Source: an uncultured Oscillospiraceae bacterium (GTDB lineage Bacteria; Bacillota; Clostridia; Oscillospirales; Ruminococcaceae). Taken from it: 49,637 nt of DNA. The stretch spans positions 1 to 49,637 of the forward strand of contig CASEAH010000031.1 in NCBI GenBank assembly GCA_949285935.1, given 5' to 3'. This document shows, piece by piece, positions 1 to 49,637 of the stretch (its first letter is position 1; every line of letters begins with the position of its first letter). The notes under the pieces are model-generated. The model saw nothing but the letters and a program-made list of their open reading frames with translations. It had not been told where the DNA came from and made no database searches. The translations under genes were made by a program, and so were the position numbers.

Positions 1-3
1 TCC

Positions 4-201
4 ATGGGCAGATTTCAGATACCATCCACGCCGCCTACGATCAACAAAACAATCCGCTTCCCAAGCGATGTGGTGGAAGGAGTGGAAAAGGCAATTCAGA
101 ATCAAAATTGCACGTTTTCTGCCTTTGTGATCGCTGCGGTCCGCGCGGCTTTGGAGGAGGTCCGCGAAATAGACACATCCAGTCCGGACCAGAATCCATA
201 G
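4..201 (+). CDS. Small ribbon-helix-helix type DNA-binding protein
   Basis: A 65-residue protein whose core, about residues 15 to 52, has the pattern of an Arc-like ribbon-helix-helix fold: a short strand (KTIRFP), a helix (DVVEGVEKAIQNQ) and a second helix rich in Ala (FSAFVIAAVRAALEEV). Proteins of this fold bind DNA as dimers and often act as antitoxins or small repressors. The ATG lies three bases from the window edge, so the true start could be upstream. A hairpin with a T-run follows 26 bases after the stop. No toxin partner is visible next to it. The family assignment rests on pattern only. Confidence 0.6.
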   Translation: MGRFQIPSTPPTINKTIRFPSDVVEGVEKAIQNQNCTFSAFVIAAVRAALEEVREIDTSSPDQNP

Positions 202-214
202 TGTTTTGATTGTT

Positions 215-400
215 CACCAGGCAAGGACCTGGAGCCAAGTCGCGCTCCAGGTTTTTTCCTTTTATCCAAAATTGAACCCGCGTCCAACGGATCAAAGTAT
301 TCTGCACCACCAGGCAGGGTCTGGAGTCAAGTGGCTTCCAGACTCTTTACTAAAATGCCAGCCGCGTCTGAATAATCGAAACTGTTCGCCTCTTTTACCG
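215..400 (+). repeat. Diverged 93-bp direct repeat, two copies, each with a hairpin
   Basis: Copy 1 starts at 215 and copy 2 at 308. Both begin CACCAGGCA, continue with a hairpin built on CTGGAG/CTCCAG (CTGGAG/TTCCAG in copy 2) with CAAGT in the loop, and share a second block AAAAT..CCGCGTC..ATC further on. The copies differ at many positions, so the duplication is old. The unit joins two unrelated small genes. Confidence 0.6.
227..257 (+). terminator. Rho-independent terminator after the RHH gene
   Basis: A 9-bp stem (ACCTGGAGC with GCTCCAGGT, 227-235 and 244-252) with an 8-base loop is followed directly by a run of T (252-257). Confidence 0.7.
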
Positions 401-406
401 CCAAAG

Positions 407-739
407 ATGCATAGGTCATATAAAAAATTAACTGCTGATCTTCGGACAAGAGTTTATGCCTGCCGGGACAAAGAAAAAATATTAGGAATTATTGCGATTC
501 GGCTTACAGGCGGTAGTGGTGCCGAAATAGAAGGAATATCCGTATTGGAGAGATATAGGAATTTGGGGATTGGACGATATATGATCCTACAAACCGTGGA
601 GAGAGAAAATTTAGAATGGATTGACGCCGAAACAGATGACGATGCAGTGGGATTTTACCTGAAATGCGACTTGCAAACAGGCAGGGAGATTCAAAACTAT
701 CCAGACGGGGCGGTAGTACGGTATCATTGCCGCTTATGA
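407..739 (+). CDS. GNAT-family N-acetyltransferase, short or N-terminally eroded
   Basis: The 110-residue frame from the ATG at 407 carries the acetyl-CoA-binding core of GNAT acetyltransferases: a strand GIIAIRLTG, then EIEGISVLERYRNLGIGRYMI, which fits motif A (R-x-x-G-I-G), and later a strand and helix ending in GFYLKCDL. GNAT enzymes move an acetyl group from acetyl-CoA to an amine; the substrate cannot be told. The frame is open back to 206, but that part runs through the repeat and terminator hairpins and looks non-coding. The usual length is 140 to 170 residues, so the N-terminal strands may be missing or the gene may be a remnant. No convincing ribosome site is seen before 407. Confidence 0.5.
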   Translation: MHRSYKKLTADLRTRVYACRDKEKILGIIAIRLTGGSGAEIEGISVLERYRNLGIGRYMILQTVERENLEWIDAETDDDAVGFYLKCDLQTGREIQNYPDGAVVRYHCRL

Positions 740-978
740 GCAGAAGATCTCAGTGAAACTCTGCATAGAAAATAGGAATCATATATCCATATATATATCT
801 TGCAGTGAAATAAAATGGAAAAGTCGTAGTGTTTAAAAATAGTAGTGTTAAAGGTGGCTTCAAGAAGGCTTTCTGGGGGATACACTTGGGAAATACCATG
901 AGAATCCCCAAGGGATTGGCAGAAAATCCGAAATGTAACAATAAAATTCTAATAAATTACGATTATGTCATATATTGC
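740..978. other. Gene-free upstream region of the first surface-protein gene
   Basis: AT-richer sequence with no convincing coding frame. Nothing recognisable is seen before the promoter at 979. Confidence 0.5.
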
Positions 979-1007
979 TTGCAAATAGTTACAGGTTGTA
1001 ATATACT
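979..1007 (+). promoter_or_regulatory. Sigma-A promoter with TTACA-N3-TGTAA palindrome (P1)
   Basis: A -35 TTGCAA (979-984) and -10 TATACT (1002-1007) are 17 bases apart. The spacer contains the inverted repeat TTACA-GGT-TGTAA at 989-1001. The same arrangement occurs at 2551 and 4854 before the two paralogues, which suggests a common DNA-binding regulator acting inside the promoter. Confidence 0.75.
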
Positions 1008-1018
1008 GAGGATGCAAA

Positions 1019-1036
1019 AAGGAAGTGGAGATCCTT
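1019..1036 (+). promoter_or_regulatory. 5' leader stem-loop with TGGAGA in the loop
   Basis: AAGGA (1019-1023) pairs with TCCTT (1032-1036) around an 8-base loop containing TGGAGA (1026-1031). It lies 12 bases after the -10 box and 45 bases before the start codon. The leaders at 2602 and 4895 have equivalent stem-loops with unrelated stem sequences but the same loop motif. Confidence 0.55.
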
Positions 1037-1075
1037 GATGCGGTAAAGATTAAAATTTTATGGAGGAACACACCA

Positions 1076-2059
1076 ATGAAAAAGGTACTTGCTCTGGTTC
1101 TGGCTATCGCCATGATGAGCACTGTGGCTTTTGCTGCTTCCAATACCACTTGGGATGACGGCACTTTTGGCCCCGGTAAAAAGATCACCATCGGTTCCAG
1201 CCAGCTGGACGCTGATCCTGAGAAGGGTGACGTATCCGCTCTGAACACCGACAACTATTCCATTAAGAAGGTTACCTACAATAAGGGTAAGGCTTACATC
1301 GACTCCATCGAGCTGAACGATGAGGAAGATGACGAGCTCGTCATTAAGTTCAAGAAGGACTACACCGTTGAGAAGGCTAAAGAGATCGATCTGGAGATCG
1401 AGCTCCGCGGCAAGGGCAACGATGTGGACGTCAAGACTGTCAACATCGATGTTACTGCTAAGTACCTGACCGGCATTGACACCTTCTACATCAATGAAGA
1501 CAATGAGATCAGCGGCTACTCTGAGACCGAGATCAGCGAGTTCAAGTCTGAGGAAGGTGATGGCGCTCCCTACGGCACCCTGGAGTTTGACACCACCGAC
1601 GGCGATACCTCCGTTGAGGTTCGTGTGTACGACGGCGACAAGCTCTTCCTGGGCCATGATTACGACGCCGACAAGAAGGTTCTGGTTGCCAACGCCGATT
1701 CTGAGGCTGAGATCTCCTTCCTGAACTTCCCCGCTAAGCCCTCCTTCAACAGCACCGCTACCGTTTACTTCTATCAGGTCGACGAGGACGGCTTCGTTTA
1801 CGAGCTGACCGGCGAAGGCAAGATCAAGAAGTCTGCTGCTAAGTGGTCTGAGGATGACGGCTGCTGGGTTCTGAAGACCCGCACCCTGGGCTCCTATGTC
1901 TTCGCTGACAAGGCCCTGACCTCTGCTGCTGCTGCTGGCGAGGGCACCGAGGGTGAGACCACCAACCCCGACACCGGCGCTAACGATGTTGTTGGCATCG
2001 CCGCTGCTCTGGCTGTTGTCTCCCTGGTTGCTGCTGGCGCTGTCTCCCTGAAGAAATAA
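1076..2059 (+). CDS. Secreted surface protein 1 with NPDTG sorting signal
   Basis: A 327-residue protein. Residues 1-21 are a Sec signal peptide (MKKVLALVLAIAMM, then AFAA). The mature part has a conserved N-terminal block (NTDNYSIKKVTY), an acidic middle that varies between paralogues, and a long conserved block from PYGTLEF through LNFPAKPSFNSTATVYFYQ to TLGSYVFADKAL. The end is a classic wall-sorting signal: N297-P-D-T-G, a hydrophobic segment, then KK. A sortase is expected to cut in this motif and attach the protein to peptidoglycan; the sortase at 8280-9179 is the obvious candidate. The start at 1076 is set by GGAGG ten bases upstream. The mature domain is not one I recognise. It is monocistronic, with its own promoter and terminator, and is most like the protein at 4955. 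Confidence 0.88.
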   Translation: MKKVLALVLAIAMMSTVAFAASNTTWDDGTFGPGKKITIGSSQLDADPEKGDVSALNTDNYSIKKVTYNKGKAYIDSIELNDEEDDELVIKFKKDYTVEKAKEIDLEIELRGKGNDVDVKTVNIDVTAKYLTGIDTFYINEDNEISGYSETEISEFKSEEGDGAPYGTLEFDTTDGDTSVEVRVYDGDKLFLGHDYDADKKVLVANADSEAEISFLNFPAKPSFNSTATVYFYQVDEDGFVYELTGEGKIKKSAAKWSEDDGCWVLKTRTLGSYVFADKALTSAAAAGEGTEGETTNPDTGANDVVGIAAALAVVSLVAAGAVSLKK

Positions 2060-2096
2060 GTTTAACTTACTTCTGAAAAGGATACACAAATAAGAG

Positions 2097-2131
2097 ATCC
2101 CGCCCCTTCTCCACAGGGGCGGGATTTTTGT
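2097..2131 (+). terminator. Rho-independent terminator of surface protein 1
   Basis: An 11-bp stem ATCCCGCCCCT/AGGGGCGGGAT (2097-2107, 2115-2125) followed by TTTTTG. Confidence 0.9.
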
Positions 2132-2550
2132 GTTTAGAGTGGAAACCACCAATAGAACCGGTGGAAGCTTCCTGAAAAAAGCTTTGGCTTCCAGGATCAA
2201 GCGGAGCGAGCTGCAAACAGCAAATCGTCATCAATAAAAAGTTTCCTTAGTACTGTGACTGCCCGTTTACAGGATGCAGGGGAAGTGATGCAGGGGAAGC
2301 AAATTCAGTGCGTCTTAAGACGTATGCCGGTAACAAACCCTTTGGGGAATGGAGCAAACCACCAGTTCAGCGGGTGGTTTTGATTTATATGTTTTCTGGC
2401 AGAAAACATTGGGATGACAGATGATATTAAAGAAGAAGTGTCCCAACCTTCAACGGCTTTTTGCAGGGTTGGACAGAAACGGCTGAATTTTTGTAAAAAA
2501 GTGAAAGTGGATCTTCCATAAATTAGATTACAATTTGATTACAAAAAGAC
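2132..2550. other. Gene-free spacer with a hairpin near 2356-2386
   Basis: No convincing coding frame. It contains a tandem 14-bp duplication (2273-2300) and a hairpin AAACCACC/GGTGGTTT (2356-2363, 2373-2380) followed by a short T-rich stretch, possibly a second terminator. Confidence 0.5.
2273..2300 (+). repeat. Tandem 14-bp duplication
   Basis: GATGCAGGGGAAG plus one base occurs twice in a row (2273-2286 and 2287-2300). Confidence 0.8.
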
Positions 2551-2579
2551 TTGAAATTAGTTACGAAATGTAATATACT
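2551..2579 (+). promoter_or_regulatory. Sigma-A promoter with TTACG-N3-TGTAA palindrome (P2)
   Basis: -35 TTGAAA (2551-2556), 17-base spacer, -10 TATACT (2574-2579). The spacer holds TTACG-AAA-TGTAA at 2561-2573, the same element as in P1 and P3 with one changed base. A further half-like motif GATTACA lies just upstream. Confidence 0.75.
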
Positions 2580-2601
2580 ATCATCACGGGCCCGGGAAAA
2601 A

Positions 2602-2630
2602 CGAGAGAGGCGATGGAGAGACCCCTCTCG
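2602..2630 (+). promoter_or_regulatory. 5' leader stem-loop with TGGAGA in the loop
   Basis: CGAGAG-A-GG pairs with CCCTCTCG across 2602-2610 and 2623-2630 with one bulged base. The loop contains TGGAGA at 2614-2619, 53 bases before the start codon. Confidence 0.55.
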
Positions 2631-2671
2631 GACCCGCCCAAAGAAACCAAACCGTTTATGGAGGTACACAG

Positions 2672-3640
2672 ATGAAAAAGATTCTTGCATCCCTGCTGGC
2701 TGTTACCATGCTGGCCACCACCGCCATGGCAGCCGACTACACCCCCGGCCAGAAGGTGGAGTTTGACGAACTGGCTCCCGGCTGGAGCAGCACCAGCACT
2801 CCCCCCGAGAAGGAGCTGCATACCGACAACTACTCCATCACCGATGTAAAGTGGGAGTCCGGCAAAGACCTGGTGGAGTCCGTCAAAATTGACAACGACG
2901 AAAACAAGCTGGTCATTACCCTGAAGAAGGACTACACTTCTACCAAGGAGAAGGAGCTGAAGGGTACCGTCAAGCTTCGCGAGAAGGGCGTCAGCAAGTA
3001 CCATGTTCTGTCCATCGAGGGCACTGTTGGTTACAACCAGTCCGAGATCACCATTGATTCCGACGGCTACATCGCCGAGTTCACTCCTTCCAACGACGTA
3101 GTTTACACTGTCAAGGCCGAGGGCAATGTTCCTTACGGCACCCTGGAGTTCTCCGCCGACATGGCTGAGATTTCTGTCCGCGTCTACGAGGATGAGAAGT
3201 ACTACCTGGGCTTCAATGTGGATCCCAACCGGGATGTGCTGCTGGCCAACGCCGATTCCGACGCTGAGATCAACTTCCTGAACTTCGAGGGTACCCCCAC
3301 CTTCAACAGCACTGCTACCGTTAACTTCTACGAGACCAACGAGGACTCTATCATCTACGAGATCAAGAGCGGCAAGCTGGTTAAGTCTGCTGCCAAGTGG
3401 GATGAGGATTCCGGTTCTTGGGTCCTGAAAACCAAGACCCTGGGCAGCTACGTCATCTCCGACAAGGAGCTGAAGTCCCCTGCCGGCACCTCTGGGTCCG
3501 GTTCCTCCGGCTCCGGCTCTTCCAACTCCGGCAGCGTTAGCAACCCCGACACCGGCGCCAACGATGTGGTAGGTGTTGCCACCGCTCTGGCTGTGGTGAC
3601 CCTGGTGTCCGCCGCTGCTCTGTCCCTGAAGAAGAACTAA
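2672..3640 (+). CDS. Secreted surface protein 2 with NPDTG sorting signal
   Basis: A 322-residue paralogue of the proteins at 1076 and 4955. A signal peptide covers about residues 1-21 (MKKILASLLAVTML, cleavage near AMA-A). NTDNYSI near the N-terminus and the block VPYGTLEF to TLGSYVISDKEL are shared, with FLNFEGTPTFNSTATVNFYE as the core. A Gly/Ser linker (about residues 270-288) leads to N291-P-D-T-G, a hydrophobic segment and KKN. This architecture marks a peptidoglycan-anchored sortase substrate. It is the most diverged of the first three: it lacks the DGDKLFLGHD wording and has its own middle region. GGAGG lies eight bases before the ATG. It has its own promoter and a very strong terminator. 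Function beyond surface display is unknown. Confidence 0.88.
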   Translation: MKKILASLLAVTMLATTAMAADYTPGQKVEFDELAPGWSSTSTPPEKELHTDNYSITDVKWESGKDLVESVKIDNDENKLVITLKKDYTSTKEKELKGTVKLREKGVSKYHVLSIEGTVGYNQSEITIDSDGYIAEFTPSNDVVYTVKAEGNVPYGTLEFSADMAEISVRVYEDEKYYLGFNVDPNRDVLLANADSDAEINFLNFEGTPTFNSTATVNFYETNEDSIIYEIKSGKLVKSAAKWDEDSGSWVLKTKTLGSYVISDKELKSPAGTSGSGSSGSGSSNSGSVSNPDTGANDVVGVATALAVVTLVSAAALSLKKN

Positions 3641-3658
3641 GTATCAGCCAAGTGCCAA

Positions 3659-3698
3659 AAGCGCCAGGCCCGGTTCAGCCGGGCCTGGCGCTTTTTTG
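3659..3698 (+). terminator. Strong rho-independent terminator of surface protein 2
   Basis: A perfect 13-bp GC-rich stem (3661-3673 with 3679-3691) and a T6 run. Confidence 0.95.
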
Positions 3699-4853
3699 CC
3701 TGCAAAAGTGAAACTGCCGTTTGGGAAGAGGAAGCGTCCAAAAGAAAACTTTGAAGCAGGGCAAGAAGGACAGGTTAACGGCAAATTTCCCATTTACAGC
3801 TTTGCGGCTGATTAAAAAGGGGCACCAGCTGCGACTGCGCTGCGCTCATTCTGTGGGAAGGGGCCAGAGAATAATGGATACGGGTATCCAATAGAGAAAA
3901 AGGGACAGACACCTATCTTGAGGCTCCTACTCCCCAAAGGGTTCCATCCGTCTTGCTTAAGTTGTTGCTCTAATCTATCGGCGGTGATTGGTTGAACATA
4001 ATTTGCAGCAAAGTAAAAGATAACATCAAATGCGGTCAGCATTATCTTTTGCCTGATAAAAAGTTTTGAAAATCATGGGTTTGGCGCAGGGCTGGGAAGA
4101 GTGATGATTGCCTCTGGTAGTAGAACCATAGGGAAAAGAATTTTGGTCCCGGGTTCCAGTGCTTTCTAAAGTGGCTTTGAATAACAGATGGAAATTGCTG
4201 CCCAAACGGAAATTCCTGGCTTGCAGATGACAAAGCAGGTGAAGCAGGGGAGGGTCAAATTGGAATGCCTCGGAGAATTTCCCATGCCAACTTTTAGCAG
4301 GCCAGTTTGTTCTATAGCCTTGTTTAATGAGATCAATTGTGAAAGGATCTAATTCCAACATACAAGAGAAACATCAGTAGTCAGCTTTTAGATAGAAACA
4401 GATTGTCTCGGGCAGGCGGCCGGCATATAGCCTGCTAATAAAACCTTGTCAAAAGGAATTTATCGCTGGACAGAAGAGGTGTTTGAGAATTTTCAATTCG
4501 CCTTATATAGGAATGGCCCAGCCCTAAATCACATCACAAGCATTTGTGGTGATATCTCCTGTGCGAAATGTGAAACATGCAATTGGCCAGAGAGAACAAA
4601 ACAAAAAATTTACGGGATCCCGGCAGAACAGGCAGGGTTGGTCCAGATAAAAGCTGTAGATTCAGGCAAATTTGGCTGAAAATGATTTTTCTGATATGGT
4701 GCAAATGAAGAAGCTGATATTTTTAAAAAATTCATCTTTAGCACTTTAAAATTTAAAAGAGTGGGAAATACGTGCGATTTGGCGAATTTAGTGTTAACAA
4801 ATTGTGCATATATACGAAATGTTACAAAATGGAATATTTATATCAAAAAATAG
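3699..4853. other. 1.15-kb AT-richer region without a convincing gene
   Basis: Several short frames are open, for example a TTG-started one of 77 codons at 4446-4679 on the plus strand with a C-x-x-C-x-x-C stretch, but none has a good ribosome site, a recognisable domain or coding-like codon use. The composition is lower in GC than the flanking genes. It may be a decayed insertion between duplicated genes. Confidence 0.4.
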
Positions 4854-4882
4854 TTGCAATTGGTTACAACTTGTAATATACT
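4854..4882 (+). promoter_or_regulatory. Sigma-A promoter with TTACA-N3-TGTAA palindrome (P3)
   Basis: -35 TTGCAA (4854-4859), 17-base spacer, -10 TATACT (4877-4882), with TTACA-ACT-TGTAA at 4864-4876. A further ATGTTACA lies upstream at about 4819. Confidence 0.75.
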
Positions 4883-4894
4883 TAAAACCGAAGA

Positions 4895-4918
4895 AGGGAC
4901 GATTTGGAGATAGTCCCT
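4895..4918 (+). promoter_or_regulatory. 5' leader stem-loop with TGGAGA in the loop
   Basis: A perfect 6-bp stem AGGGAC/GTCCCT (4895-4900, 4913-4918) with a 12-base loop containing TGGAGA (4905-4910), 45 bases before the start codon. Confidence 0.6.
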
Positions 4919-4954
4919 GATTCATCCAAAGATTTTATTATGGAGGAACGCATC

Positions 4955-5995
4955 ATGAAAAAGGTACTTGCACTCGTACTGGCTGTTGCTATGATGAGCA
5001 CCGTTGCCTTTGCCGCTTCCAACACCGTTTTCGGTTCCGGTTACGACAAAGAGCCCAACAACATCCCCTCTGGCACCAGCGACATCAAAGGCAGCTATGG
5101 CCCCGGAGAAGATTTTTCCATCGCTTCCGGCGACCTGAACACGGATGGTGACAAGAAGGTTTCCGACCTGAACACCGACAACTATTCCATTAAGAAGGTC
5201 ACCTACAAAGCCGGCAAATCCTATATCGACTCCATCGAGCTGGACAACGATGAGGGAGACGAACTGACCGTCACCTTCAAGAAGGACTACTCCGTGGAGA
5301 AGGCCAAGGATGTGGAGGTCTTTGTAGAGCTTCGCGGCAAGGGAAACAATGTGGATGCCAAAACCGTTAACGTAAAGTTTGGCACCCAGTATGTGGTTGG
5401 CACCAACCCTGTTGCCATCGACAAGGACGGCGACATTGACGAGAAGACCCTGAATCTTGATATGATCAACAAGTTTGATTCCGGTAAGGACGGCAGCCCC
5501 TATGGTACCCTCAGCTTTGATACCGATGACGGCGACACCACTGTGGAAGCCCGTGTTTATGACGGCGACAAGCTGTTCCTGGGCCATGACTTTGATGCCG
5601 ACAAGAAAGTTCTGGTAGCCAACGCCGATGCCGACGCTGAGATTTCTTTCCTGAACTTCCCTGCCAAACCTTCCTTCAACAGCACCGCCACCGTTTACTT
5701 CTACCAGGTGGATAAGGATGGCTTTGTCTATGAGCTGACCGGCGAAGGCAAGATCAAGAAGTCTGCTGCCAAGTGGTCTGAGGATGACGGATGCTGGGTT
5801 CTGAAGACCCGCACCCTGGGCTCCTACGTTTTCTCTGACAAGGCTCTGACCTCTGCCGCTGATTCCGGCAGCAGCTCCACCGATGGTGAGGGCACCAACA
5901 ACCCCGACACCGGCGCCAATGATGTTGTAGGCATTGCTGCTGCTCTGGCTGTTGTTTCTGTCATCGCGGCTGGCGCTGTCTCCCTGAAGAAATAA
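4955..5995 (+). CDS. Secreted surface protein 3 with NPDTG sorting signal
   Basis: A 346-residue paralogue. The signal peptide (MKKVLALVLAVAMM, then AFAA) is nearly the same as in the protein at 1076. It has about 30 extra residues after the signal (around SGYDKEPNNIPSGTSD). From PYGTLSFDT to the C-terminus it is almost identical to surface protein 1, including SEDDGCWVLKTRTLGSYVF, while the segment just before, from VKFGTQYVV to FDSGKDGS, is quite different. The sorting signal is N316-P-D-T-G, then a hydrophobic segment and KK. This pattern of identical and divergent blocks suggests recombination between copies. The start at 4955 follows GGAGG. Own promoter and terminator make it monocistronic. 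It is an expected substrate of the sortase at 8280-9179. Confidence 0.88.
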   Translation: MKKVLALVLAVAMMSTVAFAASNTVFGSGYDKEPNNIPSGTSDIKGSYGPGEDFSIASGDLNTDGDKKVSDLNTDNYSIKKVTYKAGKSYIDSIELDNDEGDELTVTFKKDYSVEKAKDVEVFVELRGKGNNVDAKTVNVKFGTQYVVGTNPVAIDKDGDIDEKTLNLDMINKFDSGKDGSPYGTLSFDTDDGDTTVEARVYDGDKLFLGHDFDADKKVLVANADADAEISFLNFPAKPSFNSTATVYFYQVDKDGFVYELTGEGKIKKSAAKWSEDDGCWVLKTRTLGSYVFSDKALTSAADSGSSSTDGEGTNNPDTGANDVVGIAAALAVVSVIAAGAVSLKK

Positions 5996-6040
5996 GCCTG
6001 TCCCACAGGTGAAAAATGTGCCGCTTTCATAGCGCAGCAA

Positions 6041-6071
6041 AACGCCCCCTTTCTCCAAGGGGGCGTTTTTT
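6041..6071 (+). terminator. Rho-independent terminator of surface protein 3
   Basis: AACGCCCCCTT/AAGGGGGCGTT (6041-6051, 6057-6067) followed by TTTTT. Confidence 0.93.
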
Positions 6072-6611
6072 ATGTTGAAGAGCAGCGTGCAAACAGCAAA
6101 GCAGGTAGAAGTTTGTAAGTCCACTGCTTCCGGAAATTTCTGTGATGGAATGCGAATGGGGGAGTTTATAAATCCATAAAAACCCAATGAGGTACCTGCC
6201 TTTGCGATTAAAGAGATTTTAAATGAGAGCACCAAGGTGATGGAGAAGAGTGGGGCGTTCAGCCAGGCCAGAATGGATCAAATCATGCCGCTATGGGGCA
6301 GAATGAAGAAGGAAAGTTTGGCGAGAGACGACACAGGGGGAGAAGGCAAAAGGAGAGCGAAAGACATTTGGATTTCTGCAAAGGAATGAAATAATGAGAT
6401 TCCCTCAGGGTCGATGGATGCAAAAGAAAAACTTTCTTTTACAGAACGGATTCGCCAGAAAGAAATCCTCTCACCGGAAAAGCTGGAGCATTTTTGCCCG
6501 AGTATTGTATAAACATGGCGCTGATAACGTTTTTTGAAAAAAACGGAGGAAATGATTGAAATACAAAAAGTAGAATATAATCGAAAAATACAAAATGGAA
6601 GCTATCTCCTG
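6072..6611. other. Gene-free spacer with one short open remnant
   Basis: A plus-strand frame is open from 6180 to the TAA at 6393-6395 and reads like coding sequence (AIKEILNESTKVMEKSGAF, later RMDQIMPLWGRMKKE), but it has no start before GTG/ATG at 6237-6240 and no ribosome site. It looks like a gene remnant. The rest is AT-rich with nothing recognised. Confidence 0.35.
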
Positions 6612-6640
6612 TTGAATTACGTGGTTTTCCCCCGTATAAT
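6612..6640 (+). promoter_or_regulatory. Sigma-A promoter of surface protein 4
   Basis: -35 TTGAAT (6612-6617), 17 bases, -10 TATAAT (6635-6640). The TTACA-N3-TGTAA palindrome and TGGAGA stem-loop of the other three promoters are absent here. Confidence 0.75.
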
Positions 6641-6702
6641 GGTCTCCAGAGCCCGGTTGGCAGGGCCAAACAAAGCCACCAAAATCCAAGGGAGGACCAC
6701 CA

Positions 6703-7821
6703 ATGAAAAAGTTCGTATCTTTTGCCCTGGCTGTGATGATGATTGCAGCTATGGCTGTGACAGCTTTTGCGGCAGTGGACAGCATCTCTTTTGAACAGGA
6801 CGAAAATGGCATAACACTGGGACAGGATCAGCTGCTTCCCGGAACCACCTACCGCTTTCCCCTTCTCATCGCCCGGGACGGCGGCCTCAGCACCAACCTT
6901 ACCCCTGAAGACCTGGAAGGGCATCGGCTGGATATCAGCGTGACCAAAGGCAGCGGTGTGATCACCACGCCGAAAGCGGAGGAGAAGGACGGGAAAATCT
7001 ATCTTACCTTTACCACCTCTGCCCACTACTCTGTCAAGGCCGCTGAGGCGGAAATCAAGGTTCGCTACCTGAGCCGTGAACCTCTTAAGGAACTGGCGTC
7101 GGTGACCACCGCCTTTTCCGTTGGCAATGGCCAGATATCCGATGACGCGCTGGCCGGACTGGAAAAGGGAGACGCTCTGGAGATTTCCCCGGATGCACCG
7201 GTACTTTCCGCCGCCCAGCTGGAAGCTTTCGCAAAACTTAATGACTACAAGGCTGTAACCTTTACAGGCAGCGGCTGGAGCTTTACCGGCAAGGTGAACA
7301 ACATGGACGGTCTCAATCTTTACACCACCCAGGCTCCCATCATGGAAGTCGTCAAAAAATTCGATGAAAATCAGTTTAAATTTCTTACCTTCGCCAGCAA
7401 GCCCCGCTTTGCAGACAAAGGCACTCTGACCATTGATGTTTCGGATGTGGAGCAGAAATTTGACGGCAAGTTCTTTCTGTACAAGTATCAGGACAACCGG
7501 CTGTATAAACTGAATTTTCGGTACGACGAGGGAGCGGGCACGATTTCCTTCAATCCTTCCGATCTGGGAAGCTACGTCATCACCGACCGTGAAATTACCG
7601 ATCTGATGCTCAATGGCTCCGGCAGCAGCTCCTCCGGAAGTTCTTCTTCCGGCTCCGGAAACAGCTCTTCGGCTTCGGGCAGCAGTTCCTCCGGCAGCTC
7701 TTCTTCCGGCAGCAGCTCGGAAACCAACCCCGAGACTGGCATCACCCACCCTGTGAGCGGTGCGGTTGTAGCTCTGCTCAGTGTGGCCGTCCTGTCCCTG
7801 GCAGTGACCCGGAAGCGCTGA
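6703..7821 (+). CDS. Secreted surface protein 4 with NPETG sorting signal
   Basis: A 372-residue diverged member of the same family. A signal peptide covers about residues 1-24 (MKKFVSFALAVMMIAAMAV, then AFAA). The body aligns only in the last third with the other three: FLTFASKPRFADKGTLTID matches their FLNF..PTFNSTATV block and DLGSYVITDREI matches LGSYVISDKEL. A long Ser/Gly linker (about residues 305-340) precedes N342-P-E-T-G, a hydrophobic stretch and RKR. The linker would carry the domain through the cell wall. GGGAGG precedes the ATG. The gene lies tail-to-tail with the sortase gene 458 bases away, which supports an enzyme-substrate link. Function of the mature domain is unknown. Confidence 0.87.
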   Translation: MKKFVSFALAVMMIAAMAVTAFAAVDSISFEQDENGITLGQDQLLPGTTYRFPLLIARDGGLSTNLTPEDLEGHRLDISVTKGSGVITTPKAEEKDGKIYLTFTTSAHYSVKAAEAEIKVRYLSREPLKELASVTTAFSVGNGQISDDALAGLEKGDALEISPDAPVLSAAQLEAFAKLNDYKAVTFTGSGWSFTGKVNNMDGLNLYTTQAPIMEVVKKFDENQFKFLTFASKPRFADKGTLTIDVSDVEQKFDGKFFLYKYQDNRLYKLNFRYDEGAGTISFNPSDLGSYVITDREITDLMLNGSGSSSSGSSSSGSGNSSSASGSSSSGSSSSGSSSETNPETGITHPVSGAVVALLSVAVLSLAVTRKR

Positions 7822-7900
7822 TCGTTCCGGTATAGCCGGGTATGATCCGGGAACGCGGAACATGGCGTTAGGATCCCTGCAGAAAACATAAGAAAATAGA

Positions 7901-7949
7901 AAACTGCGCTCTTCCCATATCCCAAGGGATTGGAAAGAGCGCAGTTTTT
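7901..7949 (+). terminator. Rho-independent terminator of surface protein 4
   Basis: AAACTGCGCTCTT/AAGAGCGCAGTTT (7901-7913, 7935-7947) followed by T residues. Confidence 0.85.
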
Positions 7950-8180
7950 GTGGCTTGGTTGCTTGAGCAAAAACTCTCAGGGGAAGGCAAAAGTTTTTGA
8001 TGCAGGAATGAAATGGGGGGAGGGGGGATTCTGTTTTTCTCAGGAGGCCCATTTTTCCGCCCGGTGAAGTCTCCGTTTACAGGTTTGGAAATAAAGAGAG
8101 AAAACGGCAGATGGGGGTAACCTTCAAAGGGCCTGTTATCCGTACAAAGAGGGCCCATCTGCTGCAGAAGCAGTGTAAGA

Positions 8181-8227
8181 AAAAAGAACCGGCGCCTTCC
8201 CAGCTCTTGAGCCGGAAAGGCGCCGGT
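8181..8227 (-). terminator. Rho-independent terminator of the sortase gene
   Basis: Read on the minus strand, ACCGGCGCCTT/AAGGCGCCGGT (8217-8227, 8188-8198) is followed by a U-rich tail (complement of 8181-8187). Confidence 0.85.
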
Positions 8228-8279
8228 AAGCATTCTGTGCTGTTTTCAGATTATTCTGCGCTGGACTCTCTTAAAAATC

Positions 8280-9179
8280 TTATTGCGCAGGGGCCTTGAT
8301 GGAGGGGTTGGCCTCCACCTTGACGGGATCGCTGGTCGGCTGCGTGCCGCTGGGCAGCAGCTTGGCCATTACCACATAGCGATAGTCGTTGGGATAGGTG
8401 GGAACAATGTGATAGGTGCAGGTAGAAAGGGTAAGGATCTTGTCGTTGGCGGTCACGTCCACGTCAAAGTTGAACTGGGAACGCTTCCGGGCATCGGTAA
8501 TGATGTTGAGGAAATCGGTGTTGGAAGGATTGGGCTCTATGTAGTTGAAGCCGACTTCGGTATAGAAAACAGCGAAAACCTGCCATACCATCTCAGATTC
8601 GGGGGTAGAGAAGTAAATATAAGGATTTTCCCGGGCAAAGTCGATATCGAGATATTTCTTCAGCTGGGAGAAAAGCTTGCCTTCCGGATTATCATCCATG
8701 CTGTGGCCATAAATGACGGTGTTTTTGGACAGCTTGTCCCGGCTGCCGATGTAGGCCCGGAAGTCCATAAAATAGCAGCCGTCAAAATTCTGGTTTTTGA
8801 GGTTGTCACGACGCATATAGTAATCGTTGCTGCTGTCGCCGATGGCCTGAACCACCACCTCGTCAATGGTGGTATTGGGAACATAGATCCAGCCCACGGT
8901 ATCCTCGTTTTTGGCGTAATGGGCCACCATGCCGTCCAGCATGTGCTTCTGGATCTCGGCGGGAGTCATTTGGGGCTTGCTGTCGGACCCGGAGGAAGAG
9001 CTTCCCGAAGAACTGCTGCTGGAGGAAGTGGAACTGCCGGAAGAGCTGGAGCTGCTGGTCTTGGAGCTCTCATCCTCCGAGGGGGCGGGTTCGGGATCGC
9101 CGCAGGCGGCAAGGGAAAGCGCCATCACAGCAGCCATCAGGATGGCCAGAAAGGATTTGCCGTTCTTTCGTAAATTCAT
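8280..9179 (-). CDS. Class B-type sortase, predicted lipoprotein
   Basis: A 299-residue transpeptidase. Residues 1-26 are a lipoprotein signal ending in the lipobox LSLAAC, so Cys26 should be lipidated. Residues 35-68 are a nearly pure Ser/Gly linker. The catalytic domain (about 75-275) has the sortase triad: His159 in TVIYGHSM, Cys254 in TLSTCTYH and Arg267 in NDYRYVVM. KLFSQLKKYLD after the His is typical of SrtB. Sortases cut a C-terminal motif in secreted proteins and join it to the wall cross-bridge. The likely substrates are the four NPDTG/NPETG proteins upstream in the window; NPxT(N/G)-type motifs fit class B enzymes. The ATG at 9179 is preceded by AGAGGTG; a longer upstream frame lacks a ribosome site. 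Most sortases have a plain membrane anchor, so the lipobox is notable. Confidence 0.9.
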   Translation of the reverse strand: MNLRKNGKSFLAILMAAVMALSLAACGDPEPAPSEDESSKTSSSSSSGSSTSSSSSSSGSSSSGSDSKPQMTPAEIQKHMLDGMVAHYAKNEDTVGWIYVPNTTIDEVVVQAIGDSSNDYYMRRDNLKNQNFDGCYFMDFRAYIGSRDKLSKNTVIYGHSMDDNPEGKLFSQLKKYLDIDFARENPYIYFSTPESEMVWQVFAVFYTEVGFNYIEPNPSNTDFLNIITDARKRSQFNFDVDVTANDKILTLSTCTYHIVPTYPNDYRYVVMAKLLPSGTQPTSDPVKVEANPSIKAPAQ

Positions 9180-9322
9180 GGAGAAACACCTCTGCAAAAT
9201 GATTTTGGTGAAAACGGGGCGGCAGCGCCCCAAAAGCTCCCGGGCCGTTGGCCAAGGGCTGCGGATAAAATATTTGCGGCCGCCCGGGAAACCGGGAAAG
9301 ACGCATATAAAAACAACTGGTT

Positions 9323-11083
9323 TCAGCCGTTTTTATCGGGAGGAAGGGGGGAAACTACGCCGCATTTGGCGTCCATGACCACATTCATGCCGGTTTTGAG
9401 GATGCGGCTGCACCCTTTGGCCCCGGTGATAATGGGAATACTGAACTGATCGGCCACCGATGCAATGTGGGAGCCGATCCCTTCCGCTTCGGTAATGATA
9501 CCGGAAGCGTGAGACATCATTTTCATCCACAGATCACAGGTATCCCGGCAGACGATAATATCGCCAAAGTTAAAGTTGGCAAAAAGTTCCTCGTTTGAGC
9601 CGGCCACACACACCGTCCCGGCAGTGGAAAGGGTATTGGCACCCAGACCGGACAGGAGACAGTTGCCCACAGTAGTGACCCTTACCAGATTGGTGGTACC
9701 GGAGACGCCCACCGGTACGCCGGCCGCAATCACGACCAGGTCGCCGTCCTTGAGCAGGCCTCCCTGGGAAAAGGCTCCCTGCACTGCGGCGTCAAAGAGC
9801 TGATCGGTGGTGGTCTGCTCCTCAATGATAACCGGAATCACGCCCCAGGACAGGTTCAGCTGCCGGTAGGTGAAATCGTTGGTGGTGCATGCGATAATAG
9901 GAACGCCCGGGCGGTATTTGCTGACCATTCGGGCAGTGCGTCCCGACTTGGAAACCGGAATGATGGCCGCAGCCCTCAGATCGTGGGCGGTGGTGACAGT
10001 GGCATGGGAGATGGCGTCAGTAATGCTGAGAGCCGTTTCTTCCTCCCGGGCCTTGAACCGCTTCACATAGTCAATATCCTGTTCGATCCGCTGGGCGATG
10101 GTGGCCATGGTGCGCACCGCTTCCACAGGCCACTTGCCGGCGGCAGTCTCGCCGGAGAGCATGATGGCGCTGGTGCCGTCATAGATGGCATTGGCCACAT
10201 CATTGGCTTCGGCCCGGGTGGGACGGGGATTGTGAATCATGCTTTCCAGCATCTGCGTGGCAGTAATGACTACCTTGCCCGCGCCGTAGCACTTTTTGAT
10301 CATCATTTTTTGCAGAACGGGGATCTCTTCAAAGTCGATCTCCACGCCCAGATCTCCCCGGGCTACCATGATGCCGTCGGCGGTTTTGAGAATCTGGTCA
10401 ATATTCTCCACACCCTGGGAGTTTTCAATTTTGGCAATGATTTTGATATGGTGGCAGGCGCGGGACGCCAGCACTTCCTTGATAGCCAGGACGTCGGCGG
10501 CAGTGCGCACGAAGGAGGCGGCAATAAAATCAAAGCCCTGCTCCACACCAAAAAGGATATCCTGCCGGTCCTGTTCGCTCAGGTAAGGCATGGAAAGCCT
10601 TGCTCCCGGCAGGTTGACTCCCTTGCGGTCGCTGATGCTGCCGCCATTAAGGATACGGCACCGGATATCCGGGCCGGAAACCTCCAGCACCCGCAGCTCA
10701 ATAAGACCGTCATCCAGAAGGATCCGGGAACCTGCCTGCACATCCCGGGGAAGATCCTGATAGCTGACAGAGACCTGGGAGGCGTCTCCTTCCACCTCAC
10801 GGGTGGTAAGGAGAAATTCCTCTCCTGCGGCCAGCTGCGCCCGTCCGTCCCGGAATTTTCCCAAACGGATCTCAGGACCTTTGGTATCCAGCAGGGTGGC
10901 TACCGGCAGGCCCAATTCCTCCCGCAGGCTGCGGATGGTTTCCAGCCTGGCCAGATGCTCCTCATGGGAGCCATGAGAAAAATTGAACCGGGCTACATTC
11001 ATGCCCGCCAGCATCATCTGGCGGACGATCTCCGGGTCGGAGGAGGCAGGGCCCAGGGTACAGACGATCTTGGTCTTTCGCAT
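9323..11083 (-). CDS. pyk: Pyruvate kinase with C-terminal PEP-utiliser-like domain
   Basis: A 586-residue glycolytic enzyme that makes pyruvate and ATP from phosphoenolpyruvate and ADP in the cytosol. The N-terminus MRKTKIVCTLGPASSD, the KIENSQGVENIDQIL segment with the catalytic Lys, MVARGDLGVEI and the ITATQMLESM signature are all present. After the usual kinase end (about residue 475) there is an extra domain of about 110 residues ending in SHIASVADQFSIPIITGAKG, related to the swivelling phosphohistidine domain of PEP-utilising enzymes and common in Firmicute pyruvate kinases. The start at 11083 is chosen because it follows AAGGAGT and matches the family start; the longer open frame does not. 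A promoter lies at 11142-11170. The sortase gene follows 143 bases downstream on the same strand and may be partly co-transcribed. Confidence 0.95.
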   Translation of the reverse strand: MRKTKIVCTLGPASSDPEIVRQMMLAGMNVARFNFSHGSHEEHLARLETIRSLREELGLPVATLLDTKGPEIRLGKFRDGRAQLAAGEEFLLTTREVEGDASQVSVSYQDLPRDVQAGSRILLDDGLIELRVLEVSGPDIRCRILNGGSISDRKGVNLPGARLSMPYLSEQDRQDILFGVEQGFDFIAASFVRTAADVLAIKEVLASRACHHIKIIAKIENSQGVENIDQILKTADGIMVARGDLGVEIDFEEIPVLQKMMIKKCYGAGKVVITATQMLESMIHNPRPTRAEANDVANAIYDGTSAIMLSGETAAGKWPVEAVRTMATIAQRIEQDIDYVKRFKAREEETALSITDAISHATVTTAHDLRAAAIIPVSKSGRTARMVSKYRPGVPIIACTTNDFTYRQLNLSWGVIPVIIEEQTTTDQLFDAAVQGAFSQGGLLKDGDLVVIAAGVPVGVSGTTNLVRVTTVGNCLLSGLGANTLSTAGTVCVAGSNEELFANFNFGDIIVCRDTCDLWMKMMSHASGIITEAEGIGSHIASVADQFSIPIITGAKGCSRILKTGMNVVMDAKCGVVSPLPPDKNG

Positions 11084-11141
11084 ACAGCAAACACTCCTTA
11101 AAATACGGGAAGACATATGAACCGGCAGGCGGATATGTCTG

Positions 11142-11170
11142 TATATAGTATGACCTGGAGCAGCTGTCAA
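11142..11170 (-). promoter_or_regulatory. Sigma-A promoter of pyk
   Basis: On the minus strand TTGACA (11165-11170), 17 bases, TATATA (11142-11147), about 60 bases before the pyk start. Confidence 0.65.
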
Positions 11171-11287
11171 AGCCGCGGCATCGAAAAAATACCAGAATAA
11201 TTTTACTATGCTGGCAGGCGGATGTCAAATAAAATAGGGAAAGTGGGAAATTTGTTTACAATTATCCAAATACTGGAAATCTGCCTC

Positions 11288-11341
11288 TTGACAGCGGCGC
11301 AGGAACAGGTATAATTAAACTGTACTAATCGAACTAATACA
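11288..11341 (+). promoter_or_regulatory. Promoter and operator-like palindrome of the GntR-ABC operon
   Basis: -35 TTGACA (11288-11293), 16 bases, -10 TATAAT (11310-11315). Immediately after, 11321-11341 is an imperfect palindrome with arms TGTA-C-TA and TA-A-TACA. Its position at the transcription start fits autorepression by the GntR protein encoded next. Confidence 0.65.
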
Positions 11342-11368
11342 CATGGGACATGAGCGGGAGGTGATGGC

Positions 11369-11740
11369 GTGATTTCCCTGGATTACCACAGCAGGATCCC
11401 CATTTACCGGCAGATCGAGGACAGCATCGTGGAACTGATCCTTTTGGGGGCTTACCGGGAGGATACTCAGCTGCCATCGGTGAGGAGCCTTGCGGTGGAG
11501 CTGGGTATCAATCCCAACACCATCCAGAAGGCATACCAGGAGTTGGAGGCAAAGGGCATTATATTTTCCATAGCGGGGAAAGGCAGCTTTGTCCGGGGCG
11601 TGGAGGCCGCCCGCCTGATGAAGCGGGAGCAGGCGCTGTCCGCTTTGGCCGGTGCAGCCCGGGAGGCCCGGACGGCAGGCGTCTCCCGGGAGGAGGCCGC
11701 CGCCGTTGTGGAACAAGAATACGAGGTGAAAAATCCATGA
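11369..11740 (+). CDS. GntR-family regulator, YtrA subfamily
   Basis: A 123-residue transcription factor. Residues 1-70 are a GntR winged helix-turn-helix (IPIYRQIEDSIVELILLG, then LPSVRSLAVELGINPNTIQKAYQELE). The C-terminal part is only about 50 residues, as in the YtrA subfamily, which has no large effector domain and normally represses an adjacent ABC transporter operon. Translation starts at a GTG preceded by GGGAGGTGA; no better ATG is in frame. The stop overlaps the ABC ATPase start by four bases (ATGA), so the genes are translationally coupled. YtrA-type operons in Firmicutes respond to cell-envelope antibiotics; that role here is inference. Confidence 0.9.
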   Translation: MISLDYHSRIPIYRQIEDSIVELILLGAYREDTQLPSVRSLAVELGINPNTIQKAYQELEAKGIIFSIAGKGSFVRGVEAARLMKREQALSALAGAAREARTAGVSREEAAAVVEQEYEVKNP

Positions 11741-12633
11741 TACGTGCAGTGGACCTGACCAAACGTTTTGGGAACTTTACCGCTCTGGACGGGCTGAGTA
11801 CCGAGATCCAGCCTGGCTGTATCTACGGACTGGTTGGCCCCAACGGTTCGGGAAAATCCACCCTGCTTCGGTTGATTTCCGGGGTATATGCCCCCGATGG
11901 CGGGGAACTTACGGTGGACGGCAAGCCGGTGTTTGAGTGTCCGGCGGCCAAGGACCAGGTGTTTTATCTGTCCGACGATCTCTACTTCCTCCCCAAGGCC
12001 ACCACCCGGGAGACCGCTGCCTTTTACCGGGGGTTGTATTCCGGCTTTGATGAGGCCAAATTTCAACGGCTCAGCGGGATGTTTCCCATCAATGTGAACC
12101 AGAGGATCAACACCTTCAGCAAAGGAATGCGCCGCCAGGCAGCCCTGCTGACAGCCCTCTGCTGCGGCGCCCGGTACCTGTTGCTGGATGAGGCTTTTGA
12201 CGGACTGGATCCCGTGATCCGTCTGCTGGCCAAACGGCTTCTGGCGGAAGAGATCGCGGAGCGGGGGACCACCGTGGTGGTGACCAGTCACAATCTCCGG
12301 GAACTGGAGGACCTGTGCGACCATATCGGCCTGCTCCATAAGGGGCGCATCCTTTTTGAAAAGGAACTGGATGAACTGAAATTTGGCTTCTGCAAGGTGC
12401 AGGCAGCCTATGACCACCCGGTAGACTGGGAGGCAAGCGGCCTGCAGATCCTGCAAAAGCAGCAGCGCGGCAGCGTGGTCAGCCTGCTGGTACGGGGGGA
12501 GGCGGAAGCCACCCTGCGCGTCCTGGAGGAACTGCAGCCGGTCTTTTCGGAGACGGTCCCCCTGACCCTGGAAGAAGTATTTATCGGAGAAATGGAGGCG
12601 GTGGGCTATGACTACAACAACATACTCCTCTGA
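11737..12633 (+). CDS. ABC transporter ATP-binding protein
   Basis: A 298-residue ABC ATPase. Walker A is GPNGSGKST at about 34-42, the signature region reads FSKGMRRQ (127-134) in place of the canonical LSGGQ, and Walker B is YLLLDEAFDGLDP (from 147). The variant signature is usual for YtrB/BcrA-type exporters. The C-terminal 80 residues form a small accessory domain. It should energise the membrane protein encoded next, whose start overlaps this gene by 26 bases. The substrate is not evident; the GntR-YtrA arrangement points to antibiotic or lipid export, by inference. Confidence 0.92.
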   Translation: MIRAVDLTKRFGNFTALDGLSTEIQPGCIYGLVGPNGSGKSTLLRLISGVYAPDGGELTVDGKPVFECPAAKDQVFYLSDDLYFLPKATTRETAAFYRGLYSGFDEAKFQRLSGMFPINVNQRINTFSKGMRRQAALLTALCCGARYLLLDEAFDGLDPVIRLLAKRLLAEEIAERGTTVVVTSHNLRELEDLCDHIGLLHKGRILFEKELDELKFGFCKVQAAYDHPVDWEASGLQILQKQQRGSVVSLLVRGEAEATLRVLEELQPVFSETVPLTLEEVFIGEMEAVGYDYNNILL

Positions 12634-14806
12634 ATCCCGGTGGCTGAGCCTGTATCGGTCTGCGCTGCGGCGCAACCTGGGGACCATGATCTATCTGGCC
12701 CTGGCCATGCTGTTTTTCTTCCCCTTGCAGTATTTGCTGGAACTCTCCCGCCAGGCTTCCGATACGGCGGCCGGCCTTCCCTGGGTCCGCAGTGAACTGT
12801 GCGGCTCCGCAGGAAACTACACCACCCTGTCCATCATTGCGATGACGATGATCCTGACGGCAGCTCCGGTGGTGCTGACAGTGGTCCAGAATAATTATAT
12901 GCATTCCCGCCGGGCTGTGGACCTGTACCACAGTCTGCCGGTGACCCGGGTCCAACTGATGACTGCCAACGCCGCTACTGTCTTTACGGTGGTGGCCCTG
13001 CCCCTGATTCTTTGTCATTTGCTGGTTCTGGCTATCGGCGGAAGTTATTTTCTCTCCGGCGCCATCCCCACGATGGTATGGCATCCCGGGGCCATGCTGC
13101 TGGATCTTGCGGGATGGCTCACCGCAACAGCGGCGATCATCGCCGTGATGATGCTGGTGGGGGCCCTGGTGGGAAGCCCCTTTGAGAATTTTGTTCTGGG
13201 CTGCGAACTGCTGGGGGCAGGCCCGGTGCTGATGCTGATCCGCTACATCCTGTTCCAGGAATTTCTGGTTGGCTATGTAGGGAAACTGGATCCCCGGGAG
13301 CTTGCGGTACTGACGCCGGCGGCTCTTATGCCGGTGCGGTATACCCAGGTGGAACTGGGCCAGTCCGGAGGATTTTTTGACCTGTTGATCCTTGGCTGGC
13401 TGGCGGCGGCAGCGGTTTTGTTTGGGCTGGCTCTGTGGGCCTACAAGCGTCGTCCCAGCGAACTGGCCGAAACTTCCGGCGCCCGGGGCTTCCTGGGGGC
13501 TTTTATCCGGGCGGTAGCAGTCTGCGCAGGCGGAGCCGCTATCGGCGGGATTTTCTATGGGGTCAATGGCGGAGGAAAATTCACCTTTGTGGTGGGCGTA
13601 TTCCTGGGCTCGGGACTGACCGTCTTTCTTATGGAAGCGGTTCTGGGACGGGGCTTCCGGGGAATCCGCCGGGCACTGCCCAAGGCCGCGGCGCTGATAG
13701 CGGGCACAACGGTAGCCGCTTTGCTCCTGGTGACAGGCGGGCTGGGCTTTGAGACCCGGGTGCCCGATCCTGCCCGGATCAGCAGCGTGGAACTGGATTT
13801 CCGGGGCCGGTACGGCTATGTATCTGAATATGAAAAGGGCTATTTCAACCGCTGGAACAATACCGAGGACAACTCCGGCAGCAGATATCCTTATTATTAT
13901 TCGTACCAGGGCATCGACTCCGTGGAACTTTCCGGCCCCGAGACCCTTTCTCTGGTGACGGACTACCACCGGGCTTTGCTGGCCTGTAACCTGGAATCTG
14001 TACCCACGGAGCCAGGGTCAGAGTTTTACTATTATTTTAACAGCCGCATTGACTACCGTCTCTCCGGAGGGGAGATGCTTCGGCGATACCGCCGTATCAG
14101 CCGGGAAGCGGGAGAGCTGCTCCTTGAACTGGAAAAAAGCCAGGAATTCCAGGCGGCAGCCAATCCCATTCTGCGGCTGACGGCGGACGATCTGCGGGGA
14201 CTGGAGATCACGGACCGTTATGCCCTTACTTCCAGCAGGGGCATCGGCGACCCTTCGGACCTTAAAATGGTATTGGAGGCGCTCCAGACAGATGTCCGCC
14301 AGGAGGACTATGACCGCTATAACAGCGGTGAAGCCTCGGTAGTTGGGTACCTGTATCTGTACACCTCCATGTCGGATCATTCTCAGCCCCTGGAAAAGGA
14401 CTCCTATGAAAGCTTCTGCATACTCATTCTGGACAGCTACACCCACACCGCCGATGCACTCCGTTCTTTGGGGCTGGGCGAATATTTGGAACAACCGGAT
14501 CTCACAGAAGTAACGGCAGGGGTGAATGATTATTGTCGGGGCTACTGGAACCAGGATACTCTTTATGATGCCGCTTTGTGGATCCCGGGAAGTGAATTGG
14601 ACGCATATGAGTACACATACGAAATCCAGGATAGAGAGACCCTGGAAAAGTTGTTGCAGGCAGCCTACCATTACCGGGTGGGCGGACAGAACACCCAGTT
14701 CTATCTGACCCTTTCCCTGTCCGGCCGTCAGGGGATCAGTCTGGGGTTGGATTGGGAGGATCTCCCAACGGAGATTCAGGAGGCGTTCCCCTACTATGTG
14801 AAGTGA
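12608..14806 (+). CDS. ABC transporter permease with large extracytoplasmic part
   Basis: A 732-residue membrane protein encoded in overlap with the ATPase gene. About eight hydrophobic segments occupy residues 20-390, starting with TMIYLALAMLFFFPLQYLL; one part (YMHSRRAVDLYHSLPVTR) is a cytoplasmic loop of the kind that contacts the ATPase. From about residue 395 to the end (about 340 residues) the chain is hydrophilic and rich in Tyr, Asp and Glu, and is expected outside the cell or between the last segments. The layout fits the permease half of a GntR-regulated exporter. The exact subfamily and the role of the long soluble part are not recognised. Confidence 0.85.
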   Translation: MTTTTYSSESRWLSLYRSALRRNLGTMIYLALAMLFFFPLQYLLELSRQASDTAAGLPWVRSELCGSAGNYTTLSIIAMTMILTAAPVVLTVVQNNYMHSRRAVDLYHSLPVTRVQLMTANAATVFTVVALPLILCHLLVLAIGGSYFLSGAIPTMVWHPGAMLLDLAGWLTATAAIIAVMMLVGALVGSPFENFVLGCELLGAGPVLMLIRYILFQEFLVGYVGKLDPRELAVLTPAALMPVRYTQVELGQSGGFFDLLILGWLAAAAVLFGLALWAYKRRPSELAETSGARGFLGAFIRAVAVCAGGAAIGGIFYGVNGGGKFTFVVGVFLGSGLTVFLMEAVLGRGFRGIRRALPKAAALIAGTTVAALLLVTGGLGFETRVPDPARISSVELDFRGRYGYVSEYEKGYFNRWNNTEDNSGSRYPYYYSYQGIDSVELSGPETLSLVTDYHRALLACNLESVPTEPGSEFYYYFNSRIDYRLSGGEMLRRYRRISREAGELLLELEKSQEFQAAANPILRLTADDLRGLEITDRYALTSSRGIGDPSDLKMVLEALQTDVRQEDYDRYNSGEASVVGYLYLYTSMSDHSQPLEKDSYESFCILILDSYTHTADALRSLGLGEYLEQPDLTEVTAGVNDYCRGYWNQDTLYDAALWIPGSELDAYEYTYEIQDRETLEKLLQAAYHYRVGGQNTQFYLTLSLSGRQGISLGLDWEDLPTEIQEAFPYYVK

Positions 14807-15170
14807 CCGGCGCGCTCTTTGACTCCAACTGCAGGGGGAGGGCGCACCGGGCGTATGAAAAGATGGAATACGCAAGCGCCTCCTTTTGACAGTGACCCTG
14901 ATTTTGAAAATCATAAACAGGCTGCCTCCGTATGAGTAAAGCCGGAGGGACAAAAGCTGGTCGCAGATTTTGTCCCTGATGATTGCAGCATTCCAACGGC
15001 GGCTGCAGAATCATTTTTCAAAAGCAGCATATGAAACCGACGCCCTCTCCAAGCGAAAGCCGCTTGAAAGAGGGCGTCGGTTTTATGTTTTTTTACCAGT
15101 GGACCAGCTGTGTGCTGCCCAGAAGAGTATATTCAACCGGAGAAGCGTCAGGCTTCAAATGGAATTTTCA
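14807..15170. other. Intergenic region between the ABC operon and the kinase-like gene
   Basis: No gene is seen. A hairpin AGGGACAAAA/ATTTTGTCCCT lies at about 14949-14979, and a terminator follows at 15034-15085. Confidence 0.5.
15034..15085 (+). terminator. Strong hairpin terminator, possibly bidirectional
   Basis: A 15-bp stem AAACCGACGCCCTCT/AGAGGGCGTCGGTTT (15034-15048, 15069-15083) followed by T residues on the plus strand; the minus-strand tail is weaker. It can serve both convergent units. Confidence 0.8.
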
Positions 15171-15791
15171 TTAAACATCCTGGGCATAAAGGCGGATCAG
15201 CTCCGCTGCCTGGGGGATGGTGATCCGGGTCACATCCAGGCACAGATCATAGCTGGTGGCAATGCCCCAGGGAACGTCGGAATAGTAGTTGCAGTAGCTG
15301 GCACGTTTTTTGTCCATCTTTTTCACCTTATCCCGGGCCTGCTCCGGAGAAAGATCGTAAAGCCGCTGGATACGGCTGATCCGATGCTCGGGCTTTGCGT
15401 GGATAAAGACGCTGACATGCCGGGGATATTCCCGCAGAATATAATCGGCACAGCGGCCCACGATCACGCAGGGGCCCTGGTCCGCCAGGTCACGGATTAC
15501 CTGCGACTGCAGGATAAACAACCGGTCATTGGTAAGAAGTTCCCCAAAGGAAGCCATGGTACTGGTGCCCAGGGTGTGGGTACCCATGGAGAGGGAATAA
15601 AGGAAGCTGTTGGAAGGCATTTCGTCAGCATTTTCAAACAGTTCCTTGCTGATGCCTGTTTTCTGAGCGGCCAGGGCAATCAGCTCCTTGTCATAGTAGG
15701 CGAGACCCATGGATTTTGCCAGCTCTTTGCCCACCTCATGACCGCCGGTACCGTACTGCCTGCTGATGGTAAAGATCAGATGATTTTTCAT
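15171..15791 (-). CDS. Cytidylate kinase-like family protein
   Basis: A 206-residue P-loop NMP-kinase-like protein. The N-terminus FTISRQYGTGGHEVGKELA has a relaxed P-loop (GTGGHEVGK), and VIVGRCADYIL and RIQRLYDLSPEQARDKVKKMDKKRASYCNYY are typical of the cytidylate kinase-like family (AAA_26), which is widespread in Clostridia next to or apart from true cmk. Whether it phosphorylates CMP or another nucleotide is not known. AAAGGAGT lies eight bases before the ATG at 15791. It is transcribed away from the spore genes and appears to be a single-gene unit. Confidence 0.85.
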   Translation of the reverse strand: MKNHLIFTISRQYGTGGHEVGKELAKSMGLAYYDKELIALAAQKTGISKELFENADEMPSNSFLYSLSMGTHTLGTSTMASFGELLTNDRLFILQSQVIRDLADQGPCVIVGRCADYILREYPRHVSVFIHAKPEHRISRIQRLYDLSPEQARDKVKKMDKKRASYCNYYSDVPWGIATSYDLCLDVTRITIPQAAELIRLYAQDV

Positions 15792-15922
15792 CCTGTATCA
15801 CTCCTTTGACAAGATACTTTCCATCTTCAGTTTACCAGTTTTTTCTTGATTTTCATAGTGAAAAAACAAAAAACATGCAAAAAAGGATTATTTTGCCTTT
15901 GCCCGCCGTACAAATGAATAAA

Positions 15923-15950
15923 GGTCTCTGCGGAAAGAACCGCAAAGACC
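15923..15950 (-). terminator. Terminator of the AbrB-family gene
   Basis: GGTCTTTGCGG/CCGCAGAGACC on the minus strand (15940-15950, 15923-15933) followed by TTTATTC. Confidence 0.7.
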
Positions 15951-15960
15951 CCCACGATAA

Positions 15961-16203
15961 TTACAGCTCAGTAAGCTTTTTAACACATTTGGAGCAGACG
16001 TTTTTATCCGCAAACTCCACCAGTCCCTCCCGGCTTCCGCAGAAGACACAGTTGGGGATGTATTTTTTCAGGACGATCTGGTCCCCTTCCACAAAAATTT
16101 CCACGTCGCTTTTGATGCTGATATCCAGTGTGCGGCGCAGTTCCACGGGAAGGACGATCCGGCCCAGATTGTCGACCTTCCGAACAATTCCTGTCGACTT
16201 CAT
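15961..16203 (-). CDS. AbrB-family transition-state regulator with zinc-ribbon tail
   Basis: An 80-residue protein. Residues 1-48 are a SpoVT/AbrB swapped-hairpin DNA-binding domain (MKSTGIVRKVDNLGRIVLPV, ELRRTL, VEIFVEGDQIVLKKY). The tail has C-x-x-C (CVFC) and a second C-x-x-C (CSKC), a likely zinc site seen in many clostridial AbrB homologues. Such proteins repress stationary-phase and sporulation genes. It lies divergent to spmA-spmB, so the shared upstream region may carry regulation for both; that is inference. The start is preceded by AAGAAAGGGTTGGAGAGAA. Confidence 0.93.
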   Translation of the reverse strand: MKSTGIVRKVDNLGRIVLPVELRRTLDISIKSDVEIFVEGDQIVLKKYIPNCVFCGSREGLVEFADKNVCSKCVKKLTEL

Positions 16204-16248
16204 TTCTCTCCAACCCTTCTTTCGGAAAATTCTGCTGCATTTGTTTCA

Positions 16249-16277
16249 AGTATAACGTATTTTAGTGCAAAAAACAA
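16249..16277 (-). promoter_or_regulatory. Promoter of the AbrB-family gene
   Basis: Minus strand TTGTTT (16272-16277), 17 bases, TATACT (16249-16254). Confidence 0.6.
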
Positions 16278-16415
16278 TACACTTTTGGAGCTAAATGTCC
16301 AAAAAAGATGGCAATATTATTAAAACAAAGGGAAATAAAAGCAAAAATTTTCCATGTTTTGCATAAATTTGTTAACTTTTGACTTTAGCAAGAGAAAGAA
16401 AGGAAGAAAGAGAAA

Positions 16416-17012
16416 ATGCTGGGTGCCATTTTGGGGGCAATGCTCCTGCTGTCCGTAACAACAGGAGCCATGGCTGGCCGCATGAACCAGGTCTCAGCCG
16501 CTGCCATGACCGGTTGTGAGGACGCAGTAACCCTGGCCTTTTCCCTGGCGGGAACCATTTGTCTATGGAGCGGCGTCATGCGGGTGGCGGATGGAAGCGG
16601 GGTCACCACAGCCCTGGCCAGACTTTTGCAGCCTGTTACCCGGCGGCTGTTCCGGGAACTTTCTTCGGACACTGCCGCCATGGGAGCCATCTCCATGAAC
16701 CTGGCGGCCAACCTGCTGGGATTGGGCAACGCTGCCACCCCGCTGGGCCTGCGGGCCATGAAGGAGCTGGATCGGGCAGGAGGATACCCTGCCCGGGCTA
16801 CCCAGGCCATGATCACCTTTGTGGTCCTCAATACGGCATCCCTTCAGCTGCTGCCCACCACCAACGCCTTTTTGCGGCTGGAGGCGGGTTCGAAAGCGCC
16901 CATGGAAATTCTGCCCGCTGTATGGGCCGCATCGGCGGCATCGGTAACGGTGGGGGTGGTGGCAGCGTTTATCTTGAAAGGGAGGAAGGGAAAACGTGGC
17001 AAATGTGGGTGA
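16416..17012 (+). CDS. spmA: Spore maturation protein A
   Basis: A 198-residue integral membrane protein of the nucleoside-recognition (Gate) family. AVTLAFSLAGTICLWSGVMR and AMGAISMNLAANLLGLGNAA match SpmA well. SpmA and SpmB are needed for dehydration of the spore core in Bacillus and Clostridium. AAAGGAAG lies upstream of the ATG. The stop overlaps spmB by 17 bases, so the two are one operon. Forespore or mother-cell sigma control is expected, but no clear sporulation promoter could be assigned by eye. Confidence 0.93.
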   Translation: MLGAILGAMLLLSVTTGAMAGRMNQVSAAAMTGCEDAVTLAFSLAGTICLWSGVMRVADGSGVTTALARLLQPVTRRLFRELSSDTAAMGAISMNLAANLLGLGNAATPLGLRAMKELDRAGGYPARATQAMITFVVLNTASLQLLPTTNAFLRLEAGSKAPMEILPAVWAASAASVTVGVVAAFILKGRKGKRGKCG

Positions 17013-17520
17013 TTTTGTGATGCCGATGGTAATTGCCGGCATCTTTTTATGGGGGCTTTCCCGGGGGCAGGATGTATTCGCCCTGTTTGTGGAGGGAGCA
17101 GGTGAGGGACTGAAAACCGCCGCTTCCATCATCCCGGCACTGGTTTGCCTTCTGACGGTGGTTTCCATGTTTAAGGCGTCCGGGGCGTTGGATGTTCTCA
17201 CTTCCACACTGGCTCCCTTGGCGGAAGCGGTGGGTTTTCCCAGGCAGGTGCTCCCCCTGGCTTTGCTTCGTCCCCTTTCCGGCAGCGGGGCCATGGTGCT
17301 GTTCCGGGATATCCTGGAAACCTGGGGCCCCGACAGCTTTCCAGGCAGGGTGGCCAGCGTTCTGGAGGGCTCCAGTGAAACGACCTTTTACACCATTGCA
17401 GTTTATTACGGAGCCACTCATGTCCGTAATACCCGGCACACTTTGGCCGCAGCATTGGCGGCCGATGTAACCGCCGCTGCTGCCAGTGTTCTGGCGGTGC
17501 GGCTGCTTTTACCTTCATGA
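16996..17520 (+). CDS. spmB: Spore maturation protein B
   Basis: A 174-residue membrane protein of the nucleoside-recognition family: VMPMVIAGIFLWGLSRGQDVF, LRPLSGSGAMVLFRDIL and EGSSETTFYTIAVYYGATHV are SpmB hallmarks. It acts with SpmA in spore-core dehydration. The start is a GTG overlapping spmA, and the ribosome site GGGAGGAAGG lies inside the end of spmA. Confidence 0.93.
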   Translation: MANVGDFVMPMVIAGIFLWGLSRGQDVFALFVEGAGEGLKTAASIIPALVCLLTVVSMFKASGALDVLTSTLAPLAEAVGFPRQVLPLALLRPLSGSGAMVLFRDILETWGPDSFPGRVASVLEGSSETTFYTIAVYYGATHVRNTRHTLAAALAADVTAAAASVLAVRLLLPS

Positions 17521-17627
17521 TTTGCGGCAGCAGAGTTTTGCCGCAATCATAACCGCCCAAAGGAAGTGGTATCATTCATCGCTCCAAAAGGGTATCATAC
17601 CCCAGCGCCTAAAGGCGCGCAATGCGT

Positions 17628-17656
17628 AACGCCAACTGCCCATTGGCGTTGCTTTT
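17628..17656 (+). terminator. Probable terminator of spmAB
   Basis: AACGCCAA/TTGGCGTT (17628-17635, 17643-17650) followed by GCTTTT. Confidence 0.6.
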
Positions 17657-17692
17657 ATGGCGAACTCCCGGCTCTGTCCATGTTTATCAGAC

Positions 17693-17731
17693 AAAAAAGC
17701 TTCCGGCTTGTAGGCAGCCGGAAGCTTTTTA
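17693..17731 (-). terminator. Bidirectional terminator between spmB and trpS
   Basis: A 15-bp stem AAAAAGCTTCCGGCT/AGCCGGAAGCTTTTT (17694-17708, 17716-17730) with T-runs at both ends, serving trpS on the minus strand and a backup for spmAB. Confidence 0.85.
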
Positions 17732-17764
17732 TTGTCTTCATATCCTCTCAGAAAAGGGAATGGA

Positions 17765-18793
17765 TCACTTGAGGAACCCCACTTTTTTGTAAACCTTATC
17801 CAGAGTGCGCTGGGAAATAGCCAATGCCTGCTCCGCGCCCCGCCGGTAGCAATCCTCCAGGTAGGCCTTGTCTGCCCGCAGCTTTTCAAACCGTTCCCGG
17901 ATGGGACGCAGCTCCTCCACCACGGCCTCGCCTACAGCGGCCTTAAAGTCGCCATAGCCTTTTCCGGCAAACTCGCTGGCGATAGTCTCCATGTTTTTGC
18001 CGGTTATGACAGAGTAGATCCCCATCAGGTTGTTGATACCGTCCTTACCTTCCCGGAAGCAAACCTCCGCCTCCGAATCGGTTACGGCGCTGCGGAACTT
18101 TTTCATGATGACGTCGGGAGGATCCAGCACCGCCACCACACCCTTGGGGTTGGGATCGGATTTGGACATCTTTTTGGAGGGATCCTGGAGGGACATGATC
18201 CGGGCGCCCTGGGAGGCCTTGGGAATATAGCCTTCCGGAATGGTAAAGGTGGGTCCATACAGGCCATTGAAACGCTGGGCAATGTCACGGCTCAGCTCCA
18301 GATGCTGCTTCTGGTCCGCGCCCACCGGCACCAGATCCGTCTGATACAGCAGGATATCCGCTGCCATCAGGGAGGGGTAGGTAAAGAGTCCCGCGTTGAT
18401 ATTGTCGGCGTACCGGGCGGATTTATCCTTGAACTGGGTCATGCGGCTCAGTTCTCCGAACTGGGTATGGCAGTCCAGCACCCAGGCCAGTTCGGCATGG
18501 GTCTTTACCTGGCTCTGGATAAAGGTAATGCTGCGCTGGGGATCGATACCGCAGGCCAGGATCAGGGCATAGGCGTCCAGGGTGTTTTTACGGAGCTGGG
18601 CGGGGTCCTGGCGGACAGTAATGGCATGGAGGTTGACAATGGAATAGATGCAGTCATATTCCTCCTGGAGTTTGACCCAGTTGCGCACTGCGCCTATGTA
18701 GTTGCCCAGGGTAATGAAGCCGGTAGGCTGGATACCGGAAAAAATCACTTTTCTGCGCTCCTGAGGAGGAGCGGCTTGCTGAAGATCGGTCAT
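17765..18793 (-). CDS. trpS: Tryptophan--tRNA ligase
   Basis: A 342-residue class I aminoacyl-tRNA synthetase that charges tRNA-Trp. The HIGH-like motif is in GIQPTGFITLGNYIGAV (about 20-35) and the KMSKS motif is exact at 208-212. Length and the segment LMAADILLYQTDLVPVGADQ are normal for the bacterial enzyme. It lies 49 bases after an aminotransferase gene on the same strand and is probably co-transcribed with it. No T-box leader is seen before it. Confidence 0.97.
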   Translation of the reverse strand: MTDLQQAAPPQERRKVIFSGIQPTGFITLGNYIGAVRNWVKLQEEYDCIYSIVNLHAITVRQDPAQLRKNTLDAYALILACGIDPQRSITFIQSQVKTHAELAWVLDCHTQFGELSRMTQFKDKSARYADNINAGLFTYPSLMAADILLYQTDLVPVGADQKQHLELSRDIAQRFNGLYGPTFTIPEGYIPKASQGARIMSLQDPSKKMSKSDPNPKGVVAVLDPPDVIMKKFRSAVTDSEAEVCFREGKDGINNLMGIYSVITGKNMETIASEFAGKGYGDFKAAVGEAVVEELRPIRERFEKLRADKAYLEDCYRRGAEQALAISQRTLDKVYKKVGFLK

Positions 18794-18842
18794 GACTGAT
18801 TACACTCCTGTTGCAGGCCGGAAAGGGCCGTGGTTGCAATGC

Positions 18843-20042
18843 TCAGCGGATAAAGTCCCGGAGCACACGGCCCAGGATCTCGGCGCCGTCGGTAAGCTGT
18901 TTGTTGGTGGGGGTGGAGAAGTTGACCCGGAAGGACTGGCAGGGGTCTCCCAGCCGGGTGAGGAAGGCAGAGCCGGGTACCACAGCTACCCCCGCCTGAG
19001 CGGCGGCAGTGCAGAACTGGGGCATATCCACACCGTCGGGGAGGGTGTACCAGACAAACAATCCGCCTTCGGGCTGGTTCCAGGTCAGCTTGTCGCCCAC
19101 GGCTTCCTCCATGGCCTTGAGCAGCAGGGAGGATTTGGCGCGGTAGATCCGCTGGAGGTTGGAAAGATGGGCGTTCATATTGCAGGAGGCAAGGAACCGC
19201 TCGCACACCATCTGGTTGAGGATGGCGGTATGCACGTCGCTGCACTGCTTGGCCACCACCAGCTTGGACATGAGGGCCTTGTTGGCGATAACATATCCCA
19301 CCCGCAGGCCGGGAGAGATGATTTTGCTGAAGGTGCCCACATACACCACCAGACCTTCGGTATCCAGGGTCTTGATGGCAGGAACATGCTTGCCGTCAAA
19401 CCGAAGGTCTCCATAGGGGTTGTCCTCCAGAATAATAACGCCGTACCGTTTGGCCAGTTCGTAGACCGCCTGGCGCTTTTCTGCGGACATGGTGATGCCG
19501 GTGGGGTTCTGGAAGTTGGGGATAAGATACAGCATCCGCACGTTGGGGTTGCTCTTCATGGCCTCTTCCAGCTTGGCCACATCGATGCCGTCCTTTTCCA
19601 TGGGAATCCCAACCAGATTGGGGTTAAAGGAACGAAGGGCGTTGAGGGCACCCACAAAGGAGGGATCCTCGCACAGGATGGTGTCCCCTTCATTGATAAG
19701 GCATTTGGCGGCCAGTTCAATACCCTGCTGTGCGCCCGAAACCACCAGGGTGGCGTCCTCCTCATGGACAAGGCCGGGCTCCCGGCTGGCGGCAAAGGAG
19801 GCGCAGGCATCCCGGAGGGCGGGATAACCTTCGGACACGGAGTACTGAAGGCAGGCGATGGGGTTGTCCCCCATAAGAATGCCCAGAATATTTTCAATCT
19901 CCTTCACCGGAAAGGCTTCGGGAGAAGGATTGCCGGCGGCAAAGGGGATCACATGGGGATCGGCGGTGTTCTTCAGGATTTCCCGAATGGCGGAAGGTTG
20001 AAGGGATGAGATGCGGTGAGAGAAATTGTAATTCATAATCAT
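18843..20042 (-). CDS. PLP-dependent aminotransferase, 2-aminoadipate/MocR-like class I
   Basis: A 399-residue fold-type I aminotransferase. NFQNPTG (176-182), the DNPYGDLRF loop (207-215) and the PLP lysine K240 in VGTFSKIISPGLRVGY are in place. There is no N-terminal helix-turn-helix, so it is an enzyme, not a MocR regulator. Relatives act on aromatic amino acids or 2-aminoadipate. Its position directly upstream of trpS hints at aromatic amino acid use but does not prove it. A second in-frame ATG two codons later (20036) is an equally good start. Confidence 0.88.
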   Translation of the reverse strand: MIMNYNFSHRISSLQPSAIREILKNTADPHVIPFAAGNPSPEAFPVKEIENILGILMGDNPIACLQYSVSEGYPALRDACASFAASREPGLVHEEDATLVVSGAQQGIELAAKCLINEGDTILCEDPSFVGALNALRSFNPNLVGIPMEKDGIDVAKLEEAMKSNPNVRMLYLIPNFQNPTGITMSAEKRQAVYELAKRYGVIILEDNPYGDLRFDGKHVPAIKTLDTEGLVVYVGTFSKIISPGLRVGYVIANKALMSKLVVAKQCSDVHTAILNQMVCERFLASCNMNAHLSNLQRIYRAKSSLLLKAMEEAVGDKLTWNQPEGGLFVWYTLPDGVDMPQFCTAAAQAGVAVVPGSAFLTRLGDPCQSFRVNFSTPTNKQLTDGAEILGRVLRDFIR

Positions 20043-20159
20043 GCACCTGCTTTGCTTATAGAATCAAAAATCAGACAGACCAAACCAATCCATCGTGATC
20101 GATACCACTTATTATAACACAAAATCTGTCAAAAGGAAGGGAAAACCGTGTCCCAGACG

Positions 20160-20193
20160 AAAAAATCCCCCCGGAAAGAGCCTCCGGGGGGAT
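20160..20193 (-). terminator. Terminator of gltX
   Basis: Minus strand stem ATCCCCCCGGA/TCCGGGGGGAT (20165-20175, 20183-20193) followed by TTTTT. Confidence 0.85.
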
Positions 20194-20208
20194 GGAAATT
20201 GATGGAAA

Positions 20209-21669
20209 TCACGCTTTTTCCAGTTTGTCGATGGCAGCCCGGACCCGGGAAAGAGCTTCCTCCCGGCCCAGAACAGCGCAGAGTTCGATGCCGCCTCCGG
20301 GCGTGAACTGCTTGCCGCTGACAGCTACCCGCAGGGGCCACAGAAGCCAGCCGTTTTTGACGCCCAGGTCGGCAATGAGGCGGAACAGGGCGTCGTGGAT
20401 GGCAGAGGCAGAAAAATCATCCAGACCTTCCAGGACCGGCAGCACCGCCCGCAGAGCCTCCAAAGAAGTCTCGGGGGTGGTCTTCATCTTTTTGCTGATG
20501 AACAGATCCACCGGATAGTCCGGAACCGCGTCGATAAAGTCCACCTGCTCGGGGATATCGCAGAGGACTTCGCACCGGGCCTGAAGAACACTGGCCAGCT
20601 CCCGCAGGTCGGCAGTTTCGCTCTTCACCGTCTGCCGCATCCAGGGCAGGGCCGCCTCATAGAAGGCTTCGGGGCTGAGGGCGCGGATATACTCGCCGTT
20701 GATATACCGCAGCTTCTGAGGATCAAAAATGGCGGGAGATTTGGAGATGCCGGAAACATCGAACTCCTTCACCAGCTCCTCCAGGGAGAAGATCTCCCGG
20801 TCGCCCTTGGGGGACCAGCCCAGCAGCGCGATATAGTTGAGGACCGCGTCCTTGAGATACCCCTTGGCGATCAGATCCTGATAGGAGGCGTCGCCGTTGC
20901 GCTTGGAAAGCTTGGAGGTGGCGTCCTTCATGACCGGAGCGCAGTGGATATACACAGGGATGTCCCATCCAAAGGCCTCATACAGAAGATTATACTTGGG
21001 AGCGGAAGAAAGATACTCGTTGCCCCGGATGACATGGGTGATGCCCATGGTGTGGTCATCCACCACGTTGGCAAAGTTGTAGGTGGGCATGCCGTCCGCC
21101 TTGATGAGGATCTGGTCGTCCAGGGAGGCGCACTCCACGGTGATGTCCCCGAATACCTCGTCATGGAAGGTAACGGTGCCTTCCTGAGGCATTTTCTGGC
21201 GGATGACGTAGGGAACGCCGGCGTCCAGCTTGGCCTGGACCTCCTCGGGGGTCAGGTTGCGGCAGTGGCCGTCATACCGGGGAGCCATGCCGGAGGCCTG
21301 CTGCACCGTGCGCACCTCCTCCAGCCGCTCTTTATCACAGAAGCAGTAGTAGGCAGCGCCTTTTTCCACCAGCTGGAGGGCATAATCCTTAAACATGCCC
21401 ATCCTCTCGCTCTGGACATAGGGACCCACCGGGCCTCCCACGTCCGGGCCTTCGTCCCAGAGGAGGCCGGTTTCTCGCAGGGTATTGTAGATGACGTCGA
21501 CGGCGCCTTCCACATACCGTTCCTGATCGGTATCCTCGATGCGCAGGATAAAGGTGCCGCCCTGGGATTTTGCCATCAGGTAGGCGTACAGGGCCGTGCG
21601 CAGATTGCCCACATGCATATAGCCGGTGGGGCTGGGGGCGAAGCGGGTGCGTACCTTGCTGAACTTCAT
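20209..21669 (-). CDS. gltX: Glutamate--tRNA ligase
   Basis: A 486-residue class I synthetase that charges tRNA-Glu. The HIGH-like motif is TGYMHVGN at about 15-22, the KMSKS-type motif is KLSKR at 253-257, and the catalytic core continues through [19 protein letters not shown]. The anticodon-binding all-helical part fills residues 320-486. The start at 21669 matches the family N-terminus ([16 protein letters not shown]), with AAAGGA upstream; a longer open frame exists but lacks a ribosome site. It is a single-gene unit with its own promoter and terminator. Confidence 0.96.
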
Positions 21670-21725
21670 GATTTTGTTAACCATCCTTTGTTGAAGATAT
21701 TTAGTCCGGTACAAGACTAACCTTT

Positions 21726-21754
21726 ATAGTACTGCCGGCACCCAGCTTTGTCAA
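21726..21754 (-). promoter_or_regulatory. Promoter of gltX
   Basis: Minus strand TTGACA (21749-21754), 17 bases, TACTAT (21726-21731), about 60 bases before the gltX start. Confidence 0.7.
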
Positions 21755-22215
21755 GACGGAAAAGCAGGCAGAGGTTCCTATGGCCCCGGCTGGAGTTAAC
21801 GGCGGCAGGCTCTGGCCCAAACAAACAGCCTGAACGTTGCCTGCCCCCATGCCGGCTGGAAGATCCAGATGATCTTTCAGAGCCGGACCGGAAGAAGAAA
21901 CCGGAATCCCCGGACGATTTGACAACAGGATCAGGCCAGGTATATGGCTTCCGGTTTTCTGACGGGGAATACCGCCGCTGTGCCCACCGCCGCAATGGAA
22001 TTTGAGGGCACGAAGCCCCGGGCTGCCGTCCCCTTTTTTCCACGGCCTTTTTTGAAAGGAGGAAGGCGGGAAAGGGGAAAGAGGGCGGAAACCGGTCAGA
22101 AGCGGCCGAAGCGGGGCGCACGAAAGTCGGGACAGACCCGGTGCAGCGACAAAATCCGCCCGGCCGGGATGCTAAGATGAAAATGCCCAAAGAGCAACAT
22201 ATCAGTGTATGCTTT
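21755..22215. other. Gene-free region between gltX and spoIIE
   Basis: GC-rich then purine-rich sequence with no supported gene. A GGAGG at about 22061 is not followed by a credible coding frame. Confidence 0.5.
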
Positions 22216-22256
22216 TTGCTTTTTTAATATACTAATAGTATATAAATCGACAAAAT
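22216..22256 (+). promoter_or_regulatory. Possible promoter and Spo0A-box of spoIIE
   Basis: TTGCTT (22216-22221), 17 bases, TATATA (22239-22244). Directly after is TCGACAAAAT (22247-22256), the complement of ATTTTGTCGA, close to the Spo0A box consensus TTTGTCGAA. Spo0A control of spoIIE is known in Bacillus; a box this close to the start would be unusual for activation, so the reading is tentative. Confidence 0.4.
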
Positions 22257-22289
22257 AAACTTTTAGTCAGAAAATTCGGAGGGGTACGT

Positions 22290-24608
22290 ATGAGCAATCC
22301 TACGGAAATCAGGGGGCTCAAGCTGGCAGACCGCCTGGGAGCGGCCTTGCGGGGCGGAAGCTATCCGGTCCTGAGTTTTTACCACGCCGTGGGTGGGATG
22401 GTGCTGGCTCTGGCCCGGATTATCGGCGAGCTGTCCCCCTTCGGCGTGGCTTTTGCGGCGGCGGTCCCCTTCCGCTTCACCCTTCCCGCCATGCTGGGTG
22501 TGGTGCTGGGGTACCTGATGGGCGGAGGAATGGCCCGCTGTTACCGGTATGTGGGAGCCGTGCTGCTGGTGACGGTGCTGCGATGGCTGGCGGGAGAAAA
22601 GGTATGGAATAAGAGGGCCGAATGGCTGGCCCCCCTGGCCGCAGGCAGCGCGGTATTTCTGGCGGGAGTGCTGCCCGCCCTGTACAGCCGTCCGCTCATA
22701 TATGATGTGATGATGTGGATCGCCCAGGTAGTCATTGCCGGGGCGGCGGCGGCTTTTCTCCGTCGGGGGTTGGAAACCGTGGGGCAGATTGCCCTTCCCC
22801 GGGACAGGCTGGGAATCATTGCGGCGGCGGTCATGCTGGCCATGGCGCTCATGGGCCTGGACGCCCTGGAATTTTCCGGCGTTACGCTGGGGCAGGTAGC
22901 GGCGGCCGCGGCGGTGCTGGTGGCGGCCCGGGTGCGGGGAGAAAGCTGGGCCACCCTCACCGGCGTGGTATGTGGGCTGGTAATGGGCTTTTCCACCGGC
23001 GACGTGGCGCTTTACGTGACGGCATACAGTCTGGGAGGGCTTCTGGCAGGGGTGTTTGCAGCCTTTGGGCGGCTGGGCAGCACCCTGGCCTTTACCGTTA
23101 CCTATGGATTTATCGGCGTGCTGGTCCAGGGAAGTGTGGCAGGCTTTATCGAAGTGGCGCTGGCAGCGGCGGTTTTCCTTATGATCCCCGCCTCTCTTTT
23201 CCGGATGGCAGCTTCCGCCATGACGGCCGTTGAGGCGGATGACGATACCATCCGTACCCTGATGGAGGACCGGATCATGGCGGCGGCCCAGGCACTGGAA
23301 GATGTGTCCGTCACCACCCGGGAGGTGGCGGGAAAACTGCAGGCAGCCGCAGGCAGCGGCCCCGAAGCCATCTGCGATCAGGTGGCGGAGCGGGTTTGCC
23401 GGCAGTGCGTTTATTGCCGCACCTGCTGGCAGGCGGGCTATTCCGATACCATGGATGCACTGGGCAAAGGACTGGAACTGCTTCGCAGCCGGGGAAGCCT
23501 GGGGGCGGAGGATTTTCCCCGCAGCTTTTGCAAATGTGTGCGGAAAGAAGAAGTAGCCAGGGCGCTGGCCCAGGAATACCAGGCCTGCCTCAGCCGGGAG
23601 GGCCAGCGGCGGCGGGCCGCCCGGATGCGCGCTCTGGTGACGGAGCAGTTTGACGGGCTGGCCATGGCCTTGCGGGGCGTGGTGGAGGATGTTTCGGATA
23701 TCCTTTCCAGCGACCGGGTCCTGGCCGCCAAGCTGCGGGAGGTTTTTCTGGAATACCGGCTGGAGCCCAGGGAGGTCTGCTGCTGGAAGGACCGGGAGGG
23801 ACATATGGCCATCCGGGCGGTGATTCCCGGATATAAGGAGAACCGGATCCTGTGGGAGCCTCTGCTGCGGGAATTGGAGGAGGTGTCCGACCTGCGGCTC
23901 AGCTATCCCCGGGTTTTCCGGCGGCGGCAGAGTATTCTTTATACCTTTTATGAGAGACCCCGGTACGCCGGAGAATACGGCTCCTACCAGCTCAGCTGTG
24001 AGGATGCACCGCTGTGCGGGGATACCTTCCGGATCCTCACCACCGGTGGGCACAGCGCCCATATTATCCTTTCCGACGGCATGGGCAGCGGCAAAAATGC
24101 GGCAGTGGATTCTGCCATGGCCGCCTCCCTTACCGCCCGGCTGCTGGATGGCGGCATTGGCTATCAAAGCGCCCTCAAGCTGATCAATTCCGCCCTGTTG
24201 GTAAAATCCGGGGAGGAGTCTCTGGCAACGCTGGACGCGGCACGGATCGATCTTTTTACCGGACGGGTACGGATGTTTAAGGCGGGCGCCGCTCCCACCC
24301 TGCTGCTGAAAAAAGGGCGGGGTGTGGAGATCGAGTCGGCATCTCTTCCGGCGGGGATCCTTTCGGGAGTGGAGTTTCAGGAAAGTGCTGTCACCCTGGA
24401 GGAAAACGACCTGCTGGTAATGATTTCGGACGGAGCTGCCGGCGATGGCTGCGACTGGATCCTGCGGGAACTGGAGAGCAATGGAAAAGGAGATCTGAAC
24501 GAGCTTTGCCGTTCCATTGCCCAGGCCGCCCGGCTCCGCCGGGGGGATGGCCGGGCCGACGACATTACAGTGGTAGCCTGCCGTCTGGTACGGGGGACCG
24601 TTTCCTGA
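22290..24608 (+). CDS. spoIIE: Stage II sporulation protein E, PP2C-type phosphatase
   Basis: A 772-residue membrane phosphatase of sporulation. About ten hydrophobic segments fill residues 45-320, a regulatory region follows with a Cys cluster (CDQVAERVCRQCVYCRTC), and the PP2C domain occupies about 560-770 with the metal site D596-G-M-G and later MISDGAAGD. SpoIIE dephosphorylates SpoIIAA to release sigma-F in the forespore and helps place the asymmetric septum. The Cys cluster also occurs in clostridial homologues. GGAGG precedes the ATG by 8 bases. No other sporulation gene is linked in an operon. Confidence 0.95.
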   Translation: MSNPTEIRGLKLADRLGAALRGGSYPVLSFYHAVGGMVLALARIIGELSPFGVAFAAAVPFRFTLPAMLGVVLGYLMGGGMARCYRYVGAVLLVTVLRWLAGEKVWNKRAEWLAPLAAGSAVFLAGVLPALYSRPLIYDVMMWIAQVVIAGAAAAFLRRGLETVGQIALPRDRLGIIAAAVMLAMALMGLDALEFSGVTLGQVAAAAAVLVAARVRGESWATLTGVVCGLVMGFSTGDVALYVTAYSLGGLLAGVFAAFGRLGSTLAFTVTYGFIGVLVQGSVAGFIEVALAAAVFLMIPASLFRMAASAMTAVEADDDTIRTLMEDRIMAAAQALEDVSVTTREVAGKLQAAAGSGPEAICDQVAERVCRQCVYCRTCWQAGYSDTMDALGKGLELLRSRGSLGAEDFPRSFCKCVRKEEVARALAQEYQACLSREGQRRRAARMRALVTEQFDGLAMALRGVVEDVSDILSSDRVLAAKLREVFLEYRLEPREVCCWKDREGHMAIRAVIPGYKENRILWEPLLRELEEVSDLRLSYPRVFRRRQSILYTFYERPRYAGEYGSYQLSCEDAPLCGDTFRILTTGGHSAHIILSDGMGSGKNAAVDSAMAASLTARLLDGGIGYQSALKLINSALLVKSGEESLATLDAARIDLFTGRVRMFKAGAAPTLLLKKGRGVEIESASLPAGILSGVEFQESAVTLEENDLLVMISDGAAGDGCDWILRELESNGKGDLNELCRSIAQAARLRRGDGRADDITVVACRLVRGTVS

Positions 24609-24733
24609 AAGAACATTTTCCTTTTGCCGGTGCGCTGCCCCTCATGCTTGATTTTTAAGAAAAAAGACCAGGAAGTGTACGGGTATGGACTGCCGGAACT
24701 TTCGGCTGCAAGCCCGGTTTTCATGATTTTTCT

Positions 24734-24763
24734 CCAGAGGCGGCGCACATGTGCCGCCTCTGG
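24734..24763. repeat. Perfect 11-bp inverted repeat
   Basis: CCAGAGGCGGC/GCCGCCTCTGG (24734-24744, 24753-24763) with an 8-base loop and no T-run on either side. It sits just upstream of the sigI-like promoter region and may be an operator or a weak terminator of spoIIE. Confidence 0.6.
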
Positions 24764-24776
24764 ATGCATTTGACGG

Positions 24777-24805
24777 TTGTGAGGCCGGGTGTTCTGTATT
24801 ATGAT
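24777..24805 (+). promoter_or_regulatory. Candidate promoter of the sigI-rsgI unit
   Basis: TTGTGA (24777-24782), 17 bases, TATGAT (24800-24805). The -35 is weak. Confidence 0.4.
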
Positions 24806-24834
24806 AGTATAAACGCACAATCCATCGGGAAGGG

Positions 24835-25571
24835 ATGGTATGTTTGCAGGAATGGGGAACGGACCGGTTGGCCATGGAAGCCCAAAAGGACCCCCGGGCG
24901 CTGGAAAAACTGGTTGCCCGGTATGAAACTTTTTTGCTGCGGAAAGCTGCCGCTTCTGCAGGAAAATATATCACCCAAAGCGATGATGAATGGTCGGTGG
25001 CGCTGACTGCCCTGTATGAGGCGGTAACCGCATTTGAGCCGGAAAAGGGCTCCTTTCATATGCTGGCAGGCCAAGTGGTGGACAGACGGCTTCTGGATTA
25101 CCGGCGCGGCAAGCGGAAATATGCCGGTGAGATCAGCGTTGCTCCCGGGGCTTTTGACGGCGACCCGGGAGAAGAGGATCAGGAAGATTTTTTGCTGCGG
25201 CTGGAAGTAACAGGAAAAGCAGCCGTTCAGGACCAGGAGGATCTCCGGATGGAGATCCAGAGTATTTTACCGGTTTTTGCGGGATATGGCTTTTCTTTTT
25301 TTGATCTGGCCCATGCGTCCCCAAAAGCTGAAAAAACCAGGCAGGCCTGCGCACGGGCTGTGTGGTGGATGATGAAAGAACCGGAGGAACAGCGGCAGAT
25401 GCGGGTGACCAGACAGCTTCCTCTGAAAAAATTGAAAAAAACGCCGGGGTACCCCGAAAAATCCTGGAGCGTCACCGAAAATATATTATAGCGGCCGTGG
25501 AGATACTTTCCGGAGAGTATCCCTGTCTGGCCGGGTATATCCGTGGCGTTGGAAGGGAGCTGGAAAAATGA
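24835..25571 (+). pseudogene. SigI-like sigma factor gene with a -1 frameshift near the 3' end
   Basis: The frame from 24835 encodes a SigI-type sigma factor: an N-terminal region (MEAQKDPRALEKLVARYETF, then SDDEWSVALTALYEAVTAFEPEKGSF) matching sigma region 2 of SigI, and a C-terminal helical domain. It runs out at 25491 with an unrelated tail (TPGYPEKSWSVTENIL). The expected SigI ending, KIEKNAGVPRKILERHRKYI and on to EYPCLAGYIRG, lies in another frame and stops at 25571, overlapping rsgI by four bases. The frames join at the A6 run at 25426-25431 (CTG-AAAAAA-TTG): seven A would give a continuous product of about 245 residues, the normal SigI length. Either one A is lost, or the product is made by slippage, or the sequence has an error. 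Confidence 0.75.
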
Positions 25572-26680
25572 AAGCTGTAATTGTAGAGATTCAGGGCAAA
25601 AAGGCAGCTGTCCTGTCTGACGACGGATGTATCACGACTATTAGAAATCGTGATTATGAGATAGGACAGGTAATTGTTATGGAAAGAAAAAGTGTGCAAA
25701 TGCCCCGGCTGCTTACCGCGGCAGCGGCAGCAGCCGTGGTGCTGCTGGGATCTGCGGCGGGCGCTTATGCCTGGATGACCCCGTACTCTTATGTAAGTAT
25801 GGATGTGAACCCCTCTGTGGAGTATACCCTTAACCGCTTTGACCGGGTACTTTCCGTCCGTGCGGTCAATGACGACGCATCGGAAGTGCTGGCGGAAGCC
25901 AGCATCCGGCTGGACGATTTGAAGGGGAAAACGGTGGAAGAAGCTCTTTCCGTCACCATTGAAGCGTTGGACGGTGCAGAAAGAAAATATTTTGAGAATG
26001 AAGAAGGCAATGTGGTGATCGCCACTTGGTGCAAAGATGTGGCCAAGGCTGAAAAGCTGGCTCAAAAGCTGGAACAGTCCGCTTCCCGGGATCTGGAGGA
26101 TAAAGAAAACGTGGAAGTGGAAGCTTCAGCTGTGGGGCAGGAGCGGGTGGAACAGGCCCGTGAACTTCAGCAGGCGGGGATTGATATCACTCCCGGCCGC
26201 CTGAACCTGTTGGAAAAACTGGAGGAGGCCCGGGGCGGAGACGGCCAGCTTTCTCAGCAGGAGGTCACCCAGCTGCTGGAAGAAAATCTGTCGGTCAAAG
26301 AGATCATGAAGGAAGTAAAGGAAGCAAAAGAAAACGGCAAGGACTCCGCCCCCGGCCAGCAGAATAAGGAGGAAGCCCCCGGCCAGCAGGGATCCTCCGG
26401 AAATCAGGGAGACAAAGAGGACCCGGGCGCTTCCGGCGGCAAGGAGTCCGCTCCCGGCCAGCAGAATAAGGAGGAGGACCCCGGTCAGCAGGGATCTTCC
26501 GGCAATCAGGGGGATAAAAACAGCCAGTCTGCTTCCGGCGGCAAGGACTCCGCTCCCGGCCAGCAGAAGAAAGAGGAGGCCCCTGGCCAGCAGGGATCTT
26601 CCGGCAATCAGGGAAACAAAAACAGCCAGTCTGCTTCCGGTGGTAAGGACTCCGCCCCCGGCCAGCAAAAAAAACCATAG
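25568..26680 (+). CDS. RsgI-like anti-sigma factor with extracytoplasmic repeats
   Basis: A 370-residue bitopic membrane protein. Residues 1-48 form an RsgI N-terminal anti-sigma domain (AVIVEIQGKKAAVLSDDGC, then IGQVIVMER). A single membrane helix follows at about 50-70. Outside the membrane comes the conserved RsgI middle domain (YSYVSMDVNPSVEYTLNRFD) and, from about residue 257, 34-residue repeats rich in Gly, Gln, Ser, Lys and Pro. In Bacillus and Clostridium, RsgI holds SigI inactive; in cellulolytic clostridia the outer part senses polysaccharides. The start overlaps the end of the sigI-like gene (ATGA), as expected for a coupled sigma/anti-sigma pair. The repeat tail could span the wall or bind a ligand. 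Confidence 0.88.
   Translation: MKAVIVEIQGKKAAVLSDDGCITTIRNRDYEIGQVIVMERKSVQMPRLLTAAAAAAVVLLGSAAGAYAWMTPYSYVSMDVNPSVEYTLNRFDRVLSVRAVNDDASEVLAEASIRLDDLKGKTVEEALSVTIEALDGAERKYFENEEGNVVIATWCKDVAKAEKLAQKLEQSASRDLEDKENVEVEASAVGQERVEQARELQQAGIDITPGRLNLLEKLEEARGGDGQLSQQEVTQLLEENLSVKEIMKEVKEAKENGKDSAPGQQNKEEAPGQQGSSGNQGDKEDPGASGGKESAPGQQNKEEDPGQQGSSGNQGDKNSQSASGGKDSAPGQQKKEEAPGQQGSSGNQGNKNSQSASGGKDSAPGQQKKP
26336..26677 (+). repeat. 102-bp tandem repeat at the end of rsgI (3.4 copies)
   Basis: Each unit encodes 34 residues starting G-K-(D/E)-S-A-P-G-Q-Q and containing PGQQGSSGNQG. Three full units and 12 residues of a fourth end at the stop codon. The units keep the reading frame and differ at few positions, so copy number may vary. 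Confidence 0.9.
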
Positions 26681-26782
26681 GACCATATGTTTTCTACGGC
26701 AACATCCCGGGGAGGCATAAAATGCGGATGCTTATGTCTGCGAGCCGGCTTTTCCTGCAGGATTTTTATACACCAGGATAAT

Positions 26783-26817
26783 AAAAAAGAAAGAGCGCCC
26801 ACATGGGGCGCTCTTTC
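26783..26817 (-). terminator. Terminator of the aldolase gene, usable from both sides
   Basis: GAAAGAGCGCCC/GGGCGCTCTTTC (26789-26800, 26806-26817) followed on the minus strand by a U-rich tail. Confidence 0.85.
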
Positions 26818-26841
26818 TGCTGTATAACAGATGCTTTTTGC

Positions 26842-27777
26842 TCAGGCCTTGCCGGCGCAGCCAAGAACATCCACCAGCTTGTGGCGGACCAGCTCCTTGA
26901 TGTGAGCACGGGCGGGGGAAAGATACTGGCGGGGATCAAAGTCGGAGGGATGCTCCGCCATATGCTGCCGGACGGCGGCAGTCATGGCCAGGCGCAGGTC
27001 GGAGTCGATATTGATCTTGCAGACCGCCATGGACGCCGCCTTGCGGAGCATCTCCTCGGGGATGCCGATGGCGTCGGGCATTTTGCCTCCAAACTTGTTG
27101 ACCGTTTCCACATCCGCCTGGATAACGGAGGAAGCTCCGTGGAGGACGATGGGGAAGCCGGGAAGACGGCGGCCCACCTCTTCCAGAATATCAAAGCGCA
27201 GCTGCGGCTTCTGGCCGGGCTTGAACTTGTAGGCGCCGTGGCTGGTGCCGATGGCGATGGCCAGGGAATCCACGCCGGTGCGGGAGACAAACTCCTCCAC
27301 TTCGGCAGGGTTGGTGAAGTTGGCGTCTTCGGCGGCGACATTGACGTCGTCCTCGATGCCGGCCAGCTTGCCCAGCTCGGCTTCCACCACCACGCCGCGG
27401 GCGTGGGCGTAGTCCACTACCTTCTTGGTCACTTCGATGTTTTCTTCAAAGGAGTATTTGGAGCCGTCGATCATGACCGAAGAAAATCCGCCGTCGATGC
27501 AGGACTTGCAGATGTCAAACCCGTCGCCGTGGTCCAGATGCAGGGCAATGGGAAGCCCGGTGTCGGCAATGGCAGCCTCCACCAGCTTGATGAGATAGAC
27601 ATGCTTGGCGTACTTGCGGGCGCCGGCGGAAACCTGAAGGATCAGGGGAGCTTTTTCCTCCATGGCCGCTTCGGTGATGCCCTGAACGATCTCCATGTTG
27701 TTGACGTTGAAGGCTCCGATAGCGTAACCGCCCTCATAGGCCTTTTTGAACATTTCAGTGGTGGTTACCAGTGGCAT
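26842..27777 (-). CDS. fba: Class II fructose-bisphosphate aldolase
   Basis: A 311-residue zinc aldolase of glycolysis that splits fructose 1,6-bisphosphate to DHAP and glyceraldehyde 3-phosphate. ALHLDHGDGFDICKSCIDGG has the zinc-binding His and catalytic Asp, VVVEAELGKLAGIEDDV the second site, and AIAIGTSHGAYKF a further zinc His. The start at 27777 (MPLVTTTEMF) lies ten bases after AAAGGAG; ATG at 27783 is too close to that site. The open frame continues far upstream but is not coding there. It is downstream of, and on the same strand as, the DNA glycosylase. Confidence 0.95.
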   Translation of the reverse strand: MPLVTTTEMFKKAYEGGYAIGAFNVNNMEIVQGITEAAMEEKAPLILQVSAGARKYAKHVYLIKLVEAAIADTGLPIALHLDHGDGFDICKSCIDGGFSSVMIDGSKYSFEENIEVTKKVVDYAHARGVVVEAELGKLAGIEDDVNVAAEDANFTNPAEVEEFVSRTGVDSLAIAIGTSHGAYKFKPGQKPQLRFDILEEVGRRLPGFPIVLHGASSVIQADVETVNKFGGKMPDAIGIPEEMLRKAASMAVCKINIDSDLRLAMTAAVRQHMAEHPSDFDPRQYLSPARAHIKELVRHKLVDVLGCAGKA

Positions 27778-27893
27778 TTCCATACACTCCTTTTCTTTGG
27801 CCGGCCGCTCAGGGCGTGCCGCCATACTAATACCTATTTTACCAGCAGCCGGCGGAATATGCAACAGATATCCCGGCAGCCTCCCGGCCGGAT

Positions 27894-28757
27894 TCAGGCG
27901 GAAAGGGTCGTTTTTTCTCCTTTGGCCTCCTGGATGCCGCCGCATCGGGCATAGTGGAAGAGAAACTGCTGCGCAATGCCCGGACAGCAATCGCTCCAGT
28001 CCGGGAGCCCCTGGGGATAAAAAAACTGCCGGGCCTGCCGGATCCAGGTGTCCTCGGGGAAACATTCCATCCGTCCAAAGCCAAAGAGCAGGGCGCACTG
28101 GGCCACCTTGGGTCCTACCCCTTTCACTTCCCGCAGCCGGGCCATGGCCTCCTCCAGCGGAAGAACTTCCAGCGCCTCCAGATCCAGGCGTCCATCCGCC
28201 ACCCGCCGTGCGCAGTCCAGCAGATATTCCCCACGGTAGCCGCAGCGGAGAGGTTCCAGCTGCCCGGGAGTAAGAGCAGCCAGACGCTCCGGCCCCGGAA
28301 AGGTGAAAAATCCCTTTTCCAGCGGATCGCCGAAGCAGGCGCAGAGCCGCTCCACAATGGCGGTGATGCGGGGGATGCGGTTATTCTGACTGACAATAAA
28401 GGTGCAGAGGGCCTCCCAGCCGTCCTGGCGCAGCAGCCGCAGCCCGGGAGCAAAATCCACAGCCCGGCGGAGTATCGGGTCCTGGCGGTACCGCTCCCGC
28501 AGAGCCCCATAGTCCCGGTCCAGATCAAAATACCGGCGGCCCTGGTTCTCAAATTCCTCCGGGGTCAGCCCGGTCAATACCAGGCCCTGGGGGAGGACTT
28601 CCAGGGTGAGCAGCCGGCCCAGGGCTACCCCCTGCCAGCAGCCGGGGGTCACCTGCCGCCAACGAAAGCACTGCCCGCAGCCAAAAGTGGCGGCAGGGTC
28701 CAGTTCCTCGGGGGAGCAGGGCAGCAGCAGGCTCTTTTCTTTTCCCGCCATGGGCAT
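27894..28757 (-). CDS. OGG1-type 8-oxoguanine DNA glycosylase/AP lyase
   Basis: A 287-residue base-excision repair enzyme. The N-terminal OGG domain has FGCGQCFRWRQV (about 25-36). The HhH-GPD part has FIVSQNNRIPRI, the hairpin REVKGVGPKVAQ with catalytic K217, and D236 in CFPEDTWI. The Lys-Asp spacing of 19 residues equals that of human OGG1 (K249, D268), so the active site looks complete. Two ATG codons (28757 and 28751) compete; AAAGGAG is 4 and 10 bases away from them, so either may be used. It may be transcribed with fba, 116 bases downstream. Confidence 0.9.
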   Translation of the reverse strand: MPMAGKEKSLLLPCSPEELDPAATFGCGQCFRWRQVTPGCWQGVALGRLLTLEVLPQGLVLTGLTPEEFENQGRRYFDLDRDYGALRERYRQDPILRRAVDFAPGLRLLRQDGWEALCTFIVSQNNRIPRITAIVERLCACFGDPLEKGFFTFPGPERLAALTPGQLEPLRCGYRGEYLLDCARRVADGRLDLEALEVLPLEEAMARLREVKGVGPKVAQCALLFGFGRMECFPEDTWIRQARQFFYPQGLPDWSDCCPGIAQQFLFHYARCGGIQEAKGEKTTLSA

Positions 28758-29223
28758 CCGTCTCCTTTCGGGCATTTTCAGCCTATTGTAGCATGAAAGA
28801 CCCCCTGTTGCCACCCCTTGACCGAAAATGACGGGATTCCTGCATGGCGTGGCTGCATGTTCCGGGATGTGATGGCAAGGTGATTCAACTATTTGTAACA
28901 AAACTGTAAAGAAAAAATTCTTTTTGTATACCGTCTATCAACAGGTCAAAACTTTTAGGAAAACCTGTAAAAATCTTATGTTGTCAACATTTTCAACCGG
29001 GTTTTCAACAGATCTTGTGGAGAGGCAAGTTGAAAATGTGGAAAACTTTTAAAAACGAATAATACAGCCTGTATATCCAGAAATTTTCAATTTTGTTTTT
29101 GCTTCATCCTGCAAAACGCATTTTTTCTTCACGCATAAAGGGGATTCGCCGGATAAAACTAACAGAGAAGGGAACGCCAGGCGCTCCCTCTGCCAATCAT
29201 AAGTAGGAAACGGGGGACTGACC
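28758..29223. other. AT-rich gene-free region between divergent units
   Basis: No gene is seen in this AT-rich stretch between a leftward and a rightward unit. It holds the DnaA-box-like cluster described separately and the ribosome-site region of the small gene at 29224. Confidence 0.6.
28935..29045. promoter_or_regulatory. Cluster of DnaA-box-like motifs
   Basis: Within 111 bases: CTATCAACA (28935), TTGTCAACA (28981), TTTTCAACC (28990), TTTTCAACA (29002), and on the other strand TTTTCAACT (29028-29036) and TTTTCCACA (29037-29045). The last fits the DnaA box consensus TTWTNCACA exactly; the others match the related TTNTCAACA form. No dnaA or dnaN gene is adjacent. Confidence 0.45.
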
Positions 29224-29484
29224 ATGCTTAAGGGAGTCAACAAGCAGGTGGTGGAAGTGGTGGATTTGGAAAATGAATACTTTGAAAAAGCCATTTTGTT
29301 TATCAAAGCGGAAAAACAGGAGCGGGATGAAAAAACCATCCGCCAGCGTGCAGGGGAATATGTCCGCACCATCCGCTACACGCCCCGCAGGCGGCTGACG
29401 CCGGGCAAACTGGCGGTGGCCACGGCCAAGTTTGCTTCCGCCGCCGCCGTAGGGGCGGTAGCCGCGGGACTTTTCATCCGGTAG
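29224..29484 (+). CDS. Small conserved-looking protein of unknown function
   Basis: An 86-residue protein that I cannot assign to a family. The first 40 residues are charged and helical (VVDLENEYFEKAILFIKAEK), the middle is basic (YTPRRRLTPGK), and the last 25 are hydrophobic and Ala-rich (FASAAAVGAVAAGLF), which could be a C-terminal membrane helix. It starts with ATG a few bases after GGGGGAC. It is the first gene of the long rightward series and precedes rlmB by 164 bases. Confidence 0.65.
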   Translation: MLKGVNKQVVEVVDLENEYFEKAILFIKAEKQERDEKTIRQRAGEYVRTIRYTPRRRLTPGKLAVATAKFASAAAVGAVAAGLFIR

Positions 29485-29648
29485 AGAGCTGGAACGGGGC
29501 AAAACAACTCTTTTATACCGTTCCAAAATGTGCTATACTCACCATGTATAGCCTGTCCTCCGGCGCGGCGTCCGGCCGGGGCCGGAGGATAAGCTGCTTA
29601 GAAATGAACAGAAAGGGCCGCCCCGGCCGGGGCGGAGGACAGGACGCC

Positions 29649-30422
29649 ATGGAACAGCAACGGCAAAATCCCGACAGGCAGGAAAAAGACGTCATTGCCG
29701 GACGCAACCCGGTACTGGAGCTGCTGCGCTCCCAGCGGGAAGTGGAAAGCATTTACATACAGGGGGGCGCACCCCGGGGACCTTTGGGAAAGATCATCGC
29801 CCTGGCCCGGGAACGGGGCATTCCCGTTAAGGAAACCACCACGGAAAAGCTTCTGGCCATGTCGGGAGTGGAAGTCCACCAGGGAGTGGCAGCGGTGGTA
29901 TCCGCCGCCCGGTATGCCTCGTTGGAAGAAATCTTTGAGCGAGCGGGCGGGGAGCCGCTGTTTCTGGTGCTCTGCGATGAAATTGAGGATCCTCATAACC
30001 TGGGAGCCATCATCCGCACCGCTGAAGCGGCGGGTGCCCACGGCGTCATCATCCCCAAACGGCACAGCGCCGGGCTGACGGCGGCGGCGGTAAAGTCGGC
30101 GGCGGGTGCGGCGGCCCATCTGCCGGTGGTGCGGGTGCCCAACCTGCCTGCGGTCATGGAGCGGCTCCGCCAGGAAAAAAACATGTGGTTTTACTGCGCC
30201 GATATGGACGGCAACCCCTGGTGCGCCACCGATTATTCGGGTGCGGTAGGCCTGGTGGTGGGTTCCGAAGGGGCCGGCGTCAGCCGGTTGGTAAAGGAAA
30301 AATGTGATTTTGTGGTCTCTTTGCCCATGCGGGGGCAGGTCGACTCCCTCAACGCATCGGTGGCAGCGGGGATCATTCTGTATGAAATCACCCGGCAGCG
30401 GCTGGGTCTGAGGGCCCGCTGA
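29649..30422 (+). CDS. rlmB: 23S rRNA 2'-O-ribose methyltransferase, TrmH family group 3 (RlmB-like)
   Basis: A 257-residue SPOUT methyltransferase. The N-terminal substrate-binding domain starts at VIAGRNPVLELLRSQREVES, and the SPOUT knot has motif 1 NLGAIIRTAEAAGAHGVIIP, motif 2 VGLVVGSEGAGVSRLV and motif 3 LPMRGQVDSLNASVAAGIIL. The family methylates the 2'-O of G2251 in 23S rRNA using AdoMet. The start at 29649 is preceded by GGAGGA; a longer in-frame extension exists but lacks a good ribosome site and family similarity. It is followed after 26 bases by the pseudo-ATPase gene and is probably in one operon with it. Confidence 0.92.
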   Translation: MEQQRQNPDRQEKDVIAGRNPVLELLRSQREVESIYIQGGAPRGPLGKIIALARERGIPVKETTTEKLLAMSGVEVHQGVAAVVSAARYASLEEIFERAGGEPLFLVLCDEIEDPHNLGAIIRTAEAAGAHGVIIPKRHSAGLTAAAVKSAAGAAAHLPVVRVPNLPAVMERLRQEKNMWFYCADMDGNPWCATDYSGAVGLVVGSEGAGVSRLVKEKCDFVVSLPMRGQVDSLNASVAAGIILYEITRQRLGLRAR

Positions 30423-30448
30423 ACCTCTGGAAAGGAGCTGGAAACCCA

Positions 30449-32836
30449 ATGGCAGATAAAAATTACAGCGTGGATGATATTCTCAGCGAACTGCGCTCCA
30501 AAAGACCGCAGCCGGAGGAAAACGCCCGTCCTGCCGGGCGTACCTATACCCAGGAGGACCGGCAGTTGCTGGAAAAGGCGCTGGAGCACAACACCCGCAG
30601 CCGCCTGATCCCCCTGTATGAGGAGGAAGAGCCGCCCCGCCGGGCCTCGGCTCCCAAGCAGTCTGCCGACCCGGCTCCGCCCCTGCGCTGGCAGCCGGCA
30701 GCGGCCCAGACGGTGACCCCTGTCCGCGAAACTGCAGAAAAAACGGAACCCGCTCCCGCCCCCGCCGCCAAGGCGGACGAGGAGCCGGACTGGACAGAAC
30801 TTTTTTCGGCCCATCCTTTTGAGACCCATCAGCCAGCGGCCCAGCAAGCGGCTCCGGAACCTCCGAAGCCAATGCCGGAACGTCCCGTATCCAGCCGCCG
30901 GAGAATCGATACCGCCGCTGCGGCCCGAATGGTCACCGGGATGGGGGAAGAAGAGGAGTTCGGAGAGGACTTTGAAAAGCGGCTGACCCGGCAGACTGAG
31001 AGACCTTCGGCCCGTGAGGAAGGGAAGCGCGCCCGGCAGGAGGAGCGCCGGAAGGCCAAGCGTCCCTCCCGGAAGGAAGAGGGAGAGGAGCAGGCGTTGG
31101 AAGCCCCCCGGCGCCAGGCCCCGGCAGCGGCTCCGGTGAAGGTGGGACGGCAGCTGGATAAAATGCGCCGGGGACTGATCCTGCGGCTGCTGGTGAATTT
31201 GTTGGCGGCGGCAGGCGTGATTTATCTGACCCTGGCTCCGGAATACGGACTGCCTCTGCCCGCGGCTTTGGACCCGGAAGGAAATCTGGGAGTGTACCTG
31301 TGGACCGCTGTGGGAGCGGTGATCCTTTCAGCCCTCATCAGCGGCAACACGGTGGGCGGGGGTATGATTTCCCTTTTCTGCCTGCGGCCCAACAATGACA
31401 GTTATACCGCCCTGGGCGTCTTTGCCTGTCTGGTGCAGGGCGCCTATGTGGCCATGCGCCCCGAGATCTATTCCACATACGCAGCCAATGTGTATCTGCC
31501 CATGGGGGCGCTGATGCTTCTTTTCAACACGCTGGGCAAATTCATCCTGCTGGGCCGGGTGGGGCGGAACTATCAGTTCGCTGCCGGAAAGGGCCCAAAA
31601 TATGTGGGAGATATTGTGGAGGACCGCCAGCTGGCCCGCCGCCTGGGCGGAAAGGCAATCGAAGAGGACGAAGCGGTGGTGGCTTATTTTACCCGGGCCG
31701 AAGGGGTGACCGAATACCTGGACCAGGCCTTCAGCGAAAGCAAGGCGGAGGATATTTCCAGGATCGTGGCTCCCATGACCGCTGTGGCCGCCCTGGTGAT
31801 GGCGGTGGTTTCTTATCTGTTCAACAAAGATGTGTTTATTGCCGCCTGCGTGTTTACCGCGGCGCTCTGCATCACCTCTCCTCTGGCAGGAGTCATCGCT
31901 GCCAATCTGCCCCTTTCGGTGGTGAGCGGCAAGCTTGCCCGACGGAAAGCTGCCCTTTGCGGCTATGAGGCCGCCCAGGCCTTTGGCCGGACAAACGGCA
32001 TCATCCTCCGCTGCTCCGATCTGTTCCCGGCTGCTTCCGTGACCCTCCACGGCATCAAGGTCCTGAACAAGCGTCCGGTGGATCAGGCCATCCAGGACGC
32101 CGCCAGCGTTCTGGCGCAGTGCGATTCCACGCTGACCCCCATCTTCCGGGATCTGGTGTCAGGGGATAACCTGCTGCGGCCGGTGGAGAGCTTGGCCTAT
32201 GAGGATGGAAAGGGAATTTCCGCCTGGGTGGACGGCCGCCGGGTATTGATCGGCAACCGGGAACTGATGCAGTTTTACGGAGTGGAGATCCCCGACCGGG
32301 AGTTTGAGGAGCGCCATACCCAGGGCGGACGGGAAGCCCTGTACCTTTCCAACTCCGGAGAAGCCGCTGCCATGTATATCCTCAGCTACAAGGCGGACAA
32401 GCAGATGCGCCGGGTGATGGAACTGCTGTACGACCGGGATATTGCCGTTTGTGTCTATACTACCGATCCCTGTGTCACCGCCAAAAAGGTGGCCCAGGTC
32501 TATGACTTCCCCGAGGATCTGGTGGAAATCATTCCTGCCGCCCTCCATTCCCAGGTGGACCAGCTGCTGGCTCCCCAGGGCCGGCGTCGGGCCGGCATGA
32601 TCCATGACGGGACCCCCGCAAGCTATGTTCGTGCCATTGCTGCCGCCCAGTCCTGCTCAGGGACCCTGTCGGTGGAGACAGCGTTGCTGCTGGTGTCGGT
32701 GGTCATCGGCTTTGCCGTGGTTACCTTCTTTGCCTTTACCCGCACCATGCCTACCCTTACCTGGATCGCCATTGCCGTCTATCAGCTGTTCTGGATGCTG
32801 CTGCAGCTGGTGATCCCCCTGCTCCGACGGGGATAA
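30449..32836 (+). CDS. Membrane protein resembling a catalytically dead P1B-type ATPase
   Basis: A 795-residue protein. Residues 1-235 are hydrophilic, rich in Pro, Ala, Glu and Arg, and probably disordered. From about 240 the layout follows metal-transporting P1B ATPases: four membrane segments, a shortened actuator-like region, two more segments with CITSPLAG in the place of the CPC motif, a large cytoplasmic part, and two final segments. In the cytoplasmic part VLIGNRELM matches the P1B N-domain. The phosphorylation motif DKTGT is replaced: GIILRCSDLF puts Arg521 where the Asp should be, and the hinge GDGxND reads IHDGTPASY. TGE is also not seen. The protein therefore should not form the phospho-enzyme. 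It could be a pseudo-enzyme with a binding or sensing role. GGAGC precedes the ATG. Function is unknown. Confidence 0.75.
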   Translation: MADKNYSVDDILSELRSKRPQPEENARPAGRTYTQEDRQLLEKALEHNTRSRLIPLYEEEEPPRRASAPKQSADPAPPLRWQPAAAQTVTPVRETAEKTEPAPAPAAKADEEPDWTELFSAHPFETHQPAAQQAAPEPPKPMPERPVSSRRRIDTAAAARMVTGMGEEEEFGEDFEKRLTRQTERPSAREEGKRARQEERRKAKRPSRKEEGEEQALEAPRRQAPAAAPVKVGRQLDKMRRGLILRLLVNLLAAAGVIYLTLAPEYGLPLPAALDPEGNLGVYLWTAVGAVILSALISGNTVGGGMISLFCLRPNNDSYTALGVFACLVQGAYVAMRPEIYSTYAANVYLPMGALMLLFNTLGKFILLGRVGRNYQFAAGKGPKYVGDIVEDRQLARRLGGKAIEEDEAVVAYFTRAEGVTEYLDQAFSESKAEDISRIVAPMTAVAALVMAVVSYLFNKDVFIAACVFTAALCITSPLAGVIAANLPLSVVSGKLARRKAALCGYEAAQAFGRTNGIILRCSDLFPAASVTLHGIKVLNKRPVDQAIQDAASVLAQCDSTLTPIFRDLVSGDNLLRPVESLAYEDGKGISAWVDGRRVLIGNRELMQFYGVEIPDREFEERHTQGGREALYLSNSGEAAAMYILSYKADKQMRRVMELLYDRDIAVCVYTTDPCVTAKKVAQVYDFPEDLVEIIPAALHSQVDQLLAPQGRRRAGMIHDGTPASYVRAIAAAQSCSGTLSVETALLLVSVVIGFAVVTFFAFTRTMPTLTWIAIAVYQLFWMLLQLVIPLLRRG

Positions 32837-32868
32837 AAATAATCCGTTTTATGGGTATTTACCATCAA

Positions 32869-32907
32869 GCCGCCCGGCCATTCTCAGGAAGGCCGGGCGG
32901 CTTTCCG
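32869..32907 (+). terminator. Hairpin terminator after the pseudo-ATPase gene
   Basis: GCCGCCCGGCC/GGCCGGGCGGC (32869-32879, 32891-32901) followed by a short T-rich tail. Confidence 0.75.
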
Positions 32908-32972
32908 TTAAAACGCACAATTTTGCCCTGCATTTTTTTCTATCCGGTTGGTGTTTGTACACAAGTTGTTTC

Positions 32973-33001
32973 TTGCTATCGGGTTGTAAAAACAGTATAA
33001 T
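32973..33001 (+). promoter_or_regulatory. Promoter of the EF-G-like gene
   Basis: TTGCTA (32973-32978), 17 bases, TATAAT (32996-33001). Confidence 0.7.
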
Positions 33002-33095
33002 AAATCAGTAGCATGAAGAAAAAACTTGGTCATTACGCCAAGGCGTTTGACATATACATGCCTGTAAACGGGTAAAAGGAAAGGGGCGAGCCATC

Positions 33096-35183
33096 TTGAA
33101 ACAATATATGGCCGACAAGATCAGAAACGTTGCAATTGCGGGTCACAGTGGCGCCGGCAAAACCTCCCTCGCCGAAGCGATGCTCTTCCGGGCAGGCGCG
33201 ACGGACAGACTGGGCAAGACTGCCGAAGGCAACACCGTGTGCGACTTTGACCCCGAAGAGATCAAACGCAAAGTAACCGTGGCATCCACCGTAGCCCCTA
33301 TGGAATGGAAAGATACCAAGATCAACCTCATCGACACCCCGGGTCTGTTTGACTTTGCCGCCGGCATGCGGGAAGGTATCCGCGCCGCGGCCACCGTGCT
33401 CATTGTGGTTTCCGGAAAGTCCGGCGTCAATGTGGGCACCGAGAAGGCCTACAGCATGGCCACCGAGATGGGCAAGTGCAAGGTGTTCTTCATCAATAAG
33501 ATGGACCAGGAGAACGCCGACTTTTACAAGGTCATTGCCCAGATGAAAGAGACCTTCGGCAACAGCATCTGCCCCATGGTCATCCCTTACGTTGAAAATC
33601 ACAAGGTTGTCTGCTATATCAACCTTGTCACCGATACAGTATTCGCTTACGCCGCCGACGGCTCCCGCAAGGAGATCGACTCCGTTCCCGATGGCGCCGC
33701 CCAGGTGGTGGAGGAGATGAAGAACAGCCTTTACGAGGCCATCGCCGAAACCAGCGACGAAATGATGGACAAGTTCTTTGCGGGAGAGCCCTTCACACAT
33801 GAAGAAATCGAGCAGGGCTTGCTCAAGGGCGTCAAGGACAGCACCATCGCCCCCGTATTCTGCGGCTCGGCCCTTACCACCGAGGCCATTCATCCCCTCC
33901 TCAACGCTATGGTGAGCATCCTGCCCTCTGCGGCTGACAATGCCGGCGAGACCGCCACCGACAAGGATGGGAATGAAACTTACATCAAATGCTCCCTGGA
34001 CGATCCTCTGGCCGCTTATGTTTTCAAGACCGTGGCCGACCCCTTCGTGGGCAAATTGTCCTTTGTCAAGGTGGTGGCCGGCAAGCTTACCGCCGGATCT
34101 TCCCCCATCAACGCCCGCACCGGCAACCCGGAGCGGATGGGCAAGCTCCTCAGCGTCAAGGGCAAGAAGCAGGACGATACCGACTGCATTGTGGCCGGCG
34201 ACATCGGCGCGGTGACCAAGCTGGCTGAGTCGGTGACCGGCGATACCCTCTGCGATCCCAAGCGGGTGGTATCCTTCCGCACCACCAAATTCCCCGAGCC
34301 CTGCCTGAGCATGGCCATTGTGGTGAAGAACAAGGGCGATGAGGGCAAAATCGCCCAGGCGCTGGCCCGCCTGAAGGAAGAGGACCCCGCCATGGGCTTT
34401 GAAAATAATACTGAGACCCGGCAGCAGATCCTGTCCGGCCTGGGCGAGCAGCATCTGGACGTTATTGTGTCCAAGCTCAAAACCAAGTTCGGCATCGATG
34501 TGGGTCTGGAGAAACCCCGTGTCGCCTATCGGGAGACCATCCGCAAGAAGGTCAAGGTCCAGGGCCGCCACAAGAAGCAGTCCGGCGGACACGGCCAGTT
34601 TGGCGATGTGTGGATCGAGTTTGAGCCCTGCGAGGGCGAGGGCCTGGTCTTTGAAGAGAAGGTGTTCGGCGGCTCGGTGCCCAAGAACTTCTTCCCGGCG
34701 GTGGAAAAAGGCCTGCAGGAAAGCGTTAAGCGGGGCGTGGTGGCCGGTTATCCCATGGTTGGCATCAAGGCCACCCTGGTGGACGGCTCCTACCATCCTG
34801 TGGATTCCTCCGAAATGGCCTTCAAAACGGCGGCCTCTCTTGCCTACAAAGCGGGCCTGCCTCAGGCCAACCCGGTCATTCTGGAGCCGGTGGGCAGCCT
34901 GAAGGTCAAGGTTCCCGACGCCAATACCGGCGATATTATCGGCGAACTGAACAAGCGCCGCGGGCGTGTCATGGGCATGACGCCCACTCACGACAAGCGC
35001 CAGGAAATCGAAGCCGAAGTCCCCATGAGCGAAATGGCGGATTTTGCTACCGTCCTGCGCTCCATCAGCCAGGGCCGGGGCAGCTTCAGCCTGAAATTTG
35101 AACGGTATGAGCAGCTGCCCAAGGAAAAGGAAGCCGCGGTGGTGGAAGAAGCCAAGGCTCTCTGGAACGACGAAAAAGAGTAA
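33096..35183 (+). CDS. Elongation factor G-like GTPase (EF-G paralogue)
   Basis: A 695-residue translational GTPase. G1 is GHSGAGKT at 16-23, G3 is DTPG at 80-83 and G4 is NKMD at 134-137. Domains II to V of EF-G follow: GKLSFVKVVAGKL in domain II, GLGEQHLDVIVSKLK in domain III, SGGHGQFGDVWIEFEPCEG in domain IV and RRGRVMGM in domain V. The short switch region (FDPEEIKRKVTVASTVAPMEW) is characteristic of the second bacterial EF-G group, not of the main fusA product. Its role, housekeeping or stress-related ribosome work, is unsure. The start is a TTG 9 bases after GGGG; the ATG at 33108 is too far from that site. Confidence 0.9.
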   Translation: MKQYMADKIRNVAIAGHSGAGKTSLAEAMLFRAGATDRLGKTAEGNTVCDFDPEEIKRKVTVASTVAPMEWKDTKINLIDTPGLFDFAAGMREGIRAAATVLIVVSGKSGVNVGTEKAYSMATEMGKCKVFFINKMDQENADFYKVIAQMKETFGNSICPMVIPYVENHKVVCYINLVTDTVFAYAADGSRKEIDSVPDGAAQVVEEMKNSLYEAIAETSDEMMDKFFAGEPFTHEEIEQGLLKGVKDSTIAPVFCGSALTTEAIHPLLNAMVSILPSAADNAGETATDKDGNETYIKCSLDDPLAAYVFKTVADPFVGKLSFVKVVAGKLTAGSSPINARTGNPERMGKLLSVKGKKQDDTDCIVAGDIGAVTKLAESVTGDTLCDPKRVVSFRTTKFPEPCLSMAIVVKNKGDEGKIAQALARLKEEDPAMGFENNTETRQQILSGLGEQHLDVIVSKLKTKFGIDVGLEKPRVAYRETIRKKVKVQGRHKKQSGGHGQFGDVWIEFEPCEGEGLVFEEKVFGGSVPKNFFPAVEKGLQESVKRGVVAGYPMVGIKATLVDGSYHPVDSSEMAFKTAASLAYKAGLPQANPVILEPVGSLKVKVPDANTGDIIGELNKRRGRVMGMTPTHDKRQEIEAEVPMSEMADFATVLRSISQGRGSFSLKFERYEQLPKEKEAAVVEEAKALWNDEKE

Positions 35184-35194
35184 TCATGGTTTTT

Positions 35195-35232
35195 GCCGGC
35201 TGCGGGGCCTCCGGGCACCGCAGCCGGTTTTT
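35195..35232 (+). terminator. Terminator of the EF-G-like gene
   Basis: CCGGCTGCGG/CCGCAGCCGG (35196-35205, 35218-35227) followed by TTTTTC. Confidence 0.85.
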
Positions 35233-35574
35233 CTTGAGTAAAAAGCCTCCGGCTCTGCTGGGAAAGGTGTCCCCCAAAAACTTTTGCCCGGGGCGCCAGG
35301 CCGGGTGGTATGACAGCGGCAGGTGACCAACAAAAGTACCGCTGAAACAGCAGCGGCCCCATTACGGGCTGCTGAGCAAAGAATGCAGAGTCAACAGTGT
35401 TTAACCGGTTTGGAAGCACTTGCCGCAATTGCCTTTTGGGGCCGGAACAAGCCGCCGGCCTGGCCGCAGAAAAATTCAGGCGGCAGTCTCCCGGCGGCAC
35501 CCTGCTGCCACAGAAGCAGGCAGCTGCCCGGTTGGAAATTTCCAGGCCATGGCAGGCAGCCGGAAAGGAGAAAG

Positions 35575-35811
35575 ATGGACTACAAAAGAAGCCATTTGCT
35601 ATTGAACCTTGGGCTGGCCGCGGGAATCTTGCTGGGGCTGTTCAGCCTGATGACCACCATCCAGTGGGTAGGGATCCTGGGTGCTGTGCTGATGCTTGGG
35701 GGAATCTTTCAGGCAGAAATCTTCTACCGATGCCCCCGGTGCGGCGGACGGCTCAGCATTCGGGAGAAAAAGCCGGCCTTTTGTCCCCATTGCGGCAGCC
35801 CGCTGGCGTGA
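35575..35811 (+). CDS. Small membrane protein with C-terminal zinc ribbon
   Basis: A 78-residue protein. Two hydrophobic segments (LLLNLGLAAGILLGLFSLM and WVGILGAVLMLGGIFQA) are followed by C-P-R-C and C-P-H-C, a treble-clef or zinc-ribbon type tail. The start at 35575 follows AAAGGAG by 4 bases; the frame is open further upstream but there it is not coding-like. The combination is common in small uncharacterised Firmicute proteins. No function can be given. Confidence 0.7.
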   Translation: MDYKRSHLLLNLGLAAGILLGLFSLMTTIQWVGILGAVLMLGGIFQAEIFYRCPRCGGRLSIREKKPAFCPHCGSPLA

Positions 35812-36255
35812 TCCCTCAGGAATATGTCTCCCCGGCCCTCAAAACATCATCCAGCCGCAGCATGGCTGTGATCCTCACAAAAGAAGCTGCCGCAGGACCA
35901 AAATGCAGTTGCCATTTGCACAGAAAATGTTTATGGCAGCAGAAAGCCGGAACCTTTGGAGAGGCAGGACTGCTCCAAAAGATTCCGGTTTTGTACACTG
36001 TTTTGATAGAGCAATTTTTGGATGGTACTTACAGGAAAGAAATGACGCTCAATTTTGGACACTTTGCCATATCCCAATTTCATCGTGAACATGATGGGGA
36101 TTCACATGCCATTGTTATACTTGACTGCGGAACAAGGGTAAGTGCATCCAGCAGAATCTGTTAGGTTGGTGATGAATCTGGCCTGAATTTGGCCTGTTGC
36201 TAATATCTGCGCATTTCCTGAAAACCGTATTTAAGCGTCCCCCATTTCGGAAAGA
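35812..36255. other. Gene-free region before a small repeat element
   Basis: Several short frames are open, but none is convincing. The base composition falls toward AT from about 35980 on, which fits decayed foreign DNA. Confidence 0.4.
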
Positions 36256-36398
36256 GGCTGCTGCAAAATAGATATTCAAAAATTATGCACAAAATCGGCC
36301 CTCGCAGGAAGCCAGGAAAGCTTCTTTGGAGGGCCGATTTTCGTTATGGTTTCTGATTTTGTGCGGGCTGCTGTTGCATTTTTATTTTGCAACAACCC
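36256..36398. mobile_element. MITE-like element of 143 bp with imperfect terminal inverted repeats
   Basis: The left end GGCTGCTGCAAAATAGATAT and the complement of the right end, GGTTGTTGCAAAATAAAAAT, match at most positions. Inside, AAAATCGGCCCTC (36291-36303) pairs with GAGGGCCGATTTT (36329-36341). There is no coding capacity. The ends resemble those of several Firmicute insertion sequences that begin with a GGCTGTTGCAAAA-like motif, so it is likely a non-autonomous derivative. Confidence 0.5.
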
Positions 36399-36623
36399 AA
36401 GACTTTTGACGATTTTATGGGCTGCTCCCTTTACCAACCGTTCCAGTGAAGCCATGAGCCGGATTGTCAGGCTGCCATCCGCATTAACGGAAGTACAGCC
36501 CGGGGACCCATACTGGCTTTGTCAGGAAGCAGAACCGTACCCGGAGAAACCGGGATGCCTCTGGGCGTATAGCCAAAAACCGGCATAATCAGCTTCCGGC
36601 AGGACGATCAGCAAGGGACGCGT
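36399..36623. other. Intergenic tail between the MITE-like element and folT
   Basis: No gene is supported. No clear terminator for the minus-strand transporter gene could be assigned here. Confidence 0.4.
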
Positions 36624-37247
36624 TCAGAACCAGGGGATACGGCGGCCGGGCTGGGGAGGAGTCAGGCGCAGCTGGGCTGTGACAGGCAGCATCAATCCCA
36701 GGAAGAGAGCCAGGAAAGCGGTCTCAATGGGCAGCATCACCAGATTTTTGACAATGCTTTTGGCCAGATAGTAGAGATAGCCCTTGCCATAGATCATGGA
36801 GCTCCACAGCGCCCCCAGCCCCACATTAACCAGCAGATTCACCGCCAGCTTGCACAGAAAGATGCGCAGGATGGTGATTCTGGCCCGGTAAAGGAACAGG
36901 GCATACGTAAAAGCGCCCATCATGGCAGTAAGGACGTAGCCGGGAAAGAAGCCGCCGGTGGGGTGGATCACAAAGCCCAGCAGATCACTGGCCATTCCGT
37001 AAAGCAGCGCCCACAGGGGCCCCAGAAGGACGCCGGTGAGGCCGGTGACAAAAAAGCTGAAATAGACCCGGAGATTGTCGCCCAGAGGGATAAAGAAGGA
37101 GCTGACCACGATCCGCAGGGCCAGCAGCAGGGCTGCCAGGACCATGGTGCGGAAGGAGCCCATTTCCGCCAGGGCGCTGCGCCACCAGGCAGGGCTCCAT
37201 GGCCCGGGCAGAAGGACAGGGGACGGCTTGGATGTGATTTTGGACAT
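36624..37247 (-). CDS. folT: Folate-type ECF transporter S component
   Basis: A 207-residue membrane protein with about six hydrophobic segments. LRVYFSFFVTGLTGVLLGPLWALLYGMASDLLGF and the C-terminal LVNVGLGALWSSMIYGKGY with SIVKNLVMLPIE fit the FolT subfamily of ECF S components, which capture folates and work with a shared EcfA-EcfA'-EcfT module encoded elsewhere. The start at 37247 follows AGGAGG. It is the only minus-strand gene in the 29-49 kb part. A promoter at 37588-37616 and a long structured leader point to control by a folate riboswitch. Confidence 0.88.
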   Translation of the reverse strand: MSKITSKPSPVLLPGPWSPAWWRSALAEMGSFRTMVLAALLLALRIVVSSFFIPLGDNLRVYFSFFVTGLTGVLLGPLWALLYGMASDLLGFVIHPTGGFFPGYVLTAMMGAFTYALFLYRARITILRIFLCKLAVNLLVNVGLGALWSSMIYGKGYLYYLAKSIVKNLVMLPIETAFLALFLGLMLPVTAQLRLTPPQPGRRIPWF

Positions 37248-37318
37248 AAAAATACCTCCTCTTTGATGCAAAAAACATCTTCACGTTGCTGCACAAAGAG
37301 AAGGCCCACGGGACAGAA

Positions 37319-37338
37319 AAAAGAGCGCCCGCGCTTCA
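37319..37338 (-). terminator. Weak terminator-like element in the folT leader
   Basis: On the minus strand AGCG-CGGG-CGCT is followed directly by a run of six T. It lies between the putative aptamer and folT, as expected for transcription attenuation, but the stem is short. Confidence 0.4.
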
Positions 37339-37423
37339 CCTGTGTAACAGCGGGATGCGGGGCCCGCACCGCAAGCGAAAGTCTCATCCACCAAACATAT
37401 TTGGCGGAAAAGAGACCCTTTCC

Positions 37424-37550
37424 GGACACCGCCATCCCCTGCAAGAGAACCGGCAGCACCGGAGAAACGCTTTTCGTCCGCCCGGCAACTCCCCGTCCGG
37501 GCGGCACTGCAACGCTCCAGGGAGCGTAACGCACAGGACCCTACTCTGTC
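37424..37550 (-). promoter_or_regulatory. Probable tetrahydrofolate riboswitch-like aptamer before folT
   Basis: Read on the minus strand, the leader contains blocks in the order found in the THF riboswitch class: GAGTAG, then GCGTT (followed by an extra hairpin CGCTCC-CTGGAGCG), then AGTGCC, a stem CCGCCCGG/CCGGGCGG closing the loop ACGGGGAGTTG (consensus GGGATGTTG), then ACGAAAAGCG. GACA at the 5' end pairs with TGTC at the 3' end as a P1-like stem. The 3' block CATCCGCTCC of the class is not matched, so this is a diverged member or a look-alike. Confidence 0.5.
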
Positions 37551-37587
37551 TTTTGGAACCGCCGCCACATAAGCGGGGTTCCCGCTC

Positions 37588-37616
37588 ATCATACCATTAT
37601 TTCCCTTCTGTGGCAA
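37588..37616 (-). promoter_or_regulatory. Promoter of the folT leader
   Basis: Minus strand TTGCCA (37611-37616), 17 bases, TATGAT (37588-37593). It would give a leader of about 330 bases before folT. Confidence 0.6.
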
Positions 37617-37713
37617 GTGGCAGAGCATATTTCACCTATTCCTGCCCATATCATAGAAACATACCCTGCCGGAGCTGTGCCCGGCACAATTTACAGAACA
37701 GGGGGCTGGAACG

Positions 37714-38196
37714 ATGGTCACATGGACCTTCCGGTTTCATAAAAAAATTGCCCTGGCCGTGCTGGGAGGGCTTGCTGCGGCAACCGTGACTGCCGTGGCC
37801 CTTTCCACACCCTGGGCCGGAGCGGTGAGTGTGTTGGGACGGGGGACATCCACTGCCGCCGCCACCAATGAGGAACGGGTAGAGTTTATTGCCGCCCGGG
37901 GGCTGGAGGTGGAGCAGGTCCCTATTTCCAAGATGGAGGTGACCATCCCTGCGGAATTTGATTCCATCTATGTGGGTTACAACCAGATCCAGCAAAGCCA
38001 GGGCTTTGACCTGGAAAAATACCGGGGGAGAACGGTGACAAAATACAGCTATGCGGTCAAGGCGCCTCAGGGCCAGGAGCCCCGGATGGTGGCCAGTCTG
38101 CTGGTGTATGAGGACCGGGTGATCGGTGCGGACCTTTCTGCCCGGGAACTGGGAGGGATGATCCGCGCGCTGGAAGGAGAAACCGCAGAGCCGTAA
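37714..38196 (+). CDS. DUF4830-family secreted or membrane-anchored protein
   Basis: A 160-residue protein. Residues 9-38 form a signal peptide or membrane anchor (KKIALAVLGGLAAATVTAVA). The rest carries the DUF4830 pattern: RVEFIAARGLEVEQVPISK, then VTIPAEFDSIYVGYNQIQQS, FDLEKYRGRTVTKYSY and a final strand LLVYEDRVIGADL. The family is common in Clostridia and uncharacterised. AGGGGG precedes the ATG. It is followed 87 bases later by the pseudouridine synthase. Confidence 0.85.
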   Translation: MVTWTFRFHKKIALAVLGGLAAATVTAVALSTPWAGAVSVLGRGTSTAAATNEERVEFIAARGLEVEQVPISKMEVTIPAEFDSIYVGYNQIQQSQGFDLEKYRGRTVTKYSYAVKAPQGQEPRMVASLLVYEDRVIGADLSARELGGMIRALEGETAEP

Positions 38197-38283
38197 AAGC
38201 TGTTGGGAGCAAAGTTACTGGAAAGCTTCCGGGTTTCCTGCTATACTGAATAAAAAGGCAGGAACAGGGAGGCGGTGGACCCC

Positions 38284-38988
38284 ATGAAACCGGAACGTCT
38301 GGATAAAATCCTGGCAGCTCAGGGGGGATGGTCCCGGAAAGACGTCAAGGCGCTGGTAAGCAGGGGAGCGGTGGCAGTCAACGGACAGACGGCCCTCCGG
38401 CCGGAGCAGAAGGTGGATCCGGAACGGGATCAGGTGACGGTGGAAGGCCGGGCGGTAACGCTGCGCCGGCATATCTATCTGCTGCTCAACAAACCGGCAG
38501 GAGTGGTATCTGCCACCCGGGATCCCCGGGAGAGGACGGTGGTGGATCTGGTGCCTGAACCGCTGCGCCGCCGGGGAATCTTTCCTGCGGGGCGGCTGGA
38601 TAAGGATACCACGGGAATGATGATCCTGACAGACGACGGAGATTTTGCCCACCGCATTCTTTCACCGCGAAACCACGTCCCCAAAACCTATCTGGCCCGG
38701 CTGGACCGGCCGGTGACAGCGGAAATGGAAACCGCCTTTGCGGCGGGGATCCCCCTCAAGGACGGGGACTGCCTGCCCGCCCGGTTGGAACGGGTGGAGG
38801 AGGATCTTGCCCGGGTCACCATCTGCGAAGGAATGTACCATCAGATCAAGCGGATGTTCGGCGTTTGCGGGGCCCGGGTGGTGGCTTTGCAGCGCATCTC
38901 CATGGGCGGGCTGGAGCTGGACGGTACTCTGGCCGAAGGAGAGTGCCGGGAGCTGCGGAAAGAAGAACTGGCCCGGATCCGGGGCTGA
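38284..38988 (+). CDS. RsuA/RluB-family pseudouridine synthase
   Basis: A 234-residue rRNA-modifying enzyme. Residues 4-60 are an S4 RNA-binding domain (RLDKILAAQGGWSRKDVKAL). The catalytic Asp is D106 in FPAGRLDKDTTGM, and KTYLARL and MYHQIKRMFG are the other family motifs. The length suggests RsuA (16S U516); the exact target cannot be proven. The ATG at 38284 is preferred over a GTG nine bases upstream because GGGAGG lies 11 bases before it. A terminator follows at 39045. Confidence 0.9.
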   Translation: MKPERLDKILAAQGGWSRKDVKALVSRGAVAVNGQTALRPEQKVDPERDQVTVEGRAVTLRRHIYLLLNKPAGVVSATRDPRERTVVDLVPEPLRRRGIFPAGRLDKDTTGMMILTDDGDFAHRILSPRNHVPKTYLARLDRPVTAEMETAFAAGIPLKDGDCLPARLERVEEDLARVTICEGMYHQIKRMFGVCGARVVALQRISMGGLELDGTLAEGECRELRKEELARIRG

Positions 38989-39044
38989 AGATCACGGCAC
39001 CAACACGGTTTATTCATACAATCTCAACAAATATGTGATAAAAT

Positions 39045-39082
39045 AGCACCGGACTGACAAAAAACGCCGGTGCTGTTTTCTG
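39045..39082 (+). terminator. Terminator of the pseudouridine synthase gene
   Basis: AGCACCGG/CCGGTGCT (39045-39052, 39067-39074) followed by GTTTTCTGTTTT. Confidence 0.75.
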
Positions 39083-39242
39083 TTTTGGTCGAAATCCCCT
39101 TTGCTTCCCAAGTAGGGAAAATGACAGGCTAAACCCGCGTCAAATCTGGCTTTTTTAGCATTGTTGCAATATTTTTTTGCCCATTCCTAACGGAAATGTC
39201 CAATAAATGGACGCAAAACAACAATTTATACGAAAAAATATG

Positions 39243-39271
39243 TTGCAAATGCACAAAGAAAATTGTACAAT
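39243..39271 (+). promoter_or_regulatory. Promoter of the CdaR-FtsEX operon
   Basis: TTGCAA (39243-39248), 17 bases, TACAAT (39266-39271). Confidence 0.65.
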
Positions 39272-39359
39272 AAGCTTGATTGGCTGCGCTGGTGCAGCGG
39301 ATGCCCTGCATGGCAGCAAGCGGCAAGACTGAAATAGAAAGGTGAAGAGGGGTAGAGTT

Positions 39360-40445
39360 ATGTCCAACAGATTGTTCCAGGGCCTTGTGTATCAGATGCG
39401 CGACACCATTGACCGTGTTATCGGCGTCGTGGATGAAAACGCCACCATTATCGCCTGCAGCGACCTGACCAAGATCGGGGAACCCAATGACTTCCTGGCC
39501 ATTGACCTGGGAGAAAACAACGACCTGTTTGTTCGGGACGGGATCACCTACAAGCCCTTCGGCTCCAAAATGAAGGCGGAGTACGCGGTGTTTGTATCCG
39601 GCACCGACGAGCTGGCCGCCAAGCTGTGCAGCGTGCTGACGGTTTCCCTGAGTAACATCAAGCAGTACTACGACGAGAAATATGACCGCAGCAATTTCAT
39701 CAAGAATGTGATTCTGGACAATATCCTTCCCGGCGATATTTTTGTCAAGGCCCGGGAGCTTCACTTCAGCGCCGAGGTCAGCCGGGTGGTGCTACTGATC
39801 CGCATTGTGTCTGCCAACGATATTTCTGCCTTTGACGTGATCCAGAACCTGTTTCCGGACAAGCAGAAGGACTTCGTCTTCAACATCAGCGAAAGCGATA
39901 TTGTTCTGGTCAAGGAGATCAAGAGCGGCATCGAGACCAAGGATCTGGAAAAGCTGGCCCGCTCCATTGTGGACACCCTGGGCAGCGAGTTCTACACCAA
40001 GGTGGTAGTGGGGATCGGCACCGTGGTCACCGGGGTCAAGGATCTGGCCCGGTCCTTCCGGGAAGCCCAGGCCGCCCTGGAGGTGGGCAAGGTCTTTGAT
40101 ACCGAGAAGCTGATTGTCAGCTATGATAACCTGGGGATTGCCCGGATTATCTATCAGCTGCCCACCACTCTGTGCGAAATGTTCCTGCGGGAGGTCTTTA
40201 AGAAGGGCTCCATTGAAAGCCTGGATCAGGAGACTCTCTTTACCATTCAGAAATTCTTTGAAAACAACCTGAACGTTTCCGAGACTTCCCGGAAGCTTTT
40301 TGTCCACCGGAACACGTTGGTGTACCGTCTGGAAAAGATCAAGAAGCTGACCGGGCTGGACCTGCGGGAATTTGACCATGCCATCATCTTCAAGGTGGCC
40401 CTGATGGTCAAAAAGTACCTGACAGCCAACCCTGTCAAGTACTGA
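39360..40445 (+). CDS. PucR/CdaR-family transcriptional regulator
   Basis: A 361-residue regulator. Residues 1-110 form a sensor-like domain, the middle (VVLLIRIVSANDISAFDV to GIGTVVTGVKDLARSFREA) is a GGDEF-related domain of CdaR proteins, and the end is a PucR-type helix-turn-helix (NNLNVSETSRKLFVHRNTLVYRLEKIKKLTGLDLR). The ATG at 39360 follows GAGGGG; a GTG six codons upstream is less well placed. Genes of this type sit before ftsE in many Clostridia, which suggests a role in cell-envelope or division control. The ligand is unknown. Confidence 0.88.
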   Translation: MSNRLFQGLVYQMRDTIDRVIGVVDENATIIACSDLTKIGEPNDFLAIDLGENNDLFVRDGITYKPFGSKMKAEYAVFVSGTDELAAKLCSVLTVSLSNIKQYYDEKYDRSNFIKNVILDNILPGDIFVKARELHFSAEVSRVVLLIRIVSANDISAFDVIQNLFPDKQKDFVFNISESDIVLVKEIKSGIETKDLEKLARSIVDTLGSEFYTKVVVGIGTVVTGVKDLARSFREAQAALEVGKVFDTEKLIVSYDNLGIARIIYQLPTTLCEMFLREVFKKGSIESLDQETLFTIQKFFENNLNVSETSRKLFVHRNTLVYRLEKIKKLTGLDLREFDHAIIFKVALMVKKYLTANPVKY

Positions 40446-40544
40446 ACCCTGCCGGGACAGCATGGGAAACAGTGACAGCATAGTGTAACGTGCCCCGGCA
40501 GGCCGGCCCCGCCGGGGCAAAGAAAACTATGAGGCGGTGAACCA

Positions 40545-41237
40545 GTGATTCGATTTACAGGTGTGTCCAAGACCTACTCAACGGGAGTGGACGCCCTCCG
40601 GGATGTAAACCTCACCATACACAAAGGGGAGTTTGTTTTTGTGGTGGGGCATTCCGGCGCGGGAAAAAGCACCCTTATTAAACTGCTTCTGCGGGAGCTG
40701 GTCCCTACAAAAGGGACGGTGATGGTCAACGGGTACAACCTTTGCACCATGAAACGCAAGGAGATCCCCGGCTTCCGCCGGACCATTGGGGTGGTGTTTC
40801 AGGATTTCCGTCTGATCCCATCCATGACCGTGTACGAGAATGTGGCCTTTGCCCTTCAGGTCACCAATGTTTCCAGCAAATACATACGCCGCCGGGTCCC
40901 CTATGTGCTGGACCTGCTGGGTCTGGCGGGCAAGGCCCGCTGCCTGCCCCAGGAAATCTCGGGCGGGGAGCAGCAGCGGGTGGCGCTGGCCCGGGCTCTG
41001 GTGAACAACCCGGCCCTCATCATTGCGGACGAGCCCACCGGCAACATCGATCCAGAGCTGTCCTACGAGATTGTGGATCTGCTCAATGAGATCAACAAAT
41101 GCGGCACCACGGTGCTGATGGTGACCCACGCCCACGATCTGGTAGGCTGCTTTGACCGGCGGGTCATCGAACTGGAGAACGGGCGGATCGTTTCGGACAA
41201 GCCGGGAGGGACACGACATGACCAGCAGCGGCTTTAA
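40545..41237 (+). CDS. ftsE: Cell division ATP-binding protein FtsE
   Basis: A 230-residue ABC ATPase. Walker A GHSGAGKS at 35-42, signature SGGEQ at 139-143 and Walker [14 protein letters not shown] from 158 are complete. FtsE and FtsX form a membrane complex that activates a periplasmic or wall hydrolase through ATP binding. The start is a GTG, preceded by GAGGCGG. The gene overlaps ftsX by 20 bases. Confidence 0.96.
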
Positions 41238-42123
41238 ATATCTGGTAAAGGAAGGCGCCCACAATATCAAGGCCAACCGGCAGATGTCTTTGGCCTCCAT
41301 CGGGGTGCTGGTGGCCTGCATGCTCCTGATCGGTGCAGCTGTGCTGTTCAGTCTCAACGTAAACGCCATCATGGGCTACATCGAGAGCCAGAACGAAGTG
41401 GTGGTTTTTGTGGAGGACAACGCCAGCCAAAGTACCCTGGACCTGCTGGATCAGGAACTGAAGGGAATGGACAATGTCTCTTCGGTGCGCTTCGTATCCC
41501 GGGAGGACGGCCTGCTTGGCATGATGGAACAGATCCCCGACTCTGCCTATCTGCTGGACGGGCTGATGGATGATAATCCCCTGCCTCCTTCCTATGTCAT
41601 CAAACTGCGGGACCTGGGCAGGATGGACGCCACACTGGAGAAGATCGGTGCGCTGCCCGGCGTGCTCCAGATAAGCGCCCCCACCGATGTGGCCGCCACC
41701 CTTACCGACATCAAAACCGGCGTCAGTGTGGCGGGTACCTTTATTGTGTCCATTTTGGCCATGGTGTCGGTCATCATTGTTTCCAACACCATCAAAGTCA
41801 CCATCTTTAACCGGCGCAAGGAGATCAACATTATGAAATATGTGGGGGCTACCGATGCCTTCATCCGTCTGCCTTTTATGGTGGAAGGGATGATCATCGG
41901 ACTGATTTCCGCCCTCCTCTCCTTTGGCGTCCTGTGGGTGGGCTATGAGTATGTGATGCAGTGGATCGGGGATGCTCCCTCTTCCTGGCTGCAGCTGGTT
42001 TACCAGAATCTGGTGGCCTTCCCGGACATCGCTCCCTGGATGTTCCTGGGCTTTTCCGGGGCGGGAGTGGGCTTCGGAATGGCCGGCAGTCTCTTTTTTG
42101 TGGGACGGTACCTGAAGGTATAG
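41218..42123 (+). CDS. ftsX: Cell division membrane protein FtsX
   Basis: A 301-residue permease-like protein. The N-terminus [20 protein letters not shown] and first membrane segment (SIGVLVACMLLIGAAVLFSL) are FtsX hallmarks, followed by the extracellular loop (VVVFVEDNASQSTLDLLDQE), and three further segments at about 180-290. It does not move a substrate but passes the ATPase signal of FtsE to the outside. The start at 41218, after CGGGAGGG, is chosen over an earlier in-frame start inside ftsE. The M23 protein encoded next is the likely hydrolase partner. Confidence 0.95.
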   Translation: MTSSGFKYLVKEGAHNIKANRQMSLASIGVLVACMLLIGAAVLFSLNVNAIMGYIESQNEVVVFVEDNASQSTLDLLDQELKGMDNVSSVRFVSREDGLLGMMEQIPDSAYLLDGLMDDNPLPPSYVIKLRDLGRMDATLEKIGALPGVLQISAPTDVAATLTDIKTGVSVAGTFIVSILAMVSVIIVSNTIKVTIFNRRKEINIMKYVGATDAFIRLPFMVEGMIIGLISALLSFGVLWVGYEYVMQWIGDAPSSWLQLVYQNLVAFPDIAPWMFLGFSGAGVGFGMAGSLFFVGRYLKV

Positions 42124-42211
42124 CGTCCCGGTTCCCGGGAACCCTGACGGCGTGATCCGGCCTGCGGTTCCCACCCCTCTTTGCCCCCAAGAAAGGAAGT
42201 GCACCCCAACC

Positions 42212-43390
42212 ATGAGCAAATTCCCCGGATTTTTTGTTCCCCGGCGGGCGGTCCTTGTGGGCTGCGCCGCTTTGCTGCTGGCCCTGATCCCTTTGGCGGG
42301 GGTGGAAGCCAGGGCTGAATCCACTCTGGGCGAGCTGAACAGCCAATATGAGGAACTGGAGCAGCAGCAGAAGGAACTTCAGAATAAGATCGACAATGCC
42401 AAAACAGAGAAAGCCAAGCAGGAGGCCATCAAGAATAAGCAGACCCAGGAGATCAATATCCTGAAAAGCCAGATCAGCGTCCTGCAGGAGAAGATCACGG
42501 TTCTGGAGGAGGAGATCGCCGCTAAGGAAGAGGAAATTGCCCAGCTCACCGGAGAGATCGACGAAAACTATGAGCTCTTTAAAAAGCGGATCCGGGCCAT
42601 GTATATGGCGGACAATACCTCCACCCTGGGTCTGGTACTGGGCTCGGACAGTTTCAGTGACTTCCTGGTACGCAGCGAATACCTGAAACGGGTGGCGGAG
42701 CACGATCAGGACCTGCTGGATAACCTGACCACCGACAAGGAGGCCATAGAGGAGGCAAAAACCCAGCTGGAGGCTGACCAGGCGGAGCTGGACGCTTCCC
42801 GGATCAGCGTGGAACAAAAGAAAGCAGAACTGGATAAGATGCTGGCGGCCACCGTGCAGGAGATCCAGAACATTACCAAGATGGAGCAGGAGTTCCTGGC
42901 CAACAAAGAGGCACTCCAGAAGGAGATGCAGGCTGTTCAGGCCGAGATTGACGCCATCTATGCGGAAATGGACAACAGCGGCGATTTTGTGGGCGGCGGA
43001 TTTATGTATCCCGTACCCGGGTATACCTATATCAGCTCCTATTTTGGCTGGCGCTTCAACGGAACCGACTACCACACCGGCGTAGACTTTACCGGAGCGG
43101 GCGTCAACGGCAAAAGTGTGGTTGCCGCCAACTCGGGAACCGTTACCTTTACCAAAACTACTTACATTCCCGGTCAGGGCTATGGCAAGTATCTCATTAT
43201 CGACCATGGCGGCGGATACTCCACCCTGTACGCCCACCTGAGCAGCATCAACTGCAGTGTGGGAGATTATGTCAGCAAGGGCAGCAATATTGCCAATGTA
43301 GGCACTACCGGCTGGTCCACGGGGCCGCATCTCCATTTTGAGGTGCGTGTCAACGGCGTGGCCCAGAACCCTCTGAACTACCTCAACTGA
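42212..43390 (+). CDS. Coiled-coil M23 peptidase, EnvC/PcsB-like
   Basis: A 392-residue secreted wall hydrolase or activator. A signal peptide or anchor (residues 13-32) is followed by a long coiled coil (about 38-260, e.g. LNSQYEELEQQQKELQNKI and EEEIAAKEEEIAQLTGEID). The LytM domain fills about 265-392 with zinc ligands H288 and D292 in YHTGVDF and the pair H373-x-H375 in GPHLHFEV, so all metal residues are present. This is the architecture that FtsEX activates at the septum. The gene follows ftsX after 88 bases and is followed by the S41 gene, as in many Firmicutes. Confidence 0.93.
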   Translation: MSKFPGFFVPRRAVLVGCAALLLALIPLAGVEARAESTLGELNSQYEELEQQQKELQNKIDNAKTEKAKQEAIKNKQTQEINILKSQISVLQEKITVLEEEIAAKEEEIAQLTGEIDENYELFKKRIRAMYMADNTSTLGLVLGSDSFSDFLVRSEYLKRVAEHDQDLLDNLTTDKEAIEEAKTQLEADQAELDASRISVEQKKAELDKMLAATVQEIQNITKMEQEFLANKEALQKEMQAVQAEIDAIYAEMDNSGDFVGGGFMYPVPGYTYISSYFGWRFNGTDYHTGVDFTGAGVNGKSVVAANSGTVTFTKTTYIPGQGYGKYLIIDHGGGYSTLYAHLSSINCSVGDYVSKGSNIANVGTTGWSTGPHLHFEVRVNGVAQNPLNYLN

Positions 43391-43430
43391 GAACCTCTTT
43401 TGGAATCAGCGGACGATAAGGAGCGTGAAG

Positions 43431-44675
43431 ATGAACAAAAAGATTTCTTTGGGCGCCGCCATTGCCTATATGGCCATTGTGGCCGCGGTGGCTGTATCCC
43501 TGACCATTATTTGGTCCATGAATAAATTTGACGCCAAAGTCAACAGTCTGAGCCAGCGGGAAGCCATGTACGACAAGGTTTCCGAAGTGGATCGGATGGT
43601 GCGGGAATATTACTACGGCACCCTGAATGAGGAAGCCATCCGGGACAATACGGTGGCTGGATACCTGGAAGGGCTGGGAGATCCTTATGCCCGCTACCTT
43701 ACCGCCAAGGAGTACGAGACGTATAACAGCACTGAAGGCGGTAAATATGTGGGAATCGGCGTCGTGACCGAACTGGACAGCGACGGCTACATCAAAATCA
43801 AAGAGGTATATCCCGAATCCCCGGCTGAAGTGGCAGGGCTGAAAGCGGGAGATATTATTGTCAGCGTGGATGACGAAACTGCCACTGCGGACAATTATCA
43901 GGAACTGGTATCCACCTTCCAGGGAGAGGCCGGAACCAAAATCACTTTGGTGCGCCGTCAGGACAACGAAGAGAACCAGGTGGAGATTACCAGACGTACT
44001 GTGGACGTGCCTACGGTAAGCGGCACCCTTCTGGAGGGAGGAAAGGGCTACATCCGTTTTTCCGCCATCACCTCGGCCACGCCCTCTCAGTTCGATAAAA
44101 ATGTCAACAAACTGATCAGCGAAGGCGCCACCTCCCTGATTTTGGATATTCGGGGAATCAGCTGTGACAATGTGGGCTACATCACGGATATGCTGGACAT
44201 CCTGCTTCCCAAAGGGGTCATTGCTTATGCCGAGTATCAGGATGGCAGGATCGAGGCCCTGGCCAACTCTGACGAAAAGGAAATTCAGCTTCCCATGATG
44301 GTGCTTACCGACGGCGATACCATGGGAACCGCCGAACTTTTTGCCCAGGCTCTGCGGGATACCGGCAAGGCCCGGACCGTGGGAACAGCCACTTTCGGCA
44401 AGGGTACCCGCCAGGAGGACAAAAAACTGCAGGACGGCTCTGCCATTGTGATCACAGTGGCCCGGTACTCCGGACCCGGGGGTGTCTCCTATGACGGGAC
44501 CGGTGTAGCGGCGGACTATGAGGTGCGCTGGGGAGCCAGCGCAGAGGAGCGTGCGGCGGCAATGGGAAATCCCAATGCGGACGCTGCGCTGAAAAAAGCG
44601 GTGGAACTGCTGAATACCGCCGTCAAAACCGAGATGAACACCGCCTCCTCTGCTCAAAGCGGCAGCAGCAATTGA
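43431..44675 (+). CDS. S41-family C-terminal processing protease homologue lacking the catalytic Ser
   Basis: A 414-residue membrane-anchored protein. Residues 8-30 are the anchor, a PDZ domain lies at about 95-180 (KYVGIGVVTELDSDGYIKIK and EVAGLKAGDIIVSVDDE), and the S41 core follows to about 370. The catalytic Lys is present as K324 in VGTATFGKG. The nucleophile site, T-A-S-A in active relatives, reads T-M-G299-T in GDTMGTAELFAQAL. Gly299 and Lys324 are 25 residues apart, the same spacing as the Ser-Lys pair of CtpA-type enzymes. The protein is therefore predicted to be inactive or to use another residue. AAGGAG lies seven bases before the ATG. Confidence 0.88.
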   Translation: MNKKISLGAAIAYMAIVAAVAVSLTIIWSMNKFDAKVNSLSQREAMYDKVSEVDRMVREYYYGTLNEEAIRDNTVAGYLEGLGDPYARYLTAKEYETYNSTEGGKYVGIGVVTELDSDGYIKIKEVYPESPAEVAGLKAGDIIVSVDDETATADNYQELVSTFQGEAGTKITLVRRQDNEENQVEITRRTVDVPTVSGTLLEGGKGYIRFSAITSATPSQFDKNVNKLISEGATSLILDIRGISCDNVGYITDMLDILLPKGVIAYAEYQDGRIEALANSDEKEIQLPMMVLTDGDTMGTAELFAQALRDTGKARTVGTATFGKGTRQEDKKLQDGSAIVITVARYSGPGGVSYDGTGVAADYEVRWGASAEERAAAMGNPNADAALKKAVELLNTAVKTEMNTASSAQSGSSN

Positions 44676-44686
44676 AACGACATGGG

Positions 44687-44720
44687 ACCGAAGCCCTGAG
44701 AAGGGCTTCGGTTTTTTATA
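44687..44720 (+). terminator. Terminator of the CdaR-FtsEX-M23-S41 operon
   Basis: ACCGAAGCCCT/AGGGCTTCGGT (44687-44697, 44702-44712) followed by T6. Confidence 0.92.
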
Positions 44721-44722
44721 TA

Positions 44723-45465
44723 CAGGAGCACAACGAGGCTCCCCAGTTCTGTTGGGAAGAGTAATCAGATTCAAGGGCAGGGCGAAGCAAGGGATAAACA
44801 ACCATTTTTCTGCCTGGAAAAAGTTTTGCGCAAATGCTCCTTTACGGATTATCAAGCGGGTGGTATAAGCGGTAAAAACCTTGGTGCACCTTGCGAGGCT
44901 TGTTGATATGGTATCTTTATAGGGTTTGCCTCTCAACTTTGCCGATACCTGATTTTGATCATAGCCATGAAGATCGTTGGGGATTTTGCGATTGGTGAAA
45001 AGAGATGTCGAGGCGGGGCTGAAAGAACGACCCCTATGAGGCCGCTTCCCCCATGCCGTACATCATGGGTGATGGCTGCCAGGGAAACCCATGCCTCTGC
45101 AGGAGAAGGCTCCCTCAAAAAGTTTTGCCTTTCAGGGCCAATGTACCAAGAGGGTTTCGACAAGTACAGGATAACGGGATGCTGCCATGCAAACAGCGGC
45201 AGTTTTTTTAGGCCTTGGAACCAGCAGTTCAGATAAAATCCGGTCCGCCTGGACAAGCCTGTGGAACCCAACCTCAGACTCACCGGTATGAGCGTCAGAC
45301 TGTTATGCTGGGTATGGCAGAGGATCAGGTCAGATGTTCAGCTGCCGCTTGCTTTTTTGATGGGGTCCATCTGCTTGTGGGCGGAGATAAAAGAAGAAAA
45401 ATCCCACGCATGTTTTTTACCAGGAGGGCATAAGCTGTACAAAAGCGGACAAGGGGTGAGAAAAG
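44723..45465. other. 0.74-kb gene-free region
   Basis: No convincing gene. It holds two copies of the dispersed AAAAAGTTTTGC motif (44816-44830, 45115-45129) and a hairpin CTGCC/GGCAG near 45182-45203 followed by a T-run, which could be a terminator of a lost gene or of a small RNA. Confidence 0.45.
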
Positions 45466-46284
45466 ATGTTTGTAGTGATTGCCCCAGCGGAACCTGAAAA
45501 GGGGGAAACCTTACGGCAGCGGCTGCTGTACCGGGCGCCCTGGAACCGGGTCACAGTGGAGGAAAAGTCCTTCCGCGGCTGCCGCTACCGGTTGCTGTCG
45601 GTGCGTTCTCCAAAGCGCCCGCCCTGGAGGAAGCTGCGCGCTTTAGTGGGGACTGGCGGCAGGGTGGTGGTAAGCAGCCAGCTTCCGATGCCATCAGGAT
45701 GCGGGATCATACCCTTTCGCCCGGCACTGTTCCAGGTAAGGCTGGCTGTAACAGCTGCCGGCCAGCTGCTGGAAAGGGTAAAGCCGGGAGAACGGGCGGT
45801 AGTAGGGGTCAGTGACCCCCAGGGGCTGCACCCCTGGTGTTGCGGCCAGCTGCTGGAAAGGGGCGGCATGCTTCGGGTTTACACCCAAAAACCCGGCAGG
45901 TACGAGGAAGAAGCACAGCGGCTTTTGGAAGAGACAGGGGCACTGGTACAGCTTACCCAGGATCCCCGGGAATTGCGGGGATGCGTCCTGAGTGTGGCCC
46001 TCAGTGCGGGAGAGACGCAGACCAGAATCCCAACCATGGTAGTGGCCGCACCGGATACCCGTACCCGGGGACAGCCCACGATTACAGATTTGACAGTTTC
46101 CGGTTGGCGAAGACCGGGCGACTGGATCCCTCCCGGAGTGGAGGAGGAAGTTTTTCTGGGTGCGGTGACAGAACTGGGGGCACGTCCTCCCCGGGTCGAA
46201 CTGGGAGTGGATCAGTGCCGGCTGGATGGCCGCCGCGCCCGCTTGGGCGACATGCCGGTCCCCTGGCCGGAAAAGCGTTTTTGA
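45466..46284 (+). CDS. Uncharacterised protein
   Basis: A 272-residue soluble protein that I cannot assign. It has a basic first third (RYRLLSVRSPKRPPWRKL), then a segment like a dinucleotide-fold strand-turn-helix (ERAVVGVSDPQGLHPWCCGQLL, GGMLRVYTQKPGRYEEEAQRLLEETGALV), then a stretch with TMVVAAPDTRTRG and a Trp/Pro-rich end. No signal peptide or membrane segment is seen. GGGGTGAG precedes the ATG. It is flanked by gene-free DNA on the left and greA on the right. Codon use is like that of its neighbours, so it is likely a real gene. Confidence 0.7.
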   Translation: MFVVIAPAEPEKGETLRQRLLYRAPWNRVTVEEKSFRGCRYRLLSVRSPKRPPWRKLRALVGTGGRVVVSSQLPMPSGCGIIPFRPALFQVRLAVTAAGQLLERVKPGERAVVGVSDPQGLHPWCCGQLLERGGMLRVYTQKPGRYEEEAQRLLEETGALVQLTQDPRELRGCVLSVALSAGETQTRIPTMVVAAPDTRTRGQPTITDLTVSGWRRPGDWIPPGVEEEVFLGAVTELGARPPRVELGVDQCRLDGRRARLGDMPVPWPEKRF

Positions 46285-46345
46285 CAGCCGAAAATGGGGA
46301 TTGTAAGGCAAAAAATGGTATTTTATTCCGGAATTTTTGGGGGTA

Positions 46346-46374
46346 TTGACAGGGGGGAGAAGGGTGGCTATAAT
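46346..46374 (+). promoter_or_regulatory. Promoter of greA-lysS
   Basis: A consensus TTGACA (46346-46351), 17 bases, TATAAT (46369-46374). Confidence 0.85.
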
Positions 46375-46502
46375 AAAGAACATTGAGCGCCAAAAATGAG
46401 ACGTAAATTTCGGCAGGTGGTGTTGCAGCCCCCTGCTTACTGTCATATCTGAAGTATGAAGTCCCATAATACGACATTTATTACAAAAAAGGAGCATGAA
46501 GC

Positions 46503-46976
46503 ATGGCACAGGAAATTGTAATGACCGCCGAAGGCTTTGAAGAGCTTAAGCGGGAGCTGGCGGACCTGAAAACCCATAAACGCCAGGAAATTGCGGAAAA
46601 AATTAAGGTAGCCCGGGGTTTTGGCGATCTTTCTGAAAACAGCGAATATGATGAAGCCAAAAACGAGCAGGCCATTATGGAAGCCCGCATCGTTACCATC
46701 GAAGAGCAGCTCAAGCATGTGAAGATCGTGGACGAGGCTGCTGTCCCCAAGGATACGGTATCCATCGGTTCCTATGTCAAATTCCTGGACGTCAGCTTCG
46801 GGGATGAGATGGAGTTCCGCATCGTTACCAGCCTGGAATCCAGCAACCAGCCCGATACCATTACCGACAACTCGCCGGTAGGCAAGGCGCTGCTGGGCCA
46901 TAAGGTGGGAGAGACCGTTACCGTCAACGCGCCCAACGGCAGCTACGACATTAAAATCCTCGCCATCCGCCGGTAA
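46503..46976 (+). CDS. greA: Transcription elongation factor GreA
   Basis: A 157-residue factor that rescues stalled RNA polymerase by stimulating transcript cleavage. The N-terminal coiled coil (MTAEGFEELKRELADLKTHK, then GDLSENSEYDEAKNEQ with the acidic tip) and the C-terminal FKBP-like domain (ISDNSPVGKALLGHKVGE-type end) are typical. AAAGGAGC precedes the ATG. It lies 54 bases before lysS, a common pairing in Firmicutes. Confidence 0.97.
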   Translation: MAQEIVMTAEGFEELKRELADLKTHKRQEIAEKIKVARGFGDLSENSEYDEAKNEQAIMEARIVTIEEQLKHVKIVDEAAVPKDTVSIGSYVKFLDVSFGDEMEFRIVTSLESSNQPDTITDNSPVGKALLGHKVGETVTVNAPNGSYDIKILAIRR

Positions 46977-47030
46977 ATACGGAAGAGATCCGCAGCGCGG
47001 GGAGAGCGACACAGAGGAAGGACGTTGTAA

Positions 47031-49001
47031 ATGGCAGAAGAAAACAGGACACAGGACCAGGAGATGACACAGCAGGAACTTTCCGAGATCCTCCAGGTGC
47101 GCCGGGATAAACTGGCGGCCCTGCGGGAGGCGGGGAAGGATCCTTTTGTCATCACCCGCTATGATGTGACCCATTACGCGGCCCAGGTGAAGGCCGATTT
47201 TGTAGATCCTCCCGAGGGACAGGAGCATACCGGTCCCCAGGTGTCCATGGCAGGACGCCTGATGAGCAAACGGGGAATGGGCAAAGCCTCCTTTGGCGAC
47301 CTGCAGGACAGCACCGGCCGTATCCAGCTGTATGTCCGCCGGGATGATGTGGGCGAGGAAGCCTATGCCGACTACAAGAAATATGATATCGGCGATATTG
47401 TGGGCGTGCGGGGCTATGTGTTCCGTACCCGGATGGGAGAGATCTCGGTCCATGTGGAGGAAATCACCCTCCTGTCCAAATCCCTGCTGCCTCTTCCGGA
47501 AAAATTCCATGGCCTGAAGGATCAGGAGACCCGGTACCGCCAGCGGTATATCGACCTGATGATGAACCCCGAGGTAAAGGAGACCTTTGTCAAACGTTCA
47601 GGCATTATCCGGGAGATCCGGAACTTCCTGGACCAGAGGGGTTTCCTGGAGGTGGAGACCCCCATCCTCCATACCATTGCCGGCGGCGCAGCGGCCCGGC
47701 CCTTCATCACCCATCACAACACCCTGGATATGGACATGTACCTGCGCATTGCTCTGGAGCTGCACCTGAAGCGGCTGATCATCGGCGGGTTTGATAAGGT
47801 GTATGAGATCGGGCGCAATTTCCGCAACGAAGGGATGGATACCCGCCACAATCCTGAATTTACCATGATGGAGCTGTACCAGGCTTACACCAACCTGGAG
47901 GGAATCATGGAACTGACGGAGGAGATGATCCGCACCGTGGCCAAGCGGGTCCTGGGAACCGCCCAGATCACCTGCGGCGGGGTGGAGATCGACTTGGACA
48001 AACCCTTCGCCAGGATCAGCATGATCGATGCCGTGCGCCAGTACGCCGGGGTGGACTTTACCCAGGTGCACACGCTGGAAGAAGCCCGGGCACTGGCCAG
48101 GGAGCATCATATCGAGTACGAAGAGCGGCATAAGAAGGGTGAGATCCTCAATCTGTTCTTTGAAGAATACTGCGAGGATAAGATGATCCAGCCCACTTTT
48201 GTTACCGGGCATCCCATTGAAATTTCTCCTCTGACCAAAAAGCAGCCGGACAATCCTGAGTATGTGGAGCGGTTTGAGCTGTTTGTGCTGGGGCGTGAGC
48301 ACGCCAATGCTTACTCGGAACTGAACGACCCCATTGACCAGCGGGAGCGTTTTGAAGCCCAGGCGGCTGCCAAAGCCGCGGGAGATGACGAGGCCTGCGA
48401 TGTGGATGAGGATTTCCTCACCGCCATGGAGTATGGTATGCCCCCCACCGGTGGTATCGGTATCGGCATTGACCGGCTGGTGATGCTCCTTACCGACAGT
48501 GCATCGATTCGGGATGTTTTGCTGTTCCCCACCATGAAACCATTGGATGGTGTAAAGAAAGAAAAAGATGTAAGTTCTGAAGCGGTAAAAGCTCCTGAAG
48601 CGCCAAAAGCAGAGCCGGAGAAAATCAATTTTTCCAATGTGAAAATCGAGCCTTTGTTTGAGGAATTTGTAAATTTTGAAACATTTTCAAAATCCGATTT
48701 CAGAGCGGTGAAGGTAAAAGCATGTGAAGCTGTACCGAAGAGCAAAAAGCTTCTCAAATTCGTTTTGGACGACGGCACAGGCACAGACAGAGTGATTTTA
48801 AGCGGCATTCACGAGTACTACGAGCCGGAAGAACTGGTGGGAAAAACCTGTATCGCAATCGTAAATCTGCCGCCCCGTCCGATGATGGGGATTGACTCCT
48901 GCGGCATGCTGATTTCGGCAGTACACGAAGAAAACGGTCGTGAAGGATTAAACCTTTTGATGGTGGATGACCGTATTCCGGCAGGCGCAAAACTCTACTG
49001 A
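47031..49001 (+). CDS. lysS: Lysine--tRNA ligase with fused C-terminal tRNA-binding domain
   Basis: A 656-residue class II synthetase. The OB anticodon domain (about 60-170) and the catalytic core are complete, with motif 2 [18 protein letters not shown] and motif 3 [14 protein letters not shown]; a usual LysS ends near residue 500. Here a linker rich in Lys, Glu, Ala and Pro (about 507-530) leads to an EMAPII/CsaA-like tRNA-binding domain ([19 protein letters not shown] to RIPAGAKLY), as found at the end of MetRS and of some clostridial LysS. The base composition changes sharply at about 48,540: I count 38 G+C in the 60 bases at 47401-47460 but 23 in those at 48541-48600. The 3' fifth therefore looks acquired from a lower-GC relative. 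Confidence 0.95.
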
Positions 49002-49106
49002 AACGGGATGTACTTTATTGCTGGAGTTTTTGCAGAATTGCATATTTACACTATTGGATGTAGGAAAGTGTGCAAAGGCGTAAAAATCTCATAACTCATG
49101 GAATAG

Positions 49107-49140
49107 ATGGGCAGTCCCTTATGGGGATTGCCCATTTTTT
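49107..49140 (+). terminator. Terminator of lysS
   Basis: A 12-bp stem ATGGGCAGTCCC/GGGATTGCCCAT (49107-49118, 49124-49135, one G-T pair) followed by T6. Confidence 0.9.
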
Positions 49141-49637
49141 AAAGAAAGAGGAAACAGAACGGGAGCCACACAAGAGAGCAGTAACAACAGGCTGCCTGCT
49201 TACGGTATGTACGCTTACCGTAACGATATCGTTTAGACTTCTTACGGAAGTTTCTTCCGTCCCCACCTTTTTCGGGTGAGTATTTGCCTTCTGCGACAGA
49301 GTTTAGATCCTACGCCGGAAGAAGTCAACGGGCAGTATAAGCAGGATGATTTTACAGGCGAATGAGATGATAGAATAAGCCTCATCTCCCTGCAAGAAAA
49401 GGCGGTTGCGTAAATGCAACGGCTGGTTGACAAATTTCCTTTATGGGTTGGTGGTAACGCAACCGAATGTTTTGGTAAGATTATGTTGCCAAAAAGAAAG
49501 ACCTGCTAATAAAAGTCAAGCAGAAACTTTAAGTCTTTAAGGGGTGCAAAAAAGCAATGCAAAATCAAGCCGCTGAGCATCGCAAAATCGGAATGGCGGC
49601 CAGTCAAATGGTATAACACAGGAGATTCAGGCGTGTT
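49141..49637. other. Structured gene-free DNA at the window end, possibly the start of a group II intron or other mobile element
   Basis: Hairpins TACGGTA/TACCGTA and ACGGAAG/CTTCCGT lie near 49202-49260. A perfect 9-bp inverted repeat CGGTTGCGT/ACGCAACCG joins 49403-49411 and 49457-49465. No coding frame is credible and GC is low. Long non-coding, hairpin-rich sequence of this kind often precedes the reverse transcriptase of a group II intron, but the diagnostic domain V and the protein would lie beyond the edge. Confidence 0.3.

Follow-up and report, generated by a model that had tools for sequence, protein, structure and literature searches.

We found that the window, i.e. the whole analysed stretch of 49,637 nucleotides, encodes four secreted proteins (p1 to p4) with C-terminal NPxTG motifs and, convergent to them, a class B-type sortase which is probably a lipoprotein (Table 1). 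We consider it rather likely that these genes form a cell-wall anchoring module, in which the lipid-tethered sortase anchors p1 to p4 to peptidoglycan. According to the mechanism that we propose, p1 to p4 would be exported by the Sec route and held in the membrane by a C-terminal end composed of NPxTG, a hydrophobic stretch and K/R. The sortase, fixed to the outer membrane face through a presumably lipidated Cys26, could reach outward by means of its Ser-rich linker, and would cleave between Thr and Gly and join the protein to peptidoglycan; three further family proteins encoded elsewhere in the genome may be served by the same enzyme. In this arrangement, p1 to p3 and their homologues would represent the variable components and p4, which adjoins the sortase wherever we found the module intact, the constant one. 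Sequence features, their conservation and the linkage were observed, whereas lipidation, cleavage, the acceptor, anchoring and any surface role of p1 to p4, be it in a coat or in adhesion, are inferred.

Table 1 Features of the array and sortase region, with positions in the window.
Feature	Positions	Strand	Remarks
Promoter element GTTACN4TGTAATATACT of p1	988..1007	+	shared sequence, consensus match
p1, secreted NPDTG surface protein (putative role), 327 aa	1076..2059	+	signal segment, mature part, sorting signal 1964-2056
Terminator stem-loop of p1	2093..2129	+	folding z
Promoter element GTTACN4TGTAATATACT of p2	2560..2579	+	shared sequence, consensus match
p2, secreted NPDTG surface protein (putative role), 322 aa	2672..3640	+	sorting signal 3542-3637
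Terminator stem-loop of p2	3657..3695	+	folding z
Promoter element GTTACN4TGTAATATACT of p3	4863..4882	+	shared sequence, consensus match
p3, secreted NPDTG surface protein (putative role), 346 aa	4955..5995	+	sorting signal 5900-5992
Terminator stem-loop of p3	6039..6069	+	folding z and consensus scan
p4, secreted NPETG protein (distant relative), 372 aa	6703..7821	+	Ser/Gly-rich linker; sorting signal 7726-7818
Terminator stem-loop of p4	7899..7949	+	folding z
Terminator stem-loop of sortase gene	8188..8227	-	folding z and consensus scan
Class B-type sortase, 299 aa	8280..9179	-	catalytic His159, Cys254, Arg267; convergent to array
Ser-rich linker after lipobox, sortase residues 27-70	8970..9101	-	sequence
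Lipobox LAAC, sortase residues 23-26	9102..9113	-	sequence; common to relatives; Cys26 putatively lipidated
Putative pyruvate kinase gene	9323..11170	-	directly upstream of sortase, same strand; named from sequence

All four array proteins possess an N-terminal signal segment, and the terminal motif (NPDTG in p1, p2 and p3, NPETG in p4) is followed by a hydrophobic stretch and K/R, which amounts to a complete LPxTG-like cell-wall sorting signal. An earlier note on this DNA had described four secreted paralogues with such ends beside a class B-type sortase; open reading frames, signal segments and tails confirm the arrangement, and the kinship holds for p1, p2 (48% identical to p1) and p3 (74%). 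With only 23% identity to p1, p4 is a distant relative, so that the array consists of three clear paralogues and one remote family member. The mature domain, which the note did not recognise, indeed had no match above cut-off in Pfam or in a sequence search of solved structures (PDB). Pfam, NCBIfam and PDB sequence searches gave solely sub-threshold matches, such as DUF2807, BppU_N and TraK_N, which were rejected as assignments. The predicted structure of p1, obtained with the four window proteins as only input, consists mostly of strands, and its mean pLDDT of 45.5 is too poor for a fold search. The NCBIfam model NF033846 (Rumino_NPXTG, “NPXTG-anchored protein”) resembles the array in its C-terminal NPxTG signals and, by its name, derives from Ruminococcus-like bacteria; however, p1 scores 14.2 bits against a curated cut-off of 23.5, and p2 to p4 are absent from the matches at E up to 1.

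The element GTTACNNNNTGTAATATACT is common to the upstream regions of p1 to p3 (3 matches in the window compared to 0.00 expected), with −35-like hexamers 17 bp upstream of it, and p4 has the candidate promoter TTGAAT-17-TATAAT. Five stem-loops, one each for p1 to p4 and the sortase gene, fold with z between -5.2 and -6.7, and a simple consensus terminator scan found no excess (12 against 11.8 expected). Of the proposal that each array gene has its own promoter and terminator, the terminators are thus borne out by folding. The promoters stand as consensus matches only, since a consensus scan of the region yielded 12 promoter-like sites compared to 6.9 expected. We did not take the GTTAC element as the mark of a regulon: p1 to p3 arose by duplication, and the element may just have come with the copies.

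Among solved structures, the window sortase comes closest to class B sortases (2oqw, E 2e-26), and it matches PF04203 with 50.4 bits (cut-off 26.6). Its score for the NCBIfam class B sortase model TIGR03064 is 132.9 bits (133.2 in the genome search), below the cut-off of 153.75, and we therefore call it class B-type rather than a member of that equivalog. The catalytic residues are kept among its relatives (H159 and C254 in 52/52, R267 in 50/52), as are Y213 and S252 (52/52 each), which contact the P4 Asn. Together, H159, C254, R267, Y213 and S252 correspond to H140, C233, R243, Y191 and S231 of SrtB from Bacillus anthracis; an Ile said to contact the P3 Pro is present in the window sortase and kept in only 31 of 52 relatives. 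According to the available parts of one report, B. anthracis SrtB cleaves an NPKTG peptide, and a model backed by mutagenesis has Tyr, Ser and Arg contact the P4 Asn (PMC11987632), so that the earlier supposition of a novel mixture of NP and TG signals is not supported. The SrtB/IsdC system, as far as described there, thus shares the class B catalytic domain, the NPxTG motif and the P4-Asn contacts, but its enzyme has a transmembrane helix and a single known substrate, which serves heme uptake, whereas the window module has several predicted substrates, D or E at x, a lipobox, a Ser-rich linker and no heme gene that we found. Likewise, the view that SrtB usually handles one or two substrates finds no support in Clostridioides difficile 630, for which the accessible text lists seven predicted (S/P)PxTG proteins for one class B sortase (PMC4155245), at least two of the candidates not being processed in vivo according to a second, partly available source (PMC5569036). 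In these excerpts, C. difficile, also a clostridial gut bacterium, is similar in that a class B sortase has many predicted surface substrates, and differs by S or P at P4 and by the single sortase of strain 630, compared to at least seven in the genome of the window. Heme and iron families of Pfam were absent from p1 to p4 and from 20 further window ORFs scanned, of which 10 match a Pfam family and 10 match none at E 1e-5.

Sortases usually carry an N-terminal transmembrane anchor. In the window sortase, LAAC sits straight after a short N-terminal hydrophobic signal segment, which predicts the removal of that segment. By rule, 23 of the 28 closest named relatives have a lipobox compared to 5 of the 52 other named ones; when relatives were ranked by the catalytic domain alone and profile-building sequences were left out, it was called in 25/37 near against 5/26 farther ones. 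A previous count (41/52 near, 4/26 farther) is partly circular, since its ranking profile was built from lipobox-positive sequences that included the N-terminus. The lipobox Cys column holds Cys in 20 of 21 aligned sortases, a hand-picked set whose eight omitted loci include the five lipobox-negative ones, and the N-terminus has weak, sub-cut-off matches to NCBIfam lipoprotein models. Given the lipobox and the Ser-rich linker, which 23 of those 28 sortases also have, the enzyme is probably a lipoprotein via Cys26. We regard it as quite unlikely that it is an ordinary membrane-anchored sortase that happens to have an unlipidated Cys at position 26. Such an anchor would agree with the plain hydrophobic one seen in some close relatives, of which 11/52 have no lipobox by rule (about four of these, L193, L194, L195 and L199, seem on inspection to have one that the rule overlooked), and lipidation is predicted from sequence only; the position of LAAC, the prevalence of the lipobox among the nearest relatives, the Cys column of that selected alignment and the weak lipoprotein matches all speak against it. 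Literature searches returned no lipobox-bearing sortase, and a sortase with lipobox and Ser-rich linker looks new. The earlier note had missed the lipobox and also the position of p4 closest to the sortase.

Four other genera (G004, G078, G114 and G086) have the same combination of array, p4-like gene and convergent lipobox sortase, a recurrence that looks new as well, and in all five modules, window included, no family member lies closer to the sortase than the p4-like gene. This constancy would also suit polymer assembly, with p4 as the wall-anchored base and the sortase linking p1-like proteins to p4 or to one another, as would G086, in which the p4-like protein keeps a full tail and three adjoining array genes have none. 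We nevertheless hold polymer assembly to be highly improbable, as Pfam and PDB searches revealed no pilin or other domain above cut-off and the p4-like protein of G062 is without the motif (L266). A motif change to NP(G/A)MG in G078 was set aside as proof of co-evolution, because the sortase there departs from consensus in 12 well-conserved columns, of which only some are near the active site.

Linkage of array and sortase is the exception, and most relatives are without it. Array and p4 lie close by in 4 of 34 sortase-centred stretches (window included; G086 was found later and is outside this count), and in none of 80 named loci, read with flanks of at most 10 kb, does an array of the family adjoin the sortase, L082 alone having a weak p4-like frame. 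In a genome taken for Angelakisella massiliensis, some 31 kb separate a p1/p4-like pair from the sortase. Among the neighbourhoods read for another sortase paired with NPDTG proteins, that of L190 in G294 has a family member next to a sortase that lacks a lipobox. Listing co-occurrence, as the note had advised, showed that, of 30 genomes whose sortase match reaches at least 195 bits, a threshold chosen after the list was seen, 28 have the family, compared to 25 of 267 others; this association is confounded by shared ancestry.

The genome of the window belongs to the genus Angelakisella. It holds at least seven sortases, four of the six others being class B-like (C2, C78, C30 and C39), and seven tail-bearing proteins, so that the formula “one sortase, four substrates” had to be given up. 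All seven belong to the p1-p4 family; a tail profile detected no eighth in the genome (next match E 0.7), and since the seven were used to build it, only this absence of others is new information. Searched as DNA, NP[DE]TG occurs 13 times compared to once for the reversed pattern, which exceeds chance; six matches fall in C-terminal tails of the family, and the other seven, absent from the profile-found tails, were treated as unrelated. It is conceivable, although in our judgement unlikely, that one of the four class B-like enzymes anchors the NPxTG proteins, whereas the lipobox sortase has other targets and its linkage is an accident of descent. Five TIGR03064 matches in the genome, two of them above the cut-off and that of the window sortase below, would agree with this, as would the rarity of the linkage and the finding that the lipobox sortase more often has as its neighbour a pyruvate kinase gene, recognised by likeness to that of the window (at least 21/52 relatives). 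On the other hand, stretches of 15-20 kb around the six other sortases contain no NPxTG gene by the tail rule, the order array-p4-sortase is found in five genera, and the co-occurrence described above favours the lipobox enzyme. The proposed tie of the class B-type sortase to the array is supported by the module in four other genera, by the surroundings of the other six sortases, by the co-occurrence and by the kept P4-Asn contacts.

In the usual model, a substrate needs its hydrophobic tail in order to remain membrane-bound for the sortase. Sorting in C. difficile requires a hydrophobic region and a charged tail, as stated in the available part of the study (PMC5569036), whereas some relatives of the window module do without them: their proteins have a single basic residue after NPxTG and then the stop codon, and the lipobox sortase is kept. 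In one genus this residue is Arg in 34 of 34 matches, and the tail profile, which is insensitive, detected no tailed signal there; the genomes considered were chosen for the motif. In three further genomes, class B-type sortase genes are immediately preceded by genes of giant cadherin-like proteins with tail-less NPxTG ends, two of these three having a lipobox. The tail-less candidates include the cadherin-like protein of L088 in Acetanaerobacterium elongatum, a named strain. Stop-codon read-through was set aside, as an in-frame hydrophobic stretch follows the stop in only 1 of 12 gene ends; this lone case (L211:9102-10430) was read as a relic. Tail-less NPxTG ends in relatives that keep the lipobox sortase look new.

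We tentatively suggest, at somewhat less than an even chance, that a sortase tethered by a lipid and carried on a flexible linker made the membrane-retaining tail of its substrates dispensable, which would constitute a second sortase anchoring mode: the signal would have shrunk to a C-terminal NPxTG with one basic or a few polar residues, the sortase would capture it from outside, and the tailed array of the window would represent the ancestral form. The reduced tags in relatives hint at a less constrained mode of protein attachment to the cell wall. With a sortase that looks lipidated and a genus with NPxTG-Arg-stop ends, these gut bacteria would make the purpose of the tail testable on enzymes and substrates that occur together in nature. 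Should tail-less proteins prove to be anchored, a class of wall proteins in these commensals would escape annotation that relies on motif plus hydrophobic tail.

The window comprises all of contig C31 (49,637 bases) of a genome of 2.44 Mb, which is distributed over 110 contigs and 89% complete. An earlier note had described its secreted proteins p1 to p4 and the neighbouring sortase as one sortase with four paralogous substrates. The genome holds at least seven sortase genes (six identified by PF04203 and one on contig C39 by TIGR03064) and seven proteins with this sorting tail, so neither number holds. Profile A5 of the whole tail (14 rows, seven of them from this genome) matched p1-p4 and three p1-like proteins encoded on contig C66 with E values of at most 1.1e-9, followed by a next match at E 0.7; the seven match by construction, and the informative part is the absence of an eighth. 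Around the other six sortases, no NPxTG gene was detected by our tail rule in the stretches read. One of these stretches contains an LPNAG-tailed protein. The paralogy is upheld for p1, p2, and p3. The fourth protein, p4, is a distant relative: it is 23% identical to p1, scores 31 bits against the p1-family profile, and shares with p1-p3 chiefly a C-terminal stretch that contains LGSYVI(S/T)D or LGSYVF(S/A)D. A p1 relative on contig C106 has a plain membrane anchor without a sorting motif.

Genes, open frames, and loci of the sortase module and its relatives
Feature	Location	Description
Contig edge	window 1-739	near the array; before p1 just a short ORF (4-201) and a GNAT acetyltransferase frame (206-739)
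p1	window 1076-2059	signal segment at start; end NPDTG, hydrophobic stretch, K/R
p2	window 2672-3640	signal segment at start; end NPDTG, hydrophobic stretch, K/R
p3	window 4955-5995	signal segment at start; end NPDTG, hydrophobic stretch, K/R
p4	window 6703-7821	signal segment at start; end NPETG, hydrophobic stretch, K/R
Sortase	window 8280-9179	strand opposite to p1-p4, converging on p4
Sortase and pyruvate kinase gene	window 8280-11170	sortase directly downstream
Lipobox sortases in relatives	L078-L083, L086, L211-L213	directly 3' of pyruvate kinase gene
Array of G078	L212:2050-15030	NP(G/A)MG in all five array proteins
Motif-less p1 relative	L038:4790-6082, L208:3342-4607	plain membrane anchor; two genomes of the genus
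LPNAG-type open frame	L031:11244-15662	1472 aa; less than 1 kb from the C11 sortase domain
Class B sortase domain	G000:C2:12251-12973 (L033)	own genome; inside an ORF of more than 1200 codons; similar long ORFs in relatives
Cadherin-like frame, Acetanaerobacterium elongatum	L088:6158-10819	end NPDTGLMY; stop 27 bases before sortase ATG; lipobox sortase
Cadherin-like frame, uncultured Oscillospiraceae MAG		end NPSTGTGKGA; overlaps sortase frame; lipobox sortase
Cadherin-like frame, Provencibacterium MAG		end NPNTGERGKSE; overlaps sortase frame; sortase without lipobox
Cadherin-like frame, G155		end HPNTGVQEVEE; overlaps sortase frame; sortase without lipobox
The latter three cadherin-like frames	L090:5226-10690, L100:5475-10858, L258:5458-11000

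A promoter element is common to p1, p2, and p3, lying upstream of each and absent elsewhere in the window, and p4 has a promoter-like site unlike it. The proposed terminator per gene agrees with a strong hairpin 3' of each of the five genes, although a simple terminator scan gave no excess over shuffled sequence. The array may continue past the contig edge.

The solved structures nearest to the window sortase by sequence are SrtB enzymes, although its score against the NCBI class B model (132.9 bits) is below the curated cut-off of 153.75, and for this reason we term it class B-type, as the earlier note did. Its best named matches are from Angelakisella massiliensis and two Angelakisella MAGs, and the genome probably belongs to this genus. 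Across 52 distinct sortase relatives, His159, Tyr213, Ser252, and Cys254 do not vary, Arg267 is retained in 50 and replaced by Lys in two, and 31 have Ile at position 214. A model of B. anthracis SrtB, backed by mutagenesis, has the P4 Asn of NPKTG held by Tyr191, Ser231, and the catalytic Arg243 (PMC11987632), which correspond to Tyr213, Ser252, and Arg267. Because these contact residues are conserved, an NPxTG substrate is compatible with the sequence of the window sortase.

The N-terminus of this sortase consists of a short hydrophobic segment, the putative lipobox LAAC (residues 23-26), and a Ser-rich linker to about residue 70. By a simple rule, which asks for a lipobox-like tetrapeptide preceded by a Met and a hydrophobic segment, the best sortase has a lipobox at 23 of the first 28 named loci, compared to 5 of the 52 others. 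When 78 distinct sortases (after removal of duplicates, scores below 150, ORFs above 480 aa, and rows in which no domain could be located) were ranked by catalytic domain alone and the 15 profile sequences subtracted, the lipobox was present in 25/37 nearer and 5/26 farther enzymes; an earlier count of 41/52 versus 4/26 was partly circular, its profile containing lipobox N-termini, and alignment A2 was built from lipobox-positive sequences only. The Cys column is Cys in 20 of 21 sequences (window sortase and 20 named relatives), a set picked for structure work; all five lipobox-negative members of the first 28 are among the eight omitted from it. On the sortase tree the lipobox label changes 12 times compared to 25.4 in shuffles, and it is thus clustered without forming one clade. 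At least 21 of the 52 nearer sortase genes, all scored as lipobox-positive, have a pyruvate kinase gene no more than 300 bp upstream in the same orientation, as does one of the 26 farther ones; the count is a lower bound since stretches end early. The window sortase is likewise directly downstream of such a gene. We know of no functional link between the two.

In 297 genomes of the family (126 genera), the p1-family profile matched 53 (E 1e-5): 28 of 30 whose sortase match reached 195 bits, a threshold chosen after inspection of the list and a group including the own genome, compared to 25 of 267 others, with shared ancestry uncontrolled. Some of these 25 have a lipobox sortase of lower score (G155, G086). 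The module (an array with a p4-like gene as the closest neighbour of a convergent lipobox sortase) recurs in four genera besides that of the window (G004, G078, G114, G086), in the first three also with pyruvate kinase. Such an array is absent from all 80 named loci, of which one (L082) shows a weak p4-like frame beside its sortase. Array and p4 were close by in 4 of 34 sortase-centred stretches, the window included, most around best sortase matches and some short. In G140, of the same genus, a p1-like/p4-like pair lies about 31 kb from the sortase. The array proteins of G078 all carry NP(G/A)MG in place of NPxTG. The sortase of G078 has Phe for Thr250, at the fourth position ahead of the catalytic Cys. 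The sortase next to a family member with the end NPSTGAVA in G294 (L190) lacks a lipobox.

NPx(T/M)G occurs near the end of 55 of 63 listed family ORFs, several of which end exactly at NPxTGR-stop, and an in-frame hydrophobic stretch past the stop was found at 1 of 12 gene ends examined (in G004). At the DNA level, NPxTG-Arg-TRR, which also admits TGG (no stop), matched 65 of 297 genomes, mostly once each; the reversed control never exceeded one per strand and genome. Three genomes of one genus stood out, G062 with 13, G155 with 13 (one of them TGG), and G223 with 10. With any residue before TAA, ten genomes gave 56 DNA matches, part of them checked as ORF ends, compared to 3 for the reversed control. 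The free residue was Arg in 51, Lys in 3, Gln in 1, and Ala in 1; these genomes were chosen for Arg matches, which favours Arg, and 34/34 Arg within the genus of G062, G155, and G223 is the firmer figure. Across 394 genomes of the order, five matched NPxTG-Arg-TAA, G062 with 13 and four with one. The fetched loci contain 34 distinct ORFs of at least 100 codons that end NPxTG[RK]: 21 begin with a signal-like segment, 7 extend past the locus edge, and 6 show no such start, some of the latter evidently arising by chance; the proteins belong to more than one family. Several families of secreted proteins in relatives end in NPxTG, Arg, and stop without a hydrophobic tail (L264-L272, L275, L277). 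One such G062 protein contains leucine-rich repeats and matches FIVAR below threshold; no Pfam family matched four scanned tail-less proteins of genus g51. Profile A5 detected no tailed signal at E 0.05 in G062, G155, or G223 and one in G086, the p4-like protein; its sensitivity outside Angelakisella is low, with two of the five NP(G/A)MG tails recovered in G078 and the p4-like tail of G004 undetected. All three array proteins read in G086 lack the tail, and the p4-like protein beside the lipobox sortase has one. The best sortase match in 9/9 tail-less genomes examined has a lipobox-like tetrapeptide (by a looser rule without start codon), LSTC, and YGH.

Some class B-type sortase genes are immediately preceded, in the same orientation, by an open frame that encodes cadherin-like domains (PF12733) and has a tail-less end. 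These frames span 1268-1577 aa, have signal-like N-termini, and by a window rule contain no further hydrophobic segment. Two of the four downstream sortases lack a lipobox, so a tail-less end does not always go with lipidation. In a rough control, the last 15 residues of 1,727 distinct ORFs of at least 300 codons from the fetched loci contained NPxTG in 36 cases, inflated by loci fetched for the motif, HPxTG in one, and eight other motifs in none.

For the window module, we infer lipidation, cleavage, and attachment: its proteins would be exported by Sec and retained in the membrane by the C-terminal tail, and the lipid-tethered class B-type sortase would cleave the T-G bond and transfer them to peptidoglycan. 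Simple sorting of proteins without the hydrophobic region is disfavoured, because in C. difficile both this region and the charged tail are needed for the membrane association enabling sorting (PMC5569036). Capture without a tail is chemically possible, since S. aureus incorporates exogenous LPXTG peptides (PMC4723074), and a flexible linker on the sortase could help. NPxTG motifs and many-substrate SrtB enzymes were already known. Among the open-licence papers listed, none described a lipobox or lipoprotein sortase, the latter phrase occurring in a reference to an engineered reagent and in passing in a tree-of-life paper; none dealt with a class B sortase in Ruminococcaceae, and none described natural sortase signals without a hydrophobic part. 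Within the reach of these searches, there is no earlier description of the lipobox sortases, of the array-p4-sortase module, or, most notably, of the tail-less signals. At the sequence level, conserved ends, the basic residue, and operons support a possible anchoring of tail-less proteins.
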